Positions 1 to 64,000 of a stretch of DNA of 64,000 nucleotides are shown piece by piece. Where the stretch lies: the NCBI RefSeq assembly GCF_947496985.1, contig NZ_CANMEZ010000008.1:124001-188000 (forward strand), in the 5' to 3' direction. The position numbers were made by a program, and so were the translations under genes. Origin of the DNA: an uncultured Kordia sp. (GTDB lineage: Bacteria > Bacteroidota > Bacteroidia > Flavobacteriales > Flavobacteriaceae). How positions within the stretch are numbered: the stretch's first letter is position 1; every line of letters begins with the position of its first letter. The notes beneath the pieces are model-generated. The model ran no database searches. It saw nothing but the letters and a program-made list of their open reading frames with translations, and had not been told where the DNA came from.

Positions 1-1294
1 CATGACAAGCTGCTACGTTTGGCTCTTCATCGTTGTTTAATTTTTTATACAAATCAACCATTACTGGTAGAATGGAAGCATTCATATTTGGCGCCCAACC
101 TGGATACGAGCCTGAAAATTCTACTTCACAACCTGATAATTCAAAAGAAGCTCTCAATTTTGTAGCCAAGTCCATTTTTCCGCTTTCTACAGAAGAACGA
201 GTTAAGCATCCAATTTTAACTTCACCATCTTTTACAATCACACGTGCAATATTATTTGATGTTTCTACTAAATCTGCAATATCTGGACTCATACGAAACA
301 CTCCATTGTGCGCAGCATATAATGAACGAGTAATTCCTTCTTGCACACCTAGTTCTAAAACTCCAGCTGGTGTATCAACCACAACACATTCAATTTCTAA
401 ATCAGCTTCTATACTTGCAAATTCTTTTTTGATTGTATCAATCAACGTCTTCATTTCAAACTCAAATGCTTCTTGATGCACTTTATCAACAACTACAGTT
501 GCAACACTTTCTCTTGGAATTGCATTACGCAAACTTCCTCCATCAATTTCAGCAATACGCAATCCATAGTTTTCAAATCCATCAAACAATAAACGATTCA
601 TCAATACATTGGCATTTCCAAATCCTTTATGAATATCCATTCCGCTGTGACCTCCTTGCAATCCATTCACTATAATTTTGTATCCAACAACTCCTTCTGG
701 CGTTTCTTCTACGACATACGATCGTGTTGCTGTTACGTCAATTCCTCCGGCACAACCAATTCCAATTTCGTCATCTTCTTCTGTATCAAGATTTAAAAGT
801 ATGTCTCCTTCAAGTAAACCTCCTTTTAATCCCATCGCGCCAGTCATCCCAGTTTCTTCATCTATTGTAAATAACGCTTCTAAAGTAGGATGCGCAATGG
901 TAGAACTTTCTAAAATTGCCATAATTGTAGCTACTCCAAGTCCATTATCAGCGCCAAGTGTTGTTCCTTTTGCTTTTACCCAGTCACCATCAATAATCAT
1001 TTCAATTCCTTGTGTATCAAAATCGAACTCCGTATCTGCATTTTTTTGATGCACCATATCTAAATGCGATTGCATTACAATGGCTTTTCTATCTTCCATT
1101 CCTGCAGTTGCAGGTTTAGTAATAATTACATTTCCAACTTCATCAATGATGGTTTTTAAACCTAAATCTTCTCCGAATTTTTTCATAAAAGCAATTACAC
1201 GTTCTTCCTTTTTTGAAGGTCGTGGTACCGCATTTAAATCTGCGAATTTATTCCAAAGTCCATTAGGCTCTAAAGTTCTTACTTCTTGACTCAT
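1..1294 (-). CDS. pepD: Aminoacyl-histidine dipeptidase (Xaa-His dipeptidase, M20 family), C-terminus cut by window edge
   Basis: Minus-strand translation from ATG at 1294: MSQEVRTLEPNGLWNKFADLNAVPRPSKKEERVIAFMKKFGEDLG...VMQSHLDMVHQKN...GTTLGADNGLGVA...TIDEETGMTGA. No stop in window, so absent from the ORF track; the + ORFs 33..1289 are antisense shadows. Confidence 0.93.
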   Translation of the reverse strand, partial: MSQEVRTLEPNGLWNKFADLNAVPRPSKKEERVIAFMKKFGEDLGLKTIIDEVGNVIITKPATAGMEDRKAIVMQSHLDMVHQKNADTEFDFDTQGIEMIIDGDWVKAKGTTLGADNGLGVATIMAILESSTIAHPTLEALFTIDEETGMTGAMGLKGGLLEGDILLNLDTEEDDEIGIGCAGGIDVTATRSYVVEETPEGVVGYKIIVNGLQGGHSGMDIHKGFGNANVLMNRLLFDGFENYGLRIAEIDGGSLRNAIPRESVATVVVDKVHQEAFEFEMKTLIDTIKKEFASIEADLEIECVVVDTPAGVLELGVQEGITRSLYAAHNGVFRMSPDIADLVETSNNIARVIVKDGEVKIGCLTRSSVESGKMDLATKLRASFELSGCEVEFSGSYPGWAPNMNASILPVMVDLYKKLNNDEEPNVAACH

Positions 1295-1329
1295 GCTATT
1301 TTTTATTATGAATTGAATTAATTGTTTTG

Positions 1330-1337
1330 CAAAGGTA
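1330..1337 (-). promoter_or_regulatory. Bacteroidetes -7 element (TACCTTTG) for pepD
   Basis: Matches TAnnTTTG on the minus strand about 35 nt upstream of the pepD ATG. Confidence 0.5.
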
Positions 1338-1486
1338 AATGTTTGCCTTTAAAATTGCTCTTTTTTTACTAAAATACATTGTAGGACAATTTATACATAC
1401 ACAAAAATGTCACATCATTTTAGAAATAGTGATATAGTTTTTTTACATTAGCTATGTATCATTTTCTTGAATGATGTTCAAATGTA

Positions 1487-2566
1487 TTGCTTATGACCAA
1501 GAGAACAAAATTACTTATTGCATTGTCTTTTCCAGTGCAATTCATTGCTATTAAGATACTTGCAAGATACCCTGAATTTGTAGAAACATATTACAGTAAC
1601 GGTATATATCCCATAATTTCAAAGATTTTTAGAGTCGTTTTTGGTTGGATTCCGTTCTCTATTGGTGATATTTTTTATACAATTGCAGGAATTTTAATCA
1701 TTCGATACATTTATAAAAACTTTCGTTTGTTTAGAACAGAATACAAACGTGTGTTGCTTGACACTTATATTGTTATCACGTTAGCATATTTTACATTTCA
1801 CTTGCTTTGGGGAATGAATTATTACCGATTGCCTTTGTATAAATCACTCGATTTAGATAGAAAATATACTACTGAAGAACTTGTTGATTTTACCGAGAGA
1901 GTTATCGCGAAAGCAAACAAAGTTCAATATAAAATTACACAAAATGATACGGTAAAAGTTGAAATTCCGTATAAAACGAGTGAAATTTTTGAAAAAACAG
2001 TAAATGGATATGATAATTTTAGTGCAAAACAGCCACAGTTTACATTTACACATCGTAGTTTAAAGAAATCTATTTATAGTAGTTTCTTGACAACTATGGG
2101 CTTTAGTGGTTATTTGAATCCGTTTACCAATGAAGCACAAATAAATAGTAAAATTCCTGTGTATAAATACCCTGTAACTGCAAGTCATGAAAAAGCGCAT
2201 CAAATTGGTTTTTCTGCGGAAAATGAAGCCAATTTTATTGGTTGTATGGCAGCATTTTATAATGATGACATTTACTTTCAATATGGAGCTTATAACTTTA
2301 TGGCATGGCATTGTTTACGCGAAGTATACAACAGAAACCCTGAGGAGTACGAACGTTTAAAAGCGACGTTAAATCCTGGGATTCAGAAAAATTACGATGA
2401 AGTTAGAGCTTTTTGGAATGCACATAAAAATCCGTTAAAACCTATGTTCAAGTTTACGTTTGATCAGTTTTTAAAAGCAAACAATCAATCTGATGGAATT
2501 TTGAGTTATAGTTATGTAGTTTCGTTGTTGGTGAATTATGATAAAAAAAATGCCATTATTAAATAA
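1487..2566 (+). CDS. DUF3810-type membrane protein with HExxH (HEKAH) motif
   Basis: N-terminal TM segments, then ASHEKAHQIGFSAENEANFIG. Confidence 0.8.
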   Translation: MLMTKRTKLLIALSFPVQFIAIKILARYPEFVETYYSNGIYPIISKIFRVVFGWIPFSIGDIFYTIAGILIIRYIYKNFRLFRTEYKRVLLDTYIVITLAYFTFHLLWGMNYYRLPLYKSLDLDRKYTTEELVDFTERVIAKANKVQYKITQNDTVKVEIPYKTSEIFEKTVNGYDNFSAKQPQFTFTHRSLKKSIYSSFLTTMGFSGYLNPFTNEAQINSKIPVYKYPVTASHEKAHQIGFSAENEANFIGCMAAFYNDDIYFQYGAYNFMAWHCLREVYNRNPEEYERLKATLNPGIQKNYDEVRAFWNAHKNPLKPMFKFTFDQFLKANNQSDGILSYSYVVSLLVNYDKKNAIIK

Positions 2567-2598
2567 TAATGACATTTTTACACACTACTAAATGAATT

Positions 2599-3699
2599 TT
2601 ATTTTTTATTTAAACTCAATGCTTTTTCTATTACTTTCCAGTCAACAAGTTTAAAATTTTGATTTAACGAATCTTTTCCTTTCGTATTGGCTCCATCTTG
2701 AGCTACAAAAAAACCTTTAGGATAGGTAGTCCCAAAAGCGACGCTAGTTACGTCAATTCCATCCGTATCATAGGTTCCATCAATTTCAGCACCATCTACT
2801 ATGCTAAAGCTTCCTATATACGCATTTGTGATTCTATCAAAAACTGCATAACTATTGTTTCCTTGAGAAGATAAGATGATGTATCCTTCTCCATTGCCTT
2901 TATCATACAAAGTAACACCTTCAAAATCGGCTTGCATATTGGTATCTGTAGTCGCTACAATGGCTTTCCGTACTGATATTCCATCTGGTTCAGCATCGTA
3001 TTTCCAGAGTGCTTTTTCTTCTTCTCCAATGTATAAGTTTCCATGATAATCGTCTGCTACAACACCTTCTGTTTGACTTCCTACAGCAAAGGTTCTAACA
3101 ATTTTACCCGAAACTTTCCCTTCTTCTTCAAAGAGTTCCCATTGCTCTATATTTCCTTCTTTACCATTTGCAATTACATATATTTTATTTGTTTTAGGGC
3201 TTTTATACATTCCTAATCCATAAATTTCTGGCAAATTACTTTTTAAAGGCTTTGCAGCCACATTTACTAAAGAACCATCAGTATTATTTACTTTGTGAAC
3301 TGTAATTGTATTTGATGTTCTGTTTGATGCTGTCACCAAGGCAACTGTATCATTGTTTAATACAAAACCTTCTCGAATGTCTACATTATTCACACGTCCA
3401 ATTGGATATTGAAATACTTGTTCCCCTAATAGATTGTATACTACTAACCCTTCTTGTTTGTTGGTTCCTATTATTTTAGATTCCATCACATTCGTTGGAT
3501 GAATCCAAATACACGAATCATCAGCTGCATCATCACTTGAGGAAACTTGTGCTGTTTCCATAGTCGCATACACCGATTTTATTGTATTTTCTTTTATTTG
3601 TAATTCTTTTTGAGTTACTGCTTTTTCTTCATTTTTTTTACATGCTAAAAAAGTGAGTAACACCAAAGAGATTCCTATTATCTTATTCATGTATTTCAT
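2599..3699 (-). CDS. Beta-propeller phytase, predicted lipoprotein
   Basis: DDAADDSCIWIHPTNVMESKIIGTNKQEGLVVYNLLGEQ is typical of the 3-phytase/BPP family; lipobox-like LLTFLACKK. Start may be 3690. Confidence 0.88.
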   Translation of the reverse strand: MKYMNKIIGISLVLLTFLACKKNEEKAVTQKELQIKENTIKSVYATMETAQVSSSDDAADDSCIWIHPTNVMESKIIGTNKQEGLVVYNLLGEQVFQYPIGRVNNVDIREGFVLNNDTVALVTASNRTSNTITVHKVNNTDGSLVNVAAKPLKSNLPEIYGLGMYKSPKTNKIYVIANGKEGNIEQWELFEEEGKVSGKIVRTFAVGSQTEGVVADDYHGNLYIGEEEKALWKYDAEPDGISVRKAIVATTDTNMQADFEGVTLYDKGNGEGYIILSSQGNNSYAVFDRITNAYIGSFSIVDGAEIDGTYDTDGIDVTSVAFGTTYPKGFFVAQDGANTKGKDSLNQNFKLVDWKVIEKALSLNKK

Positions 3700-6459
3700 T
3701 TAAAAATTGTATTTCAATCCTAAATTCCAGTTGATATCATAGAATTCTGCTTGCATTGTTCGTTCTTTTACTCCTTGATAATAACGTAGTTCTTGATTTG
3801 TAATATTCTTCATTTCTCCAAATAAACGAAGGTTTTTTGTAATAGCATATGAAGCATTAAAATCTAAGAATAATTGAGAATCGTAGTATCTATCTTCAAA
3901 AGTATCGTCACCATACTCATCAATATAATCGTCAGCATAGTTTAATGATAATCGCACAGAAAGTTTCTTTGTTTCATACGCTAACGAACCGTTTAATGTA
4001 TTTGGCACAGCTCCTGCTAATTCTAAACCATCTTCACGTCCTGTAATTCCATCTGTTTCAGACTTTGTGTATGTATAATTTCCGTAGAAAGTTAAGTTTT
4101 TCAAGAAACTTGGTAAGAAATTTAGTTTACGTTGAAAAGCTAATTCAAATCCATATACTTTTGCAGAACCTCCATTAAAAGGTTGTGTTACATCATAAAT
4201 TTCAGTAGTTCCGTTTACGGTTAATGCTTGATCATTCGTTAACGCATAAATAAAGTTGTCAATATCTTTATAGAAAAAACCTCCTGAGATGATTCCTACA
4301 TTATCAAAATAATGTTCAGCCATAAAGTCAAAGTTTACAGATTCCGCAGCCTTTAATTCTGGATTTCCTAATGCAGCTTCTACATCATCACTATTAATGT
4401 TTCTGTAGGGTACAATGTCGTAGTAATTTGGTCGTGCTAATGTATTTGTGTAGGCAAAACGTAAGATTGTATTTTTAGTAGCCTCGTAACGTAATTGAAC
4501 ATTTGGTAATACATTCGTATACTTTTTTGAAGCATTGATTGTAGTTACATCTGCTAAAGAAGATGCAGATTCTACGTCAATTTGAAAACCTGTATAATCA
4601 ATTTTAGTATGTTCCATACGCACACCAGCAATCAATGATAACTTATCTCCTAATTGTTGCTTCAACATGGCATATGCTCCACTAATTTTTTCGGTTGCAT
4701 TATAGTTTTCTGGAACAAATTCATCCAGTACCAATTCGCCATTCGTTAATGATAAATTTCCTAAGAATGAGTTTGTAGCAAACGTTCCTGATTGGTATTG
4801 ATCTCCTGCTAAATAACCGTCAATTGTTTGACTGGCTGTTTCTGCGTTATTTAAAAACTCAAATGCTGAGAAATCTCCTGTATCAAACTCTGAAAATGTA
4901 TTATCTCTTAACTTATCTCTATCGTGGTATTTATAACCTGTTTTGATGAAATTTTGATATTTTCCAGTTGTGTTGATAGGTATTGTAATATCAAATCGTG
5001 AAGTGAATTGCTCTTCTTTTGTATATCTTCTTTCTTCTGTAATTTCATCTAATTCAAATAAAGAAGCGTCATTATTCATTCTGTTCAAAGAATTAAAGAA
5101 AGGTGTTCTTGTGTTTACAAATTGTTGTGTAATTGTAGATGCGTCTTGTTTAGATTCATACGTAACATAACGCTCATTTGGACGTTTCTCACTAGCTTTA
5201 GAAAACCCAACATTCCAGTCGAATTGAACTTTACTAAATAAAATATGCGATCCATTCAACCCAACTCTATACATTTTTTGACGCTCTAATCGTCTTTTCT
5301 TATTGGTGTCATTATCAATTCCTCCTTTTGTTTGACGTGTAATTTTATATTCATCATCACTTGTGTCATCTGTATCGTTATCATCAAACTTATAACGCAG
5401 TCTATATCTGTTTTCTAAATCATCTCTATGATTTAAGATTGATTTAAATTCGATTATATTGTTTGGATCTAATTTCCAGTCTAAATTCACTGCTACACTA
5501 CGTCGGATGCGTTTTACATCATATCTTCTAATATCATGTTCTTTGATAAATGTTGGAGAATCCCATTCAAATTCTACATTATCAGAGCCATAATCGTTAG
5601 AGTTGTATGAAGCACTTACAACTGCTCCTAATTTATCATTAAAAAATCGTTGTGCAGCAACCGCTGAAAAGTTATACAACGAACTCTCACGAACAGGATT
5701 TCTACCAAAAGCTCCTGTTAAAGAAACTCTTAATTTAGATGGTGCCGAACGTGTTACTAAGTTTACAGAACCTCCAATTGCGTCTGCTTCCATATCTGGC
5801 GTTACAGCTTTATTTACCTGAATTGTTTGAATCATATCAGAAGGAATTAAATCTAACTGTACTCTTCTGTTATCTCCTTCAGCAGATGGAATTCTGTCTC
5901 CGTTTAAAGTTACAGCGTTTAATTGTGGGGCTAAACCACGAATAATGATATCTCTAGCTTCTCCTTGATCATTTTGCACAGCAATACCAGGAATTCGCTT
6001 TAAAGCATCTCCAGTATTCGCATCTGGAAATTTACCAACCTGATCCGCAGAAACCACATTGGTAATGTTATCATTAGTTTTTTGTTGATTCAACGCTTTT
6101 GCTTGTCCTCTAGCTAAACTACCATATATTAATACTTGATTTAGACTATCGGTTTTAACTTTCATTGATACTTTTATTTCTGAAGTTACACCTGCTGTGA
6201 CTTCTACAGAGATATTCTGTGTTTCAAATCCGATATAACTTACAGTTAAGTCATATGTTCCTACTGGAAGACTTAGCATGATAAAATTTCCATCAAAATT
6301 TGATGTTGTTCCAATTTTCAAGCTTTCAATCAAAACGGTAGCTCCAGGTAATGGCAAATTATTGTCATCCAAAATTCGTCCTTTAAGGATTCCTTTATCT
6401 TGTGCAAACAAAAGTGTTGTAAAACAGATAAAGAGTAGGGAAAGTACTATTTTCTTCAT
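3700..6459 (-). CDS. TonB-dependent receptor with carboxypeptidase-like N-terminal domain
   Basis: MKKIVLSLLFICFTTLLFAQDKGILKGRILDDNNLPLPGATVLIESLKIGTTSNFDGNF; plug domain ADQVGKFPDANTGDALKRIPGIAVQNDQGEARDIIIRGL; C-terminal barrel ending NLGLKYNF. The ORF track start at 6489 is probably too long. Confidence 0.93.
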   Translation of the reverse strand: MKKIVLSLLFICFTTLLFAQDKGILKGRILDDNNLPLPGATVLIESLKIGTTSNFDGNFIMLSLPVGTYDLTVSYIGFETQNISVEVTAGVTSEIKVSMKVKTDSLNQVLIYGSLARGQAKALNQQKTNDNITNVVSADQVGKFPDANTGDALKRIPGIAVQNDQGEARDIIIRGLAPQLNAVTLNGDRIPSAEGDNRRVQLDLIPSDMIQTIQVNKAVTPDMEADAIGGSVNLVTRSAPSKLRVSLTGAFGRNPVRESSLYNFSAVAAQRFFNDKLGAVVSASYNSNDYGSDNVEFEWDSPTFIKEHDIRRYDVKRIRRSVAVNLDWKLDPNNIIEFKSILNHRDDLENRYRLRYKFDDNDTDDTSDDEYKITRQTKGGIDNDTNKKRRLERQKMYRVGLNGSHILFSKVQFDWNVGFSKASEKRPNERYVTYESKQDASTITQQFVNTRTPFFNSLNRMNNDASLFELDEITEERRYTKEEQFTSRFDITIPINTTGKYQNFIKTGYKYHDRDKLRDNTFSEFDTGDFSAFEFLNNAETASQTIDGYLAGDQYQSGTFATNSFLGNLSLTNGELVLDEFVPENYNATEKISGAYAMLKQQLGDKLSLIAGVRMEHTKIDYTGFQIDVESASSLADVTTINASKKYTNVLPNVQLRYEATKNTILRFAYTNTLARPNYYDIVPYRNINSDDVEAALGNPELKAAESVNFDFMAEHYFDNVGIISGGFFYKDIDNFIYALTNDQALTVNGTTEIYDVTQPFNGGSAKVYGFELAFQRKLNFLPSFLKNLTFYGNYTYTKSETDGITGREDGLELAGAVPNTLNGSLAYETKKLSVRLSLNYADDYIDEYGDDTFEDRYYDSQLFLDFNASYAITKNLRLFGEMKNITNQELRYYQGVKERTMQAEFYDINWNLGLKYNF

Positions 6460-6653
6460 TATATTTTTATGTTGATTAGTTGTTGACACAAAACTATTTA
6501 CGCAATGAAGTAACTGGATTATCTAAATATTAACCTCTTGTTACGATTACTAATCTAAATTGTAAACCTCTTAAAGTTTACTTTATATCTTAGTAGCTTT
6601 TTCTTAATACAACACATACGAAAACACATAGAAAAGCGTTATTTTTTAATACT

Positions 6654-7445
6654 ATGAAGAAGTTTTTTTTCTTAACATTACTTTGTTTTGGATTTGCTTG
6701 TAAGCAAACTTCCAATAATGAGATTGCTAAAACTTCAGGCATTTCAAATAATCATCCTATTGAAAAACGACAATCAAAAACAGTCAATAACCACCTACTA
6801 GATTCTGCAGCACTAGGTATCAACTTTACGCCAAAAGGAGACTATAACATTAATAAGCAAACTATTAAAAATGATCGCGCGTATTTTACGAAACAATTTC
6901 AGCGAAATAAAACAAAAGCAATTGATTCAGCCTCAAACTACCTTTTTAATAAATTGATAAACGAACTTGTTCCGCATTGGTATGGAACACCTTGGGATTT
7001 TAACGGACATACAAATACACCAAATAATGGACAAATTGCTTGTGGTTACTTTGTTTCCACAACTTTAAAACATCTTGGTTTTCAACTAAATCGTTATAAA
7101 ATGGCGCAACAAGGCGGCATGAACGAAGCCATAAGTCTACAACCACGATCAGAATTGAAAGTGTATAACAATATTACATTAGATAAACTCAAAACAAAAC
7201 TCAACAGTGTTTACAAAGACGGAATTTATTTTGTTGGTTTAAGCAATCATGTTGGATATATTTTTATAAAGAATAAAGAGCTTTACTTTTTACATTCAAG
7301 TTATTGTGACAACAAAGTTGTGATTGAAAAGGCAGCATCTTCTCCATGTTTTCAAAGTGACATCTATGTTTTTGCAGAAATTACCACAAATCGAAATTTA
7401 ATTCAAAAATGGATTCAAAACACTGCTATTCCAATTCATAAATAA
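6654..7445 (+). CDS. Hypothetical lipoprotein, possible NlpC/P60-like cysteine peptidase fold
   Basis: Signal peptide with lipobox (LCFGFACKQ); GQIACGYFVSTTL followed by SNHVGYIF and FLHSSY, resembling a papain-fold Cys-His arrangement. Confidence 0.55.
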   Translation: MKKFFFLTLLCFGFACKQTSNNEIAKTSGISNNHPIEKRQSKTVNNHLLDSAALGINFTPKGDYNINKQTIKNDRAYFTKQFQRNKTKAIDSASNYLFNKLINELVPHWYGTPWDFNGHTNTPNNGQIACGYFVSTTLKHLGFQLNRYKMAQQGGMNEAISLQPRSELKVYNNITLDKLKTKLNSVYKDGIYFVGLSNHVGYIFIKNKELYFLHSSYCDNKVVIEKAASSPCFQSDIYVFAEITTNRNLIQKWIQNTAIPIHK

Positions 7446-7536
7446 ACGTTAAAAAATACTAAATAAAACATAAATAGGGCTTTCATCGCTTATCTTTAAA
7501 GATTATAACTAATCAACTTAATATCTCAAGTAAGCA

Positions 7537-10509
7537 ATGAAAAAATCGTATTTGCTGCTGTTATTATTTTTGTGTAGCCTTCCCACATTTGCACAGGATT
7601 ATTTTCCTAAAAATGATGGAGTAAAAACGGAAAAGCATACTATAACAGCATTCACAAACGCTAAAATTTACATCACTCCTACACAAGTGATTGAAAATGG
7701 AACACTTTTAATTCAAGATGGCAAAGTGTTACAATCTGGAACAAACATTTCTATTCCCAAAAGCGCTACAGTAGTAGATTTAGCAGGAAAAAGTATCTAT
7801 CCTTCTTTTATTGATCCATTTTCAGATTTCGGTCTAAAGAAACCTGCAAGAAAAGGAAATTGGAGATCTGCTCCACAATACGACGCGGGTCGTGAAGGAT
7901 ATTATTGGAATGATCATATTCGTCCAGACACAAATCCATTGACTACTTTCGCATTTGACGCTAAGAAAGCAACAAATTTGATGAAAGCTGGTTTCGGAAC
8001 TGTAAACACACATTTACAAGACGGAATTGTCAGGGGAAATGGAATGCTCGTTGCATTAAATTCAAAAGAAGATAATAGCATTCGAATTTTAGACAATCGT
8101 TCTGCGCAATATTTATCATATAGAAAAAGTAATGCTTCAGGACAATCGTATCCAACTTCTTTGATGGGAAGTATGGCCTTGATTCGTCAAATGTATCACG
8201 ATGCAGATTGGTATGCAAAAGGAAAAGCAAAACGTCAAGATTTAGCTTTAGAAGCATTAAACAACAATAAAAATCTAGTTCAAATTTTCCATTCAGGAAA
8301 TAAGCATAATAGTATTAAAACAGATGCTATTGGTGATGAGTTCGGAATTCAATATGTATTAGTTGGTGATGGAACTGAATATGAAAACATTAACGCAATG
8401 AAAGCTACTAATGCAGCTTTTATTATTCCAATCAATTTCCCGAAAGCATATGATGTTTCTGATCCGTATGCAGCTGGTGTTGTAGAATTGGAAGCTATGA
8501 AACATTGGAATCAAGCACCTTCTAACCCAAAAGCTTTAGCTGATAAAGGAGTTACGTTTAGTTTTACAATGCACGATGTAAAATCGGCTGCAGATTTTAA
8601 AAGTAATTTACTAAAAGCTATTAAATATGGTTTAGACAAAACGAAAGCATTGGAAGCTTTAACAACTATTCCTGCAAAGATATTACAACAAGAAGATAAA
8701 ATTGGAACGCTACAAAATGGTAGACAAGCCAACTTCTTAATCACATCTGGTGATATTTTTGAGAAGAAAACAGTTATTTATGAGAACTGGGTTCAAGGAA
8801 ATCAAAATGTATTTAAAGATAAATCACTTAGAGATATTCGTGGAAAGTATGCTTTCAATGTAGCTGGAACTTCTTATGATGTAAACATTTCTGGAATACC
8901 AGAAAAACTAAAAGCAGAAGTACTAAAAGATTCTTTAAAATTAGGATCCAAAATTTCTTTTAAGGACGATTGGTTACAGTTACAGTTTACAACAGCTGAT
9001 ACGACAAAAACAGAATTTGTACGTTTGACATCGCCAATACATAATGCAACTTTTTTCTCTGGAAAAGCAATTTTAGCAAATGGTTCGGAAACGACATTCA
9101 ATGCTACTCAAAAAGAAGTTTCGGAATCAAAAGGTGACAAAACAGGAAATGGCAAAAAGATGGAAGCTCCTAAAATGCTACCTATCTCCTATCCTAATGG
9201 TGCCTATGGATCAAGAACCTTACCACAACAGGAAACTATTTTATTTAAAAATGCTACAGTTTGGACTAACGAAAAAGACGGAATTCTTAAGAATACAGAC
9301 GTTTTAGTAAAAGATGGTAAAATTGCACGTATTGGTAAAAACCTCAGCGCAGGAAACGCTAAAGTAATTGACGCCACTGGAAAACACTTAACATCTGGAG
9401 TTATTGATGAACATTCACATATTGCTGCTTTTGCCATAAACGAAGCTGGACACAATTCTACCGCAGAAGTACAAATGTCTGATGTGGTAAACCCTGAAGA
9501 TGTAGATATTTACAGAAACCTTGCTGGTGGAGTTACTACTATACAATTACTACATGGTTCGGCAAATCCAATTGGAGGACGTTCTGCTATTTTAAGATTA
9601 AAATGGGGACGTACTGCTGACGAAATGTTATTTAAAAATGCAGATGGTTTTATCAAATTTGCATTGGGTGAAAACGTAAAGCAAAGTAATTGGGGTGATA
9701 CTGAAACAACACGTTTTCCACAAACACGTATGGGAGTTGAGCAAGTATTTACAGATTATTTCCAAAGAGCAAAAGAGTACGAAGCTCAAAAGAAAACTGG
9801 GAACTATCGTTACGATATAGAAATGGAAACGATTCTTGAAATTATTAACAGTAAGCGTTTCGTATCCTGTCATTCATATGTTCAGAGTGAGATAAATATG
9901 TTAATGAAAGTTGCTGATAAATTTGGTTTCACCATTAACACATTCACACATATACTTGAAGGATATAAGGTAGCTGATAAGATGAAACAACACGGAGCTG
10001 GTGGATCAACATTTTCAGATTGGTGGGCATATAAATACGAAGTAAATGATGCCATTCCGTATAACGGAGCAATTATGCACAGTCAAGGAGTAGTTGTAGC
10101 GTTTAATTCTGATGATGGAGAAATGTCTCGCAGATTGAATCAAGAAGCTGCAAAAGCTGTAAAGTATGGTGGTGTTTCTGAAGAAGACGCCTGGAAATTT
10201 GTGACTTTGAATCCTGCAAAATTATTACATATTGACGATAAAGTAGGAAGTATCAAAAATGGGAAGCAAGCTGATTTAGTTTTATGGACAGATCATCCAA
10301 TGTCAATTTATGCGAAAGCAGATAAAACCATGATTGAAGGAACTATTTATTTTGATTTATCTCGTGATGAACAATTACGCAGACAAATTAAAGAAGAACG
10401 TAATGAGTTAATGAACATGATGTTGTTGGAGAAAAACAAAGGAATGAAAACGCAAACGGCTCAGAAAAAAGAAAAAGTGCATCATCATTGTGATACTGTA
10501 AACTTTTAA
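7537..10509 (+). CDS. Amidohydrolase-family protein with two amidohydrolase-like modules
   Basis: Signal peptide; two FxNAxIY/VW...DGKI...VIDATGK modules; C-terminal module has GVIDEHSHIAA and VAFNSDDGEMSRRLNQEAAKAVKYG. Confidence 0.88.
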   Translation: MKKSYLLLLLFLCSLPTFAQDYFPKNDGVKTEKHTITAFTNAKIYITPTQVIENGTLLIQDGKVLQSGTNISIPKSATVVDLAGKSIYPSFIDPFSDFGLKKPARKGNWRSAPQYDAGREGYYWNDHIRPDTNPLTTFAFDAKKATNLMKAGFGTVNTHLQDGIVRGNGMLVALNSKEDNSIRILDNRSAQYLSYRKSNASGQSYPTSLMGSMALIRQMYHDADWYAKGKAKRQDLALEALNNNKNLVQIFHSGNKHNSIKTDAIGDEFGIQYVLVGDGTEYENINAMKATNAAFIIPINFPKAYDVSDPYAAGVVELEAMKHWNQAPSNPKALADKGVTFSFTMHDVKSAADFKSNLLKAIKYGLDKTKALEALTTIPAKILQQEDKIGTLQNGRQANFLITSGDIFEKKTVIYENWVQGNQNVFKDKSLRDIRGKYAFNVAGTSYDVNISGIPEKLKAEVLKDSLKLGSKISFKDDWLQLQFTTADTTKTEFVRLTSPIHNATFFSGKAILANGSETTFNATQKEVSESKGDKTGNGKKMEAPKMLPISYPNGAYGSRTLPQQETILFKNATVWTNEKDGILKNTDVLVKDGKIARIGKNLSAGNAKVIDATGKHLTSGVIDEHSHIAAFAINEAGHNSTAEVQMSDVVNPEDVDIYRNLAGGVTTIQLLHGSANPIGGRSAILRLKWGRTADEMLFKNADGFIKFALGENVKQSNWGDTETTRFPQTRMGVEQVFTDYFQRAKEYEAQKKTGNYRYDIEMETILEIINSKRFVSCHSYVQSEINMLMKVADKFGFTINTFTHILEGYKVADKMKQHGAGGSTFSDWWAYKYEVNDAIPYNGAIMHSQGVVVAFNSDDGEMSRRLNQEAAKAVKYGGVSEEDAWKFVTLNPAKLLHIDDKVGSIKNGKQADLVLWTDHPMSIYAKADKTMIEGTIYFDLSRDEQLRRQIKEERNELMNMMLLEKNKGMKTQTAQKKEKVHHHCDTVNF

Positions 10510-10520
10510 ACAAAACAGAC

Positions 10521-11819
10521 ATGAAAAAACATATTTATATATATACATTATGCTTAACTGTTTTGTTCAGCAGTTTAAGTTTTGCACAACAAACACCTGC
10601 ACCAAAACAGGCTGAAACGATTTCTATTGTTGGTGCAACGGCACATATTGGAAATGGACAAGTTATTGAAAATGCAGTTATTGTATTCGAAAATGGAAAA
10701 ATAGTTCGCATTGGAGCTGCCGGAAGTACACAAACCACTGGAAAAGTAATTGACGCGAAAGGGAAACATGTATATCCTGGATTTATTGCACCAAACTCTA
10801 CACTTGGATTAGTTGAAGTTGATGCTGTACGTGCAACACGCGATCAAAATGAAACAGGAAGCATAAATCCACATATTCGTAGTTTGATTGCTTATAATAC
10901 TGAATCTAAAGTTGTAGAAAGTTGTAGACCTAACGGAATTCTTACTGCACAAATAACTCCAAGAGGCGGACGTGTTTCCGGGACTTCTTCGGTAGTACAA
11001 TTAGACGCTTGGAACTGGGAAGATGCCGCTATAAAAACTGATGATGGAATTCATTTAAACTGGCCAAACAATTTTACATTTGGTCGTTGGTGGCTTGGAG
11101 AACCAAGAGGTTTACGTCCAAACAAGAATTACTCAAAACAGACACAAGAGATTCAAGATTTATTTAATGATGCTAAAAGCTATTTAAATGGCGCTAAAAA
11201 AGCTAAACATTTACCGTTTGAAGCAATGTCAGGATTGATGAATGGTTCACAAAAACTTTTTGTACATGTTGATACTGAAAAAGGAATTTTGGACGCGATT
11301 GCTTTTGCTAAGAAGAATAATTTAAAATTAGTTGTAGTTGGCGGATATCACGCACATAAAGTTGCAACAACTTTACGTCAAAATAACATTCCTGTTTTAT
11401 TACATAGAACACATTCAGTTCCTCAAATGGACGATGAAGATTATGACTTATCATACAAAAAAGCAAAAATCTTAACGGATGCTGGCGTTTTAGTAGGATT
11501 GGAAAATAGTGGACAAATGGAACGTATGAATACACGTAACTTACCTTTCTTAGCAGGAACTGTTGCTGCACATGGTTTAGATAAAGAAAAAGCACTGCAG
11601 TTAATTACTTCAAATACTGCTAAGATTTTGGGTATTGACAATCAACTTGGAACTCTAGAAGTAGGGAAAGACGCTACACTATTTATTAGTGAAGGTGATG
11701 CATTAGACATGCGAACTAATATTTTAACATATGCCTTCATTCAAGGGCGAATGTTGAGTTTAGACACACATCAAACTAAATTATGGAAACGTTATATGAA
11801 TAAATTCGAAGGAAAATAG
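10521..11819 (+). CDS. Amidohydrolase-family protein
   Basis: Signal peptide; AHIGNGQVIENAVIVFENGKIVRIG...GKHVYPGFIAPNS; C-terminal ITSNTAKILGIDNQLGTLEVGKDATLFISEGDAL. 11 bp after the previous CDS, likely co-transcribed. Confidence 0.85.
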   Translation: MKKHIYIYTLCLTVLFSSLSFAQQTPAPKQAETISIVGATAHIGNGQVIENAVIVFENGKIVRIGAAGSTQTTGKVIDAKGKHVYPGFIAPNSTLGLVEVDAVRATRDQNETGSINPHIRSLIAYNTESKVVESCRPNGILTAQITPRGGRVSGTSSVVQLDAWNWEDAAIKTDDGIHLNWPNNFTFGRWWLGEPRGLRPNKNYSKQTQEIQDLFNDAKSYLNGAKKAKHLPFEAMSGLMNGSQKLFVHVDTEKGILDAIAFAKKNNLKLVVVGGYHAHKVATTLRQNNIPVLLHRTHSVPQMDDEDYDLSYKKAKILTDAGVLVGLENSGQMERMNTRNLPFLAGTVAAHGLDKEKALQLITSNTAKILGIDNQLGTLEVGKDATLFISEGDALDMRTNILTYAFIQGRMLSLDTHQTKLWKRYMNKFEGK

Positions 11820-11868
11820 TAACTTTATAAAGAAAGTTGCTACTCATATAACATTAAAAATAGATACT

Positions 11869-12285
11869 ATGAAAAATATACAACAATTCGTCATCATATT
11901 ATTTTTAGGAGCTGCTCTTACTGTTTCTGCACAAGAAACTACAGAGGAAATTCCTAGTTTAGATAAAGAAATTGAAAACTTTGAATTGCCAACGTTTTCT
12001 AAATTATCAAATGATATTGCAAGTGAATATAATGCTATATTAGAATCATTACCTGATTTATCCAATATTGGTCCATATATTGATCAAGAATTGAGAAGAG
12101 GAGCTATTTTTGATCAACATAGTGTTTCTAGTAGTTTTAGAAACTTTGCTAATGAAAATTCATTGTTTCAAAATATAAGTACTCGAAAATTTGAGTTACG
12201 TACTATTTTGAATAATATTATGTATCTCGGACATGATATTAATCAATTACATTTAAGTGATGCACACAAAGCAACAGGAAATTAA
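11869..12285 (+). CDS. Small secreted hypothetical protein
   Basis: 138 aa with signal peptide (MKNIQQFVIILFLGAALTVSAQ). Confidence 0.6.
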   Translation: MKNIQQFVIILFLGAALTVSAQETTEEIPSLDKEIENFELPTFSKLSNDIASEYNAILESLPDLSNIGPYIDQELRRGAIFDQHSVSSSFRNFANENSLFQNISTRKFELRTILNNIMYLGHDINQLHLSDAHKATGN

Positions 12286-12311
12286 GTTTTCTTAAAACTG
12301 AAACTTTTGTA

Positions 12312-12352
12312 CATAAAAAAATCCTCTTCATACTGAAGAGGATTTTTCTTTT
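12312..12352. terminator. Hairpin terminator (bidirectional)
   Basis: AAATCCTCTTCATACTGAAGAGGATTTTTC: inverted repeat with A- and T-tracts between convergent genes. Confidence 0.75.
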
Positions 12353-12377
12353 TCATAACATTTTTTTGTCTTTTCTT

Positions 12378-13181
12378 TTACCCTTTTGGAACAATTACAG
12401 CATCTTCTGGACGTGTATACATTTTCTCTTCCATCGGTTTTTCTGTTAAGATTACATTTGTAAACTCTACTGAATTGCGAGCTTCTGTAATTTTATGGTC
12501 TTCACTTTTATACCATGTTAATATTTTTGGCAATACAACACCATTTATTTTTTGCCAATTCGCGTAACGAATGTAGCTTATTTTTTCACTCGGCTTTCCA
12601 TTGAAGTAAGTTACCGTATATCCTAACCATTCCATTTTATACGTTTCAGGATTGTAATAAATAAAGTAATTATCTTCTGGTGAATCCCCTACTCCATTTC
12701 CATATGAAATTTTATACCCAGGATATAAAACACCTTCATACGATAGGCTTTCTGCTTTTTCATAAGTGATTCCGTCATCTCCTAATACAAATGGCATTGC
12801 ATAAAAATAGAAATATAAGTTGTGATAAAAACGTGCATTACTTCTAAAAGCAGTTGAATCTTTTTGAGCTAACCAAACATCTTTTCCATCATACCCGATA
12901 GTGAAATTATTCCCTTCTAAACGTGTTTTTCTTGATGGTAAATCTGTAATGTGTTTTTCATTTTTTTCTGGCTTTACTATTTCGTAAATCAACGTTTGTG
13001 CATCATTCCACTTGTTAATTCCGCCATGAGCATCAAATACTTTTTGTAAATTTTCCGGATACTTTTTAGTCTCAGCAACTACTTCTTTTTCAGATTCTTT
13101 CGTAGTTTCTTCCTTCTTCGTATTCGTGTTACATCCAACCACTAAGAATACTGCTAAAAGTATAAACGTAATTTTTTTCAT
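12378..13181 (-). CDS. DUF6503-like lipoprotein
   Basis: MKKITFILLAVFLVVGCNTNTKK lipobox; FDAHGGINKWNDAQTLIYEI pattern. Confidence 0.7.
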   Translation of the reverse strand: MKKITFILLAVFLVVGCNTNTKKEETTKESEKEVVAETKKYPENLQKVFDAHGGINKWNDAQTLIYEIVKPEKNEKHITDLPSRKTRLEGNNFTIGYDGKDVWLAQKDSTAFRSNARFYHNLYFYFYAMPFVLGDDGITYEKAESLSYEGVLYPGYKISYGNGVGDSPEDNYFIYYNPETYKMEWLGYTVTYFNGKPSEKISYIRYANWQKINGVVLPKILTWYKSEDHKITEARNSVEFTNVILTEKPMEEKMYTRPEDAVIVPKG

Positions 13182-13249
13182 TTCCCTTTATTAGTTTTAG
13201 ATTTCTTCCTAAGTCGAAATGAAGTTTCATTAATTACATTTTATTTAAA

Positions 13250-13300
13250 ATAAAAAATCCAATAACAACTATTACAGTTATTATTGGATTTTATCTTTAT
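13250..13300. terminator. Hairpin terminator
   Basis: AAAAAATCCAATAACAACTATTACAGTTATTATTGGATTTTAT. Confidence 0.65.
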
Positions 13301-13315
13301 ATATAGCCTAAAAAC

Positions 13316-16300
13316 TTATTCCACTATAAATTGTTTTGTAATCGTTGTATTAGCTTGTGTTTTCATGCGTAATACATAGAAACCTGAAGCAAAATCATTT
13401 ACATCAATCGTTAAATTATTCGTTGGTATTGCCTGCTTTTGAGCATGCACTAACCTTCCTTCCACACTATATATTTCTATACTTTGAATTCGTACATTAG
13501 CAACTGTTTCGACAGTAAGTTTATCTTTTGCCGGATTTGGATACATGCGTATATTCGTTGTTGAAAATTCTTCTACACCTAAGAAAATAGTGTTATCTAA
13601 ATAATCTGGAATCATGTTATTATTTGTATCATCATCTTCTGGATTGTTATTTCCATTGTAATCTTCATCAACTGTTAATGTTCCATCTCCATCATCATCA
13701 GCATCTCTATGGTTTGGAATTCCGTCATCATCCGTATCTAAAAATCCATTTTGAGGTGTTATTGTAGCAGTATTAAGCAATTCTAAATTTGTTAGGACAT
13801 AATCGCCGTCATCATCTTCATCTACAAAATCAGGAATTCCATCGCCATCCGTATCATCATTCCCTAAATTCCCATCACCATTTACATCTTCATCCATCGT
13901 TGAAACACCATCTGAATCAGTATCCATATTACAATCAATTACTGCTAACGTAACTGTTTTTATAGTAACCTCATTTGTTGTTCCATTTAAGACTCTAGCA
14001 TAAATTATTTGAGAATTACGTGTATTTGTATACAAGGTTGGTAAAGGATTACTATTATTTAATAAATCTTGTTCAGAATTGAAATACGTAACTGTTCCTG
14101 TGGTAATGTCATCTGCCTCTAATATTTCATCACCAATGGTTGATAAATCAAATTCTAGAAAACCATCTGCTCCATCATCACATAAAATCGAAAAAACATT
14201 TTCATATGTTGTTATAGGTCTAAAACGATGTCCTTCATCAATCGCATCCCATGCGCCTGTATTTCTACCTTCTGGAAAATATCCTTCCAACCCATATTCA
14301 TCTTGAATTCCGAGTAAACCTAATCCGCCATTCCAATCACTACAAGATATTTTCTGTTCTACTTGAACATCTACCACATTGAGTGTTTCATACAATATAA
14401 TCTGTGTTGTTGATGGATCATTACATGTATTCCCAAATTGATTAATTTCATCAAAGAAAATTACCATTTTTCTAAAAGGAGCTTCTCCAATTACACCATA
14501 CCCTAAGCTACCTGTACCATTATTTAATAAATCATGATACACACCAAAAACAGAATTTGTGTATAATTCTGCACTTGGAATACTACGTGAAACATCCATT
14601 GACCAGTTACAAGGTGCATTAGAATAACTTTCATTGAAAGATACTATTCCGTTTGTTCCGACAACAAATTCATCATAGGTTTTACCAAAAAAATCAAATT
14701 CAAAAGGAATGTCTATTCTATATGTAAAGGTATCATCAATATTACCTGATGGTATTGCTTCAATAGTATATATTGCATGTGGTATAGTTGTGACTTCATA
14801 ATTTTCACTAGAAGAGACATTACATAACGTAGGTTCCGTTACTAATTCTAATGGAACAATTTCATAGCATTCTGCGTTAGGATAAAATAAAGGATGCCCA
14901 CTTATTCTTGCATATATGGTTTGCGAATATGGCGTTGTGTTCGTATATATCAAATCTAATCTATTAATGTTGATTTCAGCATCTGCCATCGTAGCATGGT
15001 ATGAAATTCCAAAACCTGAATTTTCATCAAAAATCTCTAAAATTTTAGAAGCTAATGGGAATACAGCAATTCCGTCATTTTCCGGATCGCAAACTAACAA
15101 TGGCGTTGGCGTGTTAATATTGGATTGTAATTCAAGTCCAACCAACGTAAATACAGTTGCAGAAACATTTCCTGTTGAAATTTCCTCTACACGAACATAA
15201 ATTGTATTATCAACCTCCGTAGTACAAAATGTTGCTGGATTTGATATAGCATTTGTATTATAAAACGCATCTTCATCAGATAAATGATAACTTACAATAG
15301 CATCACTTGGATCAATGCTTCCTAATACTTCTGATTCTCTAGACATTAAATTAAAACAACCCAATCCAGGAGTATCATACTCACAAATATAAGATCCAAT
15401 AATATTGTTAAAAGGTAAACATTCAGAATTTACTACTAAATTTAAAGTTGTAAGTGAGTAACAACCATTAGTATTCTCAGCACGCACATACATAGTCTGT
15501 ACATTTGGCGTTGTATTGTAATAAAAAGATGCATTCACCTCGTTTTCTGCATTCTCAGCATCTTCTTGTGTTTCATAATAAGTAATATCTAAAGACTCGT
15601 CATCTGTGATACTATCAACTTCATTCGTTATACGAAAAAGAGCAATTCCATTTCCATTTGGATCACACTTTTCTATAGGAGTAAGATTTTCATTAATAAT
15701 AGGTGTGCGTTGTACATCTAAAGTTAATGTTGGAATATTTTCAGTTTCTACACATCCAGTGATACTATTTTCAGCACGTATATATATTGTTTGCGGATTT
15801 GTTGTATTCTGAAACCCATTGGGCAATGGATTATTGTTTGTTATTACATCTGTCGCTGTAAGGTGATAACTAATTAAAAAGTCGCCAACAATCTGAGGGC
15901 TATTTAAAAAAGATAACTCATCAGTAATTGTATCCCAATTAAATGTTCCTACATAACTTGTATCATCAACACAAGTGCTATAATCATATGAAGTATTAGT
16001 AAATAAAGGATTGGTATTAAAAATTTGTAAATACACGATTGAAAAACAAGGCGTATTATCACTTGCCATCTGTAATGTACTTTCTATTCTAGCAATCACT
16101 GAAGTGATCCCGCTATTAGAGAAATTAGATGTATTTATTGAGAAATTTGTTGGATTTGAAATTGGGTTAGATCCTGAAATAGCGTCTGAATATTGTTCAT
16201 AATAACTAACGACAACATCTGTATTTGTATCAATTATCTCGGTTTCACGACTTGATAAATCAACAACTATTAATCCATCATTATCGTCATCACAACTAAG

Positions 16301-17293
16301 TATTGGAGTTATACTAGAAGGTATTGAAGGCGCTGGTAATACGTGAATAGTTTGCGTAACATCTGACGGGCAATCAAAATCACCTGTTATTGCTCTCACA
16401 AAAATTGTTTGCGGATTATCTGTATTTGAATACGCAGTAGGATTTGCAATTGGCACATTATTGTTTAAATCAGATAAAGATGCATAATATTGTAATTCAA
16501 TTGATGTATCTCCATTTGTAATGTCTAACGCTCTCGTTGTTAAATCGAAAACAGCAATTCCATTATTATTTAAATCACACATATTTAAAGGTTCTGGCTG
16601 AACTAAGTCTGCCGGTGGCTCTACAATAAGATGAAAAAAACCGATCGTAAAACATCCAGTAATATTATTTGTCATACGAATAAATATCGGCTGAAAGAAA
16701 ACTGTATTTGTATACGATGTTAAATTGGCAATTGGATTACTATCTGCAATAGCATCTGCTTCAGATTCAAAATAAGCCAATGTATTATCTATTTGCGATT
16801 GCGAACCATAAATATATGATGCAAAAACTGTCAAATTAAATGTTGCAAAACCATCAATACTAGCAGGATCATCGCACTGAAAAATATCAATTGCAGCAGA
16901 ATCTGGTACTGACGGACTTGGAGTTACCGATAACGTAAGACTTGTCGTATCAAAAAAACCTGTAGTAATAGCTTCCAATCGGACATAAATAGTTTGTGGA
17001 TTTACAGTATTACAAAAAGGTGTTGGCAAAGCATTGGTAGCTGTATCTGCATCTAACTGTGACAAATGATACGTTACTGTATAATCCAATGGATTTTGAG
17101 TTCCTAAAACTTCAGGATCTTTCAAACTTAGGTCAAAACACATCAATCCATCATTTATATCATTAGGATCGATAGGATTCCCTGAAGTATAATTGTTGTT
17201 ATCACAGACTTCAAAGTCACTTGGTTGATTTGCAACCTGTGCACTTATAATATTGATGAAAATTATAAATACAAATAATATAGTTTTTTTCAT
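13316..17293 (-). CDS. Large multi-module secreted protein with T9SS type A sorting domain
   Basis: 1325 aa; signal peptide; about nine modules of the form CDxxNDGIxxFDL...YYxSxxDAxxxxNPIxNPxxYxNTxxPQTIYVR; nidogen-like segment; Asp-rich DTDGDGIPD repeats; C-terminal MYPNPAKDKLTVE...GFYVLRMKTQANTTITKQFIVE. Confidence 0.92.
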   Translation of the reverse strand: MKKTILFVFIIFINIISAQVANQPSDFEVCDNNNYTSGNPIDPNDINDGLMCFDLSLKDPEVLGTQNPLDYTVTYHLSQLDADTATNALPTPFCNTVNPQTIYVRLEAITTGFFDTTSLTLSVTPSPSVPDSAAIDIFQCDDPASIDGFATFNLTVFASYIYGSQSQIDNTLAYFESEADAIADSNPIANLTSYTNTVFFQPIFIRMTNNITGCFTIGFFHLIVEPPADLVQPEPLNMCDLNNNGIAVFDLTTRALDITNGDTSIELQYYASLSDLNNNVPIANPTAYSNTDNPQTIFVRAITGDFDCPSDVTQTIHVLPAPSIPSSITPILSCDDDNDGLIVVDLSSRETEIIDTNTDVVVSYYEQYSDAISGSNPISNPTNFSINTSNFSNSGITSVIARIESTLQMASDNTPCFSIVYLQIFNTNPLFTNTSYDYSTCVDDTSYVGTFNWDTITDELSFLNSPQIVGDFLISYHLTATDVITNNNPLPNGFQNTTNPQTIYIRAENSITGCVETENIPTLTLDVQRTPIINENLTPIEKCDPNGNGIALFRITNEVDSITDDESLDITYYETQEDAENAENEVNASFYYNTTPNVQTMYVRAENTNGCYSLTTLNLVVNSECLPFNNIIGSYICEYDTPGLGCFNLMSRESEVLGSIDPSDAIVSYHLSDEDAFYNTNAISNPATFCTTEVDNTIYVRVEEISTGNVSATVFTLVGLELQSNINTPTPLLVCDPENDGIAVFPLASKILEIFDENSGFGISYHATMADAEININRLDLIYTNTTPYSQTIYARISGHPLFYPNAECYEIVPLELVTEPTLCNVSSSENYEVTTIPHAIYTIEAIPSGNIDDTFTYRIDIPFEFDFFGKTYDEFVVGTNGIVSFNESYSNAPCNWSMDVSRSIPSAELYTNSVFGVYHDLLNNGTGSLGYGVIGEAPFRKMVIFFDEINQFGNTCNDPSTTQIILYETLNVVDVQVEQKISCSDWNGGLGLLGIQDEYGLEGYFPEGRNTGAWDAIDEGHRFRPITTYENVFSILCDDGADGFLEFDLSTIGDEILEADDITTGTVTYFNSEQDLLNNSNPLPTLYTNTRNSQIIYARVLNGTTNEVTIKTVTLAVIDCNMDTDSDGVSTMDEDVNGDGNLGNDDTDGDGIPDFVDEDDDGDYVLTNLELLNTATITPQNGFLDTDDDGIPNHRDADDDGDGTLTVDEDYNGNNNPEDDDTNNNMIPDYLDNTIFLGVEEFSTTNIRMYPNPAKDKLTVETVANVRIQSIEIYSVEGRLVHAQKQAIPTNNLTIDVNDFASGFYVLRMKTQANTTITKQFIVE

Positions 17294-17475
17294 ATAGGTA
17301 ACCGATTTTAATTTTCCAAAAATACTTTAAATCCTAAGCTTCAGCAAGAAAAACTATCCATGATTATCGAATTAAAGGTTGAATTATTCTTAAAAAGTGT
17401 ATAGACAAAAATACTCCCTGTCGTTTTACATATAGAAACAACATCAAAGCATTTATAATTATGGAATAGCTTTGT

Positions 17476-17483
17476 TATATTTG
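17476..17483 (+). promoter_or_regulatory. Bacteroidetes -7 element (TATATTTG)
   Basis: TAnnTTTG match ending 4 nt before the ATG of the RNA methyltransferase. Confidence 0.45.
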
Positions 17484-17487
17484 CAGC

Positions 17488-18294
17488 ATGCACAAACAGG
17501 TTTCTAGCACTCAAAATTCTACGATTAAATACGTTCTTCAATTGCAAGAAAAATCAAGAAGTCGTAAAAAAGAAGGCAAATGTATTTTAGAAGGTTTTCG
17601 TGAGTTAACGCTTGCGCTAGATGGAAATTACACCATAGACACACTATTATTTTACCCAGAAATTTGTTCACACGATAGCATTCAAGAATTGTTGAAAAAC
17701 GCAAAAAACAAACCGGAATGCATTGAAATTTCAAAAGAAGTATATCAAAAAATTGCATATCGTGGAAGCACAGAAGGCGTTTTAGCCATTATGGAAACTA
17801 AAACGCATGCGCTTGACGCGATTTCATTTCATAACAAAACGCCCTTAATTTTAGTTGCCGAAGCTCCTGAAAAACCTGGAAACATTGGCGCATTATTAAG
17901 AACTGCTGATGCAGCCAATGTAGATGCTGTTTTTATTGCCAATCCAAAAACGGATTTATACAATCCAAATATTGTACGATCTAGTGTTGGTTGTGTATTT
18001 ACCATACAAGTAGCAATGGGCAGTACCGCTGAAATCATTTCTTATTTACAAGAAAAGGAAATTTCAATTTATTGCGCAGCATTAAGTGCTTCAGAAAATT
18101 ATCACAGCCAAGATTTCAAAAAAGCAACAGCCATTGTTGTAGGTACAGAAGCTACTGGTTTACGTGATGAATGGTTAAATAGTTCAACTCAAAACATCAT
18201 AATTCCTATGCAAGGAAAAATAGATTCTATGAATGTTTCTGTTGCTGCTGCTATTTTAATTTTTGAAGCAAAACGCCAACGAGATTTTAGGTAA
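17488..18294 (+). CDS. TrmH/SpoU-family RNA methyltransferase
   Basis: KPGNIGALLRTADAANVDAVFIANPKTDLYNPNIVRSSVG...IVVGTEATGLRDEWL...IPMQGKIDSMNVSVAAAILIFEAKRQR. Confidence 0.93.
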   Translation: MHKQVSSTQNSTIKYVLQLQEKSRSRKKEGKCILEGFRELTLALDGNYTIDTLLFYPEICSHDSIQELLKNAKNKPECIEISKEVYQKIAYRGSTEGVLAIMETKTHALDAISFHNKTPLILVAEAPEKPGNIGALLRTADAANVDAVFIANPKTDLYNPNIVRSSVGCVFTIQVAMGSTAEIISYLQEKEISIYCAALSASENYHSQDFKKATAIVVGTEATGLRDEWLNSSTQNIIIPMQGKIDSMNVSVAAAILIFEAKRQRDFR

Positions 18295-18296
18295 CA

Positions 18297-18476
18297 TTAA
18301 TAGTCTGGACAACTAAACAATAACAAACATCTTCCTATTGGTTGCACACAAACCCAACAATCGGCAGCACCACAATCTGATGTCTGTGAACACGGCCCAA
18401 ATCCACCACCTCTGATAGCACGCTGTTCTTTTTTGCCTAAAATTTTAACTTCTGAAATGTTTAAAATAGTTTTCAT
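18297..18476 (-). CDS. Cys-rich GG-leader peptide, putative RiPP/bacteriocin-like precursor (59 aa)
   Basis: Manual minus-strand translation: MKTILNISEVKILGKKEQRAIRGGGFGPCSQTSDCGAADCWVCVQPIGRCLLLFSCPDY*. Not in the ORF track. Confidence 0.7.
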   Translation of the reverse strand: MKTILNISEVKILGKKEQRAIRGGGFGPCSQTSDCGAADCWVCVQPIGRCLLLFSCPDY

Positions 18477-18648
18477 GGTTTTATAATTTAAAGATTTGAA
18501 TTAGAAGATACACAATACACTAATCTTCTTGATAAACCAATCACATAAGATCACTACGGGAATACATTACAATCAGAAGCTTCATTTTATTTTTTAAATT
18601 CATTCCTCATACTTGTTTCTTCCGTTTCTTTATCTTAATTTTAATTTT

Positions 18649-20862
18649 ATGACAGAGATTGATATCGAAAAAGAAAACGCAGCCATTGCCAGACAGTACA
18701 AAGAACTGTTACGTATTAGTTATCAAATACTTTCTGATGAAGACAAAAAAATCATCCGAAAAGCTTTTGATGTTGCTGTTGATGCGCACAAAGAACAACG
18801 AAGAAAAAGTGGAGAAGCGTACATTTTTCATCCAATAGCTGTTGCAAAAATTGTAGCTTCAGAAATTGGCTTAGATGCTACATCTATTGTTGCTGCACTA
18901 CTTCATGATGTTGTGGAAGATACAGAGTACACACTTGAAGACATTGAACGTATGTTTGGTATTACCGTTGCTAAAATTGTAGATGGCCTGACCAAAATTT
19001 CACATCTTAAAAAAGATAAAGATGTCTCCATGCAAGCGGAAAATTTCCGTAAAATGCTCTTAACCATCAACGATGATGTACGTGTAATTATTATCAAAAT
19101 TGCAGATCGCTTGCACAATATGCAAACCATGGGCTCAATGCCAGCCCATAAACAAGTTAAAATTGCTTCTGAAACTTTATACATTTATGCGCCATTAGCA
19201 CATAGAATTGGATTGTATAATATTAAAACTGAATTAGAAGATTTAGGTTTAAAATATACAGAACCAGAAGTTTTCAATGATATTCAAAATAAAATTGAAG
19301 AAAGCAAAGAAGAACAACAAGAATATATTGACAACTTTGCTTCTATCATAAAAAATTCATTAGACAAAGAAGAACTTAGTTACGAAATTAAAGGGCGTTT
19401 CAAATCTATTTTTTCTATTCGTAGAAAAATGGTTAAACAAGTGGTTACTTTTGATGAAGTTTATGATAAATTTGCTATCAGAATTATATATGAAACGGCA
19501 ACACCTGACAATGAAAAGTTTTTAGCCTGGAAGATTTATTCTATTGTAACTGATCATTTTAGACCAAATCCTGTACGCTTGCGCGATTGGATTTCTTCAC
19601 CAAAATCAACGGGTTATGAAGCATTACACATTACAGTAATGGGACCAAAAGGTCGTTGGGTTGAAGTACAAATTCGTTCGCATCGTATGCATGAAATTGC
19701 AGAAAAAGGATATGCAGCACATTTTAAATACAAACAAGGAGAACAAAAAGAACAAGGGTTAGAGCCTTGGTTAAACAAACTACAAGAAGCTCTTGAAAAT
19801 CAAGAAACTAATGCAGTTGACTTTGTAGAGCAATTCAAATTGAATTTATATGCAAAAGAAATATTTGTGTTTACACCTACGGGAGATTTACGATCATTAC
19901 CAAAAGGCGCAACACCTCTAGACTTTGCATTTAGCATACATACACAAGTTGGGTATCACACACGAGGCGCAAAAGTAAACGGAAAATTAGTTCCGTTAAG
20001 TCATGAATTAAAAAGTGGTGATCAGGTTGAAATTATTACTTCTGACAAATCGAAGCCAAATGCAAACTGGTTAGATTATGCAACAACTTCACGTGCACGT
20101 TCTCGTATAAAATCATCGTTACGTGAAGAAAAGAAAAGCATTGCTGAAGACGGAAAAGAAATTTTACGTCGTAAGTTGAAGCAATTAAAAATTGCGCTTG
20201 ACGAAAAATCGATTAATGAATTGGTTAGTCATTTTAAACTAAAAACGAGTTTAGATTTATTCTATCGTGTTGGAATTGGCACGATTGACAATCAAAAATT
20301 AAAAGAATTTGCGTCACAACGTAGCAATAGTATTTTCAAATTCTTTAAAAACAAAATACGAAGATCTCCAAGCATTCCAATTGAGGAAATCAATCAGCCA
20401 GAAGTTTCCAATCGATATGATTTAATTGTTTTCGGGAAAGAAGAAGAAAAGCTTAATTATAAATTAGCAAATTGTTGCAATCCTATTCCTGGCGATCCAG
20501 TTTTTGGTTTTGTTACGGTAAATGAAGGTATCAAAGTTCATAAAAAAGATTGTCCAAATGCTGTGAGTTTGCAGGCAAATTATGCATACCGAATTATGGC
20601 TGCAAAGTGGATTGATTCTTCACAGGAAGAATTTACTGCGTTGTTAGAATTAACAGGAATTGACAATATGGGATTGGTGAACGAAGTCACAAAAATTATT
20701 TCAAATAATATGCATGTTAATATTAGAAACATCAGCTTTGAAACTAATGATGGTATATTCACAGGAAGAATTACGGTGATTGTAAAAAATAATACCATTC
20801 TAAAGCGCCTAATGACAAATCTTAAAAAAATCAACGGAATCGAAAAAATAACTCGCGCTTAG
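18649..20862 (+). CDS. rsh: RelA/SpoT-family bifunctional (p)ppGpp synthetase/hydrolase
   Basis: HD domain (FHPIAVAKIVASEIGLDATSIVAALLHDVVEDTEYT), synthetase domain (RLRDWISSPKSTGYEALHITV), TGS and ACT domains. Start taken at MTEIDIEKENAAIARQYKELLR. Confidence 0.95.
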   Translation: MTEIDIEKENAAIARQYKELLRISYQILSDEDKKIIRKAFDVAVDAHKEQRRKSGEAYIFHPIAVAKIVASEIGLDATSIVAALLHDVVEDTEYTLEDIERMFGITVAKIVDGLTKISHLKKDKDVSMQAENFRKMLLTINDDVRVIIIKIADRLHNMQTMGSMPAHKQVKIASETLYIYAPLAHRIGLYNIKTELEDLGLKYTEPEVFNDIQNKIEESKEEQQEYIDNFASIIKNSLDKEELSYEIKGRFKSIFSIRRKMVKQVVTFDEVYDKFAIRIIYETATPDNEKFLAWKIYSIVTDHFRPNPVRLRDWISSPKSTGYEALHITVMGPKGRWVEVQIRSHRMHEIAEKGYAAHFKYKQGEQKEQGLEPWLNKLQEALENQETNAVDFVEQFKLNLYAKEIFVFTPTGDLRSLPKGATPLDFAFSIHTQVGYHTRGAKVNGKLVPLSHELKSGDQVEIITSDKSKPNANWLDYATTSRARSRIKSSLREEKKSIAEDGKEILRRKLKQLKIALDEKSINELVSHFKLKTSLDLFYRVGIGTIDNQKLKEFASQRSNSIFKFFKNKIRRSPSIPIEEINQPEVSNRYDLIVFGKEEEKLNYKLANCCNPIPGDPVFGFVTVNEGIKVHKKDCPNAVSLQANYAYRIMAAKWIDSSQEEFTALLELTGIDNMGLVNEVTKIISNNMHVNIRNISFETNDGIFTGRITVIVKNNTILKRLMTNLKKINGIEKITRA

Positions 20863-20936
20863 TATTACATGATAAATGAGATTAAAGTTTTATAAATTCT
20901 CTCATATATAGTGTTTATAAAGAAATTAAGAAAACT

Positions 20937-21569
20937 ATGTTTGGAATCATAAATTTTGAAGCGTTTATAATTGCTGGATTAATTCTGAATATAACACCCG
21001 GAGCAGATACAATGTATATTCTTGGAAGAAGTATTTCGCAAGGAAAAAAAGCAGGGATTTTATCTGTATTAGGCATATCAACTGGTGCTATTTTTCATAT
21101 CATTTTTGCAACATTAGGATTATCAATCATCCTTGCAAAATCGGCAACAGCTTTTGAGTTTGTTAAATATTTAGGAGCTGCTTATCTTATCTATTTAGGA
21201 ATTAAAACCATTTTAAATAAAAGTGAGGAAACATTTGAATTGAATAGTAAAAATGAAATTGTGAATTATAAAAAAATATACTTCTCTGGAGTGTTAACAA
21301 ACATTTTAAACCCGAAAGTAGCTTTATTTTTCTTAGCATTTTTACCTCAATTTATTGATCCAAATTATGTACAAAATTCACTTCCTTTCTTATTACTAGG
21401 AATTACATTTTTACTCACAGGAACAATTTGGTGTTTAATATTGGCTTTATTTGCTTCAAAATTATCAAACCGAATCAGAAAAAATTACAAAATAAAAGTA
21501 TGGTTAGATAAAATAACTGGAGGAATTTTTGTCGCACTTGGAATAAAACTAGCGTTGATGAAAAAATAA
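20937..21569 (+). CDS. LysE/RhtB-family amino acid exporter
   Basis: NITPGADTMYILGRSISQGKKAGILSVLGISTGAIFH signature with multiple TM segments. Confidence 0.92.
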   Translation: MFGIINFEAFIIAGLILNITPGADTMYILGRSISQGKKAGILSVLGISTGAIFHIIFATLGLSIILAKSATAFEFVKYLGAAYLIYLGIKTILNKSEETFELNSKNEIVNYKKIYFSGVLTNILNPKVALFFLAFLPQFIDPNYVQNSLPFLLLGITFLLTGTIWCLILALFASKLSNRIRKNYKIKVWLDKITGGIFVALGIKLALMKK

Positions 21570-21698
21570 TAGTTATTTGTAAGTTATAAACGGTCTCTTT
21601 TCTGATCAAAAATAAATCTAAAAAGAAAGCTGCCAGACGATATTAAAAAACATCCCAGACAGCTTTCGGGTTACAATAACTAGTAGTAACTTAATTTA

Positions 21699-21905
21699 TT
21701 ATCCTCCACACTCTTCAGGACATGTTAACGAACAATAACATGTAGCAATAATAGTACATGCATCCTGTTTTGTTTTGATAGTTTCCTTTATTGTTGTAGG
21801 ATTCTGAACTGTCATTTCGGTCCCTCCTTGTACACTTTTACTATGCAAATTAGAAATGATTTTTTTCCTTAATTGCAGTTTTTCCTTGAAATCTTTTTTC
21901 TTCAT
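21699..21905 (-). CDS. Class I lanthipeptide-type GG-leader precursor peptide (4th in tandem array)
   Basis: MKKKDFKEKLQLRKKIISNLHSKSVQGG / TEMTVQNPTTIKETIKTKQDACTIIATCYCSLTCPEECGG. Confidence 0.75.
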   Translation of the reverse strand: MKKKDFKEKLQLRKKIISNLHSKSVQGGTEMTVQNPTTIKETIKTKQDACTIIATCYCSLTCPEECGG

Positions 21906-22045
21906 AATGTGTTAAATTTAATATATGTGTAAGTTAATTACATGCTTTTTTATGTGAAAAGTAAAACTATTTTTGTTTCGCAAAAAATGTACAATTAGCT
22001 CCTAATCAATTATCTATTATATATTTTTAATACATGCAACTAGCT

Positions 22046-22291
22046 TTATCGACAATTACAATCAGTTTTACAAATAGAATTCTCTGTATCAGGACAAGTT
22101 TCGTTAGTTATTTCAGTAACACACAGTCCTGGTCTTGTAAAATGTTCTATAGTAATTTTAATTGTCTTCACAACTATAAAAGTCGTTGCAGGTACAATAG
22201 TTGCAGTTCCTCCTGTAATACTATTTTTCTGTAAACTTGAAATAACATTTTTATTCAAGTTCAATCTTGAATTGAAATCTTTTTTCTTCAT
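22046..22291 (-). CDS. Class I lanthipeptide-type GG-leader precursor peptide (3rd in tandem array)
   Basis: MKKKDFNSRLNLNKNVISSLQKNSITGG / TATIVPATTFIVVKTIKITIEHFTRPGLCVTEITNETCPDTENSICKTDCNCR. Confidence 0.75.
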   Translation of the reverse strand: MKKKDFNSRLNLNKNVISSLQKNSITGGTATIVPATTFIVVKTIKITIEHFTRPGLCVTEITNETCPDTENSICKTDCNCR

Positions 22292-22342
22292 AGGTATAAT
22301 TCTTTGTATTACTAAATTCGTTTATCCGTAAAAAATAAAAAC

Positions 22343-22380
22343 TATAAAATCACCACTAATGCTCGTGGTGATTTTATAAT
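22343..22380. terminator. Hairpin/attenuator between precursor genes
   Basis: AAAATCACCACTAATGCTCGTGGTGATTTT, 11-bp perfect stem. Confidence 0.65.
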
Positions 22381-22386
22381 TTTTAT

Positions 22387-22650
22387 TTATTCAGTTGTAG
22401 TAGGCACGGGCGTTGATGTTGTTGCTGGTACTGGTGTCGATGTCGTAACTGTTGTCATTGTACAATCAGTTTCTACTGATTTACAAATACGTGGATTTGT
22501 AATATGTTCCGTTAAAATTTTAATCGTTGTTACAATAATGTAAGTTCCAGTAGTAATGGAATCAGTTCCACCTTGAATACTGTGTTCTTGTAAATTAGAA
22601 ATTACTCTTTTTCCTAATTTAAGATTGTTATTAACTTCTCTTTTTTTCAT
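22387..22650 (-). CDS. GG-leader precursor peptide with Thr/Ser/Pro-repeat core (2nd in tandem array)
   Basis: MKKREVNNNLKLGKRVISNLQEHSIQGG / TDSITTGTYIIVTTIKILTEHITNPRICKSVETDCTMTTVTTSTPVPATTSTPVPTTTE. Confidence 0.75.
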   Translation of the reverse strand: MKKREVNNNLKLGKRVISNLQEHSIQGGTDSITTGTYIIVTTIKILTEHITNPRICKSVETDCTMTTVTTSTPVPATTSTPVPTTTE

Positions 22651-22670
22651 GAATATTGGTTTTTTAAAGT

Positions 22671-22922
22671 TTAATTAGAACAAGCTTCCGTATGACATGC
22701 ATCCATGCAGGTTGGCGGAATCGTTGTTATTCGTGTAGTATCAACAGGACATTCTTTTTCTGTATTTCCACCTGCGCAAATACGTTTATCTGTCCATTTT
22801 ATGGTCGTAATCTGAATTGGGTCGGAAACAACGTCAGTTCCTCCATGAAGACGATTTTGTTGTAAATTAGAAATGACTTTTTTCCCTAAACTAAGCTTAC
22901 TGTTAAATTCTTTTTTTTTCAT
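22671..22922 (-). CDS. Class I lanthipeptide-type GG-leader precursor peptide (1st in tandem array)
   Basis: MKKKEFNSKLSLGKKVISNLQQNRLHGG / TDVVSDPIQITTIKWTDKRICAGGNTEKECPVDTTRITTIPPTCMDACHTEACSN. Confidence 0.75.
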   Translation of the reverse strand: MKKKEFNSKLSLGKKVISNLQQNRLHGGTDVVSDPIQITTIKWTDKRICAGGNTEKECPVDTTRITTIPPTCMDACHTEACSN

Positions 22923-23169
22923 GATATATAAAATAGTACGTTACACTACATTCAAATACACATCAAAAATTTGATGTATAAGCGATACTGTTTTATATAT
23001 TTATAGGAGAATATATATTTCTGAAAATCAGAATTATACTTAATAAAAGTACGCTATTAATTATAAAAAAACAAAAGTTATACAATTCTCATGTGTTAAA
23101 ATCATTGCACTTTTCAATTAGTTTTGAATTCCAACACATATTTGTATCCAAAAATTTGAAAAATAAGTG

Positions 23170-23177
23170 TAACTTTG
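23170..23177 (+). promoter_or_regulatory. Bacteroidetes -7 element (TAACTTTG) for the fur-family gene
   Basis: TAnnTTTG match about 21 nt upstream of ATG 23199. Confidence 0.5.
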
Positions 23178-23198
23178 TCATTTAAATCTTCAGCCAAG

Positions 23199-23651
23199 AT
23201 GCAACAACAAATGGAGGAAAATAATCAAGATATTGTAAAAAACGTTTTTACAAAGTTTTTAGAAGATAACGGACATCGAAAAACTCCAGAGCGCTTTGCC
23301 ATACTACAAGAAATTTACGAAAGCGAAGAACACTTCGATATAGAGTCGTTATACATTAAAATGAAAAACAAAAACTATAGAGTAAGTAGAGCCACGCTTT
23401 ACAACACTATAGAACTTTTATTAGATAGCAACTTAGTTCGTAAACATCAATTTGGGCAAAACCAAGCACACTACGAAAAATCATACTTTGATAAACAACA
23501 CGATCACATTATCCTAACTGATTCAGGAGAAGTGATGGAATTCTGTGATCCACGAATTCAAAGTATCAAAAAAACAATAGAAGAAATCTTTGATATTGAC
23601 ATTCACAATCATTCATTGTATTTCTACGCTACAAAGAAAAACAACAACTAA
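23199..23651 (+). CDS. fur: Fur-family transcriptional regulator
   Basis: [56 protein letters not shown]; start taken at ATG 23199. Confidence 0.92.
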
Positions 23652-23679
23652 CAACAACACACTAACTCAATTTAATACA

Positions 23680-24951
23680 ATGGCAGTAGATTTACTACTC
23701 GGACTTCAATGGGGAGACGAAGGCAAAGGAAAAATTGTTGACGTTTTGACCGCCAACTACGATATTATTGCTCGTTTTCAAGGTGGACCAAATGCAGGAC
23801 ATACACTAGAATTTGACGGAATTAAACACGTATTACGTACCATTCCTTCTGGAATTTTTCACGAAACAGCAACGAATGTTATCGGAAATGGTGTCGTAAT
23901 CGACCCAGTAGTTTTCAAAAAAGAATTAGATGGTTTGGAAAAATTTAATATTGATATTAAAACCAAACTCATTATTTCAAGAAAAGCACATTTAATTCTT
24001 CCAACGCATCGCTTGCTTGATGCAGCTTCTGAAGCTTCTAAAGGAAAAGCAAAAATTGGTTCTACACTTAAAGGTATTGGACCAACTTACATGGACAAAA
24101 CTGGAAGAAACGGAATTCGTGTTGGAGACTTAGAATTAGACAACTGGAAAGAAAAGTATCGTGCTTTAACAAACAAGCACGAAGCAATGATTAATTTCTA
24201 CAACGTTGATGTTCAGTACGATTTAGAAGAAATGGAAACTGAATTTTTTGAAGCTGTAGAGGTTTTAAAATCATTACAGTTTATAGATAGTGAAGAATAT
24301 TTACACCAAGCGCAAAAAAGTGGAAAAACTATTTTAGCAGAAGGTGCACAAGGCTCTTTATTAGATGTTGACTTCGGAACGTATCCGTTTGTAACTTCTT
24401 CTACAACAACTGCCGCTGGTGCATGTACAGGTTTAGGAGTTGCTCCAAACAAAATAAAAGATGTATTCGGAATTTTCAAAGCATATACAACTCGTGTAGG
24501 TTCAGGACCATTTCCAACGGAATTATTTGATGAAGTTGGTTCAGAAATGGCTCGTATTGGAAACGAATTTGGCGCTGTAACAGGAAGACCAAGGCGTTGC
24601 GGATGGTTAGATTTAGTTGCCTTAAAATACACTGCACAGATAAACGGTGTTACACAACTAATGATGATGAAAGGCGATGTGCTTTCTGGATTTAAAACCT
24701 TAAAAGTATGTACTGGTTACAAATATAAAGGGGAAACTATTTCACATCTTCCATATAATATTGAACCTGAAAACATAGAACCTATTTATACAGAGTTCAA
24801 AGGTTGGAAAGAAGACTTAACCAAAATGTCTGATCCTTCTCAATTTCCAAAAGAATTGAATGATTACATTGATTTCTTAGAAAAGGAACTTGAAATACCT
24901 ATTAAAATCGTTTCTGTCGGTCCAGATAGAACACAAACAATACATAGATAA
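23680..24951 (+). CDS. purA: Adenylosuccinate synthase
   Basis: MAVDLLLGLQWGDEGKGKIVDVLTANYDIIARFQGGPNAGHT; start at ATG 23680, not 23590. Confidence 0.97.
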   Translation: MAVDLLLGLQWGDEGKGKIVDVLTANYDIIARFQGGPNAGHTLEFDGIKHVLRTIPSGIFHETATNVIGNGVVIDPVVFKKELDGLEKFNIDIKTKLIISRKAHLILPTHRLLDAASEASKGKAKIGSTLKGIGPTYMDKTGRNGIRVGDLELDNWKEKYRALTNKHEAMINFYNVDVQYDLEEMETEFFEAVEVLKSLQFIDSEEYLHQAQKSGKTILAEGAQGSLLDVDFGTYPFVTSSTTTAAGACTGLGVAPNKIKDVFGIFKAYTTRVGSGPFPTELFDEVGSEMARIGNEFGAVTGRPRRCGWLDLVALKYTAQINGVTQLMMMKGDVLSGFKTLKVCTGYKYKGETISHLPYNIEPENIEPIYTEFKGWKEDLTKMSDPSQFPKELNDYIDFLEKELEIPIKIVSVGPDRTQTIHR

Positions 24952-24953
24952 TC

Positions 24954-24987
24954 ACAAAAAAAGCTTCCAAATGGGAGCTTTTTTTAA
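24954..24987 (+). terminator. Rho-independent terminator after purA
   Basis: AAAAAAGCTTCCAAATGGGAGCTTTTTTT. Confidence 0.75.
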
Positions 24988-25075
24988 TTTACACTAAAAT
25001 CATTTTAACATTTTTTATAGATTTAGGAATGGTTTTTGTTCAGTTTTTGAGTAACTTTGATATAATTCTACGCCT

Positions 25076-25375
25076 ATGTTTTTTAAAGGAAATGTATTTA
25101 AATTAAGAAAGAACAAACGATTCAACTATACGCCTCGTTATTATGAAGGTAAAGAGACTGGAAATGTGTATGAAATAGAATCTAGATTTGTAAAACACAG
25201 AGAAAGTCTGAATGCAAATGACTTTGGAGCACACTGGAAAGAAGCACGTAAAGCCAATAGAAACAGAGGAAATCGTGAAGTATCAATCCGCTTATTAATT
25301 ATAATCGCTGTACTTATGCTAGCCTTTCTGTTTTTTATTGACTTTGACCTATCAATATTTACTAGAGGACGATAA
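25076..25375 (+). CDS. Conserved small membrane protein (I recall this family often being labelled riboflavin synthase subunit beta)
   Basis: 99 aa; basic N-terminus and a single C-terminal TM segment; no riboflavin synthase motif visible. Confidence 0.6.
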   Translation: MFFKGNVFKLRKNKRFNYTPRYYEGKETGNVYEIESRFVKHRESLNANDFGAHWKEARKANRNRGNREVSIRLLIIIAVLMLAFLFFIDFDLSIFTRGR

Positions 25376-25378
25376 TAC

Positions 25379-27244
25379 ATGGCAGACATAATAAGGCTTT
25401 TACCCGATCATGTTGCAAACCAAATTGCAGCAGGAGAAGTAGTGCAGCGCCCTGCATCAGTGGTAAAAGAACTACTTGAAAATGCAATTGATGCAAAAGC
25501 TTCAGAAATTAAACTTATTGTAAAAGAAGCTGGAAAAACACTAATACATGTTATAGATAATGGCTTTGGAATGAGTGAGACAGATGCACGACTTTCCTTT
25601 GAACGTCATGCCACATCTAAAATTCAAGCAGCTGAAGACTTGTTCAATTTAAGTACAAAAGGATTCCGTGGAGAAGCACTTGCTTCTATTGCGGCAATTG
25701 CGCATGTAGAATTACAAACAAAAAAAGAAGCAGACGAGCTCGGAACACGCATCAAAATTGAAGGAAGTAATGTAGTAACACAAGAAGTAGTTACAACACC
25801 AACAGGAACTTCCATCGCTGTCAAAAATCTATTTTATAACATTCCTGCACGTCGTAACTTTTTAAAGTCAGACGCTGTAGAATTACGTCATATTATTGAT
25901 GAATTTCAACGTGTTTCATTAGCACATCCTGACATTTCCTTTGTTTTATATCACAATGGAAATGAATTATTTAATCTTCCAAAAAGTAATATACGACAAC
26001 GTATTGTGAATATTTTAGGAGGAAAAACCAATGAAAAACTCGTTCCTGTTGAAGAAGATACAGATATTGTAAAAATCAGTGGTTTTGTGGGTAAACCCGA
26101 ATTTGCAAAGAAGAGTAGAAATGAACAGTTTTTCTTCGTGAATAACCGATTCATCAAAAGTCCTTACTTGCATCATGCTATCAATGCTGCGTTTGAAGGC
26201 TTACTGAAAGAAAAGATGCAACCAAGCTATTTTATCTATTTAGAAGTAAATCCTGAAACGATTGATATTAATATTCATCCGACAAAAACAGAAATAAAAT
26301 TTGATGACGAACATTCACTGTATGCAATGCTTCGCGCAACTGTAAAACATAGTTTAGGACAATTTAATATTGCGCCTGTACTCGATTTTGATAGAGATGC
26401 AAATTTAGACACACCTTATGATTATAAAAACAAGCAAGCTGCCGTTCCAAATATTCAAGTAGATCGTAGTTTTAATCCGTTTGCAGATGAAAAGAAAATC
26501 TCTGGAAACACCACAACAGCACCTAGATATACAAACTTTAAGAAAGAATCTACAGAAGGCTGGGAAAGTTTATATGTTGGGCTTGAATCAAAATCGAATA
26601 ATACCACACGTTATTCTGGCGAAAGCATAGAGCTTGAATCAGAAGAAGTTACAAGTTCTTTATTTGCAAATGACGAACCAAGAGAAACACTTACCTATCA
26701 ATTACACAGAAAATATATTGTAAGTTCTATAAAATCAGGAATCGTAGTTATAGATCAACATAGAGCACATCAACGTGTGCTATATGAACAATTATTAAAA
26801 AATATTACCGTTAGTGAAGCTGTGAGTCAACAACTGTTGTTTCCTGTTACATTTACGTTTTCTTCAAGTGAAATTGCTTTACTTAGAGAAGTGAAAGAAA
26901 GTTTAGAAAATATTGGATTCATGTTTAGCGACATTACAGACGATACTATTGAACTTTCCGGAATTCCGTCAAACATTTCTGAAAGTGAATTACAGATTAT
27001 CATTGAGCAAATGCTAAACGATTTTCAAGGAGAAATTCCTGATACTGGATTCAGTCAAACTGACGTTTTAGTAAAATCGTTAGCTAAAAGTATGGCAATT
27101 CGCACAGGAAAAAAATTAGAAATTGCAGAACAAGAAGCATTGGTAAACAATCTTTTTGCCTGTAAAGAGCCAATGATTTCCCCTTTTCAAAGAACCATTT
27201 TCATCACACTTAGCGTAGATGATTTAGATAAAAAATTTATATAA
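25379..27244 (+). CDS. mutL: DNA mismatch repair protein MutL
   Basis: MADIIRLLPDHVANQIAAGEVVQRPASVVKELLENAIDAKA; GFRGEALASIAAIA. Confidence 0.97.
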   Translation: MADIIRLLPDHVANQIAAGEVVQRPASVVKELLENAIDAKASEIKLIVKEAGKTLIHVIDNGFGMSETDARLSFERHATSKIQAAEDLFNLSTKGFRGEALASIAAIAHVELQTKKEADELGTRIKIEGSNVVTQEVVTTPTGTSIAVKNLFYNIPARRNFLKSDAVELRHIIDEFQRVSLAHPDISFVLYHNGNELFNLPKSNIRQRIVNILGGKTNEKLVPVEEDTDIVKISGFVGKPEFAKKSRNEQFFFVNNRFIKSPYLHHAINAAFEGLLKEKMQPSYFIYLEVNPETIDINIHPTKTEIKFDDEHSLYAMLRATVKHSLGQFNIAPVLDFDRDANLDTPYDYKNKQAAVPNIQVDRSFNPFADEKKISGNTTTAPRYTNFKKESTEGWESLYVGLESKSNNTTRYSGESIELESEEVTSSLFANDEPRETLTYQLHRKYIVSSIKSGIVVIDQHRAHQRVLYEQLLKNITVSEAVSQQLLFPVTFTFSSSEIALLREVKESLENIGFMFSDITDDTIELSGIPSNISESELQIIIEQMLNDFQGEIPDTGFSQTDVLVKSLAKSMAIRTGKKLEIAEQEALVNNLFACKEPMISPFQRTIFITLSVDDLDKKFI

Positions 27245-27247
27245 GTT

Positions 27248-28081
27248 ATGACGCGCATCACTGAAACGGTTAAACATTTAATCATTATCAATGTACTGCT
27301 TTGGGTAGCTACATTGGTTTTAGGAGAAAGAGGCATTGATCTCAATGCATTATTAGCACTACATTTCCCTGAAAATAACCTATTTGGTTTTTGGCAACCT
27401 ATTACAAGTATGTTTATGCATTCTGTTGTAGATCCAACACATATTTTATTTAATATGATTGCCTTATGGATGTTTGGCTCTGATTTGGAAATGCGTTGGG
27501 GAAAAATAAAATTCTTGAGTTTTTATATGATTACGGGTGTTGGTGCAGGTTTGATACACACCTTAATAAATTATATTGAATTTTACCCACTTACGCAGGA
27601 AATTGTAAATTTAAATTTAACGGCCGAACAACTCAAGCAAGTCATTAATATAGATATGGTCAGAAGTAATAGGTTTATGGGGGAAATACTTTATAATAAG
27701 TTACCCGCTATATTAGACACTTCACAGTTCAATGCTGTTACTGCAAATGAGGGTTATTTCAGAGCTTTATTTGATATGAACATATCCAACCAAACAAGAG
27801 CCGTTGGAGCTTCTGGAGCACTATATGGTGTATTAGTTGCTTATGGAGTATTGTATCAAAATAGAGAAATTATGCTTATGTTTATTCCAATTCCAATAAA
27901 AGCAAAATATTTTATTTTAGGACTATTAGCCTATGATTCGGTATCTGCGCTTTCTGGTGGAAATGGAATATTTGGCGGTGGAAATGTGGCACATTTTGCA
28001 CATATTGGAGGTGCACTATTTGGCTTACTACTAATGTGGTATTTTGACAAAACTCAGTTTAATAAAAATCGTTGGGACTAA
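27248..28081 (+). CDS. Rhomboid-family intramembrane serine protease
   Basis: HILFNMIALWMFG, GASGALYGV, AHFAHIGGALFG. Confidence 0.93.
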   Translation: MTRITETVKHLIIINVLLWVATLVLGERGIDLNALLALHFPENNLFGFWQPITSMFMHSVVDPTHILFNMIALWMFGSDLEMRWGKIKFLSFYMITGVGAGLIHTLINYIEFYPLTQEIVNLNLTAEQLKQVINIDMVRSNRFMGEILYNKLPAILDTSQFNAVTANEGYFRALFDMNISNQTRAVGASGALYGVLVAYGVLYQNREIMLMFIPIPIKAKYFILGLLAYDSVSALSGGNGIFGGGNVAHFAHIGGALFGLLLMWYFDKTQFNKNRWD

Positions 28082-28977
28082 TGGATTGGAAAACACGTAT
28101 AGCAACCTTATATCGAGGATTTAATATAGCTGAAAAGTTAATCTTTTTAAACATTGTCGTTTTCGCTATTGTTTCACTGTACAACATGTTATTTTACTCG
28201 TTTACAGGAACATATTCTACATTTTTCACAAATTATTTTACACTTCCAAAAGCACTAGGAGAATTATTATACAAACCATGGACAATAGTTACCTATGGTT
28301 TTATGCACGCTGACTTTATGCACTTAATTTTTAACTGTATAGGATTGTACTTTACAGGAAGAATTTTTTCTACTTTCTTTAGCGAACGCCAATTTATAAC
28401 TGTATACTCTTTTGGGATTTTCGCAGGCGCGCTGCTGTTTTTAGTTAGTTATAATTTATTACCAGCTTTTGCTGACAAACCTGCTTTGTTAATGGGAGCA
28501 TCAGCCGCTGTATTAGCAATTACAGTTGCAGGAGCTACCTATTCACCTAATTTGATTGTAAATTTACTTGGCATATTTCCTATTAAATACTGGATCGTTG
28601 CAGCATTACTAGTAGTTTCTTATGTATCATATATCCCGTATACAAATGCTGGTGGACATTTTGCACATATTGGAGGAGCACTTATCGGTTATTTGTATGT
28701 AAAACAACTTCAAAGCGGAAAAAATATTGGTACTGGTTTTGAAAATCTTTTAGATAGCCTAGCGAGTTTTTTTAAGTTTAAAAAGAAATCTCCATTAAAA
28801 ACCGTATATAAAAACAAAAAGACAAAAACGAGAAGTTCTAGGAAAACTGCAAGCCAATCTCCAACAGAGAAACAACATAAAATTGATGGCATTTTAGATA
28901 AAATAAGTAAGTCTGGCTATGAAAGCCTGACTAAGGAAGAAAAAGACTTCCTGTTTAAAGCAGGAAAGGAAAATTAG
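28081..28977 (+). CDS. Rhomboid-family intramembrane serine protease (second copy)
   Basis: HLIFNCIGLYFTG, MGASAAVLAI, GGHFAHIGGALIGY; start taken at MDWKTRIATLYRGF. Confidence 0.92.
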   Translation: MDWKTRIATLYRGFNIAEKLIFLNIVVFAIVSLYNMLFYSFTGTYSTFFTNYFTLPKALGELLYKPWTIVTYGFMHADFMHLIFNCIGLYFTGRIFSTFFSERQFITVYSFGIFAGALLFLVSYNLLPAFADKPALLMGASAAVLAITVAGATYSPNLIVNLLGIFPIKYWIVAALLVVSYVSYIPYTNAGGHFAHIGGALIGYLYVKQLQSGKNIGTGFENLLDSLASFFKFKKKSPLKTVYKNKKTKTRSSRKTASQSPTEKQHKIDGILDKISKSGYESLTKEEKDFLFKAGKEN

Positions 28978-28980
28978 TAT

Positions 28981-30018
28981 ATGACTGAAAAGAAGAAAAG
29001 ATTAGGTTTTTTTGGTAGAATTGTCTTCTTCTTCAATTCGGTATTTGCTGCGCTTTTACTTTTATCTTATATATTACCATACGCTGTTCCGAAAAGTTTC
29101 CCAATTCTTTCGGTATTAAGCTTATTAGTTCCTGTATTTATCATTATCAATTTTTTCTTTTTGATTTACTGGATTTTAAATGTTCGAAAGCAATTCATAC
29201 TATCACTTTTTGTATTAGTTATTGGTTACTCGCACGTTACTTCTTTGTATAAATTTTCAGGAAACACCACAGAACCTTCTCAAAACTCAATTTCTGTAAT
29301 GAGTTATAATGTACGTTTATTCAATATTTATAAATGGCTAGAAGATGATACGATTGATGAAAAAATTGTGAAGTTAGTTAAAACCGAATCACCTGACATT
29401 ATTGCTTTTCAAGAATTTCACAAAAAACAAGAAGCTGCGTTTAATTTTTATCCATATAAACATGTAGCTTTAAAAGGTAAAAATGACAAAACAGGACAAG
29501 CTATTTTTTCTAAGTTTCCTATTATTCACAAAGGTTCATTGAAATTTCCGAACACACCAAACAATGCTATTTATATAGATATTGTTCAAAATAATGATAC
29601 CATCCGTGTGTACAATCTACACTTACAATCATTACGTATTAATCCAAAAGAAGAAGAGTTTTCACAAGAAAATTCAGAACGATTAGTAAAACGTATGGCG
29701 CATACTTTTAAGATGCAACAATCACAAGCAGAATTGTTTGAAATCAACAGAAAGAATTGTAATTACAAGAAAATTATTTTGGGAGATTTTAATAATACAC
29801 AATTTTCAAACGTATACAAAACAATTAAAGGCAATATGAAAGATGGTTTTGTAGAAGCTGGAAAAGGTTTTGGCAAAACGCTAGACTACCCGTTTTTTCC
29901 AATGCGAATCGATTTTATTTTAACTGATGAAAGCTTTACTGTAAATCAGTTTCAAACATTTTCAGAACATTATTCTGATCATTTCCCTATTAAGAGTATG
30001 ATTTCTTTAGGAAATTAA
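28981..30018 (+). CDS. Endonuclease/exonuclease/phosphatase-family membrane protein
   Basis: SVMSYNVRLFNIY...DIIAFQEFH...ILGDFNNTQFSNVY...SDHFPIKSMI. Confidence 0.92.
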   Translation: MTEKKKRLGFFGRIVFFFNSVFAALLLLSYILPYAVPKSFPILSVLSLLVPVFIIINFFFLIYWILNVRKQFILSLFVLVIGYSHVTSLYKFSGNTTEPSQNSISVMSYNVRLFNIYKWLEDDTIDEKIVKLVKTESPDIIAFQEFHKKQEAAFNFYPYKHVALKGKNDKTGQAIFSKFPIIHKGSLKFPNTPNNAIYIDIVQNNDTIRVYNLHLQSLRINPKEEEFSQENSERLVKRMAHTFKMQQSQAELFEINRKNCNYKKIILGDFNNTQFSNVYKTIKGNMKDGFVEAGKGFGKTLDYPFFPMRIDFILTDESFTVNQFQTFSEHYSDHFPIKSMISLGN

Positions 30019-30092
30019 AGAATTGCAAGATTCAAGGTTTTCTCTGTTTTCTAAAATACATCTTGAAGACTAATCATTTATTATTTACTCTT

Positions 30093-30824
30093 TTACCCTT
30101 TGTTTCCATCCAAATACGCTTCGCTCTGCTTGAAATATTTTTGCACTGATTCATCTAAATATTGAGAATATGTTGTTTCTTCATTTCGAAGTTTCGACAA
30201 TTTTGCCATAGCATACGCAATTACTTGTTCTGGTAGATATCCTTGTCCACTAGACTCCCAACCAAAAGTTCCAACGGATGAAAACCTAAATCGTGAGTTT
30301 CCTAAAAAAATACCAAATCCATATGAGATTGCCGTCAAATCTGTTACGTATTCATCATTTTCAATGATTCTATTTTCTCCAAGTAATATTTCATGTGATA
30401 ATTCATGCGCAATCGTTGCAATAAGAGAAATTGTATCCTTTAACTGTTCGCGCTCAATAGAAATAACAGTTCCTTTTTCACTCTTTTCATATGTTCCTGA
30501 TGCACTATTCCAACTTCCATTAATGTCTGCAGGAGTTGTTAATGTAGTACCATCTGCCATTTCCACTGGCGAATCTGAGAAAAATTCTAGTTTAATATCA
30601 GCATTACGAATCTGCATCAACTCCATGGTTCGTTTTAGGATAAATTCCGCATCTTGTTCGCTTCGATCAAAGTCTCTGTTATAAAAACCCTTGGTAGGCG
30701 TTATCGTTCTGATTTCCATAAAATGATTCTCATTCAACTCTTTACGCAACCAATTCAAGGTTTTATCAACCCAAATTTTATCTTCTGCAGTTATTGGTAA
30801 TTTTTTCTTTTTCTTCCAAAACAT
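30093..30824 (-). CDS. Hypothetical protein with HExxH metallopeptidase-like motif
   Basis: TISLIATIAHELSHEILLGENRIIENDEYVTDLTAISYGFGIFLG. Confidence 0.6.
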   Translation of the reverse strand: MFWKKKKKLPITAEDKIWVDKTLNWLRKELNENHFMEIRTITPTKGFYNRDFDRSEQDAEFILKRTMELMQIRNADIKLEFFSDSPVEMADGTTLTTPADINGSWNSASGTYEKSEKGTVISIEREQLKDTISLIATIAHELSHEILLGENRIIENDEYVTDLTAISYGFGIFLGNSRFRFSSVGTFGWESSGQGYLPEQVIAYAMAKLSKLRNEETTYSQYLDESVQKYFKQSEAYLDGNKG

Positions 30825-30973
30825 AATTCGTTATTCAAAAAATTAAAGGTTTCTATTCAAAGAGTTGCTCTAAAATAATTCTCTTTTTTTTAAGTAATGT
30901 TTTATCGGATTTCACTCTTCCTCACTAAATCTATCATTCTTTTGATTCATCATTAACTCTAAAACAGAATGCT

Positions 30974-31186
30974 ATGAAAAAGAAAGTTACATTATTAATG
31001 CTTAACAAAAAATCAATTTCAAACCTTGAAAACAAATATGTCTTAGGTGGAAACGAATTCTATTATGAACATTTTACAAGTAAACAATTTTGCAAAACAA
31101 AATGCTGCTCTTCAGAAGTATATCAAGATTGTACAGTTACGTATAAAGCTTGTGTAACGCAAGCTAGGTTTTGTGGAGCATATTAA
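30974..31186 (+). CDS. GG-leader Cys-rich precursor peptide (class I lanthipeptide-type), orphan
   Basis: MKKKVTLLMLNKKSISNLENKYVLGG / NEFYYEHFTSKQFCKTKCCSSEVYQDCTVTYKACVTQARFCGAY (6 Cys after GG). Confidence 0.72.
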   Translation: MKKKVTLLMLNKKSISNLENKYVLGGNEFYYEHFTSKQFCKTKCCSSEVYQDCTVTYKACVTQARFCGAY

Positions 31187-31220
31187 AAAAAATAAACGGA
31201 CTTCGGTTCGTTTTTTTCTT
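31187..31220 (+). terminator. Rho-independent terminator
   Basis: AAAAAATAAACGGACTTCGGTTCGTTTTTTTC. Confidence 0.65.
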
Positions 31221-31393
31221 TTCCTCTAAACAGTACTATGCAATATAAGTAGTAAAGATTCAAGATTGGTTACTTATTACTTTCACAAACAAACATGACA
31301 ATTTAAATTTAAGGTTTTCTTGCGAGTTAAAAAGTCTTAGTTCTATTATCTATACGCTCTATAATTCTTACAATGAAGCGATCTATATTTACA

Positions 31394-31702
31394 CTACATC
31401 ATCCAACAATCTACACTATCTGCCAAAATATGAAGCAATAAACCAATCCCAAGAATACGTGTTTTTTTGAAAAATAGAAATCCTACATACACTGCAATTG
31501 CGTAATACGTATGTAACGGATGAAAGTTGATACTACAACGATTTGAATCAAAAATTGGTGTTGCTAATAAATGATCAAGATCGATAAACATAACTACTAT
31601 GAATACAAAATAGGTCATTTTCCATTGTTTTCGATAGAAAAATAAAGCAATGAGTACTGGAAAGACAAAGTGTAATCCGTAATGAATATAGGTTCGTAAC
31701 AA
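31394..31702 (-). CDS. DUF6122-like membrane protein
   Basis: MLRTYIHYGLHFVFPVLIALFFYRKQWKMTYFVFIVVMFIDLDHLLATPIFDSNRCSINFHPLHTYYAI. Confidence 0.75.
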   Translation of the reverse strand: MLRTYIHYGLHFVFPVLIALFFYRKQWKMTYFVFIVVMFIDLDHLLATPIFDSNRCSINFHPLHTYYAIAVYVGFLFFKKTRILGIGLLLHILADSVDCWMM

Positions 31703-31704
31703 GC

Positions 31705-32325
31705 TTATGAAATGGTTTGTTGCTCTAAATAACTGAGTGCGTTTGTACCTTCATTAAAAAGCAAATCTAAAATACTCAGGTTTGGAATAAAATCGTGCTT
31801 CGCATCAAATACTTGTGTATATTTTTCAAACCCGTAATCAGGTTCTTTTTTTACAACTACCAATTTTCTAAAATCGTTCATATTTGAAACAATCGGTTCA
31901 TAAGTCATTGTTTTAGCAGTTTCTATTTCTAATTGCAGACATTCGTTTACTAATTGAATTGTATCAATATTTAAATCCATTAAAAACGTATATCGTTTTT
32001 CAAATAATGGGCGTAATTCATCTTCATAATATTCAAAGTACGGAGATGTTCTATATGCTGACTCTAGGGATTTCCAATGCAAGCGTTGCCAAGGAGTTTC
32101 GTTAGCAATTTCAATGTCTTTATACTTCTGATTTTTTATTTCTTTATTGTGCCGCACAGGAACATTAAACATTAGTTTCCCATTCGCTCCATATACATAA
32201 GTACGATTACGATAAGTTTGCTTTTGGAAATTATCTTCCATTTCAAACATTAACTGTTCCGACTTCGCAAATACCACATAGTGTGCAATACTTGGAAAAT
32301 ATGTTGGATGAATGAGAGTTATCAA
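31705..32325 (-). CDS. WbqC-family protein
   Basis: LIHPTYFPSIAHYVVFAKSEQLMFEMEDNFQKQTYRNRTYVYGANGKLMFNVPV; apparent TTG start at 32325. Confidence 0.85.
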   Translation of the reverse strand: MITLIHPTYFPSIAHYVVFAKSEQLMFEMEDNFQKQTYRNRTYVYGANGKLMFNVPVRHNKEIKNQKYKDIEIANETPWQRLHWKSLESAYRTSPYFEYYEDELRPLFEKRYTFLMDLNIDTIQLVNECLQLEIETAKTMTYEPIVSNMNDFRKLVVVKKEPDYGFEKYTQVFDAKHDFIPNLSILDLLFNEGTNALSYLEQQTIS

Positions 32326-32371
32326 TGAATTATGAATTATGAATTATGAATTATGAATTATGAATTATGAA
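32325..32371. repeat. Heptanucleotide microsatellite (ATGAATT)x6.7
   Basis: Read directly: ATGAATT repeated six times, then ATGAA. Confidence 0.97.
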
Positions 32372-32465
32372 AAGGTTCTTTTCTTACAAGAAAGCATCAA
32401 ATCAATATCATTATCAAATTGTCAAATCTTCAAATTGATACATTGATAAATTTCTACACTAAAAA

Positions 32466-34028
32466 CTACTTTGCTGCTTTCTTTTTCTTTCTAAAGTAAT
32501 TGAATACAAACCAGCCCGCTAATAAAACTAAGAAATACTTAAAATATGAAACTGGCGCTCCTTCTCCACTTACTGTTGTAAATAATCGATTCCAACGTAT
32601 TTTATTAATTCCAGTTGCTTTTGTATCCCAACTAAACCAAACAAATACTGGTTTCCCTAATACATGATCAAATGGTACAAATCCCCAACTTCTAGAATCT
32701 TGTGAGTTTCCTCGGTTATCTCCCATCATCCAATAATAATCTTGATTGAATGTATATGAAGTGATTACTTTTCCATCAATCAGAATTTGATCTCCTTCAA
32801 CTTTTAGGTTTTGCCCTTCGTATTCAGAAATTGCACGTTTGTATAATGGTAAATTTGCTGTTGTTAATTGTACTGTACTTCCTTTCGCAGGAATTGTAAT
32901 TGGTCCAAAATTAGAATTATTCCACTTGTAATTTGGGGAATGCGGAAATACAGAGGCATTAGACTCTCCTTTTTTCTGTACATGTTTTGTAACTGAAAGT
33001 ACATTAGGATGATTCTTCAATTTTTCAGCAGCTTCTTCTGTTACTGCGCTAAACATATATGTTCCTTTATTATTTATAGGTCCATATCCATCTGTAATAT
33101 CATAGGCATCATGCAAATATTGATCATTAAAACGACCTCCTTTTGTTTCAACCAAGTAGTTAAACTGTAATTTTGCTCTGTCTGGCAAATCGTTTTGAAT
33201 TCCGTTTGTGTACACAAATCCATCACGTACTTCTAGCTTATCGCCTGGCAAACCTACACAACGCTTTACATAGTTAGAACGTTTATCTAAAGGCTTATAA
33301 ACAACTTTACTGTTTGGATCATCTATAACTGTCAATGTATCCGCTGGCCAGTTAAACACCACAATATCATTTCGTTCTATTGTTTCAAAACCTGGAAATC
33401 TAAAGTATGGTAATTGTGGTTCTGACATATATGACTTTGCCCCTACGATCGGAATTGCATCATGAACCATTGGTGCAGCAACTGCTGTCATTGGCGTTCT
33501 GGCTCCGTAATGTATTTTACTCACAAATAAGAAATCACCAACTAATAATGTTTTTTCTAAAGATGAAGACGGAATTACAAATGGTTGCATTACATAGGTA
33601 TGCACTAAAGTTGCTGCCACTACGGCAAACAAAATAGAAGCAACCCATTCGCCAGCCGATGTACGTGGCTTTAAACTTCTATCTTTTACATATTCTACAT
33701 CTAACATATAGTTCACGTAGTAAATATAAAAACCAAGTGTTAAAACGGCTGCAAAAGTCTCATAACGCTCTGTTCTTCCAAAACTACGAATCGTTTCTAC
33801 CCAAAGTACAGGAAAAATTATCAATTGAATGATTGGTACAAATAATAAAATAACCCAATACCATTCTTTTGGTCTGTTTATAATTTGCATTAAAACGTAC
33901 GCATTATATACAGGAATTGCTGCTTCCCAAGCTTTTCTACCTGCTTTTACATAGAGTTTCCATGTTCCTAAAAAATGTACTACTTGAACGAATAAGAAAA
34001 ATAGTAATAATGCTTGCGTAAAGGTCAT
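32466..34028 (-). CDS. lepB: Signal peptidase I
   Basis: VMQPFVIPSSSLEKTLLVGDFLFVSKIHYGARTPMT; NYVKRCVGLPGDKLEV; YYWMMGDNRGNSQDSRSWGFVP. Confidence 0.95.
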   Translation of the reverse strand: MTFTQALLLFFLFVQVVHFLGTWKLYVKAGRKAWEAAIPVYNAYVLMQIINRPKEWYWVILLFVPIIQLIIFPVLWVETIRSFGRTERYETFAAVLTLGFYIYYVNYMLDVEYVKDRSLKPRTSAGEWVASILFAVVAATLVHTYVMQPFVIPSSSLEKTLLVGDFLFVSKIHYGARTPMTAVAAPMVHDAIPIVGAKSYMSEPQLPYFRFPGFETIERNDIVVFNWPADTLTVIDDPNSKVVYKPLDKRSNYVKRCVGLPGDKLEVRDGFVYTNGIQNDLPDRAKLQFNYLVETKGGRFNDQYLHDAYDITDGYGPINNKGTYMFSAVTEEAAEKLKNHPNVLSVTKHVQKKGESNASVFPHSPNYKWNNSNFGPITIPAKGSTVQLTTANLPLYKRAISEYEGQNLKVEGDQILIDGKVITSYTFNQDYYWMMGDNRGNSQDSRSWGFVPFDHVLGKPVFVWFSWDTKATGINKIRWNRLFTTVSGEGAPVSYFKYFLVLLAGWFVFNYFRKKKKAAK

Positions 34029-34124
34029 TTGTTGTATTTTTTATAATTCAGTAGTGCATAAATACTGAATCTAGTTGGTTATTCACAAATATATAGTGTG
34101 AAAATTAATCTATTTTAATGTTTA

Positions 34125-34826
34125 TTAAATGTTTAACACGTCTTTCATCGTGAAAACACCTTCTTTATTTTGAATCCATTCTGCCGCTACAACTGCTCCT
34201 AAAGCAAATCCTTGACGATTGTGTGCTTTGTGTTCAATAGCAATAGTATCAATGGAAGAAGTATATGTAATTTCATGTGTTCCTGGCACTTCAGGAATAC
34301 GTTTTGCTACAATTGGAATGTCAGTTTCCGTTTCCGCTTTTTCAAGTTTCCAATCTGTATACTTAGTATGTTCAATGATTCCTTCTGCCAACGTAATTGC
34401 TGTTCCGCTTGGCGCATCAAGTTTTTTGGTATGGTGAATTTCTTCAACGCCTACTTTATAATCTTCAAGTTGCGACATCATTTTTGCTAAATATGCATTC
34501 ATCTCAAAAAATATATTGACACCTAAACTAAAGTTAGATGCATAGATAAATGCTCCTTTTTCATTTTGGCACAGAGAAACAATTTCATCATAACGATCCA
34601 ACCAACCAGTTGTTCCTGAAATGACAGGAATTTGTTGTTTGATACAATGTGAAATGTTTTGAAAAGCAGCTGTTGGAATACTGAAATCTATAGCTACATC
34701 TACATTGGAAAAATCGTAACTTTCAATGTCTTTCGATATTTTATGAATAATTGAATGTCCACGTTGAGAAGCTATTTTTTCAATCTCCTTCCCCATTCTA
34801 CCATAACCGAGCAATGCAATATTCAT
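34125..34826 (-). CDS. dapB: 4-hydroxy-tetrahydrodipicolinate reductase
   Basis: MNIALLGYGRMGKEIEKIA...VAIDFSIPTAA...EEIHHTKKLDAPSGTAITLAEGI. Confidence 0.96.
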   Translation of the reverse strand: MNIALLGYGRMGKEIEKIASQRGHSIIHKISKDIESYDFSNVDVAIDFSIPTAAFQNISHCIKQQIPVISGTTGWLDRYDEIVSLCQNEKGAFIYASNFSLGVNIFFEMNAYLAKMMSQLEDYKVGVEEIHHTKKLDAPSGTAITLAEGIIEHTKYTDWKLEKAETETDIPIVAKRIPEVPGTHEITYTSSIDTIAIEHKAHNRQGFALGAVVAAEWIQNKEGVFTMKDVLNI

Positions 34827-34859
34827 AATTCTATTTTTTTTGAATCTACGTTGAAGAAG

Positions 34860-35453
34860 CTAAAATTTGAAATTGAGCGTGAGTCCTAAATTTCGATTAA
34901 AATCAATTTCATTTTGATCTATATGCGGCCGAAATGAAAGATCGTCACTTACATTAAATTGTAGTAAATGAGCATCCACATTGGCATCAACAATATTTAA
35001 CACATATGCTACAATCGTTAATAGTAACGATAAATCTCTGTTTCGTTGGTAAAATTCTTGTGCATCAATAAGTGCATTTTCATCTGGAACAAGTATGCTA
35101 AATTCATCGTTTAACCCTGCCAAACGTTGTTTGTATGCAGTTCTGTATCGATTGTATTGTTTGTTATTACTGATGTAGAAATAAATTCCTGTTCCCATAG
35201 CAGCATATACAATAGGAATTTTCCAATATTTTTTATTGTAGGCTTGTCCTAAGCCTGGCAAAATTGCAGAATAGAACGCAGCTTTTGAAGGAGATAATGG
35301 GTTGATTTCTTTTTTAGCCACATTTATAGTGTCTTTTACAACCAACAACGATTCTTCTTTCTGCTTTTCCTTCCCTTTTTCTTCTTTTGTTTGTGACCAT
35401 GCGTTCGTTATAAAACACAAGCAACATAACAATATGACGATTCTATTTCCCAC
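34860..35453 (-). CDS. DUF5683 domain protein
   Basis: SPSKAAFYSAILPGLGQAYNKKYWKIPIVYAAMGTGIYFYISNNKQYNRYRTAY. Confidence 0.85.
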   Translation of the reverse strand: MGNRIVILLCCLCFITNAWSQTKEEKGKEKQKEESLLVVKDTINVAKKEINPLSPSKAAFYSAILPGLGQAYNKKYWKIPIVYAAMGTGIYFYISNNKQYNRYRTAYKQRLAGLNDEFSILVPDENALIDAQEFYQRNRDLSLLLTIVAYVLNIVDANVDAHLLQFNVSDDLSFRPHIDQNEIDFNRNLGLTLNFKF

Positions 35454-36348
35454 TCTTTAATAATTTTTTGATTCGTGCAAAGTCCTGCTCAGAATGAAAT
35501 GGAATGCTAATTTTTCCTTTTCCATTTGCGCTAACTTTTACATCTACTTTATGTCCAAAATATTCAGAGAAATCGCGAATTCCTTTTTTAACGAATTTTG
35601 GGACATCTGGTATATCTTTCGTTGGGGTTTCAATAGTTTTATCTTTCTTATAATTCTTTACCAATTCTTCTGTTTCACGAACAGATAATGATTTGGAAAG
35701 AATCATTTCATAGATTTCGAGTTGGTCGTTGGTGTTTTCTACATTTACTAATGTACGTCCATGTCCCATACTTAGAAAGCCATCACGCATTCCAGTTTGA
35801 ACAATTGGATCTAATTTTAATAAACGTAAATAGTTTGCAATGGTAGAACGTTTTTTTCCAACACGTTGACTCATCTGTTCTTGTGTCAAGCTAATTTCAT
35901 CAATTAAACGTTGGTATGACAATGCAATTTCGATAGGGTCTAAATCAGAACGTTGAATGTTTTCTACCAACGCCATTTCTAAAGATTCTTGATCGTTTGC
36001 AATACGCACATATGCAGGAATTGTTTCTAAACCTATTAATTTAGAAGCTCTAAAACGACGTTCTCCAGAAACCAATTGATAGTTTTCAAAACCAAGCTTT
36101 CGCACAGTAATTGGCTGAATCACACCTAATTCCCTTATAGAAGAAGCCAATTCACGAAGTGTTTCTTCATTGAAGTTCGTTCTTGGTTGAAACGGATTTA
36201 CTTCAATTGTACTAATTGCCAATTCTACAATATTCCCTACTACTTTGTCAGCATTTTTATCTGAAACTGATGTAATATCATTTTCAGGGTCTTTTAGTAA
36301 TGCGGACAATCCTCTTCCTAGTGCTTGTTTTTTTGTTGCCTTCGCCAT
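35443..36348 (-). CDS. parB: ParB/RepB/Spo0J chromosome partitioning protein
   Basis: NPFQPRTNFNEETLRELASSIRELGVIQPITVRKLGFENYQLVSGERRFRASKLIG. Confidence 0.96.
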   Translation of the reverse strand: MAKATKKQALGRGLSALLKDPENDITSVSDKNADKVVGNIVELAISTIEVNPFQPRTNFNEETLRELASSIRELGVIQPITVRKLGFENYQLVSGERRFRASKLIGLETIPAYVRIANDQESLEMALVENIQRSDLDPIEIALSYQRLIDEISLTQEQMSQRVGKKRSTIANYLRLLKLDPIVQTGMRDGFLSMGHGRTLVNVENTNDQLEIYEMILSKSLSVRETEELVKNYKKDKTIETPTKDIPDVPKFVKKGIRDFSEYFGHKVDVKVSANGKGKISIPFHSEQDFARIKKLLKSGK

Positions 36349-36353
36349 AAATC

Positions 36354-37124
36354 TTATTTACCACTATTTTTTTTAATCACTTCGTGCGCTAAGCTTAAAT
36401 AATTGCTCGCTCCTTTACTTCCTGCATCATAGTTAATGATACTTTCTCCATAACTTGGTGCTTCACTCAGTCGTACATTTCGCTGAATAATGGTTGAGAA
36501 AACCATATCGTTGAAATGTTTTTGTACTTCTTCCACTACTTGGTTAGATAAACGTAAGCGTGAATCGTACATTGTTAATAGTAATCCTTCAATATCTAAT
36601 GATGGATTGTGTATTTTTTGAACACTTTTTATTGTGTTTAATAATTTTCCTAATCCTTCTAATGCAAAATATTCACATTGTATTGGAATCATAACTGCAT
36701 CCGCTGCTGTTAAAGCATTTAAAGTTAATAATCCTAACGATGGAGCGCAATCTATTAAAATATAATCATAATCATCTTTAATAGATTTTAGTGCTTTCTG
36801 CAACATATATTCACGTTGATCTTTATCAACCAATTCTATTTCAATTGCTACCAAGTCAATATGTGCAGGAATGATATGTAAGTTCGGAGAACTTGTTTCC
36901 ATTACTACATCAGCAGCGCTTGCTGTATGTTCTAACAATTGATACGTACCTTTTTCAATAGCTTCTACATCAATTCCTAGCCCTGAAGTTGCATTTGCCT
37001 GCGGATCAGCATCAATGAGTAATACTTTCTTTTCAAGCACGCCTAAAGATGCCGCCAAGTTAACAGATGTGGTAGTTTTTCCTACGCCACCCTTTTGATT
37101 TGCGATAGCAATTATTTTGCCCAT
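36354..37124 (-). CDS. parA: ParA/Soj-family ATPase
   Basis: MGKIIAIANQKGGVGKTTTSVNLAASLG deviant Walker A. Confidence 0.96.
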   Translation of the reverse strand: MGKIIAIANQKGGVGKTTTSVNLAASLGVLEKKVLLIDADPQANATSGLGIDVEAIEKGTYQLLEHTASAADVVMETSSPNLHIIPAHIDLVAIEIELVDKDQREYMLQKALKSIKDDYDYILIDCAPSLGLLTLNALTAADAVMIPIQCEYFALEGLGKLLNTIKSVQKIHNPSLDIEGLLLTMYDSRLRLSNQVVEEVQKHFNDMVFSTIIQRNVRLSEAPSYGESIINYDAGSKGASNYLSLAHEVIKKNSGK

Positions 37125-37339
37125 GGTTTGTTTGAGGATTTTAAGCGATAAAAATACAATTATTATTGAGTTAATGAAATGAAAATTATTAACAACTATG
37201 ATAATCTTTCGTTAAAACTAAATTAAAAAGACATTAAGTATCAAAGCTTGTGTTGAATAGTGTAAAGTAAGTTGTACAAATAGACATAAAAACAAAAGAT
37301 CCCGCTTTTCTGCAGGATTCTTTAAAATTAAGTTTTATA

Positions 37340-37376
37340 AAAAAACCGTTTAGAGTTATCCAAACGGTTTTCGATA
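37340..37376. terminator. Hairpin terminator of M16 peptidase gene
   Basis: AAAACCGTTTAGAGTTATCCAAACGGTTTT. Confidence 0.7.
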
Positions 37377-37386
37377 TTATATACTT

Positions 37387-40239
37387 CTACTTTTCAGGAT
37401 TATGAATTCCTAAAATATAATCTCCTTTTAAGTATTTTTTAGCTACATTTTGAATGTCATCAACTGTAATTTCATTTACAGAATCTTCAAATTTCAAAAC
37501 TCTATTTACATCTCTTTCCATGTAATCAGAGTTAGATAAATAACGTAACCAGAAACGATTTTTCTTCACTTCTTCTTTATTTTCTAACAGATTAGATTCT
37601 TTCACTTTGTTTAAATCTTTTTCTGTTGGCCCATTATCTACAATTGTTTTTAATTCTGCCAAAGCAGCATCTTTTAACTTATCTACATTTTCAGGTCCGC
37701 ATGGGAATGTAATCCTAAAATTGTACCAACCATATGGGAATGAACGCATGCTACCATTAGCGCCAGCTCCGTAAACACCACCTTCTTGCTCACGTAACTT
37801 TTCAATAAGTTTGATGCTTAAAATTTCACCTAGTAATTGTAATGATCTTGCTTCTTTAGCATTATATTCTGTTTCTCCATTGAATATGATTTGTACAGAA
37901 CTTTTAGGATCTTCCCCTTTTTCTATTATTTTCGTATGCTTTCCTGTTAAGGAACGGAATGAAGAGAACTTTGGCTTTTCATTTGAGTTTTTACCAGGCA
38001 AACTTGCTAAATACTTAGTTGCATACTCGGCTAATTTTTGCTCATCTACGTTACCAACAAAATAAAAATTGAAATCACCCGCATCTGCAAAACGTTCTTG
38101 GTATTTTTTGTATGCCAAATCGTAATCACTTGCGTCCATCATTTCAGCAGTTGGAAATCCTTGATATCTTGGATTTTTACCATTCATGAATTCTCCCATT
38201 TTAAATTGAAAGTAAAATTGAGGACTTTTCATAATGTTTGTCATGAACCCTTTTTGCTTAGTAATGAAAGAATTATATGCTTTTTCATCCTTATTTAACT
38301 TTGTAAAATACAAATGTGTCATTTGGAATAACTCTTCTAAGTCTTTTGGTGTTGCACTTCCGTTAAATCCTTCTCTGTACGCTCCAATATAAGGTGAAAC
38401 ACGTGCAATTTTTCCAGACATCATTTTTCGCAAATCAACTTTTGAGAATCCATTTACTCCAGCTTCTGCCAATCCTCCATTTGCAACTCCAATTGCTTTA
38501 AATTCTTCATCTGTATATAATGAACTTCCTCCTAAACTAAATGCTGAAAATAATACCTCATCGTTTTTAAAATCAGTTTTCTTATATACAACTTTTGCTC
38601 CATTGCTTAATGTTAATGTCGTTACACCAACTTTTTCGTTTACAGTTTTATTTACAATAGTTCCTACAGGTGGCAAATTTGAAATTAAAGAATTTTCAAC
38701 TTCTTTATCTTCATAAGGCTTTATTTCCTTTGACTTTACTCCATTAAGAATTTCTAATACTTGCGCCTCCGTAATTTTTGGAGTGTCTTCTTTTTCAGGT
38801 CCTGTCAATACAATTACTCTATTCGTATCGCGTAAATAACTATTGATCAAATTATTGATTTCTTCTAGTTTAATCTTTGGCAATTCTTCTTGATAGTAAT
38901 TATATGACCATTCTATTCCTGGAATCGGACTTCCTGATAAAAAGTTACGTATATATTGTCCGGCAAACCTGTTTGATTCTAACTTCGTTCTATCTTTGAA
39001 TGCTTTTTCTAGTCGTGCAATAATACTTTTTTTAGCTCTTTCAAATTCTCCTTTACCAAAACCGTATTTACGAACACGTTCGTTTTCTTCCAGTAACGCT
39101 GATAAAGCAGTTAATTGTCCATCCGCAGCAGACATTGCCGTTGATTGGTATGCTTGCTTAGTACGTGCCCAAGTTCCTCCATGATAACTAGATCCAAAAA
39201 CGAAAGGTGGATTTTCTGATTCAGTCAATTCACCCAAACGATTATTTATCATCTGTGAAAACAAGCCTTTAATTACTTGGTTTCTGTACTGATCCGTAGT
39301 TTTCATCTCCTGTGGAGCTCCTAAATCTTTAAACATTACTTGCACTTGCGTGAAAGATGCTTCTTTGTCAGTTTCAATAGCAACGAATGTTTCATCATGG
39401 TTTTTCACATCATGTGTTACTCTTGGTTTTGAATTTACAGCTGCTGGAATTTTACCAAAATGCGATTTTATTTTTTCTTCTAACACGGCAACATCAACAT
39501 CTCCAACAGCGATAACTGCCATTAAATCTGGACGATACCAATCCTTGTAAAATCTGCGTAAGCTTTCGTATTTAAATGTTTCTAAGTTTTCTTTTGTTCC
39601 AATAGGTAAGCGTTTCGCATATTTTGAACCATACATAATTTTAGGTAAGTACTTTTGTAACATACGCTCATTTGCACCTTTTCCTAAACGATATTCTTCT
39701 AATACAACTCCTCTTTCATTATCAATTTCTTCATCCGTTAACAATGCATTGTGTGCCCAATCTTCTATGATTTGAAATCCTTTTTCAAGTTTTTCTGGAT
39801 CGTCACTTGGAATTGGTAAAATATAAACTGTTTCGTCAAAACTTGTATATGCATTTAAGTGCGCTCCAAATTTCACCCCAATACTTTGAAGATAATCTAC
39901 AAGTTCATTCTTTTTAAAATTTTTTGTTCCGTTAAAATTCATATGCTCCATAAAATGCGCCAATCCTAGTTGGTCTTCATCTTCTAAAATAGAACCTGCA
40001 TTTACAACTAAACGCAATTCAACTTTATTCGCTGGTTTACCATTATTTCTAATGTAATATGTTAATCCATTTGATAGTTTTCCAATTTTCACATTAGGAT
40101 CAACAGGAATTTCTTTTCCATCTATGGAAGTGGTTATTAAATCTTCTTGAACACTTTGTTTTGATTGCGCAGTTGCCTGGTAAGAACTGCTTAAACTCAT
40201 CGCAAAAATGAGCCCGAAGAGAAGAATGTATTTTTTCAT
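37387..40239 (-). CDS. M16-family zinc metallopeptidase
   Basis: LGLAHFMEHMNFNGTKNF (HxxEH) with downstream NERGVVLEEYR; two M16 repeats; signal peptide. Confidence 0.95.
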   Translation of the reverse strand: MKKYILLFGLIFAMSLSSSYQATAQSKQSVQEDLITTSIDGKEIPVDPNVKIGKLSNGLTYYIRNNGKPANKVELRLVVNAGSILEDEDQLGLAHFMEHMNFNGTKNFKKNELVDYLQSIGVKFGAHLNAYTSFDETVYILPIPSDDPEKLEKGFQIIEDWAHNALLTDEEIDNERGVVLEEYRLGKGANERMLQKYLPKIMYGSKYAKRLPIGTKENLETFKYESLRRFYKDWYRPDLMAVIAVGDVDVAVLEEKIKSHFGKIPAAVNSKPRVTHDVKNHDETFVAIETDKEASFTQVQVMFKDLGAPQEMKTTDQYRNQVIKGLFSQMINNRLGELTESENPPFVFGSSYHGGTWARTKQAYQSTAMSAADGQLTALSALLEENERVRKYGFGKGEFERAKKSIIARLEKAFKDRTKLESNRFAGQYIRNFLSGSPIPGIEWSYNYYQEELPKIKLEEINNLINSYLRDTNRVIVLTGPEKEDTPKITEAQVLEILNGVKSKEIKPYEDKEVENSLISNLPPVGTIVNKTVNEKVGVTTLTLSNGAKVVYKKTDFKNDEVLFSAFSLGGSSLYTDEEFKAIGVANGGLAEAGVNGFSKVDLRKMMSGKIARVSPYIGAYREGFNGSATPKDLEELFQMTHLYFTKLNKDEKAYNSFITKQKGFMTNIMKSPQFYFQFKMGEFMNGKNPRYQGFPTAEMMDASDYDLAYKKYQERFADAGDFNFYFVGNVDEQKLAEYATKYLASLPGKNSNEKPKFSSFRSLTGKHTKIIEKGEDPKSSVQIIFNGETEYNAKEARSLQLLGEILSIKLIEKLREQEGGVYGAGANGSMRSFPYGWYNFRITFPCGPENVDKLKDAALAELKTIVDNGPTEKDLNKVKESNLLENKEEVKKNRFWLRYLSNSDYMERDVNRVLKFEDSVNEITVDDIQNVAKKYLKGDYILGIHNPEK

Positions 40240-40516
40240 GATTATGGTTTTGATTATTTCATACGTTTAAAAATTACACATAATGTTACATACATAATTT
40301 AACATTATTAAATATTTAACATTAAATTGTGAGTTTAAGACTATTAATTCAATTCTTCTTAGCTAGTTTACAGTAGTAATAGCGTATTAAATTATGTTGC
40401 TCGTTAAAAATTCACAAATTTTGAACATTACTAGTAAAAAAGATTATTTTTGAGCGAATTTTTAATCATAGTATTCTAAAACATTCTATGACTATCATTA
40501 CTAGAGTAGCGCTTTT

Positions 40517-42244
40517 ATGAAAAAAATATGCATCTTATTTTTCTTTGTTCAACTAGCATTTGGACAAACACCAACATCAACAAATGGAGAAACTGTCATC
40601 AAAATTGTATATGGTGGGGATTTAAAGGTGGATGAAAATAAATATCCAGGTGCTAAAATCTTTTCAAAAACTAAAACAGGACAAGTTCGATTTGAACATG
40701 AAGGAATGGATCTTTGGTGCGATAGAGCTGTGTTATTTCAGAATAGAAACTGGGTAAAAGCATATGGAAATGTATTCATCCAACAAGGTGATTCCGTAGA
40801 AATGACTAGTGAATATATTGAATATGATGGGAATACTAAATTAGCGGTTTCCAAACGAAATGTACGTTTGCAAAATACAGATATGGAACTTAAAACTGAT
40901 ACATTGTATTTTGACCGTAACTTACAAGAAGCGTATTTTACAACCAAAGGAGTTGTAAAAGATAGTGCCACAACGTTGACGAGTATTGAAGGACGTTACT
41001 TTATGCAAAAAAACAAGTATCAGTTTTTAAAAGATGTAGAAATTACGAATCCTGAATACACAGTAAACTCCACACAATTAGACTATTACACAGACTCCAA
41101 ACATGCATACATGTATGGACCTTCCACTATTAAAGGAAAAGAATATACCATATTTTGTAAGCGTGGATTTTACAATACGATCACTGAAAAAGGATATTTT
41201 GTCAAAGAATCTCGGATTGATTATGACAATAGAATTATCAACGGAGATAGTTTATACTTTGAAAAAAGCACCGAATTTGCTTCTGCAACGAACAATATAA
41301 AAATAACGGACACCATCAATAATATGATTTTGAAAGGTCATTATGGTGAAGTCTACAAAGCAAAAGATTCTGCTTTTATTACCAAGCGAGCGGTTGCCAT
41401 TAGTTTGGTTGAAACTGATTCAATGTATATTCACGGAGATCGTCTATTAGTAACTGGTCCGGCAGAGAATAGAGTTATTCGTGCATACAGAAATGTAAAG
41501 TTTTTCAAAACAGACATGAGCGGAAAATGTGATTCTTTGTTTGCGGATAACAAATCAGGAATTACAAAAATGATACGCAAACCGATTATGTGGAATGGTG
41601 ATAGTCAAATGACTGGCGACACTATTTTCTTGATTTCGGATGTAAAAACTGAAAAATTAGATTCTTTAAAAGTAATTAACAATGCTTTTATTGTACAAAA
41701 AGATACACTTGGCGACGGATACAATCAGGTAAAAGGAAAAAATTTGTACGGAAAGTTTGAAGACAATAAGCTATACGAAGTTGATGTTATCAAAAACACT
41801 GAAGTTGTGTACTTTATGTATAATGATAAGAATGAATTTATTGGAATTAATAAAACCATTTGTAGCGCTATTAATTTGACATTAAATAACAATCAAATTG
41901 AAGATATTACATTTTTCACACGACCTGATGGTGTGATTTACCCTGATAAGGATTTACCAAAAAATGCACGGAAACTCCGTGGTTTTATTTGGCGTGGCGA
42001 TGAACGCATGTATTCCAAAGATGATATTTTTGATGAAGATGATAACAATATTGTACTACCCGTAATTCGTGGTATCAATAACGCTATGGATCCATTAGAA
42101 GAAGAAAAAAATTCTAACGAGAAAAAAGAAAAAACTGTTACAAAGTTAAAAGCGACTCCTCCAAAAAAGAAAAAAGCTTACAATAAAAAGAAACTAATTG
42201 CACAACCTGCTTCAAAAGATAAAAAGAAGTTGGAAAAACAATAA
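40517..42244 (+). CDS. OstA-like/LptA-domain protein
   Basis: Signal peptide; WCDRAVLFQNRNWVKAYGNVFIQQGDSVEMTSEYIEYDGNTKLAVSKRNVRLQ; Lys-rich C-terminus. Confidence 0.85.
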   Translation: MKKICILFFFVQLAFGQTPTSTNGETVIKIVYGGDLKVDENKYPGAKIFSKTKTGQVRFEHEGMDLWCDRAVLFQNRNWVKAYGNVFIQQGDSVEMTSEYIEYDGNTKLAVSKRNVRLQNTDMELKTDTLYFDRNLQEAYFTTKGVVKDSATTLTSIEGRYFMQKNKYQFLKDVEITNPEYTVNSTQLDYYTDSKHAYMYGPSTIKGKEYTIFCKRGFYNTITEKGYFVKESRIDYDNRIINGDSLYFEKSTEFASATNNIKITDTINNMILKGHYGEVYKAKDSAFITKRAVAISLVETDSMYIHGDRLLVTGPAENRVIRAYRNVKFFKTDMSGKCDSLFADNKSGITKMIRKPIMWNGDSQMTGDTIFLISDVKTEKLDSLKVINNAFIVQKDTLGDGYNQVKGKNLYGKFEDNKLYEVDVIKNTEVVYFMYNDKNEFIGINKTICSAINLTLNNNQIEDITFFTRPDGVIYPDKDLPKNARKLRGFIWRGDERMYSKDDIFDEDDNNIVLPVIRGINNAMDPLEEEKNSNEKKEKTVTKLKATPPKKKKAYNKKKLIAQPASKDKKKLEKQ

Positions 42245-42406
42245 GTTAGATTCAAAATGAAATTGAGTTTAAAAACAACTTTTGAATATTTAATCTTTCA
42301 ATTATCAACATCAACCTGTAACATATTTTGATTTTATATGTCTAAATAATAAATACATTTAACATATGAACGATCAAGTTATAATTCCAAAACCAGTAAA
42401 AAGAAA

Positions 42407-42868
42407 ATGACACTTCTCGTAATAGGAAGTTTAATTTTTATAATTGCAGGTTTCTATATCTATTCAACAGAAAGCAATCTAAAATTCATAGGAATCATTG
42501 GGATTTTGTTTTTTGGTCTTACAGGAGTAACAGGTATTCGGAGACTCATAAAACCAAAAGCAGCTTTAATTATAAATTCAAAAGGAATCACGGATAATTC
42601 TACAGTTACAAGTGTCGGTTTTATCCCTTGGAAAGATGTCATAGGTTTTCAACCAGTCAAAGTAACTTCAAATAATTTTTTAGTTGTACAGGTAAAAAAT
42701 CCAACTACATATATTGATAACAGCAAAAACATGCTCACTAAACAAAGTTTGAAATACAATTATAGTAGTTTCAACTCTCCTATTGCAATTGGAGAAGTAA
42801 CACTTCCTTTAAAATTAACTGAAGTTGAAAAAATATTATTAAACGCTTTAAAGAAATACAATTTGTAA
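42407..42868 (+). CDS. STM3941-like small membrane protein
   Basis: Two N-terminal TM segments then LIINSKGITDNSTVTSVGFIPWKDVIGFQPVKV. Confidence 0.65.
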   Translation: MTLLVIGSLIFIIAGFYIYSTESNLKFIGIIGILFFGLTGVTGIRRLIKPKAALIINSKGITDNSTVTSVGFIPWKDVIGFQPVKVTSNNFLVVQVKNPTTYIDNSKNMLTKQSLKYNYSSFNSPIAIGEVTLPLKLTEVEKILLNALKKYNL

Positions 42869-42895
42869 GTCTTACTGTAATTCTCTGAAAAAACA

Positions 42896-42945
42896 CCATA
42901 AAAAAAGAAAACCTGAGAAAAATTTCCCAGGTTTTTAATAATTAC
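42896..42945. terminator. Bidirectional hairpin terminator
   Basis: AAAACCTGAGAAAAATTTCCCAGGTTTTTAA between convergent genes. Confidence 0.65.
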
Positions 42946-42959
42946 TACTGTTCAATAAA

Positions 42960-43124
42960 TTACCACCAAGTACAAATAAGGATATGAGGTAAGTTTATAT
43001 CACATTTAGAATTTAAATTAGAGCAAACAAAAGAAGCTAGTGTTCCTCCTTTATTTAAATCTTTCTCAAAGTTAGAAATTGCTTTTTTGTTTAATTTTAA
43101 TGCTTTTAAATTTCTTTTTTTCAT
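42960..43124 (-). CDS. GG-leader precursor peptide (class I lanthipeptide-type), orphan, 54 aa
   Basis: Manual translation: MKKRNLKALKLNKKAISNFEKDLNKGG / TLASFVCSNLNSKCDINLPHILICTWW*. Not in the ORF track. Confidence 0.72.
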   Translation of the reverse strand: MKKRNLKALKLNKKAISNFEKDLNKGGTLASFVCSNLNSKCDINLPHILICTWW

Positions 43125-43450
43125 AATAATATGTTTTTAATGTTAATATCTCTAATTTAATACACAGAAGCTCTTGAAAAAAGAAAAGCAAGTCCATATT
43201 TATGAATTGTAAGCATAAAAAATAAAGAAAAATTTTACAATTTAAACACTTTAGAGAAATTACTTAGTCATTTTGAAAGTCTAGTAACCAAACGAAAATC
43301 AAAACCTTTATATTCGTTTTTTGCTATGTGAAGTAATTTCAAATTTAACTTTGTGAACAAAAAGAAATTAGAAAAACAATAATTCAAAAAAACTACTAAT
43401 CATTTACTTCTTCAATCATATAATTTTTCAACTACATCAATATAACTTCG

Positions 43451-43458
43451 TATCTTTG
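43451..43458 (+). promoter_or_regulatory. Bacteroidetes -7 element (TATCTTTG)
   Basis: TAnnTTTG about 27 nt upstream of ATG 43486. Confidence 0.5.
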
Positions 43459-43485
43459 CAAACAGTTTTTTGAAGGAGATTTTAC

Positions 43486-44667
43486 ATGAAAGAAGATTTT
43501 TTCACATACCAAGCACAAACAACACCGCATCCGTTAGCCATGGAAGTGTCTCATGCTGATGGAAGCTATATTTATGACACCAACAACAAAGCCTATTTAG
43601 ATTTTGTTGCAGGTGTTTCTGCATGTAGTTTAGGACACAAACATCCAAGAGTTGTAAAAGCGATCAAAGATCAATTAGATAAATATTTGCATGTAATGGT
43701 GTATGGAGAATATGTGCAAAAAACTGCCGTAGAATTCACAAAACTATTAGCTACTCAATTACCTGATCCGTTAGAAAAAACGTATCTAACCAACTCAGGA
43801 ACGGAAGCTATTGAAGGTGCTATGAAACTAGCCAAACGCGTGACGGGTCGTTCCGAATTAATTGCTGCAAAACATGCTTATCATGGTAATACACAAGGCG
43901 CTATGAGCATTATGGGGTTTGAAGAACGCAAACAAGCATTTAGACCTTTATTGCCAGATGTAAATTTCATTGAATTCAATAATGAAGGCGATTTAGGAAA
44001 AATTACTAGCAAAACAGCTGGTGTTATTTTAGAAACGATTCAAGGTGGCGCAGGATTTATTGAACCTAAAAATAAATATTTAAAAAAAGTAAAAGAACGT
44101 TGTGAAGCCGTTGGTGCTTTACTCATATTAGATGAAATCCAACCTGGATTTGGAAGAACTGGAAAGCTATTCGGATTTCAAAACTATGATGTCATTCCTG
44201 ATATTGTAGTGATGGGAAAAGGAATGGGTGGCGGAATGCCCGTTGGTGCCTTTACAGCTTCTGCTAAATTGATGGATTCTTTACAAGATCAACCAAAACT
44301 AGGACACATTACAACCTTTGGTGGTCATCCTGTAATTGCTGCCGCAAGTTTGGCTACTTTACAAGAAATCACGGAAAGTGATCTAATGACACAAACTTTA
44401 GAAAAAGAAAAACTATTCAGAAGCTTATTACAACACAAATACATCGAAGAAATTAGAGGAAAAGGGTTAATGCTTTCGCTAATTGTAAAAAATTCTGACA
44501 TCGCAAATCAAATTATTTTAGGTTGTCAAGAAGAAGGATTGATTCTATTTTGGCTACTTTTTGAACCAAAAGCAGTAAGAATTACGCCTCCTTTAACCAT
44601 CTCTGAAGAAGAAATAAAGCTAGGTTGCGCTATAATTTTGAAAGTTTTACAACGTATTAAAGACTAA
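43486..44667 (+). CDS. Class III PLP-dependent aminotransferase
   Basis: DFVAGVSACSLGHKHPRVVKAI; LTNSGTEAIEGAMKLAKR; LLILDEIQPGFGRTGKLFGFQ; MGKGMGGGMPVGAF. Confidence 0.94.
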   Translation: MKEDFFTYQAQTTPHPLAMEVSHADGSYIYDTNNKAYLDFVAGVSACSLGHKHPRVVKAIKDQLDKYLHVMVYGEYVQKTAVEFTKLLATQLPDPLEKTYLTNSGTEAIEGAMKLAKRVTGRSELIAAKHAYHGNTQGAMSIMGFEERKQAFRPLLPDVNFIEFNNEGDLGKITSKTAGVILETIQGGAGFIEPKNKYLKKVKERCEAVGALLILDEIQPGFGRTGKLFGFQNYDVIPDIVVMGKGMGGGMPVGAFTASAKLMDSLQDQPKLGHITTFGGHPVIAAASLATLQEITESDLMTQTLEKEKLFRSLLQHKYIEEIRGKGLMLSLIVKNSDIANQIILGCQEEGLILFWLLFEPKAVRITPPLTISEEEIKLGCAIILKVLQRIKD

Positions 44668-44859
44668 ATAACTCACGTATTCGTTATGAATACAAACACC
44701 ATCAACCTCACTAACCAAACAACCAGCTAAAAATCAAATAGTTGTCATTTTCACAACACTGATTATTGTTGATTAATTTGTTGAAAACAAAAAAAAAATT
44801 GTTTCAAAACAACAGAATGTTCAACTACATTTAATGTAATAGAAAACTAAAAACGCGTA

Positions 44860-46266
44860 TTGCCTATGCTATTTAGCTCTAATGAAGATCAAAATTTTGC
44901 TTTATCGAGATTTGAATCAATGTTGAAAACTAATAATGTTTTCTTTTTTGATTCTGCTGAATTTGAAGAAATCATTCATCACTACCTTGATACTGGAAAA
45001 ATAGGTTTAGCAAAAAAAGCCATCAAAATAGGATTAGAACAACATCCGAGTTCTGTGAATTTAAAACTCATGGAAATCGAATTGATGGTGTTTGAAAATA
45101 AGTTAGATGAAGCTGAGAAATTGCTAGACGCACTATATGTATTAGAGACGTCAAACGCGGAAGTGTACATTCAGAAAGCAAATATTCTATCCAAAAGAGA
45201 TCAACATTACAAAGCCATTGAATTGCTGAAAATGTCATTACAATACAGTAATGACAAAGCTGACGTGAATTCGTTAATCGGAATGGAATATCTATTTATA
45301 GACGATTTCAAAGAAGCTAAAAAGTACTTCATGAAGTGCATTGAGCTTGATATTGATGATTATTCTTCTTTATACAATATCATTTATTGTTTTGAATTTC
45401 TAGAAGATATTGACGGCGCTATTAGCTATTTGAACGAATACATTGACAAAAATCCATATTCTGAAGTCGCTTGGCATCAATTAGGAAAGCAATATTTTAT
45501 TAAAAAAATGTTTCCAGAAGCATTAGCTGCTTTTGATTTTGCCATCATTGCAGATGATCGTTTTATTGGTGCATATCTTGAAAAAGGGAAAGTACTAGAA
45601 AAACTTGGCGAATATGAAGAAGCAATTCATAACTATCAAATGACGCTTGAGTTGGACGATCCAACTTCATTTGCGTATTTGCGTATGGGAAAATGCTATG
45701 AAAAATTAGGTCAAAAAGACTTAGCCGTAAAATTTTACTACAAAACGGTTCATGAAGATCCGTTATTAGATAAAGGCTGGACAGCCATTACAGATTTTTA
45801 CGTAAAGCAAGAAAACTTCCAGAAAGCTTTGTATTATGTAAACAAAGCCATCAATATAGATACGGAAAATGTTTCCTATTGGAAACGTTCTGCTGAAATT
45901 CACAGAGCATTACAACTCTATGAAGAAGCAGACATTGCCTATCAGAAAACGGTGGAACTTGGTAATTATGAACTCAGTACTTGGGTTGCTTGGGCAGATA
46001 TTTTAAAACTTCTAGGAGAATATGAAAACACAACGCACGTATTATTACAAGCGTTAGAATTCTATCCTGATAATGCAAAAATAGAATACAGATTGGCTGG
46101 AATTTATTTTACACTTTGCGAACAAAACAAAGGAACATTTCATTTAAAAAACGCATTGCGAAACGATTTCAAGAAGCACTTAATGTTTCAACAACTATTT
46201 CCAAATGTATTTATGAGAGTTTCTGTGAAAAATATTATTTCACAATTTAAAAAATCGTCCACATAA
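44860..46266 (+). CDS. TPR repeat protein
   Basis: Multiple tetratricopeptide helices, e.g. GAYLEKGKVLEKLGEYEEAIHNYQMTLELDDPTSFAYLRMGKCYEKLG. Confidence 0.92.
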   Translation: MPMLFSSNEDQNFALSRFESMLKTNNVFFFDSAEFEEIIHHYLDTGKIGLAKKAIKIGLEQHPSSVNLKLMEIELMVFENKLDEAEKLLDALYVLETSNAEVYIQKANILSKRDQHYKAIELLKMSLQYSNDKADVNSLIGMEYLFIDDFKEAKKYFMKCIELDIDDYSSLYNIIYCFEFLEDIDGAISYLNEYIDKNPYSEVAWHQLGKQYFIKKMFPEALAAFDFAIIADDRFIGAYLEKGKVLEKLGEYEEAIHNYQMTLELDDPTSFAYLRMGKCYEKLGQKDLAVKFYYKTVHEDPLLDKGWTAITDFYVKQENFQKALYYVNKAINIDTENVSYWKRSAEIHRALQLYEEADIAYQKTVELGNYELSTWVAWADILKLLGEYENTTHVLLQALEFYPDNAKIEYRLAGIYFTLCEQNKGTFHLKNALRNDFKKHLMFQQLFPNVFMRVSVKNIISQFKKSST

Positions 46267-46273
46267 AATTCCA

Positions 46274-46281
46274 TACTTTTG
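46274..46281 (+). promoter_or_regulatory. Bacteroidetes -7 element (TACTTTTG)
   Basis: TAnnTTTG upstream of the first DUF368 gene. Confidence 0.4.
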
Positions 46282-46359
46282 CGTGTACATTTTTCTATAG
46301 CATAATTTTTCATGTTGCTATAGATTAAAATGAAATGAACTCATAATACACAGCAACAC

Positions 46360-47301
46360 ATGAATAGAAGTCTATTCGATTACGTATTAATCACGTTAAA
46401 AGGACTCGCAATGGGCGCAGCCGATGTAGTTCCAGGCGTTTCTGGCGGAACAATTGCCTTTATTTCTGGAATATATGAAGAACTCATTACATCTATCAAT
46501 AATGTAAATTTAGATTTACTAAAAACGTTAAGAAAAGAAGGTATAAAAGCCGCTTGGAAACAACTAAACGGAAATTTCTTATTTGCCCTATTAATAGGAA
46601 TTGGGATCAGTATTCTATCCTTAGCAAAAGTCATCAAATCGTTACTAAATAATGAACCTGTATTATTATGGGCATTTTTCTTCGGATTGGTAATTGCTAG
46701 TATTCTATTCATCGGAAAACAAATAAAAACATGGAATTGGAAAACGATTCTTGGTTTTACACTTGGCGCGATCATAGCCTACTACATCACAACCTTACCA
46801 AGTGGCGAGCAAAGCATCAACTCGTCATGGTTTATATTTATTGCAGGCGCATTGGCAATTTGCGCTATGATTCTTCCTGGAATCTCAGGAGCATTCATTT
46901 TAGTACTTTTAGGCGCATATGAACCCGTTTTGGGCGCTATAAACAATAAAGACATCAAAACGATTGCCATATTTGCTGTCGGAGCTGTTGTTGGATTGTT
47001 ATCATTTTCAAAAATATTAAAATGGTTATTTAGCAATTACAACAACTTAACCTTAGCCGTTTTATCCGGGTTTATCTTAGGATCATTAAATAAAATTTGG
47101 CCTTGGAAAATCATTACAGGAACACGTGTAGATTCGCATGGAGAAACTGTGAATGTGTATGGAAAAAGTATTCTGCCAAATACATTTGAAACAACAAATA
47201 ACTTAGACTCTCAACTTCTTTTTGCAATTGTGTTGATGGTTGTCGGATTTCTAACTATTTTTATAATGGAAAAATTCGCTACAAAAAAGCAGTCTAACTA
47301 A
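46360..47301 (+). CDS. DUF368-family polytopic membrane protein
   Basis: LKGLAMGAADVVPGVSGGTIAFISGIYEELI; MILPGISGAFILVLLGAYEPVL. Confidence 0.93.
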   Translation: MNRSLFDYVLITLKGLAMGAADVVPGVSGGTIAFISGIYEELITSINNVNLDLLKTLRKEGIKAAWKQLNGNFLFALLIGIGISILSLAKVIKSLLNNEPVLLWAFFFGLVIASILFIGKQIKTWNWKTILGFTLGAIIAYYITTLPSGEQSINSSWFIFIAGALAICAMILPGISGAFILVLLGAYEPVLGAINNKDIKTIAIFAVGAVVGLLSFSKILKWLFSNYNNLTLAVLSGFILGSLNKIWPWKIITGTRVDSHGETVNVYGKSILPNTFETTNNLDSQLLFAIVLMVVGFLTIFIMEKFATKKQSN

Positions 47302-47321
47302 TGCTCAATCGCTAAAAATAT

Positions 47322-48338
47322 ATGCAAAGCACTCGAACGCTCAAAGATAAAATCTTCCTTATCATAAAAGGATTAGCAATGGGCGCGGCAAACAAAGTTC
47401 CAGGAGTTTCTGGTGGTGTTGTAGCATTTGTAGCAGGCTTTTACGAAGAGTTTATCTATTCGTTACAAAGAATCAATGGAAAAGCGTTCAAATTACTTTT
47501 TAACGGACGTTTTAGAAGTTTTTATCAATACATTAACGGAAAGTTTTTAGGCTTACTTATTCTTGGAATGCTAATCAGTTATTTTAGTGTTTCTAAAATT
47601 CTCGATTACTTCATTCAATATTACGAACTTTATGTTTGGTCAGCTTTTTTTGGAATGATTCTCGGTTCGATATATTACATTGCAAAAGATTTTAAACACT
47701 GGAATCGTTCTACAATCCTAAGTTTAATTATCGGAACTGTGGTTGGAATTGCCATTAGTTTGATGAATCCTGCCAAAGAAAACGATCATTTAGCTTTTGT
47801 TTTTATTTGTGGAATCATTAGCGTTTCTGGTATGACATTACCCGGACTTTCAGGTTCGTTTATCTTGATTCTTCTCGGAAACTACGTATTACTCTTAGTA
47901 GATTCTGTAAATGCTCTATATGATACAATCGCAGATATGCTACAAGGCAACTTTTCGTTTACCAGTAATACAGAACGTATTCGCGACTTAAAAATTCTTG
48001 CCGTATTTACAGCAGGTTCCACTGTCGGATTAGTTACACTTTCACATTTACTAAATTATGTTTTAAAACACTATAAAAATATTACAACAGCAATTATTAT
48101 CGGATTTATTTCTGGTTCACTTGGCGTAGTATGGCCATGGAAAGAAACCATTTATAAAACGGATGAAGCAGGTATATTTTTGCTCGATTCAAATAATAAA
48201 CAAATCATTCAAAATTATAAACGTATGATCCCAGACTTTTCTTCTGGAGACACTTGGATAGGCGTTTTCTTTATTCTCATTGGAATTTCAATAGTATTAG
48301 CTTTAGATTGGTATGGAAAAAGAACTCGAAACATATAA
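47322..48338 (+). CDS. DUF368-family polytopic membrane protein (paralogue)
   Basis: IKGLAMGAANKVPGVSGGVVAFVAGFYEEFI; MTLPGLSGSFILILLGNYVLLL. Confidence 0.93.
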   Translation: MQSTRTLKDKIFLIIKGLAMGAANKVPGVSGGVVAFVAGFYEEFIYSLQRINGKAFKLLFNGRFRSFYQYINGKFLGLLILGMLISYFSVSKILDYFIQYYELYVWSAFFGMILGSIYYIAKDFKHWNRSTILSLIIGTVVGIAISLMNPAKENDHLAFVFICGIISVSGMTLPGLSGSFILILLGNYVLLLVDSVNALYDTIADMLQGNFSFTSNTERIRDLKILAVFTAGSTVGLVTLSHLLNYVLKHYKNITTAIIIGFISGSLGVVWPWKETIYKTDEAGIFLLDSNNKQIIQNYKRMIPDFSSGDTWIGVFFILIGISIVLALDWYGKRTRNI

Positions 48339-49074
48339 TGCACTTTTCGGATTGCTCGGAAAACATATTGCGTATTCGTTTTCCAGAGGTTATTTTAAAA
48401 ATAAATTCAAAACCTTACAACTTTCTGATTATCACTACACAAATTTTGATATTCCAAAAATTGAAGACTTTTCAAAAATCATCAAGCAATATCCTAATCT
48501 CAAAGGAATGAACGTTACTATTCCCTACAAAGAGGACGTGATTCCTTTTCTTGACGATTTACACAAAAAAGCAGAAAAAATTGGTGCCGTTAATACGATT
48601 AAAATTAAAAAAGACGGAAGTCTAAAAGGATACAATACAGATTGTTATGGTTTTAAAAAATCAATCAAACCGTATCTTAAAAGACATCATAAAAAAGCAT
48701 TAATTCTTGGAACTGGAGGCGCTTCCAAAGCCATTGCTTTTGTTTTTGAAGAATTGAATATTGATTATAAATTTGTTTCTAGAAAACCTAAAAACGAACA
48801 AACGATTTCATATCAAGACTTAAGCGAGAAATTAATGAAATCGCATCCAATTATTGTGAATTGCACACCACTGGGTACATTTCCAAAAATTGAAGAATGC
48901 CCAGATGTTCCATATAAATATGTTTCCAAAGACTTTTTATTGTTCGATTTAATTTACAATCCGTCAGAAACTACCTTTTTAAAACTTGGTCGATTGCAAG
49001 GAGCGCAAATTGCAAATGGTTACAGAATGTTAGAATTTCAAGCAGAAAAAGCTTGGAAAATCTGGAATTCTTAA
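48313..49074 (+). CDS. aroE: Shikimate dehydrogenase
   Basis: LKGMNVTIPYKEDVIPFLD; AVNTIKI; GYNTDCYGF; LILGTGGASKAIAF. Overlaps the DUF368 stop by 26 nt. Confidence 0.95.
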   Translation: MEKELETYNALFGLLGKHIAYSFSRGYFKNKFKTLQLSDYHYTNFDIPKIEDFSKIIKQYPNLKGMNVTIPYKEDVIPFLDDLHKKAEKIGAVNTIKIKKDGSLKGYNTDCYGFKKSIKPYLKRHHKKALILGTGGASKAIAFVFEELNIDYKFVSRKPKNEQTISYQDLSEKLMKSHPIIVNCTPLGTFPKIEECPDVPYKYVSKDFLLFDLIYNPSETTFLKLGRLQGAQIANGYRMLEFQAEKAWKIWNS

Positions 49075-49166
49075 AAAAACCTGCATTTTTTCCCGTTTTT
49101 AACGCAGTTTCTCATCTGTAAAACTTTGTCGTTTTGTTTCTTGTTAGTATATTCGGACTTTAAAGC

Positions 49167-51272
49167 TTGAAAAAGAAAGAACGAACCCAAACATTTTTTA
49201 TGATGTTAGAAGACAAAAATGAGAACCTGCCAGACGCAGAAGGAAATTTAGAATCACAACCAACTCCAGAAAACACTGAAGAAACAACCGTTACTCCGGA
49301 AGCTGAAGTTGAGAATGTTACTGAAAGTGAAGTAGCAACTGAAACTCAAAATACAGAAGAAGTTGAAACGGAAGCTGAGGAAGTCATAGCACAAGAAGCT
49401 ACAGAACCTTCAGAAATTACTGAGGAAACTGAAGAAGTTGTTGCTGAAACGCAAGATGCTGTTGAAGAATCTGAACAAACGATAGAAGAACATCAGGAAG
49501 CTGTAAATGAAGTGCATGAAAATGTTGCGGAAGATGCGGAAGATGAAAGTGCTAGTGAACGTCATGTAATTCCAGTACTTGATTACCATTCTATGACAAT
49601 GGATGATCTTGTAATTGAGTTAGAAAAATTGGTTCAGAACGAAAAAGTTCAAGCTATAAAAGAACACGTCGATGGTATTAAAACGGAATTCAATTTAAAA
49701 TTCAACGAAGTTTTAGAACAACGTAAAGAAGAGTTTTTAGCTGAAGGCGGAAATATAATTGACTTCCATTTTAACCTTCCAGTTAAAGGAAAATTCAATG
49801 TTGCATACAATGCATATCGTACAAAACGTTCCGATTACTATAAGAGTTTAGAAAAAGATTTAAATGCCAACTTAGAAAAGCGTTTATCTTTAATTGAAGA
49901 ACTCAAAGGTTTGTTAAATGTTGAAGAAAATATCAACACAACCTACAAACATTTCAAGCAAATTCAAGAAGAATGGCGTAACGCTGGTTCTATTCCAAAA
50001 ACACAATACAATAATGTTTGGCGTACATATCACCACCATGTAGAACGTTTTTATGACTTTTTACATTTGAATAGAGATTTACGTGATTTAGACTTCAAAC
50101 ACAATTATGCTGAAAAGCAAAAGATTGTAGCTCGTGCGGAAGAATTATCGCAAGAAGAAGATATCATTCATGCATTTAGAGAGTTACAAAACTTACACCG
50201 AATCTGGAAAGAAGATATTGGACCTGTTGCAAAAGAATTACGTGAAGATATATGGAATCAATTTAGTGCAGCTACGAAGTTGATTCATGATAGACGTCAA
50301 GAATATTTCAAAAATATAGATAAGATTTACGAACAAAATTTAGTTGTAAAGGAAGAAATCATTGAGAAGATCAAAGAGATTTCTGGCGGAACTTACAATG
50401 TTCATAATCAATGGCAAAATAAAATTAAAGAGATTGAGAAATTGCGTGAAGCGTTTTTCAATGCTGGAAAAGTGCCATTAAAAGTGAATGAAGGTACTTG
50501 GGCAAAATTCAAGCAAGCAGTTCGTGAATTTAATGCAAATAAAAATGCATTCTACAAATCATTAAAGAAAGAGCAGCAAGAAAATTTAGCTAAGAAATTA
50601 GCTCTAATTGAATTGGCTGAATCTTTAAAAGATAATGACGATTGGTCAGCTACAACTCCACAAATGAAGAAAGTACAAGCCGATTGGAAAAAGATTGGCC
50701 ATGTACCAAAGAAAATTTCTGATAAAGTTTGGAAGCAATTCAAAAATGCTTGTAATCATTATTTTGATAAATTACATGCTCAGAAAAACAAAGCAAACGA
50801 AGGTGAATTAGAAGCTTTAGAGAAAAAGCAAACCTTCTTGGACGCTATGGAAGCGTTTGAATTATCTGGTGACACAAAACAAGATATTGAAACAATTAAG
50901 GAAAAAATTGCTGAATGGAAAACAATTGGTAGAGTTCCTTATAATAAGAAAAATATTGACAATAAGTTCAACAAGGTTATTGACGGATTGTTCAAGAAAT
51001 TGAACATTGATAAGCAAGAATCTGAGTTGATCAAATACAGTAATCGTTTAGATAATTTAGATGCTGACAAAATTAACTCTGAACGTATTTTCATTCGCAG
51101 AAAGATTGATGATATTTCTGGAGAAATTCGTCAGTTGGAAAACAACTTACAATTTTTCTCTAATTCATCATCTAACAGTCCAATGTTGAAAAAAGTACAT
51201 CAAGATATTGAAAAACACAAAAGAGCATTAGATACTTGGAAAGCAAAATTACAACAGTTAAGATCGTTGTAA
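49167..51272 (+). CDS. DUF349 repeat protein with acidic N-terminal tail
   Basis: Repeated WK.IG.VPK...VWKQFK units; Glu-rich N-terminus. Start probably 49200-49206 (MMLEDKNENL). Confidence 0.88.
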   Translation: MKKKERTQTFFMMLEDKNENLPDAEGNLESQPTPENTEETTVTPEAEVENVTESEVATETQNTEEVETEAEEVIAQEATEPSEITEETEEVVAETQDAVEESEQTIEEHQEAVNEVHENVAEDAEDESASERHVIPVLDYHSMTMDDLVIELEKLVQNEKVQAIKEHVDGIKTEFNLKFNEVLEQRKEEFLAEGGNIIDFHFNLPVKGKFNVAYNAYRTKRSDYYKSLEKDLNANLEKRLSLIEELKGLLNVEENINTTYKHFKQIQEEWRNAGSIPKTQYNNVWRTYHHHVERFYDFLHLNRDLRDLDFKHNYAEKQKIVARAEELSQEEDIIHAFRELQNLHRIWKEDIGPVAKELREDIWNQFSAATKLIHDRRQEYFKNIDKIYEQNLVVKEEIIEKIKEISGGTYNVHNQWQNKIKEIEKLREAFFNAGKVPLKVNEGTWAKFKQAVREFNANKNAFYKSLKKEQQENLAKKLALIELAESLKDNDDWSATTPQMKKVQADWKKIGHVPKKISDKVWKQFKNACNHYFDKLHAQKNKANEGELEALEKKQTFLDAMEAFELSGDTKQDIETIKEKIAEWKTIGRVPYNKKNIDNKFNKVIDGLFKKLNIDKQESELIKYSNRLDNLDADKINSERIFIRRKIDDISGEIRQLENNLQFFSNSSSNSPMLKKVHQDIEKHKRALDTWKAKLQQLRSL

Positions 51273-51317
51273 ATGTAGTATTTCGCATTTCGACTCCGCT
51301 CAATGCATAAAATATAA

Positions 51318-51356
51318 ATTAAAAAAGCCATTTAGGAAACTAAGTGGCTTTTGTAT
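51318..51356. terminator. Hairpin terminator
   Basis: AAAAAAGCCATTTAGGAAACTAAGTGGCTTTT. Confidence 0.65.
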
Positions 51357-51446
51357 ATTTTTAGATTTAGCAAATAAAATAGGTGTTAAAATGGTTCTTT
51401 ACTGCGATAGAACTAACACTCTAAAAATCAACACCTAACACCTAAT

Positions 51447-52220
51447 TTACAATTTCTTTGCCTCTTCCCAGAAAACGTCCATTTCGGCAAGTGTCATATC
51501 AACAAGTTTTTTATTTTGAGACTTTGCTTTTTGTTCTAAGTATTGAAAACGCTTGATGAATTTCTTATTTGTGCGTTCTAAGGCATTTTCAGGATTTATT
51601 TTAAGGAAACGTGCATAATTAATCATAGAGAATAATACATCCCCAAATTCCGCTTCCATCGCATCTTTGTCACCTTTCGCAACTTCTTCTTGAAACTCTC
51701 CTAATTCTTCTTCTAATTTCTCCCAAACCTGTTGTGGTTCTTCCCAGTCAAAACCAACGCCTGCAACTTTATCTTGAATTCGACTTGCTTTCACCAACGC
51801 TGGCAAACTTTTAGGAACACCTTCTAACACCGATTTCTTCCCTTCTTTCAACTTTAAATTTTCCCAATTGCGTTTTACATCTTCTTCATTATTTACCTCA
51901 ACATCACCGTAAATATGCGGATGACGATTGATCAATTTTTCACAAATTTCATTCGCAACATCTGCTATATCAAAATTGTTGGTTTCACTACCAATTTTTG
52001 AGTAAAATACAATATGTAACAATACATCACCTAACTCTTTTTTGACTTCTTCTAAGTCATTATCCAAAATTGCATCGCCTAATTCATAGGTTTCTTCAAT
52101 GGTTAAATGACGTAAACTTTGCATGGTTTGCTTTCTATCCCACGGACATTGCTCTCGCAATTCATCCATAATGGTTAGTAAACGATCAAAGGCTGCTAAT
52201 TGTGCTTTTCTGGAGTTCAT
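51447..52220 (-). CDS. mazG: Nucleoside triphosphate pyrophosphohydrolase
   Basis: CPWDRKQTMQSLRHLTIEETYELGDAI; EELGEFQEEVAKGDKDAMEAEFGDVLFSMINYARF; start taken at MNSRKAQ. Confidence 0.95.
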   Translation of the reverse strand: MNSRKAQLAAFDRLLTIMDELREQCPWDRKQTMQSLRHLTIEETYELGDAILDNDLEEVKKELGDVLLHIVFYSKIGSETNNFDIADVANEICEKLINRHPHIYGDVEVNNEEDVKRNWENLKLKEGKKSVLEGVPKSLPALVKASRIQDKVAGVGFDWEEPQQVWEKLEEELGEFQEEVAKGDKDAMEAEFGDVLFSMINYARFLKINPENALERTNKKFIKRFQYLEQKAKSQNKKLVDMTLAEMDVFWEEAKKL

Positions 52221-52336
52221 AAGTTGTTTTGGTATCAAGAGTGGCAAAACTACTAATTTTAGCTACAATCTCCGCTATTTTTCATTGTAGAAGGCAAACA
52301 ATCTTTGTATTTTTATATAATCAAACTACACAACAA

Positions 52337-52780
52337 ATGAAAGCAACAATCATTCAGTTATACAATAGAGAGTTAGATCGATTAGCAACAGAAGTTGAAC
52401 AATATCAATACGAAGCTTCCCTTTGGAAACTAACTGAAAATATTTCTAATAGTGGTGGAAATTTATGTTTACACCTTATTGGAAACTTAAATCACTTTAT
52501 CGGGAAACACCTTGGAAATACGAACTATATACGTCAACGAGAAGCCGAATTTACAACGAAAGATGTTCCAAAAAAAACCTTGCTTTCAGAAGTTGAAACT
52601 GTAAAACAAATTGTCTTCACTGCTTTGACAAATCTTCCAGAAGGAAAACTTACAGAGAACTATCCTATTGAAAAAAATGGAGAAATTCTTACTAACGAAT
52701 ATATGCTATTGCATTTACTTTGGCATTTGAGTTATCATACTGGACAAATTAATTACCACAGAAGGTTGTTGGATAATTAG
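52337..52780 (+). CDS. DinB-family protein
   Basis: MKATIIQLYNRELDRLATEVEQY...LCLHLIGNLNHFIGKHLG...LLHLLWHLSYHTGQINYHRRLL (His pattern of DinB/DUF1572). Confidence 0.82.
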   Translation: MKATIIQLYNRELDRLATEVEQYQYEASLWKLTENISNSGGNLCLHLIGNLNHFIGKHLGNTNYIRQREAEFTTKDVPKKTLLSEVETVKQIVFTALTNLPEGKLTENYPIEKNGEILTNEYMLLHLLWHLSYHTGQINYHRRLLDN

Positions 52781-52912
52781 TTTGTTAGACTTTAGACGAA
52801 ACAAATCTAACAAAACATTCACATTGAGCGTATCAAGGGTTTTATATTCAGTTTGTCGAAGCAATAGAACTAGATAATAGCAGGTTTTTGAAAATACTAA
52901 TTTACAATTCCG

Positions 52913-52920
52913 TATTTTTG
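52913..52920 (+). promoter_or_regulatory. Bacteroidetes -7 element (TATTTTTG)
   Basis: TAnnTTTG about 26 nt upstream of ATG 52947. Confidence 0.45.
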
Positions 52921-52946
52921 GGATATCACATAAAACTTTTATAACA

Positions 52947-53441
52947 ATGAAAAAATTATTGATCGCACTTTGTTTTCTATGCTTAGGATTTACGGCGCAA
53001 GCGCAAGAGCAAACACAAGAAACAGAAGCTGAGAAACAAGCGAGAGCCATGGAGTTAATGGCTATTAAAATAGATATGGAAATTGATTCTACAATTTTCA
53101 CACAAGCAACTCCAAACATGTATGTATCTGAAACTCCAAAAGCTGTAATTATGGCAATGGTTCTTCCTGAAACATATGAAAATGGTAAAGCTAAACTAAC
53201 AAGCAAATTACCCGCAACTTTTAAAGTAACTCAAAGAAAAGAAAAAACAATTAACGGTGTAAATGTAATGCATATAGAAGGTAGCAGCGAAGCACAAGGC
53301 GTAACCGTGAATAGTACTGTATATTTCTTAAAACGTGATGCTGAAACTTGTATTATGTTTATGGGAATGTTAGAAGAAGGTGCTGATCAAAAATATGTAG
53401 ATGCAATCAATACTGCTGGAATTTCTGTTATAAAGAATTAA
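52947..53441 (+). CDS. Secreted hypothetical protein
   Basis: Signal peptide MKKLLIALCFLCLGFTAQAQ; no family recognised. Confidence 0.7.
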   Translation: MKKLLIALCFLCLGFTAQAQEQTQETEAEKQARAMELMAIKIDMEIDSTIFTQATPNMYVSETPKAVIMAMVLPETYENGKAKLTSKLPATFKVTQRKEKTINGVNVMHIEGSSEAQGVTVNSTVYFLKRDAETCIMFMGMLEEGADQKYVDAINTAGISVIKN

Positions 53442-53464
53442 TTATTCACTTGTATATATAAAAT

Positions 53465-53497
53465 GAAAAATCCAGCAAATTGCTGGATTTTTTTATG
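53465..53497. terminator. Hairpin terminator
   Basis: AAAAATCCAGCAAATTGCTGGATTTTTTT. Confidence 0.75.
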
Positions 53498-53517
53498 ACT
53501 AAACTTGTTCGTGTATA

Positions 53518-53931
53518 CTATTCTTCTTCGTTAGAAGCTTCTGCAGTAAAATCGATCATCCCTTTAGAATGCAATAAATTATACCACTGAATTACCTTTT
53601 TTATATCGCTTGGATATACTCTATCTTGATCGTAATCAGGTAATACTTCTTCAAAGTATGTTGCCAATACTGTTTTTGATTCTTTATGGTTTATAGAAGT
53701 TGCTGCGCCATTTTCTTTGACTTTCACTTTTTCTAATACTTCTGCTAAAGGAACCTCTTCTGTATTTGTATAGATTGCAATTTCAGATAATAAGCTTACA
53801 TTGTGACGTAAGCTTACAGAAATTTTCTTTCCATCAGATAATGATTCTGCAACAAAACCATTACGGGTTTGTGTTTTTAATTCATAAAGTCCTGGTTTCC
53901 CAGAGATAGCTAATATTTTTTCTAGACTCAT
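53518..53931 (-). CDS. DUF5606 domain protein
   Basis: MSLEKILAISGKPGLYELKTQTRNGFVAESLSDGKKISVSLRHNVSLLSEIAIYT. Confidence 0.82.
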   Translation of the reverse strand: MSLEKILAISGKPGLYELKTQTRNGFVAESLSDGKKISVSLRHNVSLLSEIAIYTNTEEVPLAEVLEKVKVKENGAATSINHKESKTVLATYFEEVLPDYDQDRVYPSDIKKVIQWYNLLHSKGMIDFTAEASNEEE

Positions 53932-54169
53932 ACTATATTTTTTCTAACAATAGGATCGCAAATATACAGATTGTAGATATTGCATCACCTTTTTTAACGT
54001 TTATTTTAGTGAAACTCAATTTTTATAAACTTTTTAAAGCTACATAAAAATTGCTAGTTGTACTAACTCCGTTTTAGAACGGAGTCTGTCGTTTCATATA
54101 TTTTATTTTCTCAAAACTTAACTTTTACAAACTTTTTAAAGCGACGTAAAAAGTTATTTCAAAATTTAA

Positions 54170-54760
54170 TTATCGTATTTTTTTGGCATCTGGAAAACGC
54201 ATTTTGTAATCTACTTTAATACGTCCGCGTGAAATATTTGCCAATCTTCCTTTTAATAAACGGCGTTTTAATCCAGATAGTTTATCTGTAAATAAAATTC
54301 CTTCAATATGATCATATTCATGCTGAATAACCCTTGCAGCCAAACCGTCATATTCTTCTACATGTTTTTCAAAGTTTTCATCCATGTATTCAATTTTGAT
54401 ACTTTCCGGACGGAAAACATCTTCGCGAATATCTGGAATACTCAAACAACCTTCATTAAAAACCCAAGGTTCACCATCGCGCTCTACAATTTTTGCGTTG
54501 ATAAACACTTTTTTCATGCCTTCAAGTTGTTTTCTTTGAACTTCATCAAGTTCTTCATCTTCAGCAAATCCAGTAGCATCTACCATAAATAAGCGAATTG
54601 GCAATCCTATTTGCGGAGCTGCCAAACCAACACCATAAGCGTTGTACATTGTTTCAAACATATTTTCAAGTAGCGTATCTAAATTTGGATATTCTGGTGT
54701 AATATCTGTAGCTACTTTTCGTAAAACTGGATCGCCAAAAGCGACAATTGGTAATATCAT
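54170..54760 (-). CDS. def: Peptide deformylase
   Basis: MILPIVAFGDPVLRKVATDITPEYP; GVGLAAPQIGLPIRLF; EGCLSIPDIREDVFRP; QHEYDHIEGILFTD. Confidence 0.96.
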   Translation of the reverse strand: MILPIVAFGDPVLRKVATDITPEYPNLDTLLENMFETMYNAYGVGLAAPQIGLPIRLFMVDATGFAEDEELDEVQRKQLEGMKKVFINAKIVERDGEPWVFNEGCLSIPDIREDVFRPESIKIEYMDENFEKHVEEYDGLAARVIQHEYDHIEGILFTDKLSGLKRRLLKGRLANISRGRIKVDYKMRFPDAKKIR

Positions 54761-54767
54761 ATTCGTA

Positions 54768-55175
54768 TTATTTGTATAGATAAGATTGCAAAATGATTGT
54801 TGCACTTATTTCATCTATTAAACTTTTATTTTGACGTTGTTTTTTTTTCAATCCGCTATCAATCATGGTTTTAAACGCCATTTTTGATGTAAAACGCTCG
54901 TCAACACGTTTTATAGGAATTGCTGGAACTGCTTTGGCTAACAAACGAATAAACTCTTTAATTAAAACTTCGCTTTCGGAAGCTTCGTAATTCATTTGTT
55001 TCGGTTCTCCAACCAAGAACAATTCTACATTTTCTTTGGCTACATATTCTTTTAAAAAATTGATTAAATCATGCGTGCGAACTGTCGTTAAACCAGAAGC
55101 TATTAATTGCATCTCGTCAGTAACGGCAATACCTGTTCGTTTCTTTCCATAATCAATTGCTAAAATGCGAGCCAT
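54768..55175 (-). CDS. ruvX: Holliday junction resolvase-like YqgF/RuvX
   Basis: MARILAIDYGKKRTGIAVTDEMQLIASGLTTV; VDERFTSKMA. A -7 TATTTTTG at 55188..55195 (minus) supports the 55175 start over 55190. Confidence 0.93.
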   Translation of the reverse strand: MARILAIDYGKKRTGIAVTDEMQLIASGLTTVRTHDLINFLKEYVAKENVELFLVGEPKQMNYEASESEVLIKEFIRLLAKAVPAIPIKRVDERFTSKMAFKTMIDSGLKKKQRQNKSLIDEISATIILQSYLYK

Positions 55176-55322
55176 ATAAAATTTTGGCAAAAATAAGCTT
55201 TATATTTCAATGTGTATAAAAATTGAGAAAATATTAATGTAATGACAGGAATTGTTATGCTACTTTTATTATATATCTTTAAACGAAATACAATAATTAC
55301 AATTTATACATAAGATAAAAAA

Positions 55323-55574
55323 ATGCTTGGTATTCCTAAATACAACCCTAAATATTTCTCTGACGCTATTTCTTTTTTGAAAAAAAATAAAGACTTTTTA
55401 CTACAAGCATTAGATAAAAAAATCAATAGTTATTATCTGCAATGGAATACAGAATTTGACTTTCATGACACAAATGAATGCCTTAGCTTAGCTAATGGTC
55501 TTGATTGCAATGTTATGAATCTTAAACGAACTGAGGAAAATAAAATTTACAGACGTATACAAGTTAAACATTAA
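55323..55574 (+). CDS. Small hypothetical protein (83 aa)
   Basis: Complete ORF in an intergenic region ending 4 nt before the acyltransferase start; no homologue recognised. Confidence 0.45.
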   Translation: MLGIPKYNPKYFSDAISFLKKNKDFLLQALDKKINSYYLQWNTEFDFHDTNECLSLANGLDCNVMNLKRTEENKIYRRIQVKH

Positions 55575-55578
55575 GTCA

Positions 55579-56745
55579 TTGAAAAAAACCGCCCGCATAC
55601 ATTCCCTCGATTCTTTACGCGCTATTATGATGATACTTGGCTTAGTACTACATTCTGCGCTAACGTATAATGTAACAAATCATGGAAATGTTTGGAACAT
55701 AAAAGATCCTGAATCTACACATATTGCTACGGACTTTTTGGTATTATTGATTCATTCATTTCGAATGCCAATCTTCTTTCTAATTGCAGGTTTTTTTGGT
55801 GCGATGCTTTTTTATGAGCGAACACCTCTAAAAATGATTAAAAATAGAGTGCAAAGAATTGTATTTCCATTTATTGTGTTTTTATGTCTCTTGGCGCCTA
55901 TTTTATCATTTTCTTTTAATTATTCTAACTTTATACTGAGTGAAACACCAAACGCTTTTGCAAAAGCACTTGCACCTTTTTCTCAATTCTATTTTTACAT
56001 TCCAAAAATCACTTCGCATTTGTGGTTTTTATATTATTTAATTTATTTAACGGGATTTACAGTTATCATTGCACTTGTGTTAAAAAAGTTTCCTAAAGTC
56101 ACCTCAACAATCAAAAAGCTGTTTAACTGGGTTTTTCAAAGACCACTTATAAGAGTACTGTTTTTTGCAGGAATAACATTTGTGATACTTTCTATATTAA
56201 AGACACCAATGATTGCTTCCTCGGTTTCTTTACTTCCAGAAACAAATACGTTTGTCTATTTTGTATTTTTCTATGTAGCGGGTTGGATTTTGTATACCGT
56301 AAAACTACAGTTACCAACATTAATGCAACACGATTGGTTTTGTACTATTTTTGGTTTTCTTTTAGTGATAATTCAAGGATTTATTATTCAGTTTTCAAAT
56401 CTTGGTTTGACGCCAACTAGCAATTCTCCGTTATTAATTACTTTTAGTGCTTTGACTGTTTGGTTTCTTATTTTCGGAATTACAGGACTTTTTATTCGCT
56501 ATGGAAGTCAGTACTCAAAACGAATGCGTTACATTTCAGACGCTTCCTATTGGGTGTATTTAATTCATTTACCATTGACTGCTTTGTTTCCAATTATAGT
56601 TTGGAAATTACCGATTGGCACATTTTTAAAGTTTACACTTGTCGTTTTATTAACCACTATAGTTTGTTTTATTACCTATCATTATTGCGTTCGAAATACA
56701 TTTATTGGTCAATTTTTGAACGGAAGAAAATACCCTAGAAAATAA
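55579..56745 (+). CDS. Acyltransferase-3-family membrane protein (OpgC-like)
   Basis: RIHSLDSLRAIMMILGLVLHSALTYNV; multiple TM; YWVYLIHLPL; apparent TTG start. Confidence 0.88.
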   Translation: MKKTARIHSLDSLRAIMMILGLVLHSALTYNVTNHGNVWNIKDPESTHIATDFLVLLIHSFRMPIFFLIAGFFGAMLFYERTPLKMIKNRVQRIVFPFIVFLCLLAPILSFSFNYSNFILSETPNAFAKALAPFSQFYFYIPKITSHLWFLYYLIYLTGFTVIIALVLKKFPKVTSTIKKLFNWVFQRPLIRVLFFAGITFVILSILKTPMIASSVSLLPETNTFVYFVFFYVAGWILYTVKLQLPTLMQHDWFCTIFGFLLVIIQGFIIQFSNLGLTPTSNSPLLITFSALTVWFLIFGITGLFIRYGSQYSKRMRYISDASYWVYLIHLPLTALFPIIVWKLPIGTFLKFTLVVLLTTIVCFITYHYCVRNTFIGQFLNGRKYPRK

Positions 56746-56825
56746 TTAAGAAATATAGTTTTCTATTCAATTTATAGAATTCTGTTAGATGTGTAAATTT
56801 TCATAAATAATCCATTAGAAGATTT

Positions 56826-56833
56826 TATATTTG
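56826..56833 (+). promoter_or_regulatory. Bacteroidetes -7 element (TATATTTG) for dapD leader RNA
   Basis: TAnnTTTG about 22 nt upstream of the structured leader. Confidence 0.5.
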
Positions 56834-56854
56834 TACTTATAAATTTGCTTAGTA

Positions 56855-56938
56855 CGTGTGTGAAGGATAGCAGCGGCATCCTCCCTATTTTCTAGGGAGA
56901 TATAGCGAATAGCCTGACCGACATTTGGAGGGCACACC
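56855..56938 (+). ncRNA. Structured leader RNA resembling the flavo-1 motif, upstream of dapD
   Basis: GTGTG...CACAC closing stem; GGAT-agcagcggc-ATCC hairpin; CTCCCTA-TTTTC-TAGGGAG perfect 7-bp hairpin; then GATATAGCGAATAGCCTGACC. Family name assigned from memory only. Confidence 0.5.
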
Positions 56939-56954
56939 AAAAAAAATATAAAAC

Positions 56955-57770
56955 ATGATTGCACTAAAAGAAACGATTGAAAATGCTTGGGATAACCGAG
57001 AATTATTGAAAAATGAAGACACACAAGCTGTCATTCGAAAAGTAATTGACTTACTTGATATTGGAGAATTGCGCGTTGCCGAACCAACTACAGACGGTTG
57101 GCAAGTAAATGAATGGGTAAAGAAAGCGGTGGTTTTATATTTCCCAATTCAGAAAATGGAAACGTTGGAAGCTGGAATTTTTGAGTTTCATGATAAAATT
57201 CCATTAAAACGCGGATATGCTGAAAAAGGAATTAGAGTTGTACCACATGCTATTGCGCGTCATGGAGCATATGTTTCTAAAGGTGTAATTATGATGCCGA
57301 GTTATGTAAATATTGGTGCATATGTAGATGAAGGAACCATGGTTGATACTTGGGCAACAGTTGGAAGTTGTGCACAAATTGGTAAAAATGTACATTTATC
57401 TGGTGGTGTTGGAATTGGTGGAGTTTTAGAACCATTACAAGCTGCGCCAGTGATTATTGAAGATAATGCTTTTATAGGATCAAGATGTATTGTAGTGGAA
57501 GGCGTTAGAGTTGAAGAAGAAGCCGTTTTAGGTGCAAATGTGGTTTTGACAGCTTCTACTAAAATTATTGATATTACGGGTGACGAACCAATAGAAATGA
57601 AAGGACGAGTTCCTGCACGTTGCGTTGTGATTCCTGGAAGTTACACGAAAAAGTTTCCTGCTGGAGAATATCAAGTTCCGTGTGCTTTAATAATTGGAAA
57701 ACGTAAAGAAAGTACTAACAAAAAAACTTCACTGAATGATGCGTTACGTGAACATGATGTAGCGGTTTAG
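56955..57770 (+). CDS. dapD: 2,3,4,5-tetrahydropyridine-2,6-dicarboxylate N-succinyltransferase
   Basis: VVPHAIARHGAYVSKGVIMMPSYVNIGAYVDEGTMVDTWATVGSCAQIGKNVHLSGGVGIGGVLEPLQA. Confidence 0.97.
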   Translation: MIALKETIENAWDNRELLKNEDTQAVIRKVIDLLDIGELRVAEPTTDGWQVNEWVKKAVVLYFPIQKMETLEAGIFEFHDKIPLKRGYAEKGIRVVPHAIARHGAYVSKGVIMMPSYVNIGAYVDEGTMVDTWATVGSCAQIGKNVHLSGGVGIGGVLEPLQAAPVIIEDNAFIGSRCIVVEGVRVEEEAVLGANVVLTASTKIIDITGDEPIEMKGRVPARCVVIPGSYTKKFPAGEYQVPCALIIGKRKESTNKKTSLNDALREHDVAV

Positions 57771-57802
57771 TCTAGACTTCTTAGATTTTTAGACTGCATC
57801 AA

Positions 57803-57885
57803 CGTCATTGCGAAAGTTTTGAAAAAACTTATGGCAATCTGTTTTATTAAATAGACAGATTACTTCGCTTTTGCTCGTAATGACG
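57803..57885. repeat. REP-like imperfect inverted repeat element
   Basis: Ends CGTCATTGCGA ... TCGTAATGACG; internal GCAATCTGT...ACAGATTACTTCGC. Confidence 0.7.
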
Positions 57886-57904
57886 ACTAAATAAGCGCTA
57901 ATAA

Positions 57905-57942
57905 AATATGATTGCGGACTGAAATTTCAGTTCGCTTTTTTT
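57905..57942 (+). terminator. Hairpin terminator
   Basis: GCGGACTGAAATTTCAGTTCGCTTTTTTT. Confidence 0.6.
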
Positions 57943-57993
57943 ATTTATTATAGATTCCTGCCTGCGCAGAAATGACAATACTGAATACTGATA

Positions 57994-58755
57994 TTACTTC
58001 TTCTTTTTCAGATACTTCTTCTTCAAATATTTTTTACGATTGATTTTTCGCTTGAATCCTTGACTATGTTTAAGAAGTAAATCTTGGACTTCGTGCAATT
58101 CTTTATTTGCCAATTCTGCATAACGTTTACTAATGATATGAATCATTTGTTTGGACAACCAAAGTCGTTTTAGATTTTCCATACGTTGATCAAGATTTAA
58201 TGACTCAAAGCGCATCCGATTTAAATCAATTAAATAAAAATCATAATGATTATCACGTTTCACAATCAATGTATTTCCGGGAGAATGATCTAAGAAATTG
58301 ACATTGTTTTCATGCAATTGAAAGCAAAATTCGGCAAATTGTTCCAGAATGTTTCTTCGATCTTCAAATAATGGATCATGAATCAATGCTCTGAAATCAA
58401 AATCGTACTCAATATGTTTACTGATATAGTAACTTTCTTTCAGTCCTGAAGTAGAATGATTTTCAATGTAAGCAATTGGCGCAGGCGTTCTGATAGCATT
58501 TACAGCTAATCGCTCCGCATATTCATACGATCGTTTTGCTTTGGAAGCTCTAATAAATTTATATACAAATCCATTGAACGTTTTTGGAACTCGAAACGAT
58601 TTAATATTTATCGTTTCTCCATCTAAATCAAAGGATTTAATAACGTTTCGCTCACCTTTAGTTACATATTCTCCTTCGGCATCAAAAGCATTGATAAAAG
58701 TGAGGATTTTCTCTTTTTTAGCCTCATAATTAGGATGAATGTGTACGACTTGCAT
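57994..58755 (-). CDS. Lipopolysaccharide kinase (Kdo/WaaP, InaA)-family protein
   Basis: FRVPKTFNGFVYKFIRASKAKRSYEYAERL; HENNVNFLDHSPGNTLIVKRDNHYDFYLIDLNRMRF (HxD...DxNR kinase pattern). Start moved to ATG 58755 because a TATCTTTG -7 box spans 58774..58781. Confidence 0.85.
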   Translation of the reverse strand: MQVVHIHPNYEAKKEKILTFINAFDAEGEYVTKGERNVIKSFDLDGETINIKSFRVPKTFNGFVYKFIRASKAKRSYEYAERLAVNAIRTPAPIAYIENHSTSGLKESYYISKHIEYDFDFRALIHDPLFEDRRNILEQFAEFCFQLHENNVNFLDHSPGNTLIVKRDNHYDFYLIDLNRMRFESLNLDQRMENLKRLWLSKQMIHIISKRYAELANKELHEVQDLLLKHSQGFKRKINRKKYLKKKYLKKKK

Positions 58756-59047
58756 GAATAGACTGTTATTCGCCAAAGATATATGAAATCATGATAAATC
58801 ACATATTTTTTTAATATTGTATGATAAAAGGATCTAGATCAATACGTTTATAGAATACAGTTTTAAAAGATTTGATTTTCTGAAACATCTTTTTCATTCA
58901 TTTATAATCTGGTGCTTATTTTTAACTAAATATTAATGCTTTTTTTAGTTTTTCGCACGAAAAAATCAAATAGATGAAATGAAATTTTAATAACAGCCGA
59001 AAAAATAATACTTTGCATCTATTGCTTAGATTCATATTCATAACTGC

Positions 59048-60112
59048 ATGAAAAAAATATTAATTATACAGAATAAACGCATTGGAGATGTCTTGATTAG
59101 TTCTGTAATTGCCAATAATATTAAAAAACTATATCCTGAAAGTCGTGTTGATTTCATGGCTTACGACTTTACAACAGGTGTCATTGAGCAGAATCCGAAT
59201 ATTGATACTATTATTCCGATTAATGAAAAGGAATTAAAAAAGATTCCTAATCTAATCAAAATGATTCGTAAAGTTCGAAAAGAAAAATATGATATTATTT
59301 TTGATCCGTATTCTAAATTACAAAGTCGTTTGATCTGCTATTTTTCTAAAGCAAGTTATCGTATTGGAAATAAACGAAAGCATAAAAAATTACCACTTCC
59401 CTTCTACTCACATCCGATTAATTTATTAGATGAAAAAACACAAGTTTGTGGAAAAGCAATTGAAGATAGAGTCAATTTAATTACATCTGTTTTTCCATTA
59501 GAGAATCCTGATTACGAACCGAAAATCACGTTACAGGAAGAAGAGAAAGTATATACAAAACTTGACAAGTATCAACATCCTGTTGTGATGTTAGGAATTT
59601 TAGGAAGTACGCCGCAAAAGTCAATGCCATATGAATATATTGCACAAATTGTAGATTATATTACGAGTAACTACAAGGTTCATATCTTATTTAACTATGC
59701 ACCACACCAAAAAGCAGAAGCTGATAAGATTTATGAAATGTGTACTAACAAGGACAGTATCATTTTAGATATTTACGAAGATAGTATTCGTGGTTTTGTT
59801 CGACTGATGTATGCATGTGATGTGATGGTGGCTAATGAAGGTGGTATTGTTCATATTGCAAAAGCACTTAACAAACCAACATTTACTATATTTTCACCGT
59901 ATGTAAATAAAGATCATTGGGCTAGTTTTGAAGATGGAAAACAACACGAATCTATTCATTTATTAGAGGAAAAACCCGATTTATTTGATACTTTTACATT
60001 TGAAGAACGCAAAAAAATTGAGGAGAATCCGCACGATTTATACAAAAAATTAACGCCAGAAATGATTATTCCTAAATTGGAACAGTTTTTAGCTTTACAC
60101 ATAAAAAAATAG
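59048..60112 (+). CDS. Glycosyltransferase family 9 (heptosyltransferase-like)
   Basis: MKKILIIQNKRIGDVLISSVIANNIKKLYPESRVDFMAY; NEGGIVHIAKALNKPTFTIFSP. Confidence 0.92.
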   Translation: MKKILIIQNKRIGDVLISSVIANNIKKLYPESRVDFMAYDFTTGVIEQNPNIDTIIPINEKELKKIPNLIKMIRKVRKEKYDIIFDPYSKLQSRLICYFSKASYRIGNKRKHKKLPLPFYSHPINLLDEKTQVCGKAIEDRVNLITSVFPLENPDYEPKITLQEEEKVYTKLDKYQHPVVMLGILGSTPQKSMPYEYIAQIVDYITSNYKVHILFNYAPHQKAEADKIYEMCTNKDSIILDIYEDSIRGFVRLMYACDVMVANEGGIVHIAKALNKPTFTIFSPYVNKDHWASFEDGKQHESIHLLEEKPDLFDTFTFEERKKIEENPHDLYKKLTPEMIIPKLEQFLALHIKK

Positions 60113-60113
60113 C

Positions 60114-60683
60114 ATGAATATTATAGATAAATTTCATAATTGGCGCAGAAAATTACGTTGGAATAAACAATACCGCAGCGGTCGTTGGGACAATTTGCGC
60201 AAGCCTATTGAAGCTGATCGCTACAAAACAATTATCAATCATATTACTACACATGCCAAAAAACAACCAAGTATTCTAGATTTAGGTGCTGGCGAAGGAG
60301 TGCTAAACGAATATTTGGATGCTGACTTGTTTAGTTATTTTTTAGGAATGGATTTTTCCGATGTCTCAATTCAAAAAGCTAAAACAAAGAAATTTCCAAA
60401 AGCTGAATTTGTAACGGCAGATATTCACACCTACACACCCAATCAAAAATTTGACATCATTATTTTTAATGAAGCATTTTATTATGTACATGATTCTGAA
60501 AAACAGAACGTATTAGATCGTATGCTAGATCATTTGAATGAGGATGGAGTTTTGATTGTATCTATTTATCGTGAAGGTATCGGTTGTTGGGAATATTTTG
60601 AAAAACTACAGCAACTCGATTTTACTGTTGTAAAAACGGATGAAGAAAAAACCTATTGGAAGATTGGAGCGTATAAATTATAA
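60114..60683 (+). CDS. Class I SAM-dependent methyltransferase
   Basis: SILDLGAGEGVLNEYL; GMDFSDVSIQKAK; DIIIFNEAFYYV. Confidence 0.9.
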   Translation: MNIIDKFHNWRRKLRWNKQYRSGRWDNLRKPIEADRYKTIINHITTHAKKQPSILDLGAGEGVLNEYLDADLFSYFLGMDFSDVSIQKAKTKKFPKAEFVTADIHTYTPNQKFDIIIFNEAFYYVHDSEKQNVLDRMLDHLNEDGVLIVSIYREGIGCWEYFEKLQQLDFTVVKTDEEKTYWKIGAYKL

Positions 60684-60726
60684 ATGTTGAATGCTAAATT
60701 TTAAATGTAAAAGTATTCTCCTGAAA

Positions 60727-60830
60727 CGTCATTACGAGGAAGCATGACGAAGTAATCTTTTTGTATCGTTTATACTTTTTCTTTAAAAGACACAGATTGC
60801 CACAAATTTTCAAAAATTCTCGCAAAGACG
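60727..60830. repeat. REP-like imperfect inverted repeat element (second copy)
   Basis: Ends CGTCATTACGAGGA ... TTCTCGCAAAGACG; internal GACGAAGTAATCTTTTTG...CACAGATTGCC. Confidence 0.6.
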
Positions 60831-60909
60831 TATCTAAAAAATCCTAAAAGAATTAAGCAAGTCTAACAATCTAAGAGTGAAGCAACCAAAACTTACTACT
60901 CAGTTCTAA

Positions 60910-61740
60910 TTACTCAATACTTCCTTTCACTATTCCAAAATCCGTCCACTTTTTGTTTTCGTCTTTGGTTGTTTTACGGATGGCTAAATTTTTATTGATC
61001 GATTCTTGGTTTTTATACCCACGTGGATGATCTAAATGTATACAAACGGCACTGTATCTGATTTGTTTACTTTTTAAACCATAGTTGAATAAACGTTCGC
61101 CCAATTCACGATCTTGTCCTCCGTATTGCATACGTTCGTCAAATCCGTTAATAGCTACAATATCTTTTTTCCAGCCAGAAGCATTGTGTCCATTCCAGCT
61201 AGCATTTGTTGGTGTAATTGCGTTTAAAAAGCGTGATTTCAATCCTGCAGATGTTAATTTATTGTTCTTAAACGAAGCTTTTAAACCGTTTTGCTTCAAC
61301 CACTTTACATCAAAACAATTGCCCTCGTAAATATCTTCTTTTGTAATGAGTTCCGAAATATTCATTGGCAGCATAAAGTAACCTCCCGAAAGGAAAAACC
61401 CTTCTTCACGATGCTTTACATGATGCTCTACAAAATCTGCGCGCGGAATACAATCACCATCAGACATTAAAATATACGGCGTACTACATTTCACAATAGC
61501 TTTATTCAGAATTTGAGATTTCTGAAAACCATTGTCTTCATGCCAAACATGTACAATTGGATAAAAGACTTCTTTACTGATTTCTTCAATCAAATCAATG
61601 GTTTCTTGTTTAGAACCATCATCTGCAATTACAATTTCAAACAAACGATACGTTTGATTGTTGTAACCGTGTAATACTTTTGCCAACCACTCAGGTGAGT
61701 TGTACGTACTTATAATTATGGAAGTGTCTATTGTTGTCAT
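60910..61740 (-). CDS. Glycosyltransferase family 2
   Basis: SIIISTYNSPEWLAKVLHGYNNQTYRLFEIVIADDGS; LMSDGDCIPRADFVEHH. Confidence 0.93.
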   Translation of the reverse strand: MTTIDTSIIISTYNSPEWLAKVLHGYNNQTYRLFEIVIADDGSKQETIDLIEEISKEVFYPIVHVWHEDNGFQKSQILNKAIVKCSTPYILMSDGDCIPRADFVEHHVKHREEGFFLSGGYFMLPMNISELITKEDIYEGNCFDVKWLKQNGLKASFKNNKLTSAGLKSRFLNAITPTNASWNGHNASGWKKDIVAINGFDERMQYGGQDRELGERLFNYGLKSKQIRYSAVCIHLDHPRGYKNQESINKNLAIRKTTKDENKKWTDFGIVKGSIE

Positions 61741-61748
61741 ACAGACTG

Positions 61749-61756
61749 CAAAGATA
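61749..61756 (-). promoter_or_regulatory. Bacteroidetes -7 element (TATCTTTG)
   Basis: TAnnTTTG on minus strand 8 nt upstream of ATG 61740. Confidence 0.45.
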
Positions 61757-61790
61757 AAGTTTTTTAGTAAGTTTGTGCTTTAAATTTATC

Positions 61791-62528
61791 ATGCTAACAT
61801 TATCTGTCATCATTCCTACGTATAACGAAGCTTTGTATCTAAAGGATGCTTTGTATTCTGTGCAATTTGCAGATGAAATTATTGTGATTGATTCGCTAAG
61901 TACGGACGAAACTGTTGCCATTGCTGAAGCACATGGATGTAAAGTACTTTCTAGAAAATTTGATAATTTTTCCAATCAAAAAAATCATGCTTTACAGTTT
62001 GCAACTTGTGATTGGATCTTATTTTTAGATGGAGATGAACGCATTACGCATCAGCTTCAAAAAGAAATCATTACAGCAATGAATTCTGGAAAACATACGG
62101 CGTATAAATTGAATTTTCCACATTTTTACATGAATCGTTTTTTATATTTTCATAATAATGACGTCACTCGCTTGGTAAAACGTGAAAAGTGTCATTTTGA
62201 AGGAAATGTACATGAAAAATTGATTGTTGACGGCTCAGTTGGAAAGCTCAAAAACAAAGTATTACATTATACTTATAAAGGGTTAATGCATTATATCAGT
62301 AAAAAAGATAGTTATGCTTGGTTTCAGGCTGAACGGATGTTGGAAAAAGGAAAAAAAGCAACTTATTTTCACCTAGCTTTCAAACCGTTATATCGTTTTT
62401 TCCATGAATACATTGTAAAACGTGGATTTATGGATGGCGTTCCAGGATTGGCTGTTGCAGGAATTAACGCATACGGCGTCTTTTCAAGATACGTAAAATT
62501 AATGTTACTTCAAAAAGGAATTCGATAA
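61791..62528 (+). CDS. Glycosyltransferase family 2 (WaaE/KdtX-like)
   Basis: MLTLSVIIPTYNEALYLKDALYSVQFADEIIVIDSLSTDETVAIAEAHGCKVLSRKFDNFSNQKNHALQFATCDWILFLDGDERIT. Confidence 0.93.
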   Translation: MLTLSVIIPTYNEALYLKDALYSVQFADEIIVIDSLSTDETVAIAEAHGCKVLSRKFDNFSNQKNHALQFATCDWILFLDGDERITHQLQKEIITAMNSGKHTAYKLNFPHFYMNRFLYFHNNDVTRLVKREKCHFEGNVHEKLIVDGSVGKLKNKVLHYTYKGLMHYISKKDSYAWFQAERMLEKGKKATYFHLAFKPLYRFFHEYIVKRGFMDGVPGLAVAGINAYGVFSRYVKLMLLQKGIR

Positions 62529-62664
62529 GTTAAACTCAAAAACTTTTTATTACTATTCGTCTACGAATTCCCTTTCATTTATCTAAAATTTTTAATTAGA
62601 AAACAATTTCGTAGTAATTTTGAGTAGTGTATTTGAAAAAATACATCACCCCTTTTTTATTTTA

Positions 62665-62702
62665 CTACCAAAAGAGTTCTTCCCTAAGAACTCTTTTGCC
62701 TA
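62665..62702. terminator. Hairpin terminator
   Basis: CAAAAGAGTTCTTCCCTAAGAACTCTTTTG. Confidence 0.65.
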
Positions 62703-62726
62703 TAAAATTAGCTTTTAGTATTAGAG

Positions 62727-63452
62727 TTATTTTTTGGGCAAATACAAAATAATCTTATCAAATTCAACAGCATCTACATGTCCCATTTTGTCTTTACCTC
62801 TGGTAATAAGATGTAAATGAATATCAGAATCATGATGTGTAAATACACCTTTATGTTCGGTTGAAAAGAAACCAATAATTTCCACTTCTTCATTTTCAAG
62901 TTCGTAATTAACTTGTCCTTGATGCGCTTCTTTTGGCGAACTGACTTTAGAATCTTTCGGTAAATTTTGTATGTGAATCGTTGCTGTTTTCACATTTCCG
63001 ATAAGCTTACAGACAAACGGACGCTTGAAGTCTTTCGTTTTTTCATCTATAAACTTCTCTACATCCTGAATTGTTTTTATAGTCGTTGGCAATTCTACAG
63101 TGATCCATTCGGTAACATTTGCATAAACGAAAAAAGGCGCTTCAGCATTAAAACTCTTTTCCACAGTCATCGTAGAGTCAGAAGTTACTCTTGATACATA
63201 ACTTTTTCCATCATTAATCAGAATTTCTCCTCTTAAGTAACTTTCAGGTCCAATTCCGTATAGTCCTTTTTTATTTGAAATGGTGTCTAAATCGATTTTC
63301 CCTTGTAATTCGCCTTTCCACATTGCGTTTTTCATCGCACTGATGATTTTTACATCTTCATAAGTTGTTATGCTAGGTTTTTGTGTTTTAGAATTACAAC
63401 TTATGATGAAAATGATGGTAAAAATCCCTAAGATATTTTTGAATCTGTCCAT
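62727..63452 (-). CDS. Acetolactate decarboxylase (BudA)-like lipoprotein
   Basis: Lipobox (IIFIISCNSKTQ); GIGPESYLRGEILINDGKSYVS; STEHKGVFTHHDSDIHLHLITRGKDKMGHVDAVEF (HxH...GHVD). Confidence 0.7.
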   Translation of the reverse strand: MDRFKNILGIFTIIFIISCNSKTQKPSITTYEDVKIISAMKNAMWKGELQGKIDLDTISNKKGLYGIGPESYLRGEILINDGKSYVSRVTSDSTMTVEKSFNAEAPFFVYANVTEWITVELPTTIKTIQDVEKFIDEKTKDFKRPFVCKLIGNVKTATIHIQNLPKDSKVSSPKEAHQGQVNYELENEEVEIIGFFSTEHKGVFTHHDSDIHLHLITRGKDKMGHVDAVEFDKIILYLPKK

Positions 63453-63511
63453 AATTTGATTCTTAAACGAATTACAAGATTGATTAGATTTTCTATCACA
63501 AAGAATGATTT

Positions 63512-64000
63512 TTAAAAGAAAAATGATTTCCCATACATAAGCTTTCGCTTGAATTTTGATATTGAATCTTCTCCTTTGATATCAACACGTTGCACTTGAT
63601 AGTTATCTTTAAATGGAAATCTATTGACTCTATTTCCAATACGCAAACCATACGCCACTTGATGTTTTACCAATTGATTAAAAAAAGCATCCTGCTCAGG
63701 ATTTTTCCTTGGATATTTACCATATGGATATGCCAATACATTACTTACATTCAAACGGTTAGAGATGATGAAATTTTTACATTTCTCAAAATCTTCGTCA
63801 ATTTCTTCAAGAGATAATTCAGGATATTTTTTATGCGCAAACGAATGCAAACCGAGTTCAATAGTTGCTTCATCCATGCTTTTCAACTGTGCAATAGACA
63901 TGAGTTTTTCCTTTCCTGTATTCCATTCATCTACACCATCAACATACTGAAAAGGGATAAAGAAACTTGCTTTTAAACCATATTTTTGCAATAACGGATA
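63512..64000 (-). CDS. Polysaccharide deacetylase-family protein, N-terminus beyond window
   Basis: LLQKYGLKASFFIPFQYVDG; ELGLHSFAHKKYPELSLEEIDEDFEKCKNFI; AYPYGKYPRKN. Confidence 0.78.
   Translation of the reverse strand, partial: YPLLQKYGLKASFFIPFQYVDGVDEWNTGKEKLMSIAQLKSMDEATIELGLHSFAHKKYPELSLEEIDEDFEKCKNFIISNRLNVSNVLAYPYGKYPRKNPEQDAFFNQLVKHQVAYGLRIGNRVNRFPFKDNYQVQRVDIKGEDSISKFKRKLMYGKSFFF

Follow-up and report, generated by a model that had tools for sequence, protein, structure and literature searches.

A dispersed family of class I lanthipeptide-type precursors in Kordia, probably matured in trans by a single LanB/LanC/C39 hub

RESULTS

The window analyzed in this study is a 64-kb stretch of the genome of a Kordia sp. 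(5.48 Mb; 99.98% complete), and it carries an array of four minus-strand open reading frames (ORFs) of 68 to 87 amino acids (aa), which lie where the original prediction had placed them (Table 1). By reading, the array is flanked by a LysE-type gene, fur, and purA, and the Cys residues after the GG number 5, 2, 5, and 5 from ORF 22671-22922 to ORF 21699-21905; both points had been claimed. The leader is indeed common to all four ORFs; however, its description as near-identical did not stand: it spans 28 positions from Met through GG, and 11 of these are invariant (our own count, which includes the start Met). The array leaders carry the LxLxKx5L motif as reported by Walker in 2020 (PMC7268733), and in all four cores, each Cys residue can be paired with its own N-terminal Ser/Thr. 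Two solitary ORFs with leaders of the same family and a hairpin, none of which had been seen on first reading, were also found in the window. The hairpin splits the array into an upstream and a downstream ORF pair, and two terminator-like sites were found at the array, compared with 0.4 ± 0.7 in shuffled sequences.

Table 1. Precursor ORFs and hairpin located in the 64-kb window
Feature	Coordinates	Strand	Description
Precursor ORF, 83 aa	22671..22922	-	Leader MKKKEFNSKLSLGKKVISNLQQNRLHGG; 55-aa core, 5 Cys
Precursor ORF, 87 aa	22387..22650	-	2 Cys in core; Thr/Ser/Pro tail
Precursor ORF, 81 aa	22046..22291	-	Core with 5 Cys
Precursor ORF, 68 aa	21699..21905	-	Core with 5 Cys; DACTIIATCYCSLTCPE motif common to congeners
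Hairpin	22343..22378		27-nt arms; flanked by T-tracts, resembling a terminator on either strand
Solitary precursor ORF, 70 aa	30974..31186	+	Same leader family; 6 Cys in core; outside array
Solitary precursor ORF, 54 aa	42960..43124	-	Same leader family; 3 Cys in core; outside array

A homologous leader family exists in the databases in the form of NF038153, the NCBIfam "class I lanthipeptide" leader model, which has a cutoff of 22 bits. ORF 22671-22922 (29.5 bits) alone passed this cutoff; the other three array ORFs scored below it (22046-22291, 21.9 bits; 22387-22650, 17 bits; 21699-21905, 8.2 bits). A leader HMM derived from the same genome, in whose training set all four array ORFs were included, gave E values of 2e-13 to 2e-12 for the four (2e-13 for 22046-22291 and 2e-12 for both 22387-22650 and 21699-21905). 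No match to LanB_N, LanC-like, C39, or SPASM domains was obtained in the 64-kb window, in agreement with the earlier claim that LanB, LanC, and C39 proteins are missing from it, and all matches in the genome lie elsewhere. The array is accordingly devoid of an adjacent LanB and LanC, which are usual beside a LanA gene but not strictly required.

Genome-wide, NF038153 gave 147 matches at an E value of ≤10, about 35 of them above the cutoff. These matches represent 93 loci, which are distributed over the contigs in proportion to length; no clear clustering on particular contigs was detected (|z| < 2 for every contig). Reading of the stretches around the matches yielded at least 197 distinct small leader ORFs, and an exact GG was present in 186 of 195 leader ORFs. 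When the whole genome was searched with a degenerate leader DNA pattern, 209 sites were found, versus 7 for the control, the same pattern read backwards. This pattern recovers 145 of the 197 known members (74% sensitivity), and the genome total extrapolated from the pattern count is an estimated 270 or so precursors (253 to 299); two further leader patterns (C and D) were dropped because they gave too many chance matches. The family in this genome probably consists of about 250 scattered precursor genes (range, about 200 to 300).

The same pattern found 88 to 223 sites per genome across all 11 Kordia species searched, compared with 0 to 5 sites in the other 150 Flavobacteriaceae genera, except for one genus with 14. 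In the genome of the latter (G088), the sites lie on several contigs and one LanB is encoded, which constitutes a smaller dispersed set outside Kordia. No regulatory motif common to the regions upstream of the precursor ORFs emerged: the only words enriched relative to other genes were A/T-rich, and these regions showed no enrichment of the Bacteroidetes promoter consensus.

The enzymes for which a genome-wide check had been proposed, LanB, LanCs, and a C39-peptidase exporter, are all encoded in the genome. Profile searches identified one Lant_dehydr_N protein and four LanC-like proteins, together with one C39-peptidase ABC exporter; the other C39 matches were a protein of 200 aa and two weak ones. 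One C39 protein, on contig C7, adjoins genes that read as a metal-type ABC transporter. A single locus (C1:474-485 kb), referred to here as the hub, contains LanB, LanC, a separate Lant_dehydr_C protein, HlyD, and the C39-ABC exporter, as well as an AraC-type regulator and two precursors with an LxLxK-type leader. The domain scores at the hub are 506 bits for Lant_dehydr_N, 244 bits for Lant_dehydr_C, and 156 bits for LANC_like. Hub LanB matches NisB across the dehydratase part and hub LanC matches NisC; by our own reading, LanC has the zinc-ligand motifs WCYG and LCHG, and Cys17, His91, and Asp107 of the C39 domain stand in the contexts expected of catalytic residues. The genome has a LanB and a LanC with the domains that define the class of a LanA peptide, and both the GG site and the C39-ABC exporter that characterize substrates of C39 exporters are present.

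Exactly one LanB_N was found in each of the 11 Kordia genomes, and the hub synteny was kept in all 11 (LanC, Lant_dehydr_C, HlyD, and C39-ABC). Across the genus, identity to the hub of our genome was 95 to 98% for the C39-ABC exporter, 86 to 97% for LanB, 73 to 92% for HlyD, and 49 to 64% for the AraC-type regulator. The conservation of the exporter (L040 12889-15096) stands out against that of its HlyD partner, which is mostly about 74% identical, and is perhaps a consequence of having many substrates. Hub precursors were recognized in most Kordia genomes, with none found by regular expression in one (G003), and their leader (KLxLxKSRIAELN) is somewhat different from that of the dispersed precursors. 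A small ORF (MKSLKLKKVKISRIxNPHxLxGG...) follows the hub AraC-TPR regulator gene (L040 10427-10672; also hubs L134 and L136-L143), and the two are duplicated together in several Kordia species (L136, L139, L141, and L143), an arrangement that suggests a regulator-peptide pair.

Three LanC-like genes lie outside the hub. At C1:150873-154270 (L041 2873-6270), genes for an APH-like kinase, a HopA1-fold protein, and a LanC stand in a row, a combination that we take to be the enzyme set of class V lanthipeptides; this triad adjoins a gene for a 460-aa protein with abundant GPTGTQGC repeats. On contig C15 (L042 9758-12976), the neighbors of a LanC are a stand-alone nucleotidyltransferase and three precursors, whose leader is MKKKFxRSLxLNKKSVASL; the TrRiPP survey mentions the combination of LanC and nucleotidyltransferase for Kordia (PMC11118758). 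Only one SPASM protein was found in the genome, and radical SAM/SPASM chemistry was rejected as the main maturation route on these grounds.

Among 151 Flavobacteriaceae genera, NF038153 matches were present in 8, one of which (G066) is a 500-aa frame and was set aside. All seven genera with true leaders have LanB, which is found in 15 of the 151 overall (Fisher P, 2e-8, treating genera as independent and ignoring kinship); P was 2e-7 without our own genome and 1.6e-7 when the 500-aa frame was counted as true. Eight of the 15 LanB genomes lack an NF038153 match. In at least three other genera (G149, G088, and G113), some leaders are likewise encoded at a great distance from LanB or on separate contigs.

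Lanthionine synthesis usually links a dehydrated Ser/Thr to a Cys residue further on. The cores contain 11.3% Cys, compared with 0.8% in long ORFs, and Ser/Thr stands N-terminal to Cys in such a way that every Cys can be assigned a residue of its own in 190 of 195 cores, as against 45 when the order is reversed and 93 ± 6 after shuffling. In a separate set of congener precursors (n = 32), the corresponding values were 32 forward, 5 reversed, and 17 ± 3 shuffled. Once similar cores had been removed, Ser/Thr was enriched 3 to 6 residues before Cys and depleted at positions -1, -2, and -7, with a further peak two residues after Cys. Shuffling within 8-residue blocks, which controls for position along the core, gave 83.8 ± 1.1% of Cys residues with a Ser/Thr 2 to 7 residues before them, compared with the 95.4% observed. 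Odd and even Cys counts were about equally common (92 and 102 cores, respectively).

The array was also found in Kordia jejudonensis (82% identity) and Kordia aestuariivivens. Beside fur-purA, 1 to 5 members are present in 8 of 10 congeners and none in the other 2. Core dN/dS values for orthologues or close homologues were mostly 0.04 to 0.46, these ratios being rough and dS saturated in several cases. ORF 22671-22922 and its K. jejudonensis orthologue gave a dN/dS of 0.04 for the core and 0.15 for the leader, the core being the more conserved part; for ORF 22387-22650 and its orthologue in the same species, the value was 0.20 over the whole ORF. Homologues of ORF 21699-21905 occur in two congeners. 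Paralogues within one array differ sharply, whereas orthologues do not. As judged from these ratios, the array is under purifying selection, and the peptides look individually maintained.

DISCUSSION

In this study, we have examined an array of small Cys-rich ORFs for which no maturation enzyme is encoded nearby. The evidence supports the original prediction that these are RiPP precursors whose leaders are of the class I lanthipeptide type and whose maturation would take place in trans; what the window could not reveal is the scale, with about 200 to 300 precursors for one LanB, genus-wide. We consider it likely that the ORFs are precursors of class I lanthipeptides that a single LanB/LanC/C39 hub modifies and exports in trans. 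In the mechanism that we propose, the single hub LanB, made up of Lant_dehydr_N and the separate Lant_dehydr_C protein, would bind the leader via LxLxKxx[IV][SA]xL and dehydrate Ser/Thr residues of the core. The adjacent LanC would then couple the dehydrated residues to downstream Cys residues, forming thioether rings, and the C39-peptidase ABC exporter of the hub would, with HlyD, cleave after the GG and export the product. Precursor genes and hub enzymes would meet in trans in a prochlorosin-like manner, but with class I enzymes. The action of the hub on dispersed precursors, ring formation, GG cleavage, and any biological activity are what we infer from the sequence data.

This interpretation is favored by the class I leader match, the size of the family in Kordia, the one conserved hub per genome, the co-occurrence of leader and LanB, the Cys-rich cores with their Ser/Thr-before-Cys order, the low core dN/dS, and the leader type that the hub precursors share with the dispersed ones. 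Against it must be counted the lack of enzymes near the array, the three array ORFs that fall under the NF038153 cutoff, and the LanB genomes (8 of 15) that have no match to this model. Furthermore, the hub LanB is possibly specific to the hub precursors, since their leader differs somewhat, and other enzymes could serve some of the precursors, since there are three further LanC-like genes.

The peptides may instead be cut after the GG by C39 and exported without modification by LanB, as disulfide-rich, secreted, bacteriocin-like peptides. Such a fate would accord with the GG leader and the one highly conserved C39-ABC exporter of the hub, with the Cys-rich cores, and with the absence of enzymes near the array; however, disulfides give no reason for Ser/Thr to precede each Cys, odd Cys numbers are about as frequent as even ones, and the leader is confined to LanB genomes. 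The Ser/Thr-before-Cys order, a statistical rather than a chemical argument, speaks for thioethers over simple disulfide peptides, and we regard unmodified export as improbable.

We attach a similarly low probability to the maturation of the dispersed precursors by enzymes outside the hub, such as the nucleotidyltransferase-LanC pair, the class V-like APH/HopA1/LanC triad, or an enzyme of the radical SAM type. Such loci do exist, the first of them with three precursors whose leaders are of this type, and the TrRiPP survey reports rSAM-modified peptides in Kordia (PMC11118758). The single SPASM protein in the genome argues against the radical SAM route, and neither the class V-like triad nor the nucleotidyltransferase locus has a LanB-type dehydratase; both would leave the co-occurrence of leader and LanB_N across genera unexplained. 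It is very unlikely that the majority of the ORFs are duplicates in decay, without a product, and that only the hub precursors are made: the many paralogues and the birth and death of array members between species (0 to 5 copies beside fur) would fit decay, but the frames are open, core dN/dS is low, the core is sometimes more conserved than the leader, and the Ser/Thr-before-Cys order is nearly universal.

In Bacteroidetes class I clusters, an LxLxKx5L leader, a GG, and a C39 protease have been described in a survey that ranged within seven genes of a LanC (PMC7268733). The Kordia family resembles these lanthipeptides, which include the NF038153 members, the pinensins, and the PedA peptides of Pedobacter lusitanus, in its leader motif, GG, C39 exporter, LanB, and LanC. 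They have been described within gene clusters, whereas nearly all of the Kordia precursors lie far from LanB. According to the TrRiPP survey, Kordia is rich in RiPPs, up to 176 precursors are predicted in a Bacteroidota genome, and ProcM-like enzymes are suggested for precursors without neighbors; in the sections of its main text that were examined, nothing was seen on a hub with a single LanB, on the co-occurrence of leader and LanB, or on synteny or selection (PMC11118758). That Kordia is rich in RiPPs has been published before, whereas in the open-access literature we found no account of a dispersed class I family that depends on a hub with one LanB, subscription journals being mostly outside our search. 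Taken together, we lean toward the view that Kordia maintains a genus-wide, one-hub, dispersed library of class I peptides, about 100 to 300 per genome and the largest known, whose members do not form a random pool but are conserved by selection; each may accordingly serve a function of its own.

The textbook case of one enzyme acting on many scattered substrates is that of the prochlorosins, which belong to class II. The prochlorosins and synechococsins of marine picocyanobacteria, in which ProcM or SyncM is accompanied by many ProcA or SyncA peptides, are similar to the Kordia family in their conserved leader, hypervariable cores, and genome-scattered precursors (PMC10783134). They have one modifying enzyme (PMC10783134), as Kordia has one LanB, which we infer to act on the dispersed precursors. 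The prochlorosins rely on a class II LanM and Nif11-type leaders, in contrast to the class I LanB and LanC and the short LxLxK leaders of Kordia; with NF038153-type leaders and LanB as the dehydratase found, the Kordia peptides are not members of the prochlorosin family, and their likeness to it consists of the 209 dispersed pattern sites and one LanB observed, joined by a presumed link between enzyme and precursors. The numbers also differ: the prochlorosin genomes examined in a 2023 survey have no more than 83 precursors each (PMC10783134), compared with at least 197, and an estimated 270 or so, in the Kordia genome studied here. If our interpretation is correct, Kordia, a culturable marine genus, provides a class I counterpart in which precursors are about threefold as numerous, the many-substrate strategy arose with a different enzyme type too, and a source of a substrate-tolerant LanB/LanC pair is at hand. 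Since orthologous cores are conserved between species, the genus would also allow the purpose of such a large number of lanthipeptides to be addressed directly.
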